Source: Hysterangium stoloniferum
Lineage: Eukaryota > Basidiomycota > Agaricomycetes > Hysterangiales > Hysterangiaceae
Reading direction: 5' to 3'
NCBI GenBank assembly: GCA_015178975.1
Contig: WHVD01000018.1
Coordinates: forward strand, 598,001 to 662,000
Length of the DNA stretch: 64,000 nt
The notes beneath the pieces are model-generated. The model did no database searches. It saw only the letters and a list, made by a program, of their open reading frames with translations, and was not told the DNA's origin. This document shows, piece after piece, positions 1 to 64,000 of this stretch (positions are counted from its first letter, which is position 1; every line of letters begins with the position of its first letter). The position numbers and the translations under genes are program-made.

Positions 1-142
1 CGCCTTTTACTTGCCCTCACCCTTCTCCTTAACATGCTCATCTAAGCTACTGCCAACAGAACTCGAACTAGTTTCTGAACTTGAGCTAGACAAGGTACCG
101 CATGGTCAAGGATGGTCAGATTTTCTTCTGTATATAATCTAA

Positions 143-331
143 GTGCTTTGTACACAATGCCGCCAAAGTCAAAATCTTGCCTGGGACGGCCAAGTAAGTC
201 CCCAGGGGGATATTGAGAGTGACGAAGAAATCGAAACAAGTTCGCGGTGGGAAATTTTGGCTAGCGGGGATTCAGAGGCTGCATTACTTGAAGTTGAGCT
301 ATCCTCTGATGAAGAGGAAATTTATGCGTAA
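143..331 (+). CDS. Short acidic ORF, hypothetical
   Basis: Open frame of about 60 codons ending in a strongly acidic, serine-containing tail (SSDEEEIYA). A second frame starting at the ATG near 150 begins MPPKSKSCLGRP, as many basidiomycete transposon-associated proteins do. No domain is recognisable and no convincing splice structure joins it to the acidic stretch at 50-100 (ELELVSELELDK). It may be the 3' exon of a gene running in from the left or a relic of a mobile element. I do not recognise it; coding status is uncertain. Confidence 0.2.
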   Translation: MLCTQCRQSQNLAWDGQVSPQGDIESDEEIETSSRWEILASGDSEAALLEVELSSDEEEIYA

Positions 332-1207
332 TATACATTCATAATATTTTTGAGAATTTTATTTTATTTTATTGGTAGACTATGCCATCTTGTACCGCGG
401 CCTGGGTCCAAGCCGGGACTTTCAGGCCGGGCCGGGCCTTGCCAATCACTAGCCCAGAGATATCGGGTCACCGAGATTTCTTCAAAATACATAAAATATT
501 CTGGGATTGAGAATTTGTTCAGTGGCCGTGTCTCCCAGTGGTGTAAATCAATTAAAGCATCATATGCTGTAGCATTTCTGTAACGATTTATATATTTGTC
601 ATATCGAGGACTGTTCGCATCGTTGGATAGAAAGAATTGGCATCCTATGTATACATCTGAAGTGAAAAAAATGCAAGACTATACGGGAAAAGTTGGTTTT
701 TCAGCTTTCTAGTAGCATACCAATACCGGTAGTTGACTCAGTAAAAGCCGGCCAAATCCTGAGGCTGGATGCCGATCACTAACGTCGGTGTGGCTGTGTG
801 CGTATGGTGTTTATTTTATTTTACGGTGTGCGTGTGATCAATTCTCACAGATTGACGTTTATTAAAAGCCATAGGGGCCATATTCACGAGGGGATAAGGA
901 AAGCATGACTGAAAGTGACCGTTTTATCATTTAGTCTCGCCACTCAGGCTACTCAAGTAACTCTATCTTCACTCATAGATAGTCGCTGTCGAGGTAAGAG
1001 TAAGAAAACGAAGTTATGAAGAACATTCCATGGTAATGACCCACGTTGATAAGTCTCGTGTGGTGTGCACCCCGCTAAGCTACCATTGTGTACTACAGTT
1101 TGAGTTGCATAGCACCTGTGAATCGGAACTTGTTGGTTCCTGACTGCAGGCTCTTTATGTGTAATACTTTCCCACAACTTTTCTCAGCACTACTCGTATT
1201 TACATTT
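332..1207. other. Non-coding interval
   Basis: No supported gene. The stretch around 395-440 is rich in GGCCGGG-type runs. The rest is AT-rich intergenic sequence leading into the promoter of the gene at 1263. Confidence 0.5.
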
Positions 1208-1214
1208 TATATAA
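1208..1214 (+). promoter_or_regulatory. TATA box of the gene at 1263
   Basis: TATATAA lies 55 bp upstream of the ATG at 1263. The tandem paralogue has TATAAA at 4091-4096, 45 bp upstream of its ATG, so the arrangement is conserved in both copies. Confidence 0.5.
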
Positions 1215-1262
1215 GGCAATCTGCATGGTTAGGAAAAGCTATCTGTTCAAGCTGAAGGTGAC

Positions 1263-2824
1263 ATGACCACCCTGAGACGTGCGTTTTGCTTCACGGCAAC
1301 TGTGGCTGGATTGTTGGGGCATATCAAAGCTCAGAGTGTGCGTGAATAAAACCTCTTCAATATTATTTTGATATTAAAAATGTATGCCCGCCATTCCATT
1401 GTAGCCGTCATTCCCCACTTGTCTCCAAGCGAATTGGGTAGGCGACTGGTGCGACACTTGATAGAATGTTGTTCTCATATGTTGAAAAAAAGACATTTAA
1501 TGAAAAAGGCCAGAGTCCCTGTTTAGGTAATTTTGCATTAGGGCACTCCCGTATGTTGTCACTACTGAGGGAACAATTCAGTCGCCTCCGCCCTTGAGAA
1601 TGCATGTGGAGGGGGTCGTACGTTATCCTACATTCCTCACCATTTAAAGGTTTTTAATGCAAAACATATTTAGCCTTTAATATTGACCCTCTCCAACCTC
1701 ACAATCAGTACGATGGTCCGGCTGCCAATGCTGCCAATCCATGCACATGCAGCAGTGTCACTTATTCCATGGTGTCTGCTTGTGCTGTCTGTCAGGATGG
1801 CGATGTCACTCTGTGAGTATCATAGACGAATCTCTATATAATGGCTTTATAACGCTGCTATTGTAGATGGTCGCTCTCGTGGATTGAGTTTTGTACACCT
1901 AGTATTGTGACTAATAAACAGTAGGACAACATACTCGCATACGATGCTTCCATCAATACTAATGAGACACAAGATATCCCATGCCCATCCCCAGTGGGAT
2001 TTCAGTTCCTTCTTGGGCTTACATGGATGTCGATGTAATTCCGAACCTCTACACCTGCGTGAAGATAGTAACTCATATGACACACACAGAGCCATGGGAG
2101 TTTCGACGATATCGCTGCTGAGGCCCAGTCTGGACAAACTCCTGATTCCTCTGCCGGCCCAGGGCCAACATCTTCACGATCGCCCCTTTCATCTGGGATT
2201 TTCGGCAGTTCAATCACAACCACTCCTGGTCCTTCAACAACGACTACTCCTGGCACTTCAGCAACAACCATTTTTCTCTCATCGTCCAACACGATCGGCT
2301 TTCCATTTCCAACCACGCCTTCTGCCGATTCTGATTCACACCATAACATCGCCGGAGCAATAGCGGGTGGGATTGTGGGGGGGATCGTTGGCGTCGGCGC
2401 CATAGTGGTAGCCGTGATTTATGTCCGTCGTATTTCCGGACCCATCAGGAGGGAGGCGGTGACGGATGAAAGACCTCAACAGGTTGCGCCGCTTCAACCC
2501 CCCCCAGTCCCACTGACGCCGGAAGAAAAGCTTCTGATGAGGTCATCTCCCCCCCCGAGCGGACCTCCACCCGTCCCTCCTAAGTTATATGTAAGTAATT
2601 TCGGATAACCACTTCACTAGTTGTGTTTTTCAAGTTACAATAACTACCTTCAGGACCCTTCTGACCCGTCCACCTTTCCGCCGCCAATTCGTCACATTCC
2701 TCCCCAAGGCCTCACTACCATGCCACATGCATTCGGGTACACTGATGGTGGTCCAACCGCTCAGGCTGTTCCTAGCTCATTTATCCCACCTAACAATTCT
2801 CCTTCGGGAGTACATCAAGTTTAA
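1263..2824 (+). CDS. Secreted-domain, single-pass membrane protein with proline-rich tail (paralogue 1)
   Basis: Six-exon model with GT-AG introns: 1263-1335, 1674-1812, 1867-1920, 1974-2058, 2090-2590 and 2654-2824, giving about 340 residues. It starts with a signal peptide (MTTLRRAFCFTATVAG, ending near AQ). The cysteine-rich ectodomain has the motif CTCSSVTYSMVSACAVCQ, then W..SWI..C and PSGISVPSWAYMDV, a pattern I know from uncharacterised Agaricomycete membrane proteins. A Ser/Thr/Pro stalk follows, then a glycine-rich transmembrane helix (about 2345-2430; IAGAIAGGIVGGIVGVGAIVV) and a basic stop-transfer, then a cytosolic tail rich in Pro with DPSDPSTFPPP. The fourth intron is only 31 nt and is the weakest junction, but removing it restores the frame to match the paralogue. 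The topology suggests a cell-surface sensor or adhesin-like protein; the function is unknown. Confidence 0.7.
1336..1673 (+). other. Long first intron conserved between the tandem paralogues
   Basis: The 338-nt first intron shares a long block with the 343-nt intron at 4245-4587. An example is 1545-1630 against 4450-4545, including CCTTGAGAATGCATGT and GGGGGTCGTACGTT. Such conservation in an intron indicates a recent tandem duplication, or a retained regulatory or alternative-transcript function. Confidence 0.5.
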
Positions 2825-4090
2825 GTCCTGCTGGGTTTTGATGTAATTGAGACAACCTATAACACTGTGCTATGACAGATGTCTACATTTGCTGAGCTAC
2901 CATTCCCCTACTACGGCTTAAGCTGGAGGCAGTGTAAGGCCGCGGAGTTTACCGAATTCTATGGGAATTTGTGAAAAGGGTCCCGCATCTGGAAGAATTG
3001 TGGATCTTTCGTGGAGGTTGAGTAAGTATGATGCAAGCACACATTGATCCTTCACTGGATTAAAATCGGTTAAGGATCCATAAACACTGAAGCTTTAGAT
3101 CTTTATCCGAGCTAAAGTCGTAGTTAAGTATCCATAGCCCCGAAACCCTTAGATGCTTCGCCGACTTTAACCCGGTTGTGCCGTTAAGGATCCGACAGAT
3201 GTGTGTTTTGCGGGTTTTATGCAACCCAGTTGAGTGGTTGGATCTGGGCCTATTTCCGGTGATGGAATGCCACTGCCATTTGTTACTCTATCTATAAAAC
3301 AGTAAGCACACTTGTAGTTAATTTGATCCTATGGCGAGAAGAAGAAAAAAAGAAAAAGGATATTGGAGGGAAGGAAAGATGCCTGTTGCACTCATTGTAC
3401 ACTATCGGCGGCATCAAGTTCGGGAGATCTAGCGAAATAAAACGAAAAGGACAAAGAAAGAAAAATCTCCAATGGGAAATGTTGGCGTACTGAATCACTG
3501 GACATTGTTCATTCGTTCAATTTTGGGAAAATAAAAGTCGCAGCCCGAATTGCTTTGCGATAGGTGCCAGTAACGATATGTGAGAAAGACCATTTTATTT
3601 CACAAACAGGACTGAATCCTGTGGTAGATTGTTGGCCTACTTATCGACCGAGCTGTAATAAGTGAGGTCATACTAATTATTTTTGCCGCTTGCTTCAAGC
3701 AGGCCAACCTCACAAGAGGAACTCCTTCCTACCCAATCTTCCCAGCCTCTTGTTTTAATACGAGCAATAAGGAATATACGGTCTCGATAATAAGTATGAG
3801 CAAGAACAAGAATAGATCTCTATCTCCGTTCATAAAGTAATTTACCCCCAGGACTTTCTTTAACATTCATATTTGCAGTTTAATGAATTGTTAAAGATAA
3901 AAAGTTGTCAAAGAAAGGGTTAGAAGTGCATCTTACAATATCAGTTGGGCTTGCTACTTGGTTTTTTGAAACTGGCTTCGAGGGTCTTTGTAATCTATTT
4001 TTAGCAGTTTATATTTACCACACCAATGAGCGGAACTTCTTGGCATAGCAAGCCTTCACAGTTATCACACGTCTCGTCTAGGCACTCGCA
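2825..4090. other. Intergenic region
   Basis: No supported gene. The segment 3330-3475 is purine-rich on the plus strand (runs of GAAGAAAAAAAG type). Otherwise it is unremarkable AT-rich sequence between the two paralogues. Confidence 0.5.
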
Positions 4091-4096
4091 TATAAA
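4091..4096 (+). promoter_or_regulatory. TATA box of the gene at 4136
   Basis: TATAAA lies 45 bp upstream of the ATG at 4136, equivalent to the TATA element of the neighbouring paralogue. Confidence 0.5.
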
Positions 4097-4135
4097 CCAT
4101 GTTGCATAGGTTAGGAGTGGTGATCTGACCGACTC

Positions 4136-5252
4136 ATGACTACCCTCCGCCTGAGGCTTAGAGTCAAACGCGGCCTGCCCTTCAACTTCACGGCAATTGT
4201 GGCCGCATCAATCTTTTCGGGGCCGGGTTTTGCCAAGGCTCAGAGTGTGCGTGCGAGAAAGAAACTGCCTCGATTCTTGCGAATTAATCTGCTGGTATGC
4301 CTGCTATCCTACTGTAGCCATCATTTCCGACGTGCATCCAAGCGAACTGGGTAGGTAGGCTAATAAAACGCCTTGGGGAAGACTGTTCTCACGGTTTTAA
4401 ACAGACGTTTAATACAAAAGGACAGAGTCCCTGTTTCGGTGAATTTGGTATCGGCGCACTCTCTTATATGTCGCCACTGAGGAGACAATCCAGTCGCTTC
4501 CGCCCTTGAGAATGCATGTATTGGGGGTCGTACGTTGTTCCTACATTCCTCGTTACTCTTTTAGAGGGTTTTGAGAAACATCTTTAGCCTTTCATGTTGA
4601 CACTCTTCACCCTGGCGATCAATACAAGGGACCTACTGCCAATGTTGCCAATTTATGTATGTGCAGTACCGTCACATATTCTATGGTGTCCGCTTGTGCT
4701 GTCTGCCAGGATGGCGTGGTCTCTTCGTAAGTACTATATATATATATATAATCGACCTATACACTGCTATCATAGATGGTTGTCATGGATTGATTCTTGT
4801 CCACCAGGTACTGTCAATAATCAACGGTAAGACCACGTAATACGATACTTCCGTTAACACTGACATGTGGCATAAGATATCCGATACCTCTCCCGAGTGG
4901 AATCTCGGTTCCTGCTTGGGCTTACATGGATGTCGCTGTAATGAATTCCCTACATCTGCGTGAGGTGCTATGGACTCATGACTTGCATCAGGGCCACGGG
5001 GAATTTGACGTTGTCGCCGCTGAAGCCCAGTCTAGAGAAGGAGGCCCCGATTTCTTTGCCGACCCAGTTCAAGGTCTGGCTAGAAGAAAGGGCTTCACGC
5101 TCACTCTGGGCAATAAACACTTTTCTGGGAAGGCGTCAGTGGCTTTGCTTCTGGGCATCATCGCTGGTGCCTGTAGTGTCGTTGCAGGCATTGTTTCGGT
5201 CATTTTTGTATGCATTGCTGGGTGTTGCGCGGCCTGCAGTTGCAGGAGGTGA
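4136..5252 (+). CDS. Secreted-domain, single-pass membrane protein (paralogue 2, tail lost)
   Basis: Tandem paralogue of the gene at 1263. The model is 4136-4244, 4588-4726, 4776-4826 and 4877-5252, about 224 residues. It has a signal peptide ending near AKAQ, the Cys motif CMCSTVTYSMVSACAVCQ, then SWIDSCPP, and PSGISVPAWAYMDV followed by FDVVAAEAQS. The first three introns match those of paralogue 1 in place and phase. The place of the fourth (31-nt) intron of paralogue 1 is read through here in frame. The transmembrane segment (ASVALLLGIIAGACSVVAGI, about 5130-5220) is followed at once by cysteines and a stop. The proline-rich cytosolic tail is therefore missing, and the Ser/Thr stalk is replaced by unrelated sequence. 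It is either a diverged short form or a decaying copy; expression data would decide. Confidence 0.6.
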
Positions 5253-6675
5253 CAAGTCGTGCGCCGGCTGCTACCCCCGAGCCATCTATTCCTCTTTCTG
5301 ACCGTCGTACTTTGGGGATACGGTTTAAATTTTGCAGGGGTTGTTGTTTTCGCGGGATTGTCATGTGACATGTGTGACTAGTGTTAATATTGACTTTTGA
5401 CAAGGAGTACTGGTACCAGTACCCCAATAAGCCGACTGTATGACCCTGCCCACACTCATGATACCTTAGAATACTGCTTTTAGGTGGCTTGTTTAGTTGC
5501 ACAATTACCGTTTACCGTCTATGATATCGTTTTATCGTTTTTATGTGCCGGGCAGTTCTTGTTATATCATCATGTTATTCGAGGAGTTTCCACTTGAGCC
5601 CCAGGCTCAGGGCAATCCAATATCTGCATGTGTTTAAAACTTGGAACACATATATAAAGCCCTTGGCCCCTACTACGTGTGAGCATGCCTTGACCACTGG
5701 CATTGGCAGCCTCGACTTGCAGCTCAGAGGACATGACTTGGCACGTGTTTTTGGCTTGTTCTCTTTTTCAAGTTGGAAGGTTGATGTTGGCGTCTCGTGT
5801 TTATTCTCATTCGTGTGTACTATATCGCGGTTAAATATTAATATGCTGTATGTTGAATTAACGATGTTCTGTAGTTATTGTTTGAGGAGTTTCGACTGAC
5901 ATTCTAGGGTATTTTCGAGGAAATGGCAGCAAATTTATAGCACTGGAGCCCTCGACCCCATTACGATGCATGAGGCATGATGAGCCCGAGTTGGACAGCT
6001 CCACTAGGACTGTTCAACATCCATGTAAAGTGTGCTTCCATTCCTAGCGTTGTCAGCAGGAACGCAAGTTCATAGTTGCAACATGAGTTCATATCGTGTC
6101 GAATCATTATTATGATACTGGTGCACTGCAACCTGCAGCCTGTGTCGCATTGCAGCACAGCGCAGTCAAGCGGTGGCTTTTGAGGAAGGACGGCCCTGGA
6201 CCCAGACACCGGGGCTCCGGAGAATGAGGTGAATGGCGTATTCCTGCATGCACAAGAGCGCTGCCGAGGTGCCATTTGGGTCTACGGAAAGGGCGGTGTT
6301 TCATAATGGACAATGAAGCACAGTTTATGCATGGTTCAGAAGCAGCCCATCCTCGCTTGAATCGGAAGCTCTGCTATGGTTTTAATCACCCTCAATTGAT
6401 CTCCACACGAGTGAGCAGGCATTCCACTTTACCTCGCGGTGAACACACAATAAACGTCAGGGCTTTCATTTAGGCCCCCGCGCGTCAGTTTTTCGATCAC
6501 GGTATGACGTAAGCGACCTTTTACCCGCAGTGCCCAGTCAGCGGTGCCACCCAAGCACACAACACGCACGCGCACACGCACACCCCATACAAGCCACGGA
6601 CCACGACCACGACCACAAAACTCTTCTTCTCTAACGACCATTTCTAACGACGACTATTTTCAACACATCTCACCC
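5253..6675. other. Intergenic region and 5' region of the long gene
   Basis: No convincing gene. It holds a perfect 16-bp palindrome at 5407-5422 (GTACTGGTACCAGTAC). The last 150 bp are C/A-rich with CACGCAC runs, plausibly the 5' UTR of the gene starting at 6676. A GTG-initiated extension to 6544 stays open but has no usual eukaryotic start. Confidence 0.4.
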
Positions 6676-9600
6676 ATGGACGCTGACGTTCTGCTGCGCA
6701 CTGGTGAAGCATCCCGCTTACGCCGACGAGGGGCACTCTATGGCCGCCGTCCCACCCCACCGTCGTATCTCACCCTCACGTGTGGTGCCGCGATGGGCGG
6801 GTGGCGGTTCAAGTTTCTAGCGAGCGAGCAAGAGAGTACTAGAGATCCGTTTTTGATTGCACATAGGACGCCGACGCAGCTGCGGCTGCAGCAGGAACAG
6901 GCCGCCAAATTGCCAATTGAGTGGCCGACTACAGGGTGTAATGCGCCGTTGACGGAGCAGGGGTATACGTCGTCGAGTAGTAGGGTCTATAAGGCGGCCA
7001 GTGGCACGGTGAGGGGTGTGCTTCTTGTAGAGGCGCTGTATTTGGATGAGGAGCAGAAGGGGCTTGTTGAGGGACTCATCTGCGAGTCCTTTGGTGCGTA
7101 TAAATGGAGTCCTTTGGCTTGTAAGGAATGGTGCGCATTATCATTGTCTATTTATTTATTTATTATCATTAATTTATTCGCCAGTGGTAACATCGTAGGA
7201 TTCCGCTACGCACCACACGGCGCATCCTACAGCCGCTCAGGAAACCCCACTTCCAGCTCGGCGGCAGACTATCCTTTCTCTGACACAAACGACCCAAACC
7301 CAAGGGAGGGATACGCATTCTTCCCATCAGACGTCACCGCCTCAAACCCACTCATTTTCCCGCCTCAGAAAACACCACAGTTGCAGTCCCGGCACACATC
7401 CCGCTCACACCCACACTCCCAGTCCCACCCTGGTCTTCTCCCCACACACCGTCCCCGCGGTTCCGACACCTCCGCGTCAGACTTCTTCGCCTCGCCTCCA
7501 CCCGATGTAGAACCTGAACTTGTTAATCACGACACCCCAACCTCCCGACAAGTGCCCTACTTCGTCCCCGAGGATAGCCCTCGTAGTCGTAGCCGTCTCG
7601 ACATGTCTCCCCCGCCTGGTCATTATCGCGTATACCCCAGCATCTTTGAAGGTCATTTCGAGTATCACCCCGTGCCTCTGCGGGGTGAAGTCCCTTCGTC
7701 TTCTTCGAGGTATGAAGAACCGGAGCAGTGGCCGAGAGTGGAGAATGTGAATGCGGAGGAAGATGTGGTTGGGGGGTGGGGGCCCTCGCCGCTGGAAAGG
7801 AGGCGGGCGAGATCCGGTGCTCCGCCGTGGAGCTCTGGGGGTCTGGGAGGTGGGCTGGGGCTGGGGCTGGGGCTTGGTCCTATTTCTGTGCCTGCGCCCG
7901 CGCCTGTCCATGCACATGCACACGCACCTGCGCCTGATCCTCGACCTCGGCTTTCTCCCGATGGTGTTCAAGCGGAGCGTCTCGATGATGTTGTTGTTAT
8001 CCCCATTCCTGTGCCGGCATTGCTCCCTTCGTCTTCTCGCTCATCATCGGCCCCAGTTTCGGTCGAGTCTCAGGCACCATCCTCGTCCCCGAATACGAAT
8101 ACGAACACGGGTGCACACACGGGCACTGCTGCGGAGGCCGTTGCGGGTTTATCTGTAGTCCCGACTGCAACAACTGCGGTTTCGTATCCTCCTCCGCACT
8201 CCCCGACACCTTCGGAGGCATTGTGGTTGTCTCCCGTGGAGTACACACCACATCTACAACCGCAACCGCAACCGCAACCACTATCACCGCCGCCTCCGCC
8301 ACCGCCACCATCGAGACTCACACATACACATACTCAAGATGCAGAGGAACCCGGTGCTATGACTATGACCAGGACTGCAGCCGCTGCGACGCCGCCTGTC
8401 GTCTCATTCCCCGCTGCTGGCGCTGGCGTTGGCCGTGCGCCTGTGGCGGATGGTAATGTGGATGGAGCGGGTGGCGGTACTCGGGCTCGTGCTGCGCGTC
8501 GGCATTTGGGCCATACAGATGATAGGGATTATGATGATGGTGATGGGGAGGGACTGACTTGGGCGCAATTTCTTCATGATGCGCATGTGCGTGGGCTGCG
8601 GCGGACGGCTGCGAGCGCGAGCGCGAACGCAAACGGAAGCTCAACGACAGGGTCAGCTGCAACCTCGACCGAAAGGGACCCTGTGCCTGCTACATCCGCA
8701 TCGCGGCATTCCAATTCCAGCTCCAACGCCAGCTCTCCTAATGTCGAACCCGGCACCGTCTCGGGCGTACATCGTCATTCCGTCCACACCGAGATTCATG
8801 CTCGGAGTCACGAGCGCGCTGATGCCAGCGACGGTGGTGTTCACACTCAGCCCGGCTCTTCCTCCTCTTCCTCGTCTTCTTCTTCACGCCGGCACTCGTT
8901 AGCGCGTTCTCCTTCTCCGAATGCCACCTTAACGTGGACGGTCACGTCAGCCCCGACGTCAACGCTAACCTCACCATTGGCATCAACGTCAACGCTAACG
9001 CACACCTCAGAACCACCGTCGCCACCATCGCTGTCTGTTGAGCCTTCCCGTGCGCCGTTGTCTCCCGGAGCACGAACGCGCCGAGCATCCGTGTCCCCGC
9101 TTTTGCCTGTACACTTGCCTTTGCCCCCGTCTCCTTCCCCGCCTCATGTGCACAATGGCGATATCGACGTCCGGGGTGGACGGATAGGTGGACGTGTAGG
9201 AGGGGTTGACGGGGACGGAGACGCAGGAGACAGATCCCAGAGGGAGGACTTCTTGCGCGCCATGCATGAGAGCTGGAATATGTTTCCGGCTTTGTATGAG
9301 ACCCGGCATAGAAGGAGTGGGGGTGGGTGGGGGGACGGTGAGATGGTGGTAGGGGGAGGAGGGGGTGGGGATGAGCTTCATGTTGGGGATGTTAGTGCGA
9401 TTTCGGATTGGGGTGGGGTGGGCGATGAAGCTAATGGGGCGGCGGAAGAGCTAGCTTATCGGGAATCCTTTGATTATACGGAATGGACGGGGGAGGGGGA
9501 AAGGGCAGGGCAGGGGTGGCCGTGGCCTGATTCGCAGACGGATGGCGCTGTGACTTGGGCTTCGGTTGGAACTGAAACCGAGGCTACAGCAAGACCGGCG

Positions 9601-12600
9601 AGGCAGGGTTGGCGAGACTGGCATCCAGATTCGGTCGAAACCGAAACCTGGACTACAGCAAGACCAGGGAGGCGGGGTTGGCAAGACTGGCATGCGGCTG
9701 GGGAGAATGAGAATACGGAGCGCGCGCTTTCGGGGGGTATGGTATGTGACGCTTTCAGCTTATTTTGTCTTGCAGAGAAATTTGTCCGCTGATCATATTG
9801 TTGTTTTTTGTATCGTAATTTTTTAGGACGCACGCACCCCACGGAGGACATCAGTATCTACATCTGAGTCTCTACAACCCCAAAGCCACACACATCCCCC
9901 ACCGCTGACTATAAATCCAAATCCGACTTCGACTTCGCCCTCGTCAACCCGTGCACATGCGTACCTCGACGCACGCACAACGCACGCTAACACCGTTATA
10001 GCCCGTACGAGACGTGTCCGCCTCGCAGCGCAGCAACAGCGAGAGCGGGAACGAGAGGGAGAGCGACAGCAGACGTCTCTCCTACCACAACCACGACAAG
10101 GGCCTTACTCGCCACCCACAGCGCAGCTACAATCGCTGCACAATTACCGCCACTCCAGCACCGCCATCCAACTCGCGTGGGCGCAACTTCACAATCTGAG
10201 GTTTGATCCTCGTATTGACGAACAGCGGGGGATGACGGGACCCGTTCCCGCGCCTGCGCCTGTGCAGGTGCGTGCGGATGTGGATGGTAACGCGAACGCG
10301 AATGCGGAGTCCGAGACGGAGGTGCATGATGAGGTGGTGGTTCACGGTGTTGGTGCCACGGCGTCTGTGTCAGATGAGGATGCTCTGGCGGAGGTGGTCA
10401 ATGTTCTCCTCGGCGGGCGGGCGTTTTCGGATGTGGGTAGGTCGGGGGCTGAGGTTGTGGCCGTGGCCGACTCTGCGCCTGTGGCTGTGCCCGAGACGGA
10501 GGTCGAGTCGGGGACGGGGACGGGGACGGGTGTGTCCTCCACAGGTACGAATACCCCTGAATTGAGCGCGGAAGGGGGTGGGTCTGTTCGGCCTATACCT
10601 GCTGTTGTCCAGGATCAAGAAACGACTTCTTTAGTTCAAGTCCCAGCCCAACCCGGACCGCTCGATGACTCGCCCGCTCCGCCATTGCTGACACCATCAC
10701 CCACCACATCCGCCCTCGAATTAAACACAACCCTCTCCATTCCACTCCCACTCCCGTTCGCGCCTCCGGGGCATCACGCTATTCTCCCGTCAACACCTAC
10801 GAGGCTTGCGCTGTTACCTGGTATATCCCCGCCTTCGACGTCGACGCCGGCTCCTTTACCTGTGTCTGATGATGAAATAACTGTCTTAGCATCGGCATCG
10901 GCACCAGAATCAACGGCGGTAGCACTAGCATCACCGACATTAGCACCGGGACCATCGACATTGGCGTCGGCACCATCGACATTAGCACCGGCGCCGCCGA
11001 CATCCGCACCGGCGCCATCGACATCCGCACCAGCACCACCGACATCTGTACCGGCACCACCGACATCTGCACCGGCACCACCGACATCTGCACTAGCACC
11101 ACCGACATCTGCACCAGCACCACCGACATCCGCACCAGCACCACCGACATCCGCACCAGCACCACCGACATCCGCACCAGCACCAGCACCACCGACATCC
11201 GCACCAGCACCAGCACCGCCGACATCCGCACCAGAACCACCGACATTATCAACACCATCAGCACCACCGACATCAGCCTCGCCACCCGCCCCACATCTCA
11301 TCGCCAATATCACAACACCCACAAGGCAAAGCCTGGCCTCACGAAGCGCTTTGTCCGTGTCGAGGGAACGCGTGGAGAGGGAGAGGGGTGAGTCCATGTC
11401 CAGGGGTCGCTGGGGGAGGGAGAGCGGCGATTTTAGAGCGGCGTGGGCTGCGGCGCCAAGGATTTCGAGGGAGAGGAGCTCGGAGAGAGGGGAGGAGCGG
11501 GGGAGCGTGGCGATAGGAGAGGGAGGAGGGAAGAGTCGAGAGCAAGATTGGAGAGAGAGGTGACTAGGTCAAGATCAAGACCGGCGAGGGAGATGTCGAT
11601 GTCGAGGCCGGCGAGAGAGATGTCGATATCAAGGCCGCCGAGGGAGATGTCAAGACGAAGGTCTGTGATGGATCTGTCAAGACCACGATCAGAATCCCGC
11701 CCACGACCTCGCCCACTACGAGGGATGACGTCGCCACTCCCAGTCGCGAGCCATTCGGGTGCGCGTGTGCAGCGGTCTCCATCGTCCGTTACACCAAGAC
11801 CAAGATCAATATCCCCATTAGCTATCGCCCTTACAGTGCCCTTTGCCGTTTCCCCTGCGCCTCTACCTCGTTCATTCTCGTCATCCCCAAGACCTGTGAC
11901 GCCACCTCCGCATGGGGCGACGTTTACTTTTCGTGCGAGGTCTCGTTCACCTTCCCTCACACCGGATAACGGCCGAGCTGAAAGATCAGGCGACAATCAC
12001 AATCAGCCTCAAAATCGAAGGCTAACAGAACAATCCCTATCACAGACTCAGACTCGCCGTACAACGTCTACATCCCCACCCCGCCGTCACGGCTCTGCTC
12101 CCCCTCTTGCTCGACACGCAACCTCGCCACTCTACATTATCTCTTCCCATTCTCGCCATACACATCCACCCGACCGAGGGGGCGAACGCGAGCGTGAACA
12201 TGAACGAGACGCCGTATCCCGTCCCCCCCGAACACGAAGCGCCTATCTTCGGGAGGGAGGCTCAGAATGGGGAGGTGGCGGTCGACAGGGGCACACTTTT
12301 GGTAGGAGCCAGAGCCAGGGTCAGGGTCAGAGTCGGGTTCAAGTTCGTCGATACTCCGTGGAGGGAGAGGCACAGTCGCAGTCACCACCTTTCCGGTCTA
12401 ATTTGAGGAGATCGAGTTTGAATTTGGTCACAGTGAGTTCGAGATCCGAATCCGGATCGGGTACCGTGAGCCTGAGGGAGAGTGAGAGTGAGGGGGTCCA
12501 TCCGACAATGGCGGTGTTCATCCCCCCACTGCCTTCTACCGACTCGGAAGAGGATCGTGAAGGAGGGGGTGAAGGAGGAGGGGGTGGGGATGTGGGGAGA

Positions 12601-12681
12601 GCTGCGAGACAGGGGAGGAGGCGGGAAAGGACGCTGGTTACGAACAGGACGGGGATGGGGGAGAGCGAGAAGGAGGAGTAA
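6676..12681 (+). CDS. Very long, mostly disordered low-complexity protein
   Basis: The start chosen is the ATG at 6676 (context ACCCATGG). Exons: 6676-7130; intron 7131-7184 (54 nt, AT-rich, in frame with its host); 7185-9741; intron 9742-9826 (GTATGT to TTTTTTAG); 9827 onward, open without interruption to 11563. A second frame, 11443-12681, continues with the same composition. It needs a small intron or is the result of a one-base frameshift; I could not settle which. Only the first 170 residues or so look folded (WRFKFLASE, VEALYLDEEQKGLVEGLI, then SFGAYKWSPLACKEW). The rest is Pro/Ser/Gly/Ala/His-rich, with polySer, polyPro, a repeat of about 40 residues (9555-9690, ARPxRxGWxDWH twice), a seven-residue PPTSAPA repeat, and an Arg/Ser-rich tail (SRSRPAREMSMSRP). 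Function is not recognised. Such tails suggest a nuclear or condensate-forming protein, but this is inference. Confidence 0.55.
7131..7184 (+). other. In-frame 54-nt intron
   Basis: GTGCGC to CCAG, AT-rich (repeated TTTATTTATT) in a GC-rich exon, with a branch-like CATTAAT upstream of the acceptor. Its length is a multiple of three, so the reading frame is open whether or not it is spliced. Confidence 0.55.
10925..11245 (+). repeat. 21-bp coding tandem repeat (PPTSAPA)
   Basis: About 14 imperfect copies of a 21-bp unit of the type CACCACCGACATCTGCACCAG encode the heptapeptide PPTSAPA. Single-base variants and two 6-bp expansions (APAPAPP) show slippage. The antisense strand is also open (ADVGGAG repeats), but that is a by-product of the repeat. 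Confidence 0.85.
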
Positions 12682-14050
12682 ATTATCATCGCCATCGACG
12701 TAACGAACGCGGCGCGACTTGTGACTTGGATTCGGGTGGGACTATTATCTTTGTTTTTCCCTCCACATTCCCCCTTTTTTCGTCCCCATCTCATATCTTA
12801 TCTCATCTTTCATACGCACAATCGCTGTTCTATCGCTATCATCCATGCACACTCGTCCATCAGACGTTTTCATTTTCATTCACTTACATCCATGCATCCA
12901 TTTATTATCGCTTTCTTTCGCTTTTATCCCATTTCATCCTTGCATATGCTTTGACTCGGATGCTGTGTATCCTTAGAGAATCGCAATGTATCTAACCTTC
13001 GCACAAGGTTACTAGTGTTCATTATCACGTCCTGTCTAAGCACCAGAAAATTTCTCTGCGAGGGAACAAGAAGGTAGAATTCAAGGATTGTTGTATCAGT
13101 CTATAACTACAAATCATGCACATAGTTTTAAGCACAATCGGTTTACATAAGCTGATGATGAAATGACAACCACTATTTGTCTTCACTGTAGGACACTTGA
13201 ATGAAGCGTTCTAGGCACTTCATTTAAATGTGTAACACTATCAGTGTTCAAAGACTGATTTAAAGCCGTTAAGCGATTGGTGGATTTAAGAAACTGATTC
13301 ACAGTGCCGAGGTTCAAATTCTTGACATTGGAATACTAAAATTTACGGAAAATATAAAGTTCACTAAAATGTTTAACTTTTTGAAGATGCATGGCTAATT
13401 TTATTCTAAACAGACACTTTTGAAATTGACCATTTAATGCTTCGGGAGCATTCTCATCGCCTGAATGTCCTAAACTCGTAATATTCTTAGTCTCAGGTTC
13501 CATCATGGTGCTAAGACTGAACTGAGTATACTGTGAAAGTCAGGACTCATCTGGATATATTGTAAGGATCATGTTAACTTTGGGAATTCGGTAAACGAGC
13601 GGCAAGGACTCAGGGTATTAGTAAGCAGGTTACTAGGCTATATAAGGATGAGTCATGTATAGTAGTACTCATCCGTTTACAACGAGTTAACTGTTACCTA
13701 CTCAGATAAATGGAAAGTTATACGGTCTAAGAACAGCGCCACTGAAAACTTAACAGATCGTGCACCTACACTTGCAGAATCTTGAATCTTTGTCAGCAAC
13801 TCTTGAGCTTAGCTAATCATCTAAGTTCCCCACCCCTTCACAGTTATTCTTAGGCTTACTAAATACATAGTAAACCTAATAAGTATTCTTACTGAAATCC
13901 CTGCCAATACTAGATTATTCAAGGCCCAGCCCTAAGTTTATTGAATTAATCAAGTACAAGCACTCAAATAATCCAACACAAATTATTTTCTCTATTAATA
14001 AATTATTTAACACCTTGTTAAATATCTAGTAATAGTTACAAATAAGCATA
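12682..14050. other. Non-coding boundary region
   Basis: No supported gene. Just 3' of the long gene the sequence is pyrimidine-rich. After about 13,000 the base composition drops to AT-rich and CpG becomes scarce, which marks the start of the transposon-dominated part of the window. Confidence 0.5.
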
Positions 14051-14055
14051 CAAGA

Positions 14056-14883
14056 TGTTACGACCGGACAATCCCGCCAGACTCCGGGCACTAACCCGTA
14101 CACCCCCACACGCTACAAGCACCAATCGTCTGTTTATAGGATTTCCCGCCTGGACTCCGTTACGTCAAGACTCGTTACGTTCGACCTCATTACAACACAT
14201 ATCAGTCACCGGACTTCCCCCGGACTCCGTCTCTGTCTATGTCCGTCTTCGTCCCATGCCGCTTAGAATCCCGTCACTCACCGCTCTAATCGAGCCCCGT
14301 TCCCGTTTTAGTCAAATGACCTGTCATGATTTAGGACTCCGCTCCCGCTCCGTTTCCCATTATGGGTTATGCTTTGTCATGATTCGGACTCCGCTCCGTT
14401 CTGTTCTGTTCCTAACACCAATTTGGTGTTTACTATTCCCGTTTCATGTTTTGTTAGTTTCGTTTCGCCATTACTGGATTTGGTATGTCATTCACTCCAT
14501 GGTCTATATAAACTGGCAGATGTTGTACATACAATCCAGTCAGAAAATTAGCTTAGATTCCCCCCAGTAATCTAATAACATTTTCCGCTCTAAAACCTCA
14601 CTTGATTCACATTGCTCGCACTAGTCAGAGCCCACAGGCTCCGGCGCATCTACCTCTCTCAACCAACTCGACTCACGACCCATGACCCCCGACTTATGAC
14701 CCATAACCCCCGACTTACGACCTACGACCCACGAACCCCACCCGGACTCCCCGGGATCCCCGTCCGTCCGTTTGAAATTGGACAACACGATCTAGTGAGG
14801 GCGCAGCCTATAAGCTGAAGCCAAGTCCTACTGGATATCCCACGGGTTTCTCTGGAAACCCGGCCTGTGTGTGTATCCTAACA
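14056..14883 (+). mobile_element. Solo LTR, 828 bp (family L2), TSD CAAGA
   Basis: Starts TGTTACGACC and ends CCTAACA, flanked by perfect 5-bp duplications CAAGA at 14051-14055 and 14884-14888. It carries the shared LTR motif (reverse complement of GACTTGGCTTCAGCTTA) near 14797-14830, about 50 bp from its 3' end. A TATATAAA lies near 14505. A diverged copy is at 49013-49826 and a truncated one at 53679-54352. No internal region, so it is a product of LTR-LTR recombination. Confidence 0.9.
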
Positions 14884-15584
14884 CAAGAATCCGAAGCTTT
14901 ATATCAAGTTCTGCTAAGTTACTGCACATATACTCAGCTTCTAGCCCCTATTCTCAAGGAATAGTTCTTTTATTTGCTAAAAGAGTCATATATTGTTCTA
15001 TTGAACCTTTCAATAATCAAAGTAAGCATTGATTTGAGTTGTTTAAGCTTAATAGCACAGCTCATTAATCTATCAGTATTTAAATTACTGGACCTTTGCT
15101 TGTTTTATTGTTGAAGCTCTGTGACACTATAGCATATATTGAGCTATCTAAGAGAAACCCCTGAATACATTACAGACCATGTATTGCCATGGTCACCTTG
15201 CTAATGACTGGTTTTAAACTGCACAGAAAGTGAGTATGCTTATATGGTTATATGCAGTGAAGTTAACCTTATATGATTTCCACATTCTGAAAAGAATGTA
15301 AATTCCCTCCGAGTTGTAATTACATACTTCATTCACTCACTGCAATTTTCTGCCTGCTTGGACTTGATAGGCTGTAAGTTGGAATATTCTGTAGATTTGG
15401 TTACTAAGAAATTCTAATACCATATTTGTAATGCTCAAACCAGGTTCATGTGAGTGTCTCCAAAACAAATATAGTATGCTTATTAAAAACTGTGTTTGAG
15501 ATAGGCTGTAAGCACTACCTATCCAAAGTTTGAAAACCAGTTCATGATACTTTGGGTTCATCTTACCAACAGACTGTATGTGTT
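14884..15584. other. AT-rich interval
   Basis: No gene or recognisable element between the solo LTR and retrotransposon A. It is the sequence into which element A was inserted; the short open frames have no features. Confidence 0.5.
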
Positions 15585-15589
15585 GTCTG

Positions 15590-16019
15590 TGTCACAACCA
15601 TCACAAGTCACAACATTGTCACAAACATTCAAAGGTAATATTTGACAACTCTTTGACTCATTGAATTTGACTCAACAAACCCGAACATTATTCGACAACA
15701 TTGAATCTCTTTCAACATGTCTCATTTCAACATCATGAATGATTTCATTATTAGATCATAATATAGTCATAACAATATGAAGAAAAGCATAAAATGGCCA
15801 CGAAAGGAGTGAGGGAAGTCAGTTGAAATATTTGTAAATTAGTCATATTAATAATCTAACTCATCATAACCTCTTCAACAATACTTCCATGAGTTCCCGC
15901 AACTGGTAATAGCCTCTTACTTCATTGACAGGGCGAATATATACTTTGTCGAATGAGGCTTTCGAGTTTGATCAATAGAATATTATTTGACTTTATTGAA
16001 GAATAATCAATTCATGACA
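15590..16019 (+). repeat. 5' LTR of retrotransposon A
   Basis: 430 bp, TGTCACAACC to TTCATGACA. It differs from the 3' LTR almost only at former CpG sites: where one copy has TG the other has CA or still CG. Confidence 0.95.
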
Positions 16020-16107
16020 GTATATGTATTTCAACTATCAACTGTTGATGAAGCCCAGGACGTGATCTGAGACTACCAAAGCATCGAGTACTACAGCACT
16101 TCAGTCC

Positions 16108-17379
16108 ATGGCCCCCATTCCTTTGCTGAGAATTATTTGGCCATTGCAAATTCCAGTTTCTCCTTTAACCAAAACTCGAAGAGCTACAATGTCTTCAATT
16201 TGAGAACCCAAAGAAATTTGAGAAGAGCCAATCTTGCCAATTCAAGAAGAATCTGAATCTCCTTTAATGCCTTTACCCGAGTCTCCTCCACCTCCCGAAG
16301 CTGTTATGTCTGACAATGAAACAATGTTATGACATTTCGGAGATGTGCTCAGAAAAGTATTGAAGGACCAGATGTCTTTGAAGGAGCCTGAAATCACAGT
16401 GAATAAGCCTGAAGAGTTTACCGGAGAAGAACCTTCGATGTTAAAGAATTTTATCACTCAATGTGAAATGGTTTTTCAATCTCGACCAAAATCATTTGAA
16501 TCCGATCAATCAAAAATTATGATGGTAACTTTGTATTTCCAGAAAATGGCTCAAGAGTGGTGGCAACCTTATCTATTAAATCCTCTGATTCCTCCTCCAT
16601 CCTTCCTTGTGGATTATCTCAGTTTTCTAGATGAATTATATGCTCAATTTGGAGAAATCGATGCAGAAGGAGAAGCCAAAGACAAACTCGACAATCTTCA
16701 AATGAAAGCTCATCATCATGTTGCAAAGTATTCAATTCAATTTACAAGTCTCGCTGCTCAAACTCGATATGACAAATTCACTTTACGATGACGATTTTAT
16801 AAAGGACTTCCAAATCAAATTAAGGATGAAATAGTGAAGCTTCAAGTTCAACCCCAAAGTTTTACTGAATTACAAATGGCAGCCCTTTGATTCAATTCTT
16901 ACTATTGGATGCGAGAAAATGAATGACAACGTGAAACAGAATCAAGTTCGACTCCATGAAGATTTGGAAGAAGACAATCAATGACACCTTTGACTTATCC
17001 TTCAACATCACGAACACCTTTGACTTCAAAACTGACAACTTCGACTTCAAGAACATTTAGGCCTTTGACTCAAGTGAAACTGTCTTTGACAATTTTAGGA
17101 CCTGATGGACGATTACTTCCTGCTGAATGAGAGAGAAGATTTAAAGAAGGATTATGTATATTATGTGGAGAAAAAGGCCATTCAGCAAGGGATTGCCCAA
17201 AAAGAAAAACTTGTCAAATTGCAAAAGGATGAATCGTTGAAGTTCAATATTCGACAGCTCAATCTGATCAGTTGAATCAAACATCGAATGTTAAATCGGA
17301 AAATTGAAAAGCGATACTCTTCAGGCATGTGAAGAGTATCGAAGAAAACTCAATCAAATCAAAAAAGATTCCTGTGTAA
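16108..17379 (+). pseudogene. gag: gag of retrotransposon A
   Basis: Reading from the ATG at 16108 gives a retrotransposon Gag of about 424 codons. It has an acidic/proline N-terminus (16230-16310), the capsid-like domain (EFTGEEPSMLKNFITQCE, then QEWWQPYL, KDKLDNLQMK and FYKGLP), and a C-terminal zinc knuckle CX2CX4HX4C (CILCGEKGHSARDC, about 17157-17200). The frame is broken by about eleven stops. Every one is TGA and sits where Arg would fit, for example before RFYKGLP at 16789. The first TAA is at 17377-17379. Gag packages the element's RNA into virus-like particles; this copy cannot make it. Confidence 0.85.
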
Positions 17380-17426
17380 TATTATGAGTGGTAACAATTT
17401 CTGATTCTTGAATTATTGAACTTAAA

Positions 17427-19135
17427 TTGAAGAAAATTCTGAAAATAAAAGCATTAATTGATTTAGGATCTAGTCACATTTTTATGGACAAAACATTTGC
17501 GGGACAAAACAATCTACCTTTCATTCAGTTAAAAAATTCGTTATTATTAAAATTAATTGACAGATCAATTCCGACATCAGGACAAATTACGTATATGACT
17601 ACATTACAAGTTTATTTTCCATCTGGGCAAACTCAAGAATTACAATTCTTCTTAACCAATCTCAACTTGTCTTGTCAAGTGGTATTAGGACTTAACTGGC
17701 TGAAGCAATACAACCCTGCAATTGACTGGCAATCTGGCCATATATCGTTCAAACCTACTTCGACACCTTTGACAAATCCGAATCTGATTCAACCGTCAAT
17801 TGAAATGTTATCAGAAGAGAAGCATGCTTCGACCTCGGTGAGTCATTCATCTACATCTGAGAAAATCCATGAAGAATCAAAATCTGAGACTATTAATCTG
17901 AACATCAATATAGTCAATCAGAAGACATTCTTACAAGCTGCAAAAGCAGAAGATTCTCAAACCTTTGTGGTTTCTATTCGTGATGAATCTTTCAAGACTT
18001 GTAAGGCCTCTGGTGCAAAAACTACAACTTCGACTTCATTCGACATACTGAATGTTCTGACCAAATATTCTGATTTCTTGGACATCTTCAACAAAAAGGA
18101 AGCTGAAGCTTTACCTCAACATCGAAGTTATGATCATGCTATCCCATTAGAAGAAGGAACTACTGATGGGACTGATCTATTTGTTATCTGAGACAGAACT
18201 TCAAGTGCTACGAGAATATCTCCAAGAAAACCTTTTGAAGAAATTTATTTGATCGTCACAATCTCCCGCCAGCGCACCAATTTTATTCATCAAGAAAAAA
18301 GATGGAAGCCTACGACTTTGCGTCAACTATTGAGGACTTAATAAAATTACTCAAAAAAATCGATATCCACTTCCTTTAATTCCTGACCTTTTGGATTGAA
18401 TTCGAACAGCGAAATATTTTATGAAAATCGATCTCCAAGGTACCTATAATTTGTTAGGATTGCTCCAGGTGACAAATGGAAGACAGCCTTTTGGACTCAA
18501 TATGGATCTTTTGAATATTTGGTTATGCCTTTTGGACTATGTAACACTCCAGCAACCTTTCAACAATCAATGAATGAAATATTTTCAGATTTACTTGATA
18601 TTTGGGTAATTATCTATCTCGATGACATACTAATATTTTCTAACAATCTTGAAGAATATTTACAATATGTTTGAGAAGTTCTTCAATGGCTTCGACAAAA
18701 TCGATTATTTGCAAAACCTGAAAAATGTGAATTTCACAAAACTACCATCGAATTTTTAGGATATGTTGTTTCTCCTCAAGGTGGTATATATGGATCAAGA
18801 AAAAATCAAAGTTATTCAATATTGGCCTGAACCACAAAAAGTCTGCGATATTCAATCATTTTTAGGATTCACGAATTTCTATCGAAGATTTATTCCAGTT
18901 ATTCTGAAATCATTTTACTGTTGACTCGACTTACTCGAAAAAAGGTTCAATGGCATTTCAACAAAAAATGTCAACATGCATTTAACTATTTGAAAAAAGA
19001 ATTTACTACAGCTCCGATTTTAATTCACTGGAATCCAGATTATAAACCTATACTCGAAACTGATGCTTCTGATCATGCCATAGCTTCAATTTTTTCTATG
19101 CAGACTCCCGATAACGAAATTCATCCAGTCACTTA
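17427..19135 (+). pseudogene. pol: pol part 1 of retrotransposon A: protease, reverse transcriptase, start of RNase H
   Basis: An aspartic-protease-like domain (ALIDLGSSHIFMDK, where the usual catalytic DSG is DLG) lies near 17450-17700. It is followed by a linker and the reverse transcriptase from about 18060. RT blocks seen: [34 protein letters not shown], the catalytic [11 protein letters not shown] (YLDD codons 18615-18626), FLGYVVSP and [12 protein letters not shown]. The RNase H domain begins KAILETDASDHA-like (ILETDASDHAIAS, about 19050). TGA stops at 18189 and elsewhere and small indels (about 18450, 18780) break the frame. The frame is interrupted at 19135 by the Tc1/mariner insertion and resumes at 20498. 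Confidence 0.85.
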
Positions 19136-20497
19136 CAGTAAGGGACAAAATCCAATGATTTTTAGGTGTGCAAAGATTCTTGAATAACTCAAGAACCACT
19201 GTAGCTACAGACCTAAGATTTGGGGAGTGGTTAGGTCTATATGTTGTCTATTTACCCTTAAAGTATTATTACATAACCATCAGTATTTCTTACACTATAA
19301 ATAAAATACTAATTAAACTGCATTAGAAGGGTTTTGTCCCTGTCACATGATTAACATATAACCATATTGTTTATATGCAAATAAATGCAAATAAAAATCA
19401 TCTGACCTGTCAAAATTATATATATATACATCTGTTTACTTTCCAATCCAAAAACATCCCCATAGCTCAACATTCTACACCATGAAGGCTCTTACTCCTC
19501 CTCAGCTTAGCCATATTCTCACTTTTCTCAATAAGGGCAAGTCTGCTCCTCAGATCTCTGAAATCACTGGCCAGGATCTGTTAAATATATCCAGAATTAA
19601 TTCTACCCATTGCTCATCACTTACCAACTCATCTGGTGGCTGTTTATGCAAGCTTTCCTCCTCAGATATTCATTATTCTATTCAACAAATCACTTCTCAA
19701 AAGGCTGAAAAAGCCACTGAGGTCACCAAACCATTCAAGATATGACTGGAGAGTCTATTTCAGTTAGAACTGTTCATAGGGAATTCAAGAAGGTTGAAAT
19801 GAGGGCTATGGTGAAGAGAAAAAGGCCTTTACTCAATAAGAGGTATAGGAAGGCAAGGATGGACTTTACTCTGGCACACAAGGGCTGGACTGTGGATGAT
19901 TGGAAGAGGGTTGTTTGGTCAGATGAGACAAAAATCAATTGTTTGGGGTCATATGGGAGGAATTAGATGTCGAAAAGGGCAGGAGAGGGGCTCAGTGGCA
20001 GGCTGGTCAAGGGCATGGTCAGGTTTGGGGGAGGAAATCTGATGTTGTGGAGCTGTATGTTGTGGGAAGGCCCAGGATATTCCACCAAGATTAATGGGAG
20101 AGTATGAAGTGGCACCCAAGAGTATTCATGAGTTGTGGAAAAGGGTTCAGACAGAGTCGGAGAATATCCCTGCCTCTACTTGTCAGAACTTGATAGAGAG
20201 TATTCCTAGAACGGGTTGAGGCTGTTTTGAAGGCTAAGGGAGGCTATACCAAGTACTAGATTGTTTTATTTGTGTTCTTTTTATACCAGGGACAAAACCC
20301 TTCCAATGTGATTTTATTAGTGTTTTGTTTATAGTGTGGGAAATACTAATGCTTATGTCATAATATTTTAAGGGCATATAGATAACATATAGACCTAGCC
20401 AACCCCCAAATTTCAGGTCTGTATCTACAGTGGTTCTTGAGTTATTCAAGGATCTTTGCACAACTAAAAATCATTGGAAGGGTTTTGTCCCTCACTG
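19136..20497 (+). mobile_element. Tc1/mariner-type DNA transposon in pol of element A, 1,362 bp
   Basis: Inserted at a TA that is duplicated (19134-19135 and 20498-20499). Ends are inverted: CAGTAAGGGACAAAA on the left and the reverse complement CAGTGAGGGACAAAAC on the right. Each arm is about 207-211 bp (19136-19342; 20287-20497), and each arm carries a second, inward-facing inverted copy of the terminal motif (TTTTGTCCCTG near 19332; CAGGGACAAAA at 20287). Excising the element restores the RNase H frame (HPVTY joined to HSRTLLSEINYD). Confidence 0.9.
19482..20260 (+). pseudogene. Tc1/mariner transposase remnant
   Basis: It starts MKALTPPQLSHILTF with a helix-turn-helix DNA-binding region (SAPQISEITGQD), then KRPLLNKRYRKARMDFTLAH and the first catalytic Asp in VVWSDETKIN (about 19905-19940). 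The second Asp and the final Glu of the DDE core are missing: the frame hits stops after GSYGRN, and the centre of the catalytic domain is deleted before the C-terminal remnant (VLKAKGGYTKY-like, 20225-20260). It matches the better preserved copy at 57821-58746. It cannot produce an active enzyme. Confidence 0.8.
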
Positions 20498-20837
20498 TAT
20501 CATTCAAGAACCCTTTTGTCCGAAATCAATTACGACACTTATGACAAAGAATTATTGGCAATATTTGAATCTTTCAAAATTTGGCGACATTATTTCAAAG
20601 GAACAAAAGAACCAATTGAAGTTTTAATGGATTACAAGAATCTTGAATATTTTGTGACAACTTGAATTTTGTCTCGATGACAAGCTCGATGGGCAGAATA
20701 TTTATCAACTTTCAATTTAATTATTCGATTTTGACCGGGAAAACTAAATTTGAAAACAGATATTCTTTCAAGATGAAATGACATTTATCTGAATGAACCC
20801 GATTACTCGAAAAAGAATCCGACTAATCTTTGACTGG
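20498..20837 (+). pseudogene. pol: pol part 2 of retrotransposon A: RNase H and connector
   Basis: RNase H resumes with HSRTLLSEINYDTYDKELLA, then IFESFKIWRHYFKGTKEPIE and MDYKNLEYF, through RQARWAEYLSTFNL and the RPGKLN.K.D.LSR segment. Several TGA codons stand at expected Arg positions. The connector is cut at 20834-20837 (CTGG) by the 1.5-kb insertion and resumes at 22331. Confidence 0.8.
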
Positions 20838-22326
20838 TGTAGAGAGTTCAATTGGAAAGTAACTTATATGGCAATAGTTTCAAGTCACATCACAAGCACA
20901 AATCCTTATATAAATTTTGGCACTCAAGACGACTTCTACACAGCCAAATCAGTTTCATCAATCAGACGTGCAAAAACTCCATCATGTTCAACACTGCATC
21001 ATCCTCCAAAGTAACCCTCAGTTCCTACTCGAAACCAACTCTTCACTCCCAAATAGAACTCCCACCAATAACGTCTCACTTCTCCTCAGCCTCAGAAATC
21101 ATTCCCAAGCCCCTACCAGCCCACTCAAACTCCTCCAAAGAACACCATCATTTCCTCCATCGACAAGGTATTCGACCTCCATATGCTCCTGACGACCCTG
21201 TCTTCATTCGTGTATATGATGACTCCCATGAAGTCTTCCACTATCGATTCAATTGAGTGTTCCAGTGAGATTGTTCCCCACCGTCATCGGGAATCTGTTA
21301 CATGGCAATGTTCACTCCAATAGGAGATCACAGAGGACCCAAGTTATTTATGACCCCGGTTCTGGAGGGAAGTCAAGTAGAGCCTCATCAAGGTCGTTGT
21401 CGATTTGTGTTCCTTGCACGGTTGTGGAGCCTACTCACTACCTGGTTTTAAGTAGTGATTGATTGTGTCTCCCATCCCTATACTGCAAGATTAGGAACAG
21501 AATACATCCAATCTTGGTTCATCGATTGGTAGTATCATTAAGATTTCGAAATCAAGCATAGCATTTGAGGGTGACACATAATCATCGATGTTTCATCAGC
21601 CATCACTTCTATTACTCCATCTATCCTATTGTCTGACTCAGTCTCTCCTATTGTCTGACTCAGTCTCTCCTATTTTCTGACTCAGTCTCTCCTATTGTCT
21701 GACTCAGTCTCTCCTATTGTCTGACTCAGTCTTTCCTATTGTCTGACTCAGTCTCTCCTATTGTTCTATTGTATTTCCCCATTTATCCATATCACATGTC
21801 TGATCTCATCTTTTGTTAGTCATTCTCCATGTGGTTCAGTGCAGCCTCCCCCTATTATTGTTCACAGCTTTACTAACACTCCTATTGTGATGACTCAGAG
21901 ATGACTCACACCATATCGCATCGTTATTGTGTCGTTGTTTGTAGATGTTTGATTTGACCTGTGCTTCCTCATGTATATAAGGGCCTCTCTTTTTCCCACT
22001 ATTGAACAAGCATTTTGGTTGTATCTCATTTCGAAGCTCATTCTTAAGGACAATCTCTTAAAGTCTTACTCTCAGTCTCACTCCTATGGCCAGTAAGGGA
22101 TACTATAGTGTCTCTTATTGTTGAAGTTCTACATTCTACGACATTGGGCTTATGTCAGCCTTTTGTATTCATCTTCGATTACGTCATCCAAGGTCCGATC
22201 TCTAGCCTCTCGCTCTGAGTGTGTTTGGTTATAGACTGGTTTCAAGAACGACTGTGTCAGTGACCGTCATAAAGACTTGACCGTTGCATGCAGGTTATTA
22301 GGTATATTCCTAGTAACAAACTTACA
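20838..22326. mobile_element. Unclassified 1,489-bp insertion in retrotransposon A
   Basis: The host frame is continuous across it: NL(R)L before and VFTNEQ after, joined through CTGG. The sequence CTGG occurs at 20834-20837 and 22327-22330, so I infer a 4-bp target duplication with ends TGTA and TACA (a 5-bp reading is possible). Contents: a weak open frame 20852-21256 with PPYAPDDPVFIRVYDD, a 22-bp tandem repeat, and an LTR-like 3' half with TATATAAG (about 21974). It has no LTR pair that I can see. It could be a non-autonomous LTR-type (TRIM/LARD) or another element; the class is unknown. Confidence 0.55.
21621..21775 (+). repeat. 22-bp tandem repeat
   Basis: About six to seven copies of CTCCTATTGTCTGACTCAGT plus CT, with one-base variants, inside the unclassified insertion. 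Confidence 0.85.
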
Positions 22327-22367
22327 CTGGTATTTACAAATGAACAAATCCAAGCTTCCTTATGTGC

Positions 22368-23111
22368 TGTTACGACTGTGTCGCAACCCTATCGGTCCCC
22401 GAGGTTATCACCACCTATCGACGATTCAAGTTACTGTTCAAGTCACCACATCGGAAACCATCGGCCTCCCCAAGCTGACGTATGCTTCCGCGGTGATCAA
22501 ACTCCATTTACGCCCACGTCAAAATATACTCATACTATCTGGTTAAACTTTGATACATCCCTTTTTATTATGATGATCCGTTTTATCCTATGTTTCACAT
22601 ATGTCTATATATACTTGTAACCCTTGAACTATTTCCTTTTACCGTAATTCTGCTCTCGGTTATCTCACGGCCTCTGAACTAATCATAAACTTCCCGTTCC
22701 TAGTCAAGCTTATTGTTAATACCGTTTTCCACCCTTCTCCGAGTTAGTATTTTCTAGATGCCTGATACTTGTATATGAACCCACTGTAGTTGTAGTTACT
22801 AGGCAATCAGAATATCGACTCAGAACACCCTCTTACATCTATAGTAATCTCATACTAAGAATTCCACTATCCGCCTTTGCATGAGCTCGCCCCCTTTCAG
22901 TCCCCAACCCCTTGGCCCAACACTCAACTTATCCCTCGATTCCGATCAGTAGTTTTCACTGAGAGGTGTTCATTGGGACTAGTCTTCACCCGCCCAAAAT
23001 TCAAGGACACCCGACAGATAACTGCAAGGGCGCAGCACATAAGCTGAAACCAAGTCCTTCCGATCAGTCCCTGTCGGCCAACCGAGTTTAGTCAGTTTTC
23101 AGTTCTTAACA
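22368..23111 (+). mobile_element. Solo LTR, 744 bp (family L1), TSD TGTGC/CGTGC
   Basis: TGTTACGACT to TTCTTAACA. Target duplications are TGTGC (22363-22367) and CGTGC (23112-23116), differing by a C-to-T change at a CpG. It splits element A pol between FTNEQIQASL and RATYYLP. The shared LTR motif lies at about 23026-23060. Confidence 0.9.
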
Positions 23112-24605
23112 CGTGCAACATATTATCTTCCAATAGTCAGAAAAGCTACTCTTATTATGGATACAGATCAACTATTGAAAGATATATTTAAAGCTCAAAA
23201 AGAAGATCAATTTACTCTCAACAAAATTTGACAGATTTCTGACAGTACCAAAGATTGGCAACAGAATGAACAAGACTTTTCATGTTTCTGAAACAGAATT
23301 TACATTCCCAGCTATCAAAATATTTGACTTCAAATCCTTCAAGCAAGACATGATCATATTACCACAGGTCATTTCAGTTAAACAAAAATGTATCAAACAA
23401 TATATCGAGATTTCTTTTGGCTGTGACTCTGACAAGATATTCAGGATTTTATTCAATCATGTGTAACATGTACAAAATTGAAAACTTCATGACATCGACC
23501 CATTGGATTACTTAAGCAGCTTCTGATTCCTCTTTGACCATGGCATTCAATCTTGATGGATTTAATTGAACAATTACCAACCTTGAATGGTTACAACTCA
23601 ATACTCGTAATCGTCGATCGACTTTTGAAACAAGCAATATTCATTCCAACTTATACTACAATCAATGCTCCTGAACTCACTCGACTCTTCATATTACATG
23701 TCTTTTCAAAACATGGAGTTCCAAGTCATGTAACTTCTGATCGAGGATCCGAATTTGTGTTGCATTTCTTTCAATCTCTTGGAACAGTACTCAATATGAA
23801 ATTACATTTCACTTCGGGATACCATCCTGAAGGTGATGGACAAACCGAACGAGTCAATCAAACTCTTGAACAATATTTATGAATATATTCCAATTATCAA
23901 CAAGACAATTGGGCCGTATTACTCTCTTTAGCCAAATTTGCTTATAACAATGCACCTTCTGAAAGAACTGATGAAATGCCTTTTTTTGCTAATAAAGGTT
24001 ATCATCCATTGTTAGAAATTCACCCTGAAAAAGATCTAGCTTGTGATTATATGACAGATCTCAAAGCTCTACATAAACATCTCAAATCAAATATCCAGAA
24101 AGCACAAATACATTATCAAAAATATTCCAACATACATCAAAAAGAGTCATTCAATTTCCCAATCCATTCTCAAGTCTTTGTACAATCTGACTTCATTTGA
24201 ACAACTTGACCATTGAAAAAATTATTGGAAAAACTATTAGGCCCATTCAAAATCATTTCTCATCCAGGATCTCATTCATATACATTAAAACTTCCCAATC
24301 ATCTCAAAGGAATTCATCCCATCTTTCACATTTCAATGTTAGAACTGTTTTATCCCAATACTTTCCAAAATCAAAAACAACCTCCTCCTCCACCAATTTA
24401 TGTTGAAGAAGAACCTGAATATGAAATTCGAGAAATTTTGGATTCAAAATTCAATAAAAGATATAAAGATTCATTACAATATTTAGTTGCTTGGTTTAGG
24501 GTACAAAGGAACAGATGAAGAAACTTCGTGGTTAGGATCTCAAGATCTCGAACATGCTTTTGACCTTATTGAAGAATTTCATCAAAAATATCCAAATCTT
24601 TCATG
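23112..24605 (+). pseudogene. pol: pol part 3 of retrotransposon A: integrase and chromodomain
   Basis: Integrase continues after the solo LTR (ATLIMDTDQLLKDI). The HHCC zinc region is degraded near 23350-23480 (SCVTCTKLK). The catalytic core shows MDLIEQLPTLNGYNSILVIV, TSDRGSEF (second Asp), and HPEGDGQTERVNQTLEQYL (Glu), about 23550-23880. A C-terminal GPFKIISHPGSHSYTLKLP region and a chromodomain follow (EYEIREILDSKFNKRYKDS, about 24415-24500). The chromodomain is frameshifted after LVAW near 24497. Stops are again TGA. Chromodomains of this group steer integration toward heterochromatin, in keeping with the nested setting. Confidence 0.85.
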
Positions 24606-24718
24606 ACATTAAAAATTTAACAAACTATCTTTCAACACTTATTTTGACATTTATTGGACAAAATCGAAAAAATTTATCAAAATGCCAAAAACATCAATTA
24701 CATCAAAATTTCAAGTAT

Positions 24719-25542
24719 CTATAAATCTTCAATTCCCTCCTCTCTCAATTTCACCATCTTATCAAACCATGCCCCTCTAAATCTCCCACTATTAACACTA
24801 ATATCAGTCTCTTCACTAAAATCCCCACTTTCAACCAGTTTCTTCGACAAAACCGAAAAGTCATCCCTGAATGCTTTAACCTCACCAATTAAATCCTCCA
24901 TTGTTTTTTCCATTTCCAACATTCTTTCACTCATCAATTTCATTTCTTTCTCCAAGTGATTATCCGATCAATTTTCTGACCTTCTCGACTGTCTAGAAAA
25001 ATTTGACAGTCTCGACATGACATTGTGATGGATATTCTTCCTTTGCCCAAGTTTGCGAATTCCAGGACTGCCATTTTCAATCTCATCGTCCAATTCTTTG
25101 ATTATGTTTCGACTCTTATTACAATTTCGATGTGGTTTTCCAGCTGGCCTATTTATAGTCCAATAACAAGCCCAATGCAATTGATTGCAGCGATCGCAGT
25201 TTGACGAAGCATTTGTTTTCTTGCACACAAAATTTGTATTGAAACACATCATGCAACTAAAAAACAAATTATCAAAAATTGAAAAAAATTCAACAAACCG
25301 AAAACCTATGAATTTTGCTTCAAATTCCCATTGCATCCCAATTCCTTTGCGAGTTGCCTTATCAAACGGTTCTTCGCAATCCATTAAATGCTTTTTGGGA
25401 ATTTCTTCTAAAAAATAACTGATTAACTAATTTAAGAAATCCAAGAAATCAACTTACCAACTGCGTCAACCACTATATCTCTATCTTCAAAACTCAAGAA
25501 TTCAGATTCAGATTCGAAATGATTGCCTTCTATGTCAGACAT
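24719..25542 (-). CDS. Antisense ORF with Zn2Cys6-type motif inside retrotransposon A
   Basis: Convergent with pol and lying between the pol stop and the 3' LTR. Start ATG at 25542 (MSDIEGNHFESESEFLSF). A 50-nt GT-AG intron at 25457-25408 (GTAAGT to TTTTTTAG) joins VVDAV to EEIPKKHLMDCEE. About 257 residues to the TAG at 24719, with one in-frame TGA at 24970. Centre: CX2CX6CX8CX2CX6C (about 25255-25166), the spacing of a fungal Zn2Cys6 binuclear cluster. C-terminus: a heptad-like helix (EKEMKLMSERMLEMEKTMED). A T-rich stretch just before the first Cys looks like an intron but splicing it shifts the frame. A TATA-like TTTAAAA lies about 45 bp upstream, near the LTR edge. Role unknown; it could bind DNA or RNA. 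Confidence 0.55.
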
Positions 25543-25620
25543 TGATTGATGAAGATGAAAATAGATGATGAAAACTTTTTAAACTCCGACCTCATGGGCT
25601 CAGTCACAAGGGGAGAATAC

Positions 25621-26055
25621 TGTCACAACCATCACAAGTCACAACATTGTCACAAACATTCAAAGGTAATATTTGACAACTCTTCGACTCATTGAATTTG
25701 GCTCGACAAACCCGAACATTATTCAACAACATTGAATCTCTTTTGACATGTCTCATTTTGACGTCATGAATGATTTCATTATTAGATCATAATATAGTCA
25801 TAATGATATGAAGAAAAGCATAAAAGGGCCATGAAAGGAGCAAGGGAAGTCAGTCAAAATATCTGTAAATTAGTCATATTAATAATCTAACTCATCATAA
25901 CTTCTTCAACAATACTTCCATGAGTTCCTGCGACTGGTAATAGCCTCTTACTTCATTGACAGGGCAAATACTGTATATACTTCGTCAAATGAGGCTTTCG
26001 AGTTCAATCAATAGAATATTATTCGACTTTATTGAAGAATAATTGATTCGTGACA
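25621..26055 (+). repeat. 3' LTR of retrotransposon A
   Basis: 435 bp, TGTCACAACC to TTCGTGACA, directly preceded by a polypurine-like AAGGGGAGAA tract. Confidence 0.95.
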
Positions 26056-26060
26056 GTCTG

Positions 26061-26435
26061 CTTAAATGCATTGTCAAGGTCTGCATAACAATGCTTATGC
26101 TCTTTGGTTGTGTGGATTACCTACAGACAGTGAGTGTATCTGACTCTGTTGCATTCCATGGCTAAATGGGCTCTGGACAATTTAGGAGGTTAGTTACATA
26201 CTCATTGTCATGTATAGGTATGTATTGAGTGGTGGATTGATTGGATGTAAATCAGAGTGTATGTATTTTGCTTCTTGTACCAAATTGAGGAAGGGTACTC
26301 AATGGAATTTCTGTCTGGGATTGCAGTTGGTGAGGACTCCTTGCCTGTTTGTAATCAGAATTATTATCACAAACTAAACTGATCTCTTGGAACAATTTGG
26401 GGGGTGGTCATTGTAGGATGTAATTTTTCTTTTGC
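26061..26435. other. Unassigned interval
   Basis: Flank of element A; no gene or recognisable element. Confidence 0.4.
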
Positions 26436-27055
26436 CTTTTCTGCCCCTCATGGCTCATCTCCCTTGGCATACTCTTCCCAGTCTGTGAGTTTCTGACTTT
26501 GTCCTCCTTCTCTTCCCCTCATGACTCATCTCCCTTGACATGCTCTTCCCAGTTTGTGAGTTTCTGACTTTGTCCTCCTTCTCTGCCTCTCATGGCTCAT
26601 CTCCCTTGGCATGCTCTTCCCAGCCTGTGAGTTTTGTGACTATGGTGCATCTCCATTGGCATGCTCTTCCCAGTCTGTGAGTTTCTGACTTTGTCCTCCT
26701 TCTCTGCCCCTCATGGCTCATCTCCCTTGGCATGCTCTTCCCAGCTGGTGATTTTTCTGACTTTGTCCTTGTCTGCCCCTCATGGCTCATCTCCATTGGC
26801 ATGCTCTTCCCAGTCTGTGAGTTTCTGACTTTGTCCTCCTTGTCTGCCCCTCATGACTCATCTCCCTTGACATGCTCTTCCCAGGAAGTGAGTTTGTGCT
26901 TTATCCTCCTTTTCTGCCCCTTGTGCCTCATCTCCTTTGGCATGCTCTTCCCAGTCTGTGAGTTTCTGACTTTATCCTCCTTGTCTACCCCTCATGGTTC
27001 ATCTCCTTTGGCATGCTCTTTCCAGGATGTGAGTTTTTGATTTTTTTCTCCCTGT
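26436..27055. repeat. Minisatellite, about 70-bp unit, about 9 copies
   Basis: Tandem copies of a C/T-rich unit containing CTCATGGCTCATCTCCCTTG, then GGCATGCTCTTCCCAG, then TGAGTTTCTGACTTTGTCC. Unit starts fall near 26443, 26514, 26584, 26645, 26704, 26773, 26845, 26915 and 26985. Two middle units are shortened to about 60 bp. Both strands are open in places as a by-product of the repeat. Confidence 0.85.
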
Positions 27056-27452
27056 TTCCCTCTCATCAGGCTTCTCTTCTTGGGAGTGATCTTCCTATAT
27101 TTTGGAATTGTTTTTATTTTCTATTTTTTTGTTCTTTTCATTTATTGACAATTGTGTTGTCCTCATTCTTTTATTCCCTCAGGATTACTACTCCCAACAA
27201 TGTTTTTTCTCCATCTCAAGACATCCAAGATATAAGGTGTGATAAACTTTGTGAATATCTAGCTAATGGTTGAGAGATAATATATTGTTGTTGAGCAGGA
27301 GAGAGGGAGTGCATGATGGATTGCTGGCAATGTGAAGAGACAGTAATATCAAAATTGACTATAGATCAACAAGTCATGTGACCATATTGAATAGAATCAA
27401 CAAAGACATGTGATTTGGCCAGTTTATATAGTATATATTGTATCAAAATCAT
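27056..27452. other. Unassigned interval
   Basis: AT-rich; no supported gene. Confidence 0.4.
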
Positions 27453-27663
27453 CAGCCACAAAACCTTTCCAATGAGCAGGCCTGACTAAACTATTTGTAG
27501 CATGCCCAAAAATGCATATTATGTAATAATACTTTAGACCATGATTCTATACATGTTTAGCTATCCAGTGTGAATTTTTGAAATCTTTTGCTATTTTCTC
27601 TCCCCTGGTAGCAGTCTGCCAATATGCAAACTCCAAACATTGGAAAGGTTTTGTGAGTCACTG
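27453..27663. mobile_element. MITE of Tc1/mariner type, about 211 bp
   Basis: The right end is CATTGGAAAGGTTTTGTGAG then TCACTG followed by TA. The left end CAGCCACAAAACCTTTCCAATG is its inverted repeat with a few changes near the tip. No coding capacity. Its length and end motif match the arms of the Tc1/mariner elements at 19136 and 57473. The left TA is not intact. Confidence 0.6.
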
Positions 27664-27671
27664 TATGTATG

Positions 27672-28125
27672 TATATGGGTGTTCTGAGTCGACATTCTGA
27701 TTGCCTAGTAACTACATTTACAGCAGGTTTATATACAGGTTATTGGCATCTAGAAACTACTAACTAAGGGAAGAGTGGAAAATACTATTGACAAATAAAC
27801 TTGACTAGAAACTGGAAGGTTACGATAAGATCAGAAGCCATGATTAGCCAAGAGTGGAATTATGAGAAAAGGGCTACAAGTATTTATGGGCATATGTGAA
27901 ACATGGAGTAGAATGGATGATCATAATAAAAAGGGACATATCAACGCATAACCATATAGTATGAGTATAACTTGACAGGGGCATAAACAGGGTTTGATCG
28001 CCATGAAGGTATAGATCAGTGTTGGGTGACCGACAGTTTCTGATATGATGACTTGATCAATAACTAGAAATGTCAGTAGATGGTAGTATCCTCAGGGACC
28101 ATCGGGTTGCAACACGGTCGTAACA
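27672..28125 (-). mobile_element. Truncated LTR (variant of family L1)
   Basis: Homologous to the outer part of the LTRs at 63372 and 33144 and ending CACGGTCGTAACA at 28125. The other end, including the shared motif, is missing; homology starts right after the MITE. Confidence 0.7.
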
Positions 28126-28340
28126 CTCTACTTACCACTAGGAAATGTCCTTCAGTGTCCCCAGACATCCCATCAACCATTGTCATCATATATAATTTAC
28201 TGCCAGCTGAGGTTACATGGGATGGACCCCACAGGTCAATGTATAGATATTCACTGACCTCCCTTTCACAATTATCATTGGCTAGAAAAGGTCACCTGGG
28301 ATGTTTACTGTTAAGATCTAAGCTAAAAGGGGAAAGGAGG
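28126..28340 (-). pseudogene. Ty1/copia integrase fragment
   Basis: On the minus strand a short frame reads EYLYIDLWGPSHVTSAGS, then MMTMVDGMSG, the start of the copia integrase core (DLWGP motif with the first catalytic Asp). The upstream side is degraded. No matching LTRs or other domains are seen nearby, so it is an isolated relic. Confidence 0.5.
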
Positions 28341-29487
28341 GCTCTAAGTTGGGGGGTCCAATGATTGGAAACAAGCTTATTGGGGGGCTGATGATAGAGA
28401 TCATACTAGTTGGGAGGTCTGACTCTATAAACATAGTGGAGCTTGGCTTCAACTTATGTGTTGCACCCTCATGTGAACTGTTAGGGTACTCTGGTATTTC
28501 AAACAGAGCAGATAGTATGATAGAGCCACTTTTTTTAAGAGTATATATAATTTAAAATGGCATTTTTAAGTATTAACATTCAAAATATAGCTATGTTTTA
28601 GTTTGAAGTCAAAATGGATGTTTGTGGCAATTGTCCACTTTTCGTGGCACTCCTCACAGCAGTGCGCGACACCTACACAGTGAGATTCAATGTCGGAGTT
28701 TGAAAAAATTTCCGAGCCTCGACAGTCAATATCTGCAAGTCCTGACCCAAAGCACACTATATCATTTGGTGACACTCTGATCAGCTTTTCTACTCATCCA
28801 CTGTTATTGAGCATTGTTTCTTTCCAGTTATTCTACACTTCTGTAAGGGTTTGGGAATCTCTTACTTTGGAAAGGTACTATCCTTCCTCTTAGATAGTTG
28901 TCTTTGTTTCTTATTTTTTATAGCTTGCTCTTTGATTAGGTTGGGAGTACCTGGCTGGTAGATTAAGACAGTGAGAAGTACACCTGCAAGGTATTAGTTT
29001 GCTATGGTCTTGGACCTCTTTCACTTATACACTGTGAGTGGCTTCCACTCTAGACTCTAAGGTGTAGGTTTAGTGTTTATCTGTTTTGGTCACTCCAACA
29101 GCAACAGATTATATTATACCAGTCAGGGAATTATATATACAAGCTCTAAGTTCTTGTACTGTCTTCTGGTGAACTCTCTGCTGGTAAAGTCTCATATTAG
29201 TCAAGAAACACTATCTGTGGACATTTTGGATCCCTGTGTATGTGTATTTTGGAATTCTTGGCTTACTGGATCACTTACACTGTTTACTCGACTTCCTGAA
29301 ATTTACATTATTCAGTTATTCCTCTTATTTTGGAATTGTCTGTCTTACATATTTCTCTAATGGTATATTATCATAATACTTTTTTGAACTGATTCTCGTG
29401 TATTATTTATATAGTTTCTGTTCCATCATTTTCACAAACTATTTGGATTTCATTCTAGGCCTGACATTGTCAATACCAAAGACAATG
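28341..29487. other. Unassigned interval with an LTR-motif relic
   Basis: No gene. Near 28451-28485 there is a decayed copy of the shared LTR motif (GCTTGGCTTCAACTTATG, then TGCACCCTC), so part of this stretch is a worn LTR fragment. Confidence 0.4.
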
Positions 29488-32400
29488 AACCAAAAATATC
29501 TATTCCTGGGAAAGGTATGCCAAGTTTCCCTTAATGATTTCGTTATTTTACAAATTATATATGTAGTTGTTGGACTGTACCATCATGGACCTTATCCACC
29601 TAGAATATTACCTGGTTATGACCTGGATGGTATGTACAAGTTATACTCAATTATTTAATACAGAATGATGAATTCATTATTGACAGAAAGCCTTTTGATT
29701 ATTTTTTGAATCCAAATTATATCAACCCATCTATATTCAATTTCCAAGCCCAGTCTCACACTGTTCCTGATGATATTGCTTCCAAGCCACCAATGCCCAA
29801 CATTACCATTACTACTCCCTCAGTTCCTTTATCAAAATTACCACCAAAGCCCAACATTACCATTACTGCTCTCTCATCTCCTTTCTCAAAATCAGAGAAA
29901 TTATTACTATCTCCTAACTTCATGTGTGGGAACCATCTCAAGGATTTACAATCATCTATTGGACCAATGGAAAATAGAAAAGTTAAAGACTGGGATGGAT
30001 GGCCCAATGGTGAATGGTCATATCAGTTTACACATTCTGAATATGAAGCCCTCAACAAATTATCTGTTCACTGGGCAACCATAGTGCTAGGTGGGGATAA
30101 ACAACATAATATAAATTCTTTAACTTTAGATGGTGGAAAGCATACAAAGCATAAATGTTTGGGATCATACATTGCAAAAAAATCCTGACTGTGATATTAT
30201 CATTTGACCTCAGACCAGAGATGCTGGTATTCAAAAGCAATTAAAACATAGTTATGACTGTGGATGGAATTTACATCATATGACATGCAATGTATTGTCC
30301 ACACATATTCATTATAAAAATGGGATTATGTATCATAATGGTGGGACACATCTTCACCAATGACCCACTCATAAACTCCATCTTCTTCCCAATGAATGAT
30401 CTCAGCTCCACAAAATATTTCAGGAACATCCAAAAATGGGCTCACTACAATTAGCTGTTGGCATTCCTGGATTTTCTAGTCCAGGTAAATCTGTCACAGA
30501 GATATCCCCAGTTCTATTAAATGTTGATCATGTTCAGTATGAGAAGAAAATTGTTCACAAGAGAAATAAGATTATCAGAGGGACTGCAGAATCAGGATTG
30601 GAACAGTTGGCTGAGTTTGGATCTCATCATCCTGATTTCTTACATTATAGTGAGGTTGGACCAATGTTACGACCGTGTCGCAACCCTATCAGTTCCTGAG
30701 GTTATCGCCACTTATCGACAATTAAAGTTACTATTCAAGTCACCACATTGGAAACCATCGGCCCCCGAAGCTGATGTATGCTTTTGCGATGATCAAACTC
30801 TGTTTACGCCTACGTCAAAATATACTTGTATTATCTGGTTAAGCTTTTGATACGTCCCTTTTATTATGTTGATCCGTTCTATCCTATGTTTCACATATGT
30901 CTATCTATATTTGTAGTCCTCAAACTATTTCCTTTTACCGTAATCCCGCTCTCAGTTATCATCGGCCTCTGAACTAATCATAAACTTCCCGTTCCTAGTC
31001 AAGCTTATTGTTAATACTGTTTTCCACCTTTCCCCCTGTTAGTATTTTCTAGACACCTGTTACTTGTATATGAACCTGCTGTAGTTGTAGTTACTAGGCA
31101 ATCAGAATATTGACTCAGAATACCCTCATATGTCTGTAACAGTCTCATACTAAGGATCCCCTCATCCGCCTTCGCATGCACTCGCCCACTCCCGGCCGCG
31201 ACCTCTTGGCCCGACACTCGACTTGTCCTTCGGTCCCAATCAGTATCTCGCTGAAAGGAACTCTTTAGGATTAGTCTTTGCCCGTCTGAAATTTAAGGGC
31301 ACCCTATGGATATTTGCGAGGGCACAGCACATAAGCTGAAGCCAAGTCCTTCCAATTGGTCCCTGTCGGCCACTGACACTAGTCCCTTTTCAGTTCTTAA
31401 CAACCAACTACAATCCTTGTACTTCAAACTTCTTGGATGGAGCTACAAATAATGCTAGATGTTGTTCAGTATGATGCTGTCCATGGATTTGTCTCTGATG
31501 CTGCACATGGCTATTGGAGAATGAGTGATTGGGTGCTTATAGTATCATCTGTATATTCTTGACATCTTTGTTGTTGGGTTCCAGTTCCCTTCTCAGCAGC
31601 TAATGGCACCACTTCCAATCATTATCAAATACACTTTCTAATGCTGTTTCAAAGTATTGCCTCTCAATGTCAGAAGCAGGGACACCAATTAACTGATGAA
31701 ATGTTTGCATGTGTTGTTGATTTCAGTCAAGCTCAGGCAAATGGCTTTGTGGAGGCTTTTATTCAGTTTTGGTCAACTATGGAAGGCAATACATGAAATA
31801 ATGAGGAATTAACTAAGGCAGAAAACTCACTTTTGAAAGAATGCTATCAGCATTTTCATACTGGCATCACTTGTCTCAAAAGGATTAGTGGTGTGGTACA
31901 ACCCCAGCTACAGGACACTTTTGAATCACAAGCTCTAGGTTTGTTAGAGGCCATCAATGCAGAGGCCTTTAAAGCACATGCTGCAGCACTTATACGTGAC
32001 TTTCCAGGTGTTAAAAACTGGATGGATTGGTGGCAGTAGGACGGACCTTCCCAAATTCTTTTAAGCCATTTAGAACCATGAAAGAAGATCTCTGGGAGCA
32101 ACTACCAGATACTAAAAATGCTGAGGAAGCCATGCATTTTAGACTTTACAGTGGGCTTGGTTGTAATTTAGGACTTATAGAAGGTCTAGAGGGATTATTT
32201 TCATTTGTGAATCTTCTAGAGATGCAGGGCATTGCCAAACAATCAGGAACACCAGTGGCATATGGGACTATGAAACCTTGGACTAAGAATGCTTATCGGT
32301 TAGGACAAACTAAAGTCCACTGAAATCCAACTTCTAAAAGATTTCAAAATGATGGTCATCCACCAGATACTGCTAAGGCACTTATTCTTGGTACTAAAGG

Positions 32401-32643
32401 CAAGAACAAGAAATCTGTCTTGATTCCAGGATACCAATGGAAGGAAAACTCCTGTTGGTTGGATACTTCTCTTGAATTCATATACCAGGCAATTGATCAC
32501 CATTGGCCAGTATTACGTCAAAATCTTTCACAACTGGATACTCAGTTATTACTCTTATTTTTATACCATATTTTTGAAGAGCATTTGATTACTATTGGTG
32601 AGGTATTCAATGGTCAAGAAAGTATATTGATTTCTACCAAACG
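29488..32643 (+). pseudogene. MULE-like transposase gene, 5' part, with GCM-like zinc finger and USP-like Cys box
   Basis: A long decayed reading frame. Near 29600 it has HHGPYPPRILPGYDLD and a short intron. Then DWDGWPNGEWSYQFTHSEYE (about 29990-30050). A zinc-finger-like block follows, with PDCDIII, YDCGWNLHHMTC and MYHNGGTHLHQ, resembling WRKY-GCM1-type fingers of transposons. After the solo LTR comes a MULE-type catalytic region with VQYDAVHGFVSDAAHGYW and VVDFSQAQANGFVEAF, then NAEEAMHFRLY. Finally WKENSCWLDTSLEFIYQA resembles the catalytic Cys box of ubiquitin-specific proteases. Frameshifts (for example a seven-A run near 30175) and TGA stops inactivate it. It is cut at 32643 by retrotransposon C and resumes at 40503. 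Confidence 0.6.
30665..31402 (+). mobile_element. Solo LTR, 738 bp (family L1), TSD ACCAA
   Basis: TGTTACGACC to TTCTTAACA with perfect duplications ACCAA at 30660-30664 and 31403-31407. The MULE-like frame continues across it (HYSEVGP joined to TTILVLQ). Confidence 0.95.
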
Positions 32644-34035
32644 TGTGAAGAGTTGCTGGATTCTGACTACTCAATATAGGAAGAATATTGGCTATTCAGG
32701 CATGATGAGCAAGTATCAACTATCAAGTATGACACTAGAGCTTACTAGACTAACAGTACTAGTAGAAAGACATGATATGCATCACTAGAGCAACTGTGCA
32801 GTTGCTTGTGACAGCTAGTGAAGAGAATAGGGGAGTTGACCATTCTGGTACAACTCACCATGTGAGGAAGGAAAGATAATCAACAAGGTATCAATTATCT
32901 AAGGAAGAGTGAGAGTGGTGCAAATCGATAGTGGTATCAACGAGTGCAGTAATGGGAGTGAAGGACTTGACCTTCATGGTTCGAGTCCTGAAGCTAACGG
33001 TACGCTAAGTAATGCTACTTGCTTAGTAGCTGAGATGTCACCCTGGACACCTCTCGCTGTTCAACATTCTGAGTTGTTACGAGGTGGTGTCTGTTGGGTA
33101 AAAAGTGTCTATCTTCCTTGGTGCTGAGCACACCCACAAGTATTGTTAAGAACTGAAAACTGACTAGTGTCAGTGGCCGACAGGGACTGATCGGAAGGAC
33201 TTGGCTTCAGCTTATGTGCTGCGCCCTCGCAAATATCCGTAGGGTGTCCTTAAATTTCGGACGGGCAAAGACTAATCCTAAAGAGTTCCTTTCGGCGAGA
33301 TACTGATCAGGACCGAAGGACATGTCGAGTGTCGGGCCAAGAGGTCGGGGCCAGGAGTGGGCGAGCGCACGTGAAGGCGGATGAGGGGATCCCTAGTATG
33401 AGACTGTTACAGATGTATGAGGGTATTCTGAGTTGATATTCTGATTGCCTAGTAACTACAACTACAGCGGGTTCATATACAAGTAACAGGCATCTAGAAA
33501 ATACTAACAGGGGGAAAGGCGGAAAACGGTATTAACAATAAGCTTGACTAGGAACAGGAAGTTTATGATTAGTTCAGAGGCCGATGATAACCGAGAGTGG
33601 GATTACGGTAAAAGAAAATAGTTTGAGGACTACAAATATAGATAGACATATGTTAAACATAGGATAGAACAGATCAACATAATAAAAGGGACGTATCAAA
33701 AGTTTAACCAGATAATACAAGTATATTTTGACGTGGGCGTAAACGGAGTTTGATCATCATGAAAGCATACGTCAGCTTCGGGGGCCGATGGTTTCCAATG
33801 TGGTGACTTGAATAGTAACTTGAATCGTCGATAAGTGGCGATAACCTCGGGGACCGATAGGGTTGCGACACGGTCGTAACAAGTATACACAGAGTTTTGA
33901 ACTAAAGAAATAGGGCTATACTCGAAGAGTATACAAAATAGAAACATAGAGACAAAATATAGAAAATAGTATTGAGTAATATGCATATTATTCGATAGTC
34001 CAACCATAATATGTGCATACCCTTCATAGTGCCCC
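32644..34035 (-). repeat. LTR of retrotransposon C (left copy, interrupted)
   Basis: Homologous to 39862-40502 once the solo LTR at 33144-33881 is removed. The copies differ chiefly by TG/CA changes at former CpG positions. Confidence 0.9.
33144..33881 (-). mobile_element. Solo LTR, 738 bp (family L1), TSD AGTAT
   Basis: On the plus strand TGTTAAGAAC to CGGTCGTAACA, with perfect duplications AGTAT at 33139-33143 and 33882-33886. The empty site is seen in the sister LTR at about 40350 (CCACAAGTATACAC). Confidence 0.95.
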
Positions 34036-36600
34036 CTAGTTTGAAGGGATATGCCATACCAAGTGCTGAAGAGCCTCTGGAATGCCATCCCAGGGTTCCT
34101 GTGGGGATCCCCCGAGATCCAAAATAGTGTTCCCCCATCATTCTTGTTTTACCCTGAAGGAGTCAGCTATTCTTGCCTGAACCAAATTACTAGAATCCTT
34201 ATGCAAAGAGTCAACCCAGCATCTGTAGGCCTTCTCCCTGGTGCGAACAATGGAACAAATACCAGCTGATGGAGAGGAAATCCATGTGAGAAGAGGGGCG
34301 TGAAGAGGAAGCAATGAAGACATGGGTAGTGGGGCAGAAAGGTGTGGATGTGTAGGATTCTCTGTAGGGGACATTGGAGGGAGGTGGTGTTGAAACAGTT
34401 GAATAACCCTTTGCAGAACACCCCTGTGAGTGTGATTGGAAAGTAAACACTAAGGAGACTTTCCCACACCCACAGTGGACTATACTACTAGGTGCTTATC
34501 TAAGCACCTATACAGCAGTTACCGACCTAAGGTAACTCACTCAATACTGCATCTACAGTGCTGGGAAAAATACTACAAATCTCAGAAAAATATAGAGATC
34601 ATAATAGACTATGTTAGAGCTGTAGTATCATACTCTAACAGGAGGGCCTCAAGTAGATCTACCAGGTCAACAATAGGGAGAACATGCAGAATCCAGGGGT
34701 GAACAGGGTGATTCAACTAGGATGTGCCAGAACATAGAGAGTTTAATCCCTTGAGCCATCCGTGAAAAATTCTCCCTCTCCACAGGATCTTCAAAGGTGA
34801 GGTAAAAGTCCTCCATAATCTCAGATGAGGGAGTGAGACCTTGACAGTCCTTAAGACTCCCCTGAAGGAGCAGTTGCTGAAGTGCCAGTACTAGCTGTGC
34901 AAGCACCCTTCTGACAGAGAACTGCTCAGAGGGGTAGTTGATGGCAACTCATGCCCAGAAGGCATTACCAGCAGGCTTGGTTGGAGGGGGCCGATCGTCT
35001 GGAATGGGGTAGGAAACTGCTTTGGGAAAGGACTGGTGGCCTTCTGTTTCCCTTTCACCTTTCCGCTCATCTGGGGGATGACAATGTCTGGGATAGCAGG
35101 AACTGGTTCGACCTCCATCAGCTCCTGTGGATGGACCTGGGTGGGACTACCAAGGGAAATGCAAAACGAGTATGGAGAGTTGGGAGGGACAGCCTGTGAC
35201 GGTGGTGATGGAGCAGGTACTGGCATGGCCTTGGGGGAAGGGGGCAAATGGGGCACTATGTCCAGAGCTGAGGGAGAGAGAATGGGGTGGATGATAGGAG
35301 GGGACCTCAGAGGCAACGGAGAGTGAGGAGCTGAAGTCGGGGGAGATTCACATATTTGCAACAGTTGACTAGGATAGTAACCCCTCCATACTTTGGATGA
35401 GAATCTCTGTGTTTGCCATTGGTTGGGGTCACTGGTCACAAAGTGAACCGTCAGGGGAAGGAGAAACCCTTCATAACAGTCCTCCCCTAGATATTGAACA
35501 CTATATGTGCCACTTCTGTCCTTGTCCTCATCCTCATCTTTGTCCAAGGAAAAGTCAACTGGTCCCATGTGATACCTTTTTTCTATAGGGCCACAAGGTC
35601 AAATGACCCTTTGGGATGAGACCTGACCATCCCCTTGTGTAAGGGTTATGTGACATAATTTGATGTGATGGAGCAATTCTTAATCATAGAAGACAGTACC
35701 CTCCTTTTCCTTCCAGCTCTTGGTTCCTGCCATTCTAATTGCAGGGTGTCCTGTTCTCGCTATCATCTGTTTCTACAAAGTCAGCCCATTCTTCTCCCAA
35801 AGGAGGAAGAATTGATGTGGAGGTCCTGTTCCCAAGTCATATCCTATCCTCACACCACTGCCATTTGGAGGGAACACCCTCTAGCTCCCTTTGCTTCCTG
35901 CCTTGATATGTTTCTCTCATTTGTGAGTTAGTCGAGCCTTATTATGCTCTTCCATGAATTTCTCCTGCCACTGTATCATAACGGTGACTTCTTCCAGCAA
36001 TGGTCCAAACGGGTGCCCTAATGGCCTACTCCAATCAGTGCTGCTGCTTTCCCAAAGCTTGTAGCTGGAGAAGTTGGTGGGGGAAGAGGCCCTTTAGTAC
36101 CCCAACTGCTCTCAACATTGTCTGTACGAGGCACTTGAGTAATGAACACCCCACCAGTTGTGGATGTACTAGGTGTGGGAGTCTGGGGAATCTTTTTGAA
36201 TTTGGGGAGGGCTTGCTTGTTCTGCTGGAATGGGAGCATGATACAGCAATGGAGTTGAAGAGGGGATCACAAAGATGTGGAGGTTGTGGTACAAGAAAGA
36301 TAAAGATAAAGAATATTTATGTGAATTTACATGTGTTTTTATATTGAATTGACACTCCGCTTGGTTGAAACATGAAATGAGATTCATTGATTGTGACTGA
36401 GTATTGGGTAGGCGATTCCACTGCCAGTGAGGAGTCATCCCAACTGGTTAGAAAGAGAAAGAAAAGGCAAATAGATGATTCGTAAGATGACTCACAGAGT
36501 GATAGCAAGCTTGAAGTAAAGTGGTGAAAAGAAAGAAGAAAAGATTAAATTCATGGTCCTTAGGCCGCATATATTCTGTTAAATTTTGAACAATGCCTTG
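34036..36600 (-). other. 3' region of retrotransposon C with proline-rich accessory ORF
   Basis: Between the chromodomain region and the 3' LTR lies about 2.5 kb of sense-strand sequence. The clearest frame, 34891-35568, encodes 225 residues: it starts MGPVDFSLDKDEDEDKDRSG, continues WRGYYPSQLLQ, and then has a long Pro/Ser-rich region. Further frames lie at 34667-34906 (EDFYLTFEDPVERENFSRM) and 36018-36239 (NKQALPKFKKIPQTPTPSTS). This is the position where some gypsy elements carry an extra gene. No domain is recognised; an old separate insertion is the alternative. Confidence 0.4.
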
Positions 36601-37529
36601 TACACTCTCAAAAGTGCTGGAGCATTTCTGAGATTTGCACTATTCAACCAAGAGTTCTCTTCAGGTCTGTAACCTTTCCAGCATACCCTAAAGAGCAGGC
36701 AATTTCATTGCTTTTGGTGTCCAACAATAGCTTCAACCTCATATTCCTTGTGGTTTGACTTCAACTCCCTAAGGTTCTCAAGTTGGGGTCTTGGACCAAG
36801 GTTGGAGGGAGAGGGTCGATATTTCTGTAGGTGGTCCCGATTGATGACTGGATGCATCTGATACTCCAGGGGAATCTTAAGCCGGAACACTTGAGGATTC
36901 AGTTTCTCCAGGACCTCAAATGGTCCAATTTGTCTTTATACTAATTTATTACCAGTTCCCTTGACTTCCACCAGTTCGAGGGAATGAGGGTTCACCAATA
37001 CTAGATCTCCCTCAGAGATTTCTTCCACAGGCCTTTGCTTCTTGTTATAAGCTCATGCCTGTATCTCTTGGGCTCGAGCTATTGAGTCTCATGCCATCTG
37101 TTGGTGATTCTCCAGCTCAATAATCCACTGATCTGCCATAGGACTGTCTGATAGTTCTCTAGGGACTAGGGGTTCATCACCTCCTAGAACTCGAGACATT
37201 CCTCTTGGAAGGTATCCCATTAACAGGAAAGCTGGGGCATAGTTCATGGAACTGTGAACAGTTGAATTGTATGTGTAGACTACTACTTCAATCCATTGTG
37301 ACCAGCTCTCCATTGCAGAAGCACAATAGGCTCGAAGCATCTGTTTGATGGTAGCATTCATATTCCCCATTTGTCCATCTGTCTGAGGATAATGAACAGA
37401 AGACACAGTGAGGGTGGTACCGTAGATTTTGCAGACTTCCCTCCAGAACCTGCATGTCCATCTCTTATCCCAATCACAGATTATTTGAGAGTCTGCACAT
37501 TTTGTCCTTTCAATCTTGGTGGAACCCAT
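36601..37529 (-). pseudogene. pol: Integrase and chromodomain region of retrotransposon C
   Basis: The minus strand shows the integrase core C-terminal half: VSSVHYPQTDGQMGNMNATI (the Glu region of the DDE triad), then AYCASAMESWSQWIE, FLLMGYLPRGM and ELENHQQMA. After stops come the integrase tail YQMHPVINRDHLQKYRPSPS and VEAIVGHQKQ, then a CWKGYRPEENSWL chromodomain-like segment near 36610-36680. The N-terminal part of pol is not found. A related fragment lies at 51640-52030. Confidence 0.75.
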
Positions 37530-37668
37530 ACAGGAAACGATAAAGTTTAATCCTTCATTGAATGTATGTAGTGAACAGGTGTCTCACGATTGGGGCCAAT
37601 TTGTCGAAATTTCATGGCTTCCCATTCCAAGGCTAAGGATTCGTGCCAATGAGTTCCAAGTAATCCCT

Positions 37669-38540
37669 CTACAATGCCCCAAAGGAATGACCCATGGGAT
37701 CAACTGAATTCAGTATGATGTTCACAGTCCAGGAGTCATTGATAAGTGCACTGGCTCGAGGCTGCGTCAGGGTTTGAAAGGGAGTGTTAGGTACCCCACT
37801 GTGGCACCTCCCACATCCTGAATTCCCTCCATAGTCTGAATCATTCAAGCTCCCGGATGAACCACTAGGGGGTCCTCCTGGTGGCAGAAAAGGATTCGAG
37901 GTGACTGGCAGAGAATGGTGGGGATCGTCTGGATTCAGCAATCCTCAACCAACGACCTGACCAGCTATACCCTCAGTGAATGCAGTAGAGAAGGAGGGTC
38001 GACCCTTGCTGGCAACTGATTGGTTCCTAATCATGGGCAGTTCGTTGCAGAGGTTGGGGCTATTTGAAGCTCTTTTGAATGTGATGTGAGAGCGATGAAT
38101 CCCCTGGTGAGGTGTGGGGCTGGGTTTTGTCACGATTTGTCTTTCAATTTCAGTCATATTCAGAAGCTGATGTGGCTGAGGCTGATGAAATGGAGCACAG
38201 ACTTTAATCCTCTTTTCCTGAAGGTGATCTATTACTTCCGTCCTCATATCCAATGGGAAATCCTCCAAAATGACAGGACAATTGAGTGAATGGAGGAAAC
38301 GAGTATCAGGAGACCCATTTAGGTTGCAAACGAATGAATTAGTCGTGGAGAGAGGTGAATCAGGTACTTGAATTGAATTATTATAAGGGTGGAGCACCTC
38401 CAAAACCATCTTATCAAGTCTACTCTGATTTCGCTTCAACCAGCCCCTTAGAGTGAAGTATGCAAACAATACATTTGGCATGACTCCATTAAGAGACTCC
38501 TCCAACATTTGGATGTACATGTACTGGTATTCAACCTTGG
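37669..38540 (-). pseudogene. gag: gag region of retrotransposon C, 3' part
   Basis: Frames at 37945-38540 (before the solo LTR) and 37669-37941. The latter has PDDPHHSLP and PPGGPPSGSSGS, typical of the linker in front of the Gag capsid-like domain in this group. The former carries LNMTEIERQIVTKPSPTP. The position between the 5' LTR and integrase and the composition support Gag; no zinc knuckle is seen. Confidence 0.45.
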
Positions 38541-39085
38541 TGTTACGACCCGTTCCCAGATGTTTCAATATCCGACTTCCAATCTCCGACTACGGAACAT
38601 CATAGTTACCGTATCATCCGCATTCTTCCCTTGTTCCGCATTTGGTAATTTGTCCGTTGACAAGTATTCACTCGTTTGTTTGTTGTATTCCCATTTCGGA
38701 ATATTGTCTCCCTAATATGTCTTATTGTATTTCCATTTTAAGAACACTTCTGTTTCCGTCTTATTATGGTCTTAGTTTGTAGTACAATAATGAGTAGACT
38801 TATATTAGTTTCCGCGAATTTGTACTTTACCTTAGATCTGATATCGACTTAGTTTCTTATTCCTTCTCCCATCTTTCTGTATGCTCGATATTCGGAACTT
38901 TTCGGAACTCTTAATATCCGTATCTTCCATCGTAAAGTCTCACTTCTGAAATTAAGGACTTTGAGCGTTTGTGTAGAGGCGCAGCACATAAGCTGAAGCC
39001 GACGTCCTGACCCTATCCGATAGTTCCCGACTTCCTGGTGACTTTCCGATAGTTCTGGAATAAGTTCCCGACATGGCACTTAACA
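38541..39085 (+). mobile_element. Solo LTR, 545 bp (family L3), TSD CTTGG
   Basis: TGTTACGACC to CACTTAACA with perfect duplications CTTGG at 38536-38540 and 39086-39090. The shared motif at about 38977-39010 is diverged (GCTGAAGCCGACGTCC). Confidence 0.95.
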
Positions 39086-39861
39086 CTTGGGCACAACATG
39101 ATCCCCACTGAGCAAGACATGAAAGATTTGCAGCACATCATCATGTGTGTGAAGTGCTTCAAGGAATAAAGAGAACACTTCCCACTTGAAAACTGTTCTT
39201 CCCCCTTCCATAGTGGATGTAACATCACTTGACCATTCAGGAATTGATCAGGTCAGATCCTCAAGGGTTCCTGGTCATGTGAATAAATCCCACACTGATA
39301 AGATGGCCTGATAATGACTTAACCAGCCTGCTACCATCGCCAGTAAAGAAGGGTAATCTGTTTTGTACTCTTCCATGAAAGGAGTAAGCTGATCAGTAGA
39401 GATTTGATCGGTGTAGTACATGTCCCACTTCATATCAAGAGGCTCGGCATAAAGCATATGACCGCCAAGGAACTGCTTAAGGATAACCTGTCTCGGTGGG
39501 AATGTGAGAATGGGCTCGGATGCTCGGGTAGGCTCAACATTAACTCCAGGGGGGCTCAACTGCCCAGTTGGCAAACGTTCCTCAGGTGCATCAGGGAGGG
39601 TATTCATTGACGATTCACCTGCTACTCTGAGGGAATCCTCAGGAGGGGCTGATCCTTGAAAAGTTGATGAAGACTTCCTCACAGTGACATTACAGGGTGG
39701 TTCCAGACTAGCAGGTCTCTGATGAGGTATTGAACTGCTTAGGGTTGTTGAAGACCTTGGTGTTTGGTTCTTACCTGTGGTCATCTGCATGCTTAGGAAT
39801 TAATAGTTGAACAGTAAAGTTTTCTTCATAGGAAAAGAATGGTCTGGCCCGGATCACCACT
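39086..39861 (-). pseudogene. gag: gag region of retrotransposon C, 5' part
   Basis: A frame of 171 residues (39275-39790) starting MQMTTGKNQTPRSSTTLSSS on the minus strand just inside the 5' LTR. It contains PLDMKWDMYYTDQIS. It is continuous in position with the frame at 37945-38540 once the solo LTR is removed. Gag assignment rests on position only. Confidence 0.4.
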
Positions 39862-40502
39862 GTGAAGAGTTGCTGGATTCTGACCGCTCAATATACAAAG
39901 AATATTGGCTATTCAAGCATGATGAGCAAGTATTGACTATCGAGTATGACACTAGAGCTTACTAGACTAACAGTACTAGTAGAAAGACACAATATGTGTC
40001 ACTAGAGCAACTGTGCAGTTGCTAATGACAGCTAGTGAAGAGAATAGGGGAGTTGACCATTCTGGTACAACTCACCGTGTGAGGAAGGAAAGATAATCAA
40101 CAAGGTATCAATTATCTAAGGAAGAGTGAGAGCAGTGCAAATCAATAGTGGTATCAGTGCAGTAGTGGGAGTGAAGGACTCAACCTTTGTGGTTTGAGTC
40201 CTGAAGCTAATGGTACACTAAGTAATGCTACTTGCTTAGTAGCTGAGACATCACCCTGGACACCTCTCACTGTTCAACATTCTGAGTCATTACAAGGTGG
40301 TGTCTGTTGGGTAAAAAGTGTCTATCTTCCTTGGCACCGAGTGCACCCACAAGTATACACAGAGTTTTGAACTAAAGAAATAGGGCTATACTCGAAGAGT
40401 ATACAAAATAGAAACATAGAGACAAAATATAGAAAATAGTATTGAGTAATATGCATATTATTTGATAGTCCAACCATAATACATATGTGCATACCCTTCA
40501 CA
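39862..40502 (-). repeat. LTR of retrotransposon C (right copy)
   Basis: 641 bp on the plus strand from TGTGAAGAGTTGC to CCCTTCACA; uninterrupted. Confidence 0.9.
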
Positions 40503-41320
40503 AAATGTGATCAGTTATGTGAACAACTCCTTCAAAAGAAGTTTATTAAAGCAATTAATGAGCCTGATGTTCTCATGGGTTGGTTTGAGAGGTCTATTCA
40601 AGAGTTTCATAGCCATTCTTGTGATAATGCAACACTTCCATTTTTTGAAGCCCAAATAATCCAACTCCACTCTTGTAAAACCCAAGAAGAGGCCCGTTAT
40701 CAACTCATCAGCCTGCCAAAGACACAAACAATTCACTATCTTCAACTTAAACACTACCAGATGGCAAATGGCAATTTGCAATCATGGTTATACTCACAGG
40801 TTCTTCCAAGCTCAGATCATACAGATGCTTGTTGGAAATCATTTCAAGGTGAACAGATATGCAGAAGTTTACCCTCTATAATGCAAATCTGAATACACAT
40901 TCCTATCATGCTTGTTTTGTCCCTGGATTATGAGAGCTTGACAAAGACATGGTGTCTGCCTAAAAAGCTCAAGGCTCCATAATAGCAATGCTATCTATGA
41001 GCATGATGGTTTACAACATTCAGGATCCTCAGTAAAAATACAAAAAGGTACCAGATCACAATATCTTGGAGAGAAGATTCAGACAGATTCAGGCATATAT
41101 CGTGGAGAAGACTTCAGCTACTAAGCGCCGCGCTCGCACGGGATCAATAATGAGCCATTCCATCGATGCAGTTTCTACCCGGTTGGAAGCCCGCGATTGA
41201 AAAGATCACATTCTAATATCAGTACGTGTCTTCTAACGCAAGCGCCGATGGAGACTCCAATACCGTGATTGCGGGGTTCCAACCAAAATTTGATTGACCA
41301 CGTTTGAAAAGCTGGTCTCC
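40503..41320 (+). pseudogene. MULE-like gene, 3' part
   Basis: Continuation of the gene at 29488-32643 after retrotransposon C: CDQLCEQLLQKKFIKAINEP, then DVLMGWFERSIQEF and QSWLYSQVLPSSDH, open to 40892. Downstream to about 41200 degraded sequence still reads TKRRARTGSIMSHSIDAVST, which may be its C-terminus. The region after the USP-like Cys box would hold the remaining protease core; no His box is evident. Confidence 0.5.
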
Positions 41321-41689
41321 TAGTACAGTGTCCCAACTGTATCAGGTCTATTTTTTCTTTTGAATTTTGAATTTGGGTTTGACATTAGCATTTCAAGAGT
41401 GCCAAGGAGATGTGTCAGCCCTAACTGCCCGTTTTGGGTAAGCTTTCACTCACATTGACAATTATTACTCCTCATCGTCACCCACTATCATTGTCGCTCT
41501 TGCTGCCACTGTCCAATATTGCCGTCATGGCCCCTTACTATCATCTCCACCACTGCTCACTATTATTACTGCTGCCATCCATACCATTGTGGCCCCTTAC
41601 ACTGTCCAATATTGCCATCATGGCCTCTTACTATCATCTCCACCGGTGCTCACTATCATAACTGCCGCTGCTCAATATCACTGGTGATG

Positions 41690-42901
41690 CCAGATACCGA
41701 ATCTATGGAATCTCAGCCTAGCATGCACTACAATTGCAATCCTATGGGATTCAATCAATACAGGCACTGCCGTGAGTTATCTTCCACTGTCTTTGATATA
41801 ATCACTGTTAATTTTTCTTTCTTTCTTTCAAATAACTACTCATAGCATCCTCTGGGGATGAAAACATAAAGCAATGTATTATTGAATACCACCGATGTGG
41901 CATTACCAACCGTAAAGAACTCAGCAAGCTATTTCTTGCAGAGCATGGGATCCAGATAAGGTACATCTATTTATTTCATGCTCTATATTTTTGATCCTCA
42001 GTTTTTCCTTTCATTAGTGAAGCAACTATTGCTCACCATCGTACCCAGTTTGGCTTACAAGGCAGTGGGGCTACAACAAAGAGTCTTCCAAATACCACAA
42101 AGTGGCAGCTTGTTCTTGACCAAATGGCTCAGGATCCTACAAGTTAACAAGGACCACGGGTGGTAAAGGAAGCAATTGCTGCGAGGACTGGGATTAACTT
42201 GACAAGGTAAGTACATCTATTGTGATTCACTTCATGTTTTTGATTGATAACTGTTCTTAGGAGTTTTGTTACATCAACTATGCGACTCCAAGACCCAGCC
42301 GGCTTTGTGATTAGACAACCTGGCATGAGAAAAATAAACCATTCACTGCTCATCCTGTTAGGCCCTCATCAAGAATGGAGTGGGGATGGTCATAATAAAC
42401 TAGCAGTGATTGGCTTCCCACTTTGGGCAATACGAGACATATGGTCAGGGGCATGGCATGGTTGGGGATTTGGGTGCTCCCAAACAATCGCTTGAAGATA
42501 GCCATCGCATATTTATATCTAAGCCTGATTGAGAAGATGGGCGGTAAGTCTTTTACCTTTTGACCTTCCCAGTGCTGAGTGAATACAGGTATGCCTGTTC
42601 AGACAACAACAGACTGTGGGAGTGAGACTGGCAGAGTCTTCAGTATCACAAATGCTTTAAGGTACTGTAATATCTTATCTTTATCTTATCCTTTTCTACT
42701 GATGTTTGATCATTTCTAGGGAGATTTTTTCACCTGAGTTGTGTGTAGATGGCCTCCTGCACATTGTTTCTTGAAATAAGTACACAATACAACTATTGAG
42801 CATGGATGGCTACAACTTCGTTTCAAGTGGGGCAACAATGTGAATGTGCATTGGGAAGCTGGTGAAGTTATTTATAATCCAATGGATGTACACCACCAGT
42901 A
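41690..42901 (+). pseudogene. rve/DDE integrase-like transposase gene of element D
   Basis: Spliced model with short GT-AG introns (for example 41957-42017, 42208-42260, 42545-42590). Blocks: IIEYHRCGITNRKELSKLF; HHRTQFGLQGSGATTKSLPN; then the catalytic core with EWSGDGHNKL (first Asp), WLGIWVLPNNRLKIAIAYLY, MPVQTTTDCGSETGRVFSIT (second Asp), and NTTIEHGWLQLRFKWGNNVN (Glu). I know this arrangement from uncharacterised integrase-core proteins abundant in Agaricomycetes. The copy is damaged: a TAA near 42145, a small indel after WSG near 42450 and a TGA after HCFLK near 42775. It would cut and join the element's ends; inactive here. Confidence 0.65.
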
Positions 42902-42914
42902 AGTCATTTCCACT

Positions 42915-45758
42915 TCATAATCTTACTCTTAGTACAAACTTGCCAACAGAATCAATCACAGTGTGATGGGGAAAAGCATCAACACACATCCCAAGTCTAT
43001 CTGTGTTATTTCCAGCCTGTTCGTTCCCAGAGAATTTGGCCTCTTGTATTGGCTTGGGTAGCAATGGTGCTGCCAGGAATGCATTCCATCGTATACTAGG
43101 CTCAACTGGGCTAGAACTTTTAGATGAGTCTGTAGCGTCTTTTACTTCATCTACCAATTTCCCAATGAAAGCATCCTTTGTATTCCACCTAAGCACTATA
43201 ATTTAAACCATTAAATATTAACTTTAATTTATTATTGTTGAGAATTTAGCTTACTGGGTATATTTTTGACACCACTAGATCTAATCCGTTCATTGAATGA
43301 CTCAGCAAAGTATTCACCCCAGGTTAAAAGTATGAGTTCTGATCCCAACTTGTTGAAATTCTCCTTGTTGAACTGGCAACAAACTTCCTTCCACTCAAAG
43401 AGTGCAAAATCCTTTTCTTGGATTTTTCCCTGTGAATCAAAGAAACTGTTATATATCACACCACATGATATGATTTAAGCATACCTCAAAAGCATATTTA
43501 TAAAGCCCAAAGCCCAAATATCCACCCCTCCGTCCACCACATCCTATGTGCTCTCACCAATTCTTCTGTACAAGAACTGTTTCTATTTCGTCACTTTCTG
43601 TGATCTCAATGTCACAAGTACATTGATTGACTGATATTTTAATCCTTTGGAATTTATATGCCATGTATACCACATTTACAGTTGCATAGCAGCTAACATA
43701 TGCACTGGTATAATGTTTGTTAAGCCATGTATTATCCATTGCACGTGTTTCTTTAGATTAATTTATAAGCATAATAAAATACACAAATATATAAAAATTC
43801 AAAACTGACCCTTTTCGGAAGAAGGATGCTTACGCTTTGCTCCAAGGCTTTGTTAAGAACTGAAAACTGACTAATGTCGGTGGCCAACAGGGACCAATCG
43901 GAAGGACTTGGCTTCAGCTTATGTGCTGCGCCCTCGCAAATATCTGTAGGGTGTCCTTAGATTTTAGATGGGCGAAGACTAATCCTAAAGAGTTCCTTTC
44001 GGCGAGATACCAATCAGGACCGAAGGACAAGTCGAGTGTTGGGCCAAGGGGTCGGGGCTGGGAGTGGGTGAGCGCATGTGAAGGCGGATGGGGGGATTCT
44101 TAGTATGAGACTGTTACGGACGTATGAGGGTATTCTAAGTCAATATTCTGATTGCCTAGTAACTACAACTACAGCGGGTTCATATACAAGTAACTGGTGT
44201 CTAGAGAATACTAATGGGGAGAAGGGCGGAAAATGGTATTAACAATAAGCTTGACTAGGAATGGGAAGTTTATGATTAGTTCGGAGGCCAATGATAACCG
44301 AGAGCGGAATTACGATAAAAGGAAATATTTCAAGGACTACAAATATAGATAGACATATGTGAAACATAGGATTGAATGGATCAACATAATAAAAGGGACA
44401 TATCAAAAGTTTAACCAGACAATACGAGTTATTTTGACGTGGACGTAAATGGAGTTTGATCATCGCAAAAACATACATCAGCTTCAGGGGCCGATGGTTT
44501 CTGAAGTGGTGACTTGAAAACGTTGATAAGTGGCGATAACCTCAGAACTGATAGGGTTGCGACACGGTCATAACAGGCTTCTAATACCATATGCTCTGGT
44601 TATTTTCTTATTATCATCCATTCTACCACTAGCATTTAGCTCTTCGTCACTGATCTGTGATTTACATATAAATATAACTGTAATTGCAATTCAATCACAA
44701 TGACTCACTATGGGCACATCTTCATGCAACCATAATTGAAGTGTGAGATCATTTTTCTTGATATATTTAACTGAAAGGAAGTCTTGATTGATTAGATCTG
44801 TCTGCCATTCACCAATACCTTTCCCCCCAAGCTTTATCACATCAACATCCACAAAGTTATGGTCCTGTGAATTTGTTCTATTTACAACAACAAAAATAAC
44901 TCTTTCCCTACACAATAAATTAGTGGAATTTTTTCATGTATAAATAATATCCTTACCGGTCCCATATCAATTTAATATCATGGTTACTGTGGTGATCATA
45001 ATAACTCTTCCCATTTGACAGGATTTTGTCAATAACTTCATTAGCATCATCCTGTACATCAAAAGGCTCTTTCTGCATTGGTAGTGAAATCTGTGGTCAC
45101 CAGACAATTATTTAATCTTAATATGAAAAATACAATCAACTATACAAACCTGGACAGGTTTATTTTTGCCCAGGATGATCTGAGCAAGTGAATGTCTAAT
45201 ATTAATTATTTCTCCTTTGTTTTGCTTTTTCAAAGCCTGAGTCTTCTTGTGGACTTCATATCCTTTGAGAAGGCTATCATTTAAGGGTAGTGGCTTATGC
45301 AAACAATACTTTGATGCAGTCTCCTCAAAGTCCAATGTATGCTGAGTCAGGAATTCTGCAAGATCACCTATATCTATCAGTAAATGACAAATTCAACATC
45401 ATTGTATAATAAAGTATGAGAACATACCTTCAGATAAATGGGGCCCTAAAATTCATAAGTTCATTGAACAACACAAACAATTCTCAAAAGAAACACACTT
45501 TTGTCTGCTTTATCTACACAAAAACCACAAATGGGTTCAGCCAAAAATGTATAAATTACACCACATCCATCACATTGTGGCTTTGCCTGTTTTTTTTATC
45601 CATCATTTATTAATCTCATAAATGATTAGTACTGAACTCACTAGTATATTTTTTTTCTCGGGTTCAGAAGGGTTTTGATCAAGTTTGCAACATCGACCAC
45701 ACAAGACTTTCTCTTCGAGATTGGGAAACTTTTTAGAACAGCCTGGACAATGAGGCAT
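42915..45758 (-). pseudogene. α-kinase-like gene with two zinc-binding CxxC modules, inside element D
   Basis: Start ATG at 45758. Exon 1 (45758-45642) reads MPHCPGCSKKFPNLEEKVLC then GRCCKL. Exon 2 (from 45596) has KPQCDGCGVIYTFLAEPICG then FCVDK. These are two CxxC...CxxC modules. Later exons: EFLTQHTLDFEETASKYC; ISLPMQKEPFDVQDDANEVI; ERVIFVVVNR; ISDEELNASGR. Then, after the solo LTR, KRKHPSSEKG, YKFQRIKISV, LYKYAFE, KIQEKDFALFEWKEVCCQF and EYFAESFNERIRSSGVKNIP. Last comes FSGNEQAGNNTDRLG with DAFPHHTVIDSVGKFVL. The order and these blocks match basidiomycete α-kinase-like proteins as I know them. The C-terminal end of the kinase domain is missing. One TGA near 43557. Identification is from memory of the family. 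Confidence 0.55.
43851..44575 (-). mobile_element. Solo LTR, 725 bp (family L1), TSD GGCTT
   Basis: On the plus strand TGTTAAGAAC to GTCATAACA with perfect duplications GGCTT at 43846-43850 and 44576-44580. It splits an exon of the α-kinase-like gene (AYGIRS joined to LGAKRKH). Confidence 0.95.
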
Positions 45759-46216
45759 AGCAAGCAGATTAACAGATAGGCTGTCAATATTTTAGAGGAA
45801 GTCCTACATATTATATATACATGTATTTACTATCGCATAATTTAATTTTTAGATTCCGAAATTTGTAGAAAGTACTGGTAAATCCCCTGATTTTATTTAA
45901 AACTGCCAAATCACAGTTATTGCAGTGAAGTGTTTCATGTATTTAGTGGCAGTGAGTACAGTGGAACATATGGATCTGCACCAGGGACTTGACCAGTGTA
46001 CAGAGGTTCAAAATTGGTTTTTTCTGGCCTTGTTATACTACTAAAATTAAATATATTAATATTTTTATGTTATAGAACTCAACTGGCTGAGAATGGCTGG
46101 TTTACCCAAAACAGCAAGCATTGGGCTGATGTATCCCCTTGGCACTAGCGCTAATGTCAAACCCCAAATTCAAACTTCAAAAGAAAAATAGACCTGATAC
46201 AGTTGGGACACCATAC

Positions 46217-47130
46217 CTAGTTAGGAAGAGCCAAATAATTGTTGACACAGCACATTGATATGAGAAGTATGATACAGGACATCAGTGCTTCAGCGCTTAT
46301 GCATTTTGATGAAACCCAAAATGAAACCAATTCTTCTGTCTGGCTTACAGAACTTAAACTAAGCACTGGGCTTGTATTCCTTATGTACATCAAGGCTTCT
46401 CATGAGCCGTTAATAATTCACGGTTGTTCTTCAACATGGTCCACAACAATGATGCTCCTGCTCCCAATGAGTCTTCTCTGCCCTCCACTGTTGATGATAT
46501 CACTGCAGACTCTCCTCAGTGAGCGCCATTCACACTGCCACTTTTCACTCAGTACTGAAGGTCCACATCTGCGTCCCATAGTATTCGCATATTGGTTTTA
46601 GGAAAGGTATCAAATCCCTTGTGTTTTTAACTAGGAGTCTAGTATATTAATCAATGCCCAATTTATTTCAGATGAGATGTGGAAAGTTGTCATTGATTAA
46701 CAAAGTCTTTGGTGTCGACCAAACATTGAGCACTCACTTTGCTCTAGGTCCTCTTTGTGCTGATCGATCCTCTGAGTAGGAAGTCTCCCATGATGGCCCC
46801 AGACAAGCTAACATCCATACTGGTTTTCGTCATACATAGCAGTAACACCCGATTTATCCTAAATTACAAGAAATCAAAACAAAATACAATAAATCAAATT
46901 AAAATACGAGAAGTCAAATAAAACACAATATATCAAAATAAAATATAATAGATCAAAAAAAAAAAATCAAAAAAAAAAAAAATCAAATACAACAAATAAA
47001 TCAAAATACAATATAATAAATTAAAACAAAATACAGTAAAACAAAATAAAATCAATGCTCTATCAATTTTTCTATCAATGTGCATACATTCTGAATCAAT
47101 TTTCAATCAAATGTTATCAATGCTCAAACA
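46217..47130. other. Flank of element D and A-rich low-complexity tract
   Basis: 46239-46601 is open but unrecognised. 46858-47050 is an A-rich simple-sequence tract built from AAATCAAAATA-like units with poly-A runs near 46955. From 47050 the motif ATCAATGCTC recurs. No gene supported. Confidence 0.5.
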
Positions 47131-47745
47131 TGTTAAGCTCAGGGCTTATGGGTGGGTTTCCAGGGAACCCATGGATAATCTGGGGGGCAAGTAGGACTTG
47201 GCTTCATCTTACCTATATGCTGCACCCTCACATGATTGTCATGTCCAACTTCAGACAGGGAAAATGGGAAAATTGGGGAGTCTGGGGATATGCAAGGTTG
47301 GGGGCAAGAGACTTGGGGGTTCTGAGACTATGCTATGTCAAGTTGGAATGCCTGCAGGCTCTGATACACTGGGACTGAGTGCTTAAAGTGAGAGGTACCA
47401 AGACAGGTAGAATACTACATAAGTGTGTAAGTATATGCATAGCTAGACTATATAGAACTAGCAATTATTGTACTACAAATCCAGCAAGACAAAAAGACAA
47501 AGGGCAAACAGGAAACAAGGCAAGGGTGACCATACTTAGGACAAAGGCCGGGACAAAACAGGATCATGCATAGGGACATAATAAACCAGATGTCAACCAG
47601 GTTCAGGGGAGATCAGGACAAAGATCCCCAAGCATCTAAGGCTCTGGGATATGCAGGCAGAGCCCAGTTGGTGAGTCATACTGTAAAAGAGAGATAGGGG
47701 CCCACAGAGTGGGGTCTGGGTCCTGGAGGTGTCTTGGTTCTAAGA
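47131..47745 (-). mobile_element. Solo LTR, 615 bp (family L4), TSD AAACA
   Basis: On the plus strand TGTTAAGCTC to TTCTAAGA (the expected TAACA end is altered), with duplications AAACA at 47126-47130 and 47746-47750. The shared motif is at 47195-47230. It is related to the LTR at 50297-50897. Confidence 0.8.
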
Positions 47746-47984
47746 AAACAATGCTCAATTAATTAGTCAATTCTCTTCAATGCTTAACCAAGGATCAGCT
47801 ATGTTCCATTGGTGCTCATCAATGCTCTACCAAATTTCCATCAGAGTGCCATCAACCCTCAATCCATTCTCATCCATTCTCAATCAATTGTCATCAATGC
47901 TACCATTGACAGTCAATTCAACCATTGATGGACATTGTCCCTCTCCAGACCATTGTTCTAAACAAGTTTACATTCTAAAAGAGT
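47746..47984. repeat. ATCAATGCTC-type degenerate repeat
   Basis: Continuation of the low-complexity tract at 47050-47130, split by the solo LTR. The words CAATGCT and CCATTCTCA recur irregularly. Confidence 0.5.
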
Positions 47985-48539
47985 TTCCATTTCAAAAGAA
48001 TTTCCATTGTAAAAACAGTTTCCTTTCCAAAACAGTTCTTACAATCCATCCCCAGATAGTTCAATCTTCTGATATACTTCCCATCTCCAGAACTTTACTA
48101 GTTCCTGGACCTTCTGAACCTCAATCCTTGTTCCATATTTCATAACTTGTCTGTTGACAAGTATTCATTCATTTCCTCATTATGTTCCTGATTTTAAATC
48201 CCTATCCTAATCCATCATATTGTGATCTTAGTTTGTAGTACACTTACAAGAAAGCCTATATTTATTAGTTCTGCAGACTTGTACTTATGTACAACCCAGA
48301 TCTAAAACTGACTTAGTTAGCTTATTCCTCTTCTCTTTCTGTATGGTCAATATTCAGAACTCTTCAGAACTCTGAATATCCATAAACTCTCTGGCATAAA
48401 TCAACCTTCTGAAATCAAGGACACTCTGAGAACTTGCATAGGGGCACAGCACAAAAGCTGAAGCCAAGTCCCAACCCCTACCTGGAAGTACCCAAATTCT
48501 CTGGTTACTTTCCAATAGGTTCTGAAATAAAACTTAACA
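47985..48539 (+). mobile_element. LTR (family L3), 5' end decayed
   Basis: Homologous to the solo LTR at 38541-39085 (shared CTTAGTTTGTAGTAC, ACTTAGTTAGCTTATTCC and AAAGCTGAAGCCAAGTCC). Ends AACTTAACA at 48539 and is followed directly by an internal region, so it is a 5' LTR. The left boundary is approximate. Confidence 0.7.
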
Positions 48540-48967
48540 GTATTACAGATCTCAACCTGCAACTTGCTCATCATGTGTTCCAAATATAAAGCTCCCTAAG
48601 GACCATCTCTACTTTGATCCCCTTTACAACTCTATACCACTCAGCCTGACATTCCTGCTCAGCCAAGTCAACTGTCTACATCAGCTTCCATCATTGAAGT
48701 TTCTGGTGCACCAGAAGATTCCAAGGATGTTGAGGAAAATCCTGATTCTCTGGTCAAACCTCCAGGACAACCTGCACTCCATGAAGACCCAACTATGTTG
48801 CTCTTCAAGTCTCTTAAAATTTTTTTGGAATATCTGAAATCTGCCAATGAAACCAAGAACTGTCTCATATAAATGTCAAAGAGCCCAAAACATTCTCCAG
48901 TAAAGATCTGAAGAAGTTGAAGAGTTTCCTTCTTCAATATTATTTTAGTTTCTGCAATTGACCTTCT
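48540..48967 (+). pseudogene. gag: Leader and gag N-terminus behind the LTR at 47985
   Basis: After the LTR come GTATTACAGATC and a CAACTTG that match the start of the internal region behind the LTR at 50297, so the two elements are related. A gag-like frame follows with ASIIEVSGAPEDSKDVEENP and HEDPTMLLFKSLKIFLEYLK. It ends at the LTR end fragment at 48968. Confidence 0.5.
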
Positions 48968-49012
48968 TGTTAAGGTGCATACATGGAGGGTTTCTGGAGA
49001 AACCCACAGGAA
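48968..49012 (-). repeat. Inverted LTR-end fragment, 45 bp
   Basis: TGTTAAGGTGCATACATGGA followed by GGGTTTCTGGAGAAACCCA is the reverse complement of the 3' end of family L2. It abuts head-on the 5' end of the L2 copy at 49013. Confidence 0.55.
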
Positions 49013-49826
49013 AGTTATGACCAGACAATCCTGCCAGACTCCAGGCACTAACCTGTACACCACCACACCCTACATGCACCAAATGTCTGTTTATAGGAAT
49101 TCCTGCCTGGACTCCATACAACAAGACTTGTTACGTTCGACCTCATTACGACACATATCAGTCACCGGACTTCCCCCAGACTCCGTCTCTGTCTATGTCC
49201 GTCTTCGTCCCACACATCAGTCACCAGACCCTGCTCAGAATCCCGTCACCGCTCTAATTGAGCCCCATTCCCGTTTTAGTCAAATGACCTGTCACGATTT
49301 GTACTCCACTCCTGCTCTGTTTCCTATTATGGGTTATGCTTGTCACAATTTGGACTCCGCTCTGTTCTGTCCCGTTCCTAACACCAATTTGGTGTTTACT
49401 ATTCCCGTTTTATGTTTTGCTCACTTCATTTCATTATTACTGGATTCGGTATGACATTTACTCCACGGTCTATTTAAACTGGCAGATGTTGTACATACAA
49501 TGCAGTCAGAAAATTAGCTTAGATTCCCCCCAGTAATCTAATACATTTTCCGCTCTAAAACCCTACTTGATTCACACCGCTCGCACTAGTCGGAGCCCAC
49601 AGGCTCCGGCGTATCTATCTCTCTCACCAGTCTCGACTCACGACCCACGACCTCTGACTTACAACTCATGACCCATGACCCCCACCCGGACTCCCCGGGA
49701 TTCCCATCCACCTGTCTGAAATTGGACAACATGATCTAGCGAGGGTGCAGCCTATAAGCTGAAGCCAAGTCCTACCGGATATCCCATGGGTTTCTCCAGA
49801 GACCCACCCTGTGTGTGTATCCTAAC
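49013..49826 (+). mobile_element. LTR, about 814 bp (family L2)
   Basis: Diverged copy of the solo LTR at 14056-14883, from TTATGACCAGAC to TATCCTAACA. The first bases (TGTTACG) are altered, so a target duplication cannot be named. TATTTAAA near 49470 and the shared motif at 49743-49775. Confidence 0.8.
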
Positions 49827-50296
49827 AGCCTGCCATGAAAATTAAAACTGCATTGCATGAGGAAAGTTGACAGTTTATTAGGGTTCAAGCCAGTAAAAGG
49901 TTCCAGTGCATTGACTTTGGATCACATGGGTTCCTGATCTCTTCTCTTTTTTTCTTCCATGACATGAATTGTGAACATATCCAAGGTCTTTGCTAAGTAA
50001 TTACTGGTGGGGTCCTTGAAGTGGGGACACACAGTAGAGGTTGGATCTGGAATTTCCTGGACCTCTTTGCCCTCACCAGGGCCCATGGATTTATCTGTCT
50101 TTTGAACCTTCTGGGTGTTCTGGAATTTCTTCAATATGGGACTCATCCTCATTGCTAGGTTGATTTCTTGGTGTTTGGGTAGTGTACAAAATGAGAGGTG
50201 AATGGAGAGCAGAGGGTTTGGGTTAATCTGACTGTTTGGGTGCCTTTCTTCTAGGAGGCATGGCCAAAACAAGCTGCAAGTTCAGATCAGAAATAC
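49827..50296 (-). pseudogene. gag: gag N-terminus of a minus-strand retrotransposon
   Basis: On the minus strand, behind the LTR at 50297, a leader GTATTTCTGATC is followed by MPPRRKAPKQSD and a frame (49922-50272) with MSPILKKFQNTQKVQ, VCPHFKDPTSNYLAKTLDMF and TIHVMEEKKRRDQEP. The position and the basic start suit a Gag N-terminus. It is truncated by the LTR at 49013-49826. Confidence 0.55.
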
Positions 50297-50897
50297 TGTT
50301 AAGCTCAGGGCTGATGGATGGGAAAGCCCACAGAGGTTCTGGGTGCAGGTAGGACTTGGCTTCAGCTTATGTGCTGTGCCCTGGCACAATTGTTGTATCC
50401 TATTTCAGACAAGTGAAACCAATGACCCATGGGGTTCAGGATGTAAGAGGTGATTGAGATGGGAAGTCTGCAGACTTGAGAGTGATGGAGAAGGTCAAGT
50501 GGGACAACCTGTGGGTTCTAATAATATGCTGGTACAAAGTTGAGATCTAACTGATAGGAAACTAGATGTATGCTAAGTTGATTTTCTGATAGAATTGTAA
50601 GTACATACATGAATAAGATAGACTATATAGAATAACAGATTATTGTACTACAAATCTGGTGGGACAAAAGACAAAATGGGTGAACAAGAAACAAGGTAGG
50701 GTGTCCATATTAGGGACAAGGCTGGGACAAAACAGGAACATACATACAGAGGGGACATAATAAATCAGATGTCAACCAGGTTCAGGGGCAGATCAGGACA
50801 AGATCTCCAAATGTCTGGCCAGTGGGTCATACTGAGAGAGAGAGGTAAAGACATATAAAGTAGGATTTGGGATCTAGCAGATTTTCTGGTCCTAACA
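50297..50897 (-). mobile_element. LTR, 601 bp (family L4), 5' LTR of a truncated element
   Basis: On the plus strand TGTTAAGCTC to GTCCTAACA. Flanking 5-mers differ (AATAC and CAAGT), so it is not a clean solo LTR. The adjoining gag start on its inner side shows it is a 5' LTR. The shared motif is at 50349-50382. Confidence 0.8.
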
Positions 50898-51639
50898 CAA
50901 GTGTAGAAAGTGGTTCCTTCCTTTTCCTTTCAACTTGTGTTACAGACAATCTTGATGCAAGGCATCTCATTATTGCTTGCATCAGTCTCCATGAAGTTAT
51001 CCAGTTATGTGTTAAAACTGCCTCCACTGTCTCCAAGTTGTTCCAGAGCCTTCTAGCATGTTCCAGAGTATTCTTAGGTTCATTTCTCATGACAGCTGTC
51101 AAGCTTGCTGATCTTTAACGTATATAAACTTGTAGTTAGTTACCTGAATAGTAACAACTTTTCTCAGACTTCAGTGTGTCACTGTGTCACTGTAAGTCAC
51201 AGGTCACATTTAACATTATGTCCTTCTGGAAGAGTGATGGGAGGGGGCTTCCTTGCTTGCTCCCTTTCCCTTAAAGCTCTCCTATCATGTTTGGACTTCT
51301 TCTGTGCCACCCCTCTCTACTCAGCCCTTCTTCTTTTCTTCTTTGTGATTTGTTCCCTCTTACTTCTCCTCCTCCCTCCTTTTTTGAGCTTCTTCCTCCT
51401 TGGGAGTGGGGAGAGGGAACATGAGTTCTGCAGGCATATTGCAGTCAATCTCAATGGTACCCCACCTTCCTGAGGACAAGGGAAATGAAGTTTTGAGATA
51501 GTGAGTTGATGATAAGATGAGAGTTGTTATGAATGAATAAAGGGAAACAAGCATGAGATAGAAAACTTGGATATCATTGTGGCAAGAAGAAATGAACATT
51601 TCAGTTGTCAAAGGGACTGCATATAGCTTGTGAGATTCT
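50898..51639. other. Unassigned interval
   Basis: No supported gene. A minus-strand frame at 50827-51102 (TLEHARRLWNNLETVEAVLT) may be an old gag or host scrap. 51230-51420 is pyrimidine-rich. Confidence 0.35.
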
Positions 51640-52030
51640 GTAGAATGACTTGTATGTTCTCAAAAGGGCTAATCATCCTGAAGTTTAGTGCTGTTTAACC
51701 ATGAATCTTCCACTGGTCCATAGCCTTTCCATTAGACCTGGAAGAATAATCAATTTTGCTGTTTTCAGTGTATGATTGCTTCAACCTTGTACTTCTTTCA
51801 TCATGCTTTAGCTCTGTGGGATTCTTGAGTCAGTCTCTTTGCCCAAGTTCAGAGGGGGAGAAATGACATTTCTTGAGATGGTCATAATTGATAACTGGAT
51901 GGATTTGATATTCAGGAGGAACCCAAAGTTGAAATACTTTGGGGTTGATTCATTCCAAAGCCTTGAACAGCCCAATTCATTTTTGCACAAGTTTTCTTCC
52001 ACTTCATTTGACTTCTAGGACCCAACTCAA
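51640..52030 (-). pseudogene. pol: Integrase C-terminal fragment of a gypsy element
   Basis: The minus strand reads VPPEYQIHPVINYDHLKKCH then FSPSELGQRD, the same segment as in retrotransposon C (YQMHPVINRDHLQKYRPSPS), followed by a remnant of the linker and chromodomain (SRSNGKAMDQWKIHG). Many stops. It belongs to the same family as element C or a near relative. Confidence 0.6.
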
Positions 52031-52304
52031 AAGGTGCCAGGACCTTCTTGGAGAAGCAACGCCTTGCCCACTCCAAAATAATCCTTGCCATCAAACCTTC
52101 CCAGCTTCCCCATGTCAGAAATTAGGAGAACCCATTCATCATTTGGCAAAATCTCACCCGAATTCACTGTGCATGTGGTTTGGGAGTCTTGCTCACCATG
52201 CATATGGATTTCCTCAAAATGTCCATGCCTTCGGAATCCACCATTGCTCACTGAAGGGTTTTGATCACATATTTCATTATCATGCTTCACAGCTTGCAGA
52301 GGAG

Positions 52305-52596
52305 TGTTGGAATTTAACAAGCTGATTATATGTTCGTTCCACTTATGTAATCAAAGGTTTGCATGCACCATTGTCAAGCCTTTTGTCTCTCCCCTTTTGT
52401 TCTCCCCTTTTGTTCTCCCCTTTTGTTCTCCCCTTTTGTTCTTCTCTTTCTTTTGTTCTCTATTTTAGTATTCCTGTTGTTTAGCAGACATATATAAGTA
52501 GCCTAGAGTCCATGTATCTAGCCATTCATTTGCCTTACAGCCAAATAGACAAATGGAACCTTATTGCTCTCTGTTCTCGCGAGCTTAATTCTAACA
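52305..52596 (+). mobile_element. Short LTR, 292 bp, probably copia type
   Basis: Starts TGTTGGAATT and ends AATTCTAACA (near-perfect inverted ends). A TATATAAG lies at about 52490. A purine-rich GCAGAGGAG directly precedes it, as expected of a 3' LTR. No target duplication was found, so the rest of the element is lost or rearranged. Confidence 0.6.
52384..52445 (+). repeat. 13-bp tandem repeat
   Basis: About five copies of CTCCCCTTTTGTT inside the short LTR. Confidence 0.85.
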
Positions 52597-53329
52597 GTTC
52601 TGCCAGATTTTCTCAGGAAATTTCCACACAACATTCCCAATAGCAGGCATTGGATTTCTGAGCTTTTATCTGCATGAGTTGGAGAGTTTGGGGCTTTCCT
52701 TCTTTGCAGATGGTGTCTTTAAGGCAGGATGGGAGGATAACCTAAAACTTTAAAAGTTATTTATCCACTAAAGTATATATATTTATATTGTTTGTTGTAA
52801 AATTAATATTTAATCAAATTCAGCCTATCAGATAATATTCTGGAGAATAAGGAAATATTAATATTTATCTTGTATCTGACAAAAGTCAGTCAAACAAACA
52901 TATATAGATTATCCTTTTGGGGATAAATTCCACAACATGGATTGGTTGGCCAGATTGTTCTGGTTAACTTGCTAAACCAAATAAATTTAAATTATATGAA
53001 CTATATTTGAAAGTTTGCATAATATACAAGAGAATCCATCTTATCCCAAAGATTAAGTCATAACCCAAGTAATTTTGGTTAACTATAATGTTTGTGGACA
53101 TTTTAAAAGTCATGGAGATACTAGAGAATGTATTTTATCCCAAATATTAGGTAACAACCCAGATAATCTTGTATAACCATGACATTTGTGCATATTTTAA
53201 GGGAGTGTACAAGTCTTAAAGATGAAGTTTTGGGTTAATGAAATATAAATCCCTAAAACATGTAGTCATAGCCAGGAGAAATAGTCTCACTTAAAAATAT
53301 GAGGAGTTTTTCATAAAATTTTGTGTATT
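52597..53329. other. AT-rich unassigned interval
   Basis: No gene. A loose repeat of about 95 bp occurs twice (53030-53100 and 53110-53190; shared words TTTATCCCAAA, ATTA and CCCA). Confidence 0.4.
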
Positions 53330-53678
53330 CAATGAATTGTGACTATCCTCCATGGAAGACCCATATAGAAATGGTTGCTGAAGGTGGAATCATCCCAACC
53401 ACAGTGCACAGTGAGGATATTGAACTTAATGAGATAATTGGAAAGTCATTGATTGTTCTTCATCTTGAGGGTTGTAAGTTCATTTTCAGCATCACCAGAT
53501 TGATTGTAAGGTCTGAAATTAGTTTCCAGTTCTTCAATGAATGTGTCCCAAGCATTGAGCCAAGCTGGTATTTTGTTAGTTAATCTAGAAAGTTTAGGTT
53601 CAAACCAGTCCTGAGTGGGGTTCTTGAGGTAAGAGAGTGCAAAGTTGACTTTTTGACTGTCAGTTTTGAATGCAGAAG
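53330..53678 (-). pseudogene. gag: gag capsid-domain fragment
   Basis: On the minus strand: KVNFALSYLKNPTQDWFEPK, then PAWLNAWDTFIEELETNFRP, DAENELTTLKMKN and WDDSTFSNHFYMGLP. This is the retrotransposon Gag capsid-like domain of chromodomain gypsy elements. There is a TGA in place of a sense codon near 53425. It is cut by the LTR at 53679. It may come from the same kind of element as the pol at 55766-62035, whose own gag is absent. Confidence 0.7.
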
Positions 53679-54352
53679 TGTTACGACCGGAATTCCCACT
53701 GGACTCTGGGCACTAATTTATATGTACCCACACCCTATATGCACCAATTGTCAGTTTACCAGAAAACCCACTGGACTCTGTACATCAGACTTGTCCACGT
53801 TTGACTTTGTTACTTCATGTATCAGTCACTGGAATACCCACCAGACTCTGCCCCTGTCTATCTCCGACCCTGTCCCATGCATCAGTCACCGGACCCCACT
53901 CGGAAAACCCATCAGCCCTCTAACTGAGCCCCGTTCCCATTATAGTCAAATGACCTGTCACAATTCAGACTCCACTCCCGCCCCATTCCCATTATGGTTT
54001 TATGATCTGTCACAATTCGGACTCTGCTCCATTCTGTCCTGTTCCTAACACCAAGTTTGGTGTTTATTTATCTCATTTTATGTTTGCTAGTTTTGGTATG
54101 ACATTCATTCCACAGTCTATATAGTCTGGCAGATGTTGTACATACAATCCAGTCAGAAAATCAGCTTAGATTCCCCCCAGTAATCTTAGTATATTTTCCA
54201 CTCTAAATTCCTCTTTGAAACACACCACTCTTACTCATTGGAGCCCATGGGCTCCGACCTATCTATCACTTAATCCCCGACTTATCTATCTCAACTCCCT
54301 GACCTCCTGACCCACAAACCCCACCCAGACTCCCTGGGATTCCCATCTGCCC
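53679..54352 (+). mobile_element. Truncated LTR (family L2)
   Basis: TGTTACGACCGGAATTCCCA onward matches the first four fifths of the LTR at 14056. It stops at CCCATCTGCCCACC, before the shared motif and the 3' end. Confidence 0.75.
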
Positions 54353-54500
54353 ACCTTCCCTTTATGCCGAAGTCCCAAAGAGGCTCTAGGCCTAGATAAG
54401 GTTCTTGTTGGCTACGTGCATGTGTCAAAAGTCATGTCGGTCACATGTATGTGTCAAAGAGTCATGTGATCTGGAAGGTAAGGTTCAAACACGATGAGCC

Positions 54501-54510
54501 TATATATAAA
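54501..54510 (+). promoter_or_regulatory. TATA box of the Zn2Cys6-type gene
   Basis: TATATATAAA lies 60 bp upstream of the ATG at 54561. Confidence 0.5.
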
Positions 54511-54560
54511 TTTGAAAAAATAGAAATTTCTTCTTCTTTATTACCCCCATCATCGATACC

Positions 54561-55578
54561 ATGGGACCAAAGCCCACGCTGTGTAAGCCTATGCCAACCG
54601 CCAGGCCCTCCATGGGCAATCAGTACCGGGTGCCGCTGTCTGCTGCCCAGATCTTGGCACAGCGGGACGAGCAATGTCAACAGCAAGAAGAGGCAGAACA
54701 AGAAGCCCAGGAGGTTGAGGAGGCCCTGAATAGGGAGTATCAGGTGGCTGTGGCCGTGGAGGAGGAGGCTGCGAGGCAGAAGCAGAGGGATGAGGAGGAG
54801 GCTGCATGGGTGGCCGCGGAGAAGGCCAGGGTGGTGGCAGAGAAAGCCTGGGTGGCCGCAGAGAGAGCCGCAGTTGTTGCAGGAAAGGTAAGTCCCATAG
54901 TTCAACTTGTCGTTTGTGTTTTGACTGACTTGGCGTTTTCAGCGCAAGGCAGCAGAAGTCGAGTCCGAGGGGGAGGGGGAGCCAGAAAGCCCCAACCAGG
55001 TGAGTCTTGTGTCTGTGGGTATACCGTGGAGCTAACCGTATCAACAGAAAGCAAGGAAGGCGGCGCCAGTCTGCCCATTGACTCAGAATGACCCGCAGTG
55101 TTCTGGTTGTAATGACCGGAACACTGAGTGTAATCATAAGTCCGGCCGGGGCCCAGGGTGTTACCAGTGCGTGCACCTCAAGGCGAGGTGCTCGCTCATT
55201 CATGAGCAGGCCGTGGGGTCCGGTTCATGGGAGAATGGCAGGTCGGACGGATACTCCGGTCTGGAGGAAGTCTTGGGATGGATCACTGAGGGAATTGAGG
55301 CACAAAACGAGTTTCTCTGGAAGAGCAACAAGGTCAGTGTCATCATGGTGAATGATCTCTGTGCACTCCATGGGGACCATTTTAGGTTCCTGATGGAGTA
55401 TGCCGGCTTTGTATATGAGGAGCTGGAGGCCGGGAGTTCTGAGGAAGCCAGTTCAGATGAGGAGGAGGTGCCTGCGGAGATAGCAGAGCTACCCAAGGAG
55501 ATGAAGGAAGCGGGAAAAGCTGAGGTGGAAAAAGAGGCGGGGAAAAAGGATAGCCCCATCAATGTAGATGAAGAATAA
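54561..55578 (+). CDS. Zn2Cys6-motif protein, intact, convergent with gypsy pol
   Basis: Three exons, 54561-54887, 54943-54999 and 55048-55578, with clean GT-AG introns of 55 and 48 nt. This gives 304 residues with no stop or frameshift. The N-terminal third is a charged helix (QQQEEAEQEAQEVEEALNRE, then repeated AAEKARVVAEKAW). The centre has CX2CX6CX9CX2CX6C in CSGCNDRNTECNHKSGRGPG then CYQCVHLKARC, the Zn2Cys6 pattern. The C-terminus is acidic (SSEEASSDEEEVPAEIAELP). The gene ends 190 bp from the stop of the minus-strand gypsy pol, the same convergent layout as the antisense ORF of retrotransposon A. It has better reading-frame integrity than anything nearby. It may be a retrotransposon accessory gene or a captured regulator. 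It does not have the middle homology region of classical regulators. Confidence 0.7.
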
Positions 55579-55765
55579 TAAACTTAATAATTTGAATATA
55601 AAAGTAAAGCGTGAAAAAAACATAAAAGTCAAAATCAAAGTCTGCGGAGAGTCCACTTAAGGACTTGACAAGACAGGTCAGAACCTGTAAAAGCAAAGAG
55701 AGACATAGGGCGACAGGGAATAATGAAAATGAGTCCAAACGTAACACAGGGTCCGCAGAGTGTGG

Positions 55766-57472
55766 TCAGAGAGATGATAATGGTCCAGGTTTGAGTGGGT
55801 AAGCTGTATGAAAGTCAGTAATGATTTCCATGGCATTACTGAGTTCTGTGGCCAAAATGCATGAAGTTTCTTCATCGGTGCCCTCATAACCCGCCCACTT
55901 GACCAAGTAAAGCAGTTTACAAGTGCATCGATGCTTATCAATTTTTGAATCTAAAATCTGTGAGATTTCAAACTCGGGTTCTCCATCAATAATGACTGGA
56001 GGAGGCGGAGATTGAATGCGATCTGGGATAGTGTTAGCAGTACAAGGTTCTAACATGGAAACATGAAATACCGGGTGTACCACGCACATGCTATCCGGAA
56101 GCTGTAGAGTCCAAGAAACTGAACCTACTTGTGCGATAATTTCAAACGGACCTAAATATTTTTCAGCAAGCTTCTTTGATGGACAGGTAGTCCGGAAGAA
56201 TTGAGCTTTGACATAAACATGGTCACCAATCTTGAAGTTTGGTGGCGGGATCTGGTGTTTGTCCACTGAATGTTGGTATTCCTCTTGGGTGGACAATATT
56301 GCAGTCCAGAGTTCCTTGTGGAGCTCATGGAGGTCCGTGGTGAACTTTTGAGCATGAACAGAAGCGAGATTTCGTTCTGGATGTACTGTAATATTTGGAT
56401 TATATCCTTTATTTGCAAAGAACGGGGAAATGCCAGTAGTGGCCGAGGATGCATTGTTGTAAGCAAACTTTGCAAGTGGTAACAAGGATTTCCAATTGTC
56501 CTGTTGGTAGTTGCAATATACACGGAGGTATTGTTCCAATGTCTGGTTGACGTGTTCGGTTTGTCCGTCACCTTCCGGGTGATGTCCAGATGTGAAATGT
56601 AATGTCATGTCCAAGGATTTTCCGAGGGATCTAAAGAAATGAGACATGAACTCTGATCCTTGATTGGAAGTCACGTGGGATGGAACTCCATGCTTGGAAA
56701 ATATGTGGATAATGAAAAGTTCCACTAACTGCACGGACATAATTGTATCATAAGTAGGGATGAATATACCTTATTTTGAGAATCTGTCAACAACGACTAG
56801 AATGGTGGAAAAGCCTTCGGAATCCAGTAGGTGTTCAATGAAATCCATAGAGATAGAATTCCATGGGTGTTCCAGTACCGGGAGTTGTTTCAAAAGGCCA
56901 TATGGCTTGTGTCGCTGAGATTGGGAGCGGGGACAAGTAGTGCAAGATTTACAATAGTGCTTAATGAATCCATGGAGTCCAGGCCAAGTATATTCTCTTC
57001 TTATTAATGATAGAGTTTTGTTGTACCCGAAATGTCCTGAAAGTGGATGATCATGTTTGTATTGAAGGATCCTGAGGTGGAAGCCGTCGGAGTCCGGTAC
57101 ATAGATGCGATCGTCAAGTCTAATGAAACCATGTTGATCAAGACACCACCAGGGTTGACCGGGGTCCACGGGATTGTCAAGGTGAGCTTTAGTAATTGGG
57201 TCAAGTGGAATTGCCGATAGAATATCTTGATGTAACTTCTCAATATCCATAATGATAATTCCACAGACAATGGGATTGACGAGGAAAGTTGCACGGACCA
57301 ATGCGGTAAGTTGTTGATTCGTGAAAATAGGTTTCAGGTTGTGCAGATTTACCATTGCATAGTTGTTGCTCCCCTCTTTAGGATAGATGTCCCATCGTCT
57401 AGTTAAAGCGTCGGGTTTGCCACTGAGATGGCCAGGTCGAAAACGGATAATCATGTTGAAAGCAGATAGATA
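55766..57472 (-). pseudogene. pol: Integrase and chromodomain of element G
   Basis: From the mariner insertion on: LSAFNMIIRFRPGHLSGKPD, then an HHCC zinc region (HDHPLSGHFGYNKTLSLIRR, YCKSCTTCPRSQ). The catalytic core has SISMDFIEHLLDSEGFSTIL (first Asp) and HPEGDGQTEHVNQTLEQYLR (Glu). The second catalytic Asp is changed: TSNQGSEF where element A has TSDRGSEF, so this integrase would be dead. The tail has LGPFEIIAQVGSVSWTLQLP, and the chromodomain EFEISQILDSKIDK with LYLVKWAGYEGTDEETSCIL. A TAA after VVVDRFSK (56768-56770) splits it. It is otherwise well preserved, stop at 55766. Confidence 0.85.
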
Positions 57473-58985
57473 CAGTGACTTACAAAATGTATCCAATGTT
57501 TTGTAGTTTCAGCTTATATATGCTATATCCCAGTAGATAAAATAGTAGAAATCACCAGAATATTTGTGAACATGACCTATCATGTATATATTTATATGGT
57601 AGAAGTATATTATGTAATATCCATATATGGAAACACTATGAATATTTTAATGGAGAGGGTTCATTGGATACGTTTTGTAACTGACAGGTTCTGGCATGAA
57701 AACCATATGCCTATGTTGATTGTTTGCATTTGTTTATGTTTTTCAACATGTCATGTGATAATTCTATACTACAGTATAAGTTGAAGGGCTTTCTCAGCTA
57801 AGATTCCCTCAATTCTAACCATGCATCCCCTTTCCACTGCTGCCCAGTATGAGATCCTTTCTCTACTTGATGCTGGCCATTCTGCCAGACAAATTTCAGT
57901 TTCTACTGGCTATAGCTATGCTACTATCTCTAGACTTCATTCAAAACACCATTCCCACCTTTCTAAGTCCTCTGGTGGTCACCCTTCCAAACTCTCCACA
58001 GCCAACATCCATTTTGCACAACGCCTTATCAGCTCTGGAAAGGCTGATACAGCTGTAGATGCAACAAAGGCACTTTGCACTATCACCAACCAGTCACTCA
58101 ATCCTCAAACAGTGCATCATTGACTCAAGGCAGCTGGGATGACGCCTGTGGTAAAGAAGAAAAGGCCTCTTCTTTCTAAGAGGCATAAAAAGGAGAGAAT
58201 GGATTTTGCTTTGGCATATCAGGATTGGACTGTGAAGGATTGGAAGAATGTGGTGTGGTCTGATGAGACCAAAATTAATAGGCTGGGGTCAGATGGCAGG
58301 AAGTGGGTGTGGAAAAAGGCAGGGGAGGGCTTGAGTGACAGGCTGGTTGAGGGAACCCTGAAGTTTGGTGGTGGATCTTTAATGGTTTGGGGGTGCCCAG
58401 TCTTAAGGACTATGGTAAATCTGCCAATGGTATCATCTTCCAGCAGGACAATGACCCCAAGCATACCTGTAAGAAGGCCCAGAATTGGTTCCAAGAAAAT
58501 GGTTCCAGGGTTCTCTCATGGCCAGCACAGTCTCCTGACTTGAATCCCATTGAACACCTATGGAATCACCTGAAGAGGAGGTTGGCAGGGTATGAGAATG
58601 CACCCCAGGGGATGGAAGAGTTATGGGAGAGGGTGGTGGATGAATGGTACAAGATTGATGAAAAGGTGTGTCAGGATTTGATTGAAAGTATGCCTAGGAG
58701 GGTTTCAGATATATTAAAGGCAAAGGGTGGCTACACTAAGTACTAAATACTAGTAATTTCCTGCCTAAATGTGTCAGTTACAAAACATATCCAATGAACC
58801 CTCTCCATTGAAATATTCATAGTGTTTCCATATATGGATATTACATAATATAGTTTTACCATATGAATATATACATGATAGGTCATGTTCACAAATATTT
58901 TGGTGATTCCTACTATTTTATCTACTGGGATATAGCATATATAAGCTGAAACTACAAAACATTGGATATGTTTTGTAAGTCACTG
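57473..58985 (+). mobile_element. Tc1/mariner DNA transposon, 1,513 bp, in pol of element G
   Basis: TA duplicated at 57471-57472 and 58986-58987. Ends CAGTGACTTACAAAATGT (left) and its inverted match on the right. Arms of about 213 bp (57473-57685; 58775-58985) each hold an inward-facing inverted copy of the end motif (GTTTTGTAACTG near 57675; CAGTTACAAAAC at 58775). Excision restores the pol frame (RWSEY joined to LSAFNM). Confidence 0.95.
57821..58746 (+). pseudogene. Tc1/mariner transposase, DD34E type, nearly intact
   Basis: MHPLSTAAQYEILSLLDAGH begins the paired-type helix-turn-helix region (SARQISVSTGYSYATISRLH; KSSGGHPSKLS). Catalytic triad: Asp in VVWSDETKINRLGS; Asp in FQQDNDPKHTCK; Glu in SPDLNPIEHLW, with 34 residues between the last two (DD34E). 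C-terminus ESMPRRVSDILKAKGGYTKY. Defects: a TGA at 58121-58123 (probably an old CGA), and a deletion with frame change after SLMVWG near 58395, which removes about 30 residues between the first and second Asp and rejoins at SLKDYGKSANGIIFQ. It is a much fresher copy than that at 19482. Confidence 0.9.
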
Positions 58986-59812
58986 TATTCAGACCAGCGG
59001 GCCTGCTGGTGGGTCAAAATTTTTGTGGTAGAAAAGTATTCCAGGTTTTTGTGATCTGTTACAATGTCAATAGGAGCTTCTGAACCTTCCAAATAGTGTC
59101 GCCATGCTTTGAAAGCTGAAAAGATTGCCAGGAGTTCTTTATCATGAACGTCATAGTTGAGCTCTGCTCTGGTAAAAGTCCAGGACAGAAAAGCCACGGG
59201 GTGGACTTCTCCATCGGAGTCCTGGATAGACAGAATGGCTCCAAGTGCATAATCCGAGGTGTCCATTTCAACAATGAGTGGGAAGTCCGGTTTCCAATGC
59301 GACAGAATAGGAGCTGTAGAAAAAGAATTTTTTAAGAGATTGAAAGCTTTTTGACACTTATCATTAAAATTCCACAGGTACCCTTGCATGTAAGATGGGT
59401 AAGGGGTCCCGTGATGTCGGAATATCCACAGATAAACCGTCTGTAAAAATTGGCAAAGCCGAGGAAGGATTGTATATCTTTAACTTTTTGGGGTTCAGGC
59501 CAATCTTTGATCATTTGCACTTTAGTTTCATCCATTCGGAGTCCATCAGGTCCCATCATGAAACCCAGGTATTCCACGGAGTCCGTGTCAAAAGTACATT
59601 TTTTACCATTTGCGAATACACCATGTTTTCTGAGTCTCCGGAGAACTTCACGGACTTGTTTGTCATGTTCCATGGGATTCTCAGAGTAGATAAGAATGTC
59701 ATCCAAGTAAACAATGACGCATACATCGAGCATGTCAGAGAAAATGTCATTGATAAAATGCTGAAAAACAGATGGAGCATTGGTGAGTCCAAAGGGGATC
59801 ACTGTTAAGTTC
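58986..59812 (-). pseudogene. pol: RNase H and reverse transcriptase C-terminal half of element G
   Basis: Reverse transcriptase resumes after the solo LTR with IPFGLTNAPSVFQHFINDIF, the catalytic VIVYLDDILIYS, EYLGFMMGPDGL and IQSFLGFANFYRRFI. Then, with a one-base frameshift near 59380, RNase H follows: FNDKCQKAFNLLKNSFSTAP, LIVEMDTSDYALGAILSIQD, ELNYDVHDKELLAIFSAFKA and WRHYLEGSEAPIDIVTDHKN. Otherwise open up to the mariner insertion. Confidence 0.85.
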
Positions 59813-60865
59813 CCGAACAAAGCTCCACAGATAGTCTTGTGGAGGTTTCTCTGGTAACTATATTCCGAACCCACACTTTCTGGGTAATAGTCCTGTGGAC
59901 TCCCCGGGTAATAGGTCCGGGGAGTTTTCGGGAATATTAGTAGTACAAGGGAGTGTCATATCAGAATAGTTACCAGAGAATGGGTATGACTGAGATGGAC
60001 TTGGCTTCAGCTTATAGGCTGCACCCTCGTACACTCATTTGGGCATCCATATTTCAAACTGACAGAATGCATGCAAGGAGATATAGATTCCGGAGTTCCC
60101 ATGGGAGTTCCGGGAATCGAGCGTGCAGACAGACAAGAGGACTAGAGACTGGGATTGAAGGGAAACTTGTTCAAGGGTCAAACTTGTTCAGGGAAAACTA
60201 GTTCGAGATTGAGACTGGATTCTAAGTACATGAATATAGCAGACTTATATAGACTGTGAAATGTAATAATACCAAATCCAGTATTAATGAGAGGCAGAAC
60301 TATTAAACATAAAACGAAACAAGTAATTACTAAACTGGGAATTAGGGATGGAATGGAATGGGAGCGGAGAATGAATCATGACAGGTCATTTAACCATAAC
60401 TGGAGCGGGGCTCAGTTAAAGGGGTTCCGGAAGTCCGGTCGGAGTCCGGTGACTTGGTGCACAAGATAGTGTCGGGTATAGACAGGTTTGATGTGAAGGA
60501 GGTCCAGTGGAGTCCGGTGGGTTTTCCGATGACTGGTGTGTGAGACGCAGAGACAGATCATAACAGGAGCAGGGTTCTATGCTCTGTTAGAGGGGTTCCA
60601 GGAGTCCGGTGACTGGTACATAAGACACAGAGTGTCAGGTGTACATAGAGTGGAGTCCAGAGTCCGGTGGAGTCCAAGGACTGGTGTATGAGACACAGAG
60701 GGTTAGGTGCAGACAGGTGGGGTGCATACAGAGAGTCAGACATAAACAAGTTGATGTGCAGGCTCTGGTGGGAACTCTGGTTGTAACTATACAATATAGA
60801 GGGTCAGGAGCATGTAGGATGGGGTCTGGGGGCCCAGAGGCTGGCGGGTTTTCCAGTTCCTGACA
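59813..60865 (-). mobile_element. Solo LTR, 1,053 bp (family L5), TSD ATCAC
   Basis: On the plus strand TGTTAAGTTC to GTTCCTGACA with perfect duplications ATCAC at 59808-59812 and 60866-60870. The shared motif is at 59998-60029. The RT frame is continuous across it (EWLV joined to IPFGLTNAP). It contains short dispersed repeats of GTCCGGTGGAGTCC type (60430-60680). Confidence 0.95.
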
Positions 60866-62035
60866 ATCACCAACCACTCAAAGGCCCAATAATGAGTTCT
60901 AAAAGTGGTTTTCCATTCATCGCCCACAGCAATCCAGACCAAATGATAGGCATGTTTGAGATCTATTTGGTGTAAATCCGGGCATTCCGCAGAGCATCGA
61001 GCAGATCAGATATAAGTGGGAGTGGATATTTATCCTTTTTGGTGACAGCATTGAGTCCTCTAAAATCAACACATAGTCGAAGGGATCCATCCTTTTTTCT
61101 GACAAACAGAACAGGTGCTCCAAAAGGAGACTTTGAGGGTTGAATAAAACCTATGGACAAATGTTCATCCAGGAAATCATGGATTGCGGATAGTTCCATG
61201 GATGAGAGCAGATAAATATGTCCTAGGGGTGGCTTGGCGCCATCTTCAAGATCGATTTTTAAGTCATATTCTCTGTGAGGCAGAAGCCGGTCAGCTTTTC
61301 GCTTGCTAAAAACATCCACAAAGTCATGATATTTCTCTGGGATGCCTGTTAGGTCAGCAGCTTGCTCAGATTCAGATACCAGGGTTGAAAAATGTCCAGT
61401 TGCTTCATCAATTTTTAAGTTGATAGTGAATGCCTGGGACCCATCCATTTTTGAAGCCCTAATAAAAGCTGCAGCATTAATCAGAGAAATGGACAGAGGT
61501 GCCGTGGGTTCCAGGGAAGCCATTGGTGCTGTAGGGATCACAGGAGTCCTTGAGACTGCAGGTGCCAAGAAGGCCATGGGTGCCATGGAGGCCGAGACAG
61601 GTGCAGTTTCCTCGGCTGCCATGGGGGTCTGGAATGTTATACTGTTAGGTATCCAGTCAATCAATGGATTGTAGCTGGTAAGCCAGTTGTGTCCTAGGAC
61701 CACCGAGCAACTTGAGTCTAACTGGGTCACATAGAAAGTGACCCATTGAGATGTTCCACATGGGAAACTGATGGGTAAATCACAAGCTTGGGTAACAACC
61801 GAATTACTCATGCCATCAAAGAGGTGGAGGCCAATGGGATTTATCGAATACGTTGACAAAGAATTTTTTTGCATGAATTTTGTATCTAAAAAACAATGAG
61901 TCAAGCCTGAATCTATAAGAGCTGAAAAAATGAATTTCGGAATCATATTAGACATAAGTTTAACAAAAAATGAATCAGAATGTGAAAGAGTGGATGTGTT
62001 GAGACGAGTCAACTCTTGAATGCACGGAGAGGCAA
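60866..62035 (-). pseudogene. pol: Protease and reverse transcriptase N-terminal half of element G
   Basis: The protease has an intact-looking DSG triad ([14 protein letters not shown]) and [21 protein letters not shown] linker with alternating APMA/TAPM units follows. The RT start has [16 protein letters not shown] [40 protein letters not shown] and [16 protein letters not shown]. One A is lost after RNARIYTK (60963), shifting the frame into LKHAYHLVWIAVGDEWKTTF, which runs to the solo LTR. The frame is open upstream to the LTR at 62036 with no gag. Confidence 0.85.
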
Positions 62036-62759
62036 TGTTAAGAACTGGAAACTGACTAATGTCGGTGGCCGACGGGGACCGATCGGAAGGACTTGGCTTC
62101 AGCTTATGTGCTGCGCCCTCGCAAATATCCGTAGGTTGTCCTTAAATTTCAGACAGGCGAAGACTTAAATCCTAAGAAGAACCTTTCGGCGAGATACCGA
62201 TCGGAACCGAAGGACAAGTCAAATGTCGGGCCAAGGGATCGGGGCTGAGAGTGGGCGAGCGCACGCGAAGGCGGAAGGGGGATTCTTCTAGTATGAGACT
62301 GCTGCAGACGTATGGGGGTATTCTGAGTCGATATTCTGATTGCCTAGTAACTACAATTACAGCGGGTTCATATACAAGTAACAGGCGTCTGGAAAATACT
62401 AATGGGGAGAAGGGCGGAACACGGTATTAACAATAAGCTTGACTAGGAACGGGAAGTTTATGATTAGTTCGGAGGCCGATGATAACCGAGAGCGGGATTA
62501 CGATAAAAGGAAATGGTTCAAGGACTACAAATATAGATAGACATATGCGAAACATAAGATTGAACGGATCAACATAATAAAGGGGACGTATCAAAGTTTG
62601 ACCAGACAATACGAGTTATTTTGACGTGGGCGTAAATGGAGTTTGATCTTCGCGAAACATTCGTCAGCTTCGGTGCCAATGGTTTCCGAGAGGATGACTT
62701 GAAACATTGACAAGTGGCAATAACCTCGGGGCCGATAGGGTTGCGACATGGTCGTAACA
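62036..62759 (-). mobile_element. LTR, 724 bp (family L1), no target duplication
   Basis: On the plus strand TGTTAAGAAC to GGTCGTAACA. Flanks GGCAA and CCAGC do not match, so it is not a simple solo LTR. It marks a rearrangement that removed the gag side of element G. Confidence 0.9.
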
Positions 62760-63371
62760 CCAGCCACATTTACCATGGACTCCTGGAAAGTTAATTATGT
62801 ATATTCTTACCTCCTTTTGGTATCCCTCTCAAAACTCCTTCACATTGCTCTCATTGGTGTCTATCCGTAACTGAGGATTACATGATGTGAATTCTGTTTT
62901 GTCCTTCTGGTTTGTAGGGTCTCCTTCATTGCTCCAAAGGGTTCTGTCAATTCATGCAGGGTTGTGAAGACTGCTCTTTTAGCTGGTTTATTTTCCCCAA
63001 GGTTTCTCATCAGTTCCTTTATTAAGAGAGGTCAAAGTAATAACTAGTAGGTTGTCTCTGGCCAGGCTTACTGAGGTCAGTATTTAAGGGAGTCTGGAAA
63101 ATGGGTTGATATTGCTGTTCATTTGTCTTGTGAAATGTAAAATGTCCCAGCCAGGGTATGCAGCCTATATCACCCTCCATGTGGCTAGTTGATTATTAGT
63201 ATTTGCTGCATGATATGTAATGAGGAGTATGTGCTCACTCTTCAAAAAGAAAGTGGACTAATCCCTCTTTTGCTGCTAGTTCTTCTTGTTCCCTGGTGGA
63301 GTAGTTAAACTGGCCTTGTTGAGTGTGTGGATCCAGTATGTGATAACATATTCTACCATAACCTTGGTATC
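62760..63371 (-). pseudogene. pol: Retrotransposon pol (RNase H) fragment
   Basis: The minus strand near 63200-63350 reads GYGRICYHILDPHTQQGQFN then YSTREQEELAAKEGLVHF, like the RNase H segment of an LTR retrotransposon of a type different from elements A and G. The remainder to 62760 is degraded. Confidence 0.4.
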
Positions 63372-64000
63372 TGTTAAGAACAGAAAACTGACTGTTGTTG
63401 GTAGACCGATGGGGACCGAACAGAAGGACTTGGCTTCAGCTTATGTGCTGTGCCCTCACAAGTTACCATCAGGTGTCCTTAAATTTCAGGCAGGTGAGAA
63501 CTAGTCCTACTGAGTACCTCATGGTGGGTTACTAATCAGAAGCTGAAGGATAAGTTGAGTGTCAGTCGAGGGGTCAGAGACCGAGGGTGGGCAAGTGCAA
63601 GCAAAGGTGGAGAGTGGGATACTTTAGAGTGAGATTATGAGAGATGTAGATAGGTGTTCTGAGTCAATATTCTGATTGCCTAGTAACTACATTTACATCA
63701 GGTTTATATATGAGTTATCAGCATCTAGAATCTACTAACTAAGGGAAGAGTGGAAATACTATTGACAACTAGACTTGACTGGAAACCAGAAGGTTACGAT
63801 AAGATCAGAAGCCGTGATTAGCTGAGATCAGGATTACGAGAAAAGGAAATAGTCCAAGGGTTACAAGTATATATGGGCATAGGTGAAACATAGAATAGAA
63901 TGGATCATCATAAGTAAAAGGGGACATATCAAAGCATAACCAGATAGTATGAGTATAACTTGACAGGGGCGTAAATGGGGTTTGATCGCTGTGAGGGTAT
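63372..64000 (-). mobile_element. LTR (family L1 variant), cut by the window end
   Basis: On the plus strand TGTTAAGAACAGAAAACTGA onward, with the shared motif at 63425-63458 and GTTTGATCGC near 63980. The truncated LTR at 27672-28125 is its nearest relative in the window. Confidence 0.85.

Follow-up and report, generated by a model that had tools for sequence, protein, structure and literature searches.

An alpha-kinase gene as a probable working part of an IS3EU-like DNA transposon in Hysterangium stoloniferum

The presence of an alpha-kinase-like gene between the inverted repeats of a mobile element raises the question of whether such a gene is a passenger or a part of the element's own biology; alpha-kinases are otherwise signalling enzymes. 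The element considered here lies in a stretch of 64,000 nucleotides of the Hysterangium stoloniferum genome (contig WHVD01000018.1, positions 598,001 to 662,000), hereafter the window, and spans window positions 41324–46215 (4892 bp). In all probability it is a decayed IS3EU-like DNA transposon, in whose family the gene of a DDE transposase stands tail to tail with that of an alpha-kinase; the kinase has N-terminal zinc-ribbon-like modules and would be kept for the success of the element. The ends, the target duplications, the two-gene layout, the many copies, the purifying selection on both genes and a second, deeply diverged lineage built alike are matters of observation.

The boundaries are defined by two terminal inverted repeats (TIRs), the left (41324–41440, plus strand) starting with TACAGTGTCCCAACTGTATCAGG and the right (46101–46215, minus strand) starting, when read on the minus strand, with TATGGTGTCCCAACTGTATCAGG. 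The two arms align over ~115 bp with few gaps, such that a search with the left arm recovers the right at 83% identity, and they are flanked by the 5-bp duplication CCTAG (41319–41323 and 46216–46220), which agrees in all five bases. An earlier, sequence-only reading was therefore right about the element and its long inverted repeats, but its bounds (41325–46214) fell one base short at each end. Between the left TIR and the transposase gene there is an imperfect direct repeat of 69 nt (41507–41668, plus strand, 90%) that is matched in many copies. The likeness of the TIRs is not due to chance, since the left TIR matches the genome at least 30 times, a count which includes the TIR's own position and the right arms, with the best match elsewhere at E 1.9e-95.

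Nine copies have two recognisable ends, which were set by eye from a conserved GTGTCC block. All nine start with TA and end with TA; the left end is TACGG in six (TACAG, TATAG or TACCG in the remainder) and the right end is CCRTA in seven. The target duplication is an exact 5 bp in six copies and an exact 6 bp in one, with agreement in 4/5 and 5/6 bases, respectively, in the other two, while non-self pairings of flanks used as a control agree over five bases in only 1 of 72 cases. A Tc1/mariner assignment, for which a TA duplication would suit the TA ends, was dropped, as 5-bp duplications outside the TA explain more.

Within these ends, the translations bear out the two convergent, intron-containing genes of the earlier reading. 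The transposase remnant (41687–42933, plus strand, start codon inferred) has the DDE/rve core motifs noted there (DGHNKL, TDCGSE and IEHGW), contains internal stops and lacks its C-terminus, whilst the alpha-kinase remnant (42935–45758, minus strand) comprises paired N-terminal CxxC modules, a middle region and the kinase N-lobe, the C-lobe being missing. Both losses fall at a single deletion junction (42933–42935), where seven other copies (L009, L010, L012, L014, L015, L016 and L018) have an extra 912–917 bp holding the 3' ends of both genes; in L015 and L018 this piece encodes the C-lobe of the kinase together with the C-terminus of the transposase, and it is the ~915 bp at ~42934 that the window copy has lost. 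For this reason the kinase-like frame stops at FSGNEQ...TVIDS. The CxxC modules and FSGNEQAGNNTDRLG are both present as previously described, but the 'end' of the gene at the latter is a deletion product. The kinase gene was also interrupted, later than the arrival of the element, by a solo LTR (43851–44575; TG...CA, with GGCTT duplicated either side) that recurs at 88–89% identity in three other places in the window. The window copy is thus dead and non-functional.

The domain assignments of the two genes rest on less damaged sister copies in the same genome, in which the transposase matches PF24764 rva_4 (E 2.4e-7), making a DDE transposase of what had been called an integrase-like gene, and the kinase matches PF02816 Alpha_kinase (E 7.3e-15 and, in another copy, 1.3e-17; 56 and 65 bits against a curated cut-off of 21.3). 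The proposed alpha-kinase identity of the minus-strand gene accordingly holds for its relatives, whereas a Pfam search of the window copy's own exon strings matched neither of the two proteins. A PF24764 profile search of the genome gave no match, probably because introns split the gene, and its control was silent too, so that protein queries were used instead; a PDB search with the transposase returned no matches. In the kinase, the C-lobe matches solved alpha-kinase structures (best 4kuj, E 1.5e-9) and retains D-x-Q-G, D-P-Q and H-x-C-x3-C, the segments FADLQG, FDPQ and THQCNDIC, missing in the window copy, aligning residue by residue with 4kuj, ALPK1, 1ia9 and MHCK A. We take D-x-Q to be catalytic, D to be metal-binding and H-x-C-x3-C to be the zinc site. 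The lysine of strand beta-3 is presumably the ATP-binding residue; at its ungapped position most copies have Glu (FALFEWKEV) and only L010 and L012 have Lys, such that catalytic activity is not assured, a Lys two residues further on being usual among the copies. Set against alpha-kinases of known structure (4kuj, ALPK1, TRPM7, MHCK A and eEF2K), the element kinase has in common a C-lobe in which the catalytic, metal and zinc motifs are present, and differs in its added CxxC modules, divergent N-lobe, uncertain beta-3 lysine and carriage by a transposon.

The association of the two genes extends across the genome. The kinase lies between the ends of other copies, as the sequence-only reading would require: both genes are present in all nine two-ended copies, and in none of them does the kinase pass the TIRs. 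Seventeen of the 18 kinase loci of this type are convergent with a transposase, the eighteenth having a TIR and no transposase that could be found, and the gap between the conserved parts of the genes is 116–332 bp, the remnants in the window copy overlapping by 20. A transposase without detectable kinase occurs, in incomplete copies, at six of the loci compared (L011, L013, L021, L029, L030 and L032), none surrounded by an end pair; that of L021 aligns over 393/393 residues and has one TIR, with no kinase in the next 5 kb. Conversely, L017, L025 (which stops at a contig end), L026 and L028 are tallied with a kinase and no transposase. Further fragments lie outside the locus set, namely kinase N-termini on C112 (twice), C53 and C6, and transposase pieces at, for example, C539, C124:457058 and C121:15556-22164. 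Viral contigs searched for one kinase exon and one transposase exon gave 10 and 8 pattern matches, none a relative.

The same genome contains a second type of alpha-kinase at five loci, only 24% identical to the first (E 5e-5). At the one locus where its layout was read, with one end seen, the kinase (Alpha_kinase, E 4.1e-15) is convergent with a transposase (rva_4, E 1.1e-6) that is 25% identical to that of the first type (E 3e-20). All five loci have one left boundary in common and four contain transposase DNA. A genome pattern search did not find the right end of this element; the end pattern has 55 matches, among them the five known left ends, against 119 for the reversed control, so that its other matches carry little weight. 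Matches with one mismatch on C223 and C496 are perhaps further left ends of this lineage.

It might be supposed that the kinase is a captured host gene carried without use, in the manner of Pack-type elements, and within one family the data look that way, dN/dS ranging from about 0.2 to 1.8 and most copies bearing stops or deletions, as expected for decay after insertion. Between families, however, the pair L015/L039 (identity threshold zero, inside tblastn alignments) gives a kinase dN/dS of 0.21 (0.15–0.28) over 528 codons, and 0.12 for the C-lobe with an identity threshold of 0.2, similar to the 0.11 (0.06–0.17) of the transposase, from which it follows that the kinase has been maintained by long-term selection. 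Given also the constant presence of the kinase in two-ended copies and a second lineage of the same layout, a chance passenger is very improbable. Kinase and transposase distances correlate over 15 copies (r 0.88, reached by none of 2000 permutations), a value driven mainly by the split into two families, the finer branching of the two trees being in disagreement. Purifying selection is silent on its beneficiary, and the signalling roles of alpha-kinases elsewhere would suit a gene selected for its benefit to the fungus and only spread by the transposon. Against this, the kinase copies decay along with their elements, and all 10 Pfam alpha-kinase matches in the genome belong to element-linked loci, albeit in a six-frame search that is insensitive to split genes; at the sensitivity used, no clearly free-standing alpha-kinase was found. 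Cargo serving the host is hence unlikely, and such alpha-kinase genes as the search of this genome revealed have the look of transposon parts, not of ordinary host genes.

A more serious contender, if still a doubtful one, is that each lineage captured a different alpha-kinase and that the convergent layout arose twice, as might be read from the low identity of the kinases and the single second-type locus read. The transposases are, however, as distant as the kinases, such that one old pairing fits, and the opposite orientation recurs in TET-carrying IS3EU elements of rusts and Tuber (PMC12730594). For a kinase that belongs to the element, we favour a part in regulating either transposition or silencing by the host. 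The transposase would bind the TIRs, cut at the TA ends and insert at a staggered 5–6-bp target, while the kinase, produced by the element, would raise the element's own success, most likely by phosphorylating either a host factor for silencing or repair or the transposase itself. If a transposon does keep such a kinase under selection, phosphorylation would join the small number of means by which eukaryotic DNA transposons are known to manage a host, and comparison of the two lineages makes a match between kinase clades and transposase clades testable across fungi.

These observations bear on two statements of the earlier reading, that alpha-kinase-like genes have multiplied greatly in Agaricomycetes and that transposon carriage could explain this. 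In this one genome carriage accounts for the alpha-kinases found (17/18 loci of the first type with a convergent transposase, and 5/5 of the second with the common left boundary), but the Agaricomycete expansion is not confirmed, expansion being reported for rusts in the available excerpts of PMC4469406 and PMC5295586; a kinome survey, as excerpted, finds Alpha_kinase domains much rarer in fungi than other kinase domains (PMC2838846). Reported fungal 'expansions' may thus include transposon genes. We tentatively suggest, at rather less than even confidence, that fungal alpha-kinases beyond a few old host genes are the second gene of IS3EU-type elements, old, co-evolving, and predating both the lineage split and the gain of TET in rusts. 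If so, the family expansions and some rust alpha-kinase effector candidates would consist of transposon proteins, and IS3EU-type elements would rely in part on phosphorylation in moving or in evading silencing.

With respect to known systems, the IS3EU/GingerRoot superfamily shares the DDE transposase and the TA..TA ends, and its duplications are usually of about 6 bp (5–6 bp here, mostly 5); a kinase is not mentioned in the available part of its description (PMC10045372), and the likeness is judged by that description, the general model PF24764 rva_4 being the only one to match the transposase. Closest are the TET-carrying IS3EU elements of rusts and Tuber, in which Kojima (2025; PMC12730594) mentions in passing an oppositely oriented transposase and alpha-kinase. 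They have in common this orientation, TIRs over 30 bp and short duplications, although those of the rust elements are 6 bp and those here mostly 5, and the TAYGG..CCRTA ends given for the rust families occur at both ends of only four of our nine copies. They also hold, between transposase and kinase, a TET/JBP gene, for which the 116–332 bp in H. stoloniferum is too short; a PF12851 profile search of the genome gave no match, its control again being silent. The element is therefore probably a TET-less member of that kind. More distantly, Kyakuja, Dileera and Zisupton elements with TET/JBP genes (PMC12730594) are likewise fungal DNA transposons that house an enzyme gene of possible use to the element, but theirs is a dioxygenase alongside a transposase of another superfamily, and here it is a kinase.

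A single element spans positions 41324-46215 of the window, with CCTAG on either side and terminal inverted repeats (TIRs) whose arms align to each other over about 115 bp and begin TACAG and TATGG. Between the arms lie a transposase gene with a DDE/rve core on the + strand and, tail to tail with it on the - strand, an α-kinase gene which starts with two pairs of CxxC modules. Both genes are broken up by stops in this copy, which at about 42934 is 912-917 bp shorter than seven other copies, such that the 3' ends of both genes are gone; therefore, what the sequence-only reading took as the last block of the kinase-like gene is the edge of a deletion. The window copy also holds 725 extra bp relative to seven other copies (43851-44575), which are read as a solo LTR because they begin with TG, end with CA, are flanked on both sides by GGCTT and are 88-89% identical to the window stretches 30665-31402, 33144-33881 and 62036-62759. 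This LTR family, which is recurrent within the window, adjoins Ty3-like coding sequence at 62 kb and is also matched in several transposon loci.

The surrounding genome comprises 111 Mb in 554 contigs, within which five copies of 5.8S are found with unequal scores from 155 to 128 bits (one of them L041, C516:302114-302268), suggesting that the rDNA units have diverged or decayed. The 5.8S/ITS region at L041 resembles those typical of Agaricomycetes. The left TIR has at least 30 matches in the genome, counting itself and right arms, and copies were gathered from 20 stretches around these matches together with stretches around protein matches. Nine are two-ended (the window copy, L009, L010, L012, L014, L015, L018, L036 and L039), and all nine carry the transposase and α-kinase genes between paired TIRs. 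Exact 5-bp target duplications flank six of the nine and L012 is one base off, while the duplication is of 6 bp in L018 (exact) and L015 (one mismatch); as a control for chance, 5-bp agreement occurs in 1 of 72 non-self end pairings. The right end of L009 has two end-like motifs, of which the outer, whose duplication fits, was chosen. L009 and L010 lie nearly end to end at C180:62500-78500, the second element being inserted in CCTCC, which overlaps the CCCTC duplication of the first.

The two genes are identified from sister copies. In a family-A copy (query strings with a few borrowed residues) the transposase matches PF24764 (rva_4; E 2.4e-7) and the kinase matches PF02816 (Alpha_kinase; E 7.3e-15), the same models giving E 3.8e-6 and 1.3e-17, respectively, in a family-B copy. 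The C-lobe of the kinase matches 11 distinct sequences of solved structure, again 11 with a three-sequence profile, including 4kuj (E 1.5e-9), ALPK1, 1ia9 (TRPM7), MHCK A and eEF2K, and D-x-Q-G, D-P-Q and H-x-C-x3-C are all retained in the alignments listed. The picture is less certain in the N-lobe, where most copies have Glu at the ungapped position expected to hold the β3 lysine. The earlier proposal of a TIR-bounded element with integrase-like and α-kinase-like genes is thus borne out by these profile matches and the nine two-ended copies. The element is a real transposon with a real α-kinase.

Used as a query against the genome, the kinase C-lobe finds 45 matches at 18 loci. In 17 of these the transposase lies tail to tail with the kinase at a distance of 116-332 bp, or with an overlap of 20 bp in the window copy; the sole exception, on contig C111 (L017), has a TIR and the kinase, and no transposase was found there. 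Ten Pfam α-kinase matches were obtained genome-wide, nine within the 18 loci and one, on contig C146, of another type. Since this search used six unspliced frames and missed several kinase loci found by other routes, there may be additional α-kinases in the genome. Eight loci, among the matches scored, match the transposase query only at residues 1-93 (2-93 in one): C68:76915, C512:418033, C410:23919, C509:380873, C222:36889, C517:124996, C533:1211107 and C1:3140817. All are stop-free, in frames of 97-122 residues, and may represent a derivative with an internal deletion or else an exon that has been reused.

The C146 kinase belongs to what appears, from sequence evidence, to be a second deep lineage with the same two-gene layout (L042 286-2900 and L045 1-1401; C146:642285-646300). 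Its relatives lie on C53, C37, C24 and C40, and the 2900 bases around it are repeated, in that matches in these four loci begin at L042 279-286 and the preceding flank does not carry over to them. The left boundary, TATACCAAAGTCTTAG, is found at all five loci with 0 or 1 mismatch. Gene content is taken from C146 alone, with the left end only, where a second transposase (rva_4, E 1.1e-6) lies on the strand opposite the kinase (Alpha_kinase, E 4.1e-15), tail to tail. Between lineages, pairwise BLAST gives 25% identity over 285 aligned columns for the transposases (E 3e-20) and 24% over 184 for the kinases (E 5e-5). C146 and three of its four relatives hold transposase DNA; at C24 none was found among the matches scored.

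The copies compared split into two families, A (the window copy, L009, L010, L012, L014, L015, L016, L018 and L023) and B (L031, L036-L040, L043 and L044). At about 3650-4010 in L039, the transposase frame contains many tandem copies of an in-frame 24-bp unit that encodes QDRFNNHL. Within tblastn alignments at an identity threshold of zero, dN/dS for L015 (A) against L039 (B) is 0.21 (0.15-0.28) for the kinase and 0.11 (0.06-0.17) for the transposase, and three other A-B pairs give 0.21-0.27 and 0.10-0.18, respectively. Raising the threshold lowers both; at 0.4, across all A-B pairs of at least 60 codons, kinase values span 0.13-0.32 and transposase values 0.07-0.19. When the kinase is divided into segments (two pairs, at a threshold of 0.2), the CxxC part and the C-lobe have the lowest values (0.12-0.13), the middle has 0.21-0.22 and the N-lobe has the highest (0.27-0.29). 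Between family-A subfamilies the values are 0.33-0.35 (kinase) and 0.28 (transposase), and within families they reach 1.8, as expected for copies after insertion. Moreover, kinase and transposase distances are correlated across 15 copies (r 0.88; 0 of 2000 permutations), owing mostly to the A/B split, and the finer branches of the two gene trees differ in places. The between-family dN/dS values are evidence that the α-kinase is maintained by selection.

Among six family-A copies (L009, L010, L012, L014, L015 and L018; 15 pairs pooled), the share of sites with C/T differences is 0.546 for CpG and 0.073 for other C sites, which points to methylation-driven decay and fits cytosine methylation of the elements. 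Such methylation would offer a target for a counter-silencing helper. The kinase may serve to control transposition or host silencing, a tentative suggestion given rather less than even odds.

Alpha_kinase domains are reported to be much rarer than other kinase domains across 30 fungi surveyed (PMC2838846). α-Kinases are described as highly expanded in rusts (PMC4469406) and enriched in wheat rusts (PMC5295586). A set of 46 proteins reported to be under diversifying selection includes one α-kinase (PMC4150398), and another is listed with the highly variable genes of poplar rust (PMC4164029). Complete families of the IS3EU superfamily are stated always to have TA..TA ends and usually 6-bp duplications (PMC10045372). 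According to the account of TET-carrying IS3EU elements (PMC12730594, Kojima 2025), the rust families have 6-bp duplications and TAYGG..CCRTA ends, Tuber indicum has one family, and in all families a TET/JBP gene lies between a transposase and an α-kinase of opposite orientations. Among the open-access papers listed in the searches, judged by title and start of abstract, no other account of a transposon/α-kinase pairing was found. This kind of element was already noted in print in 2025, to which are added here the evidence for maintenance of the kinase and for a second deep lineage with the same layout. Compared with the TET-carrying IS3EU elements, the Hysterangium element is a TET-less relative.
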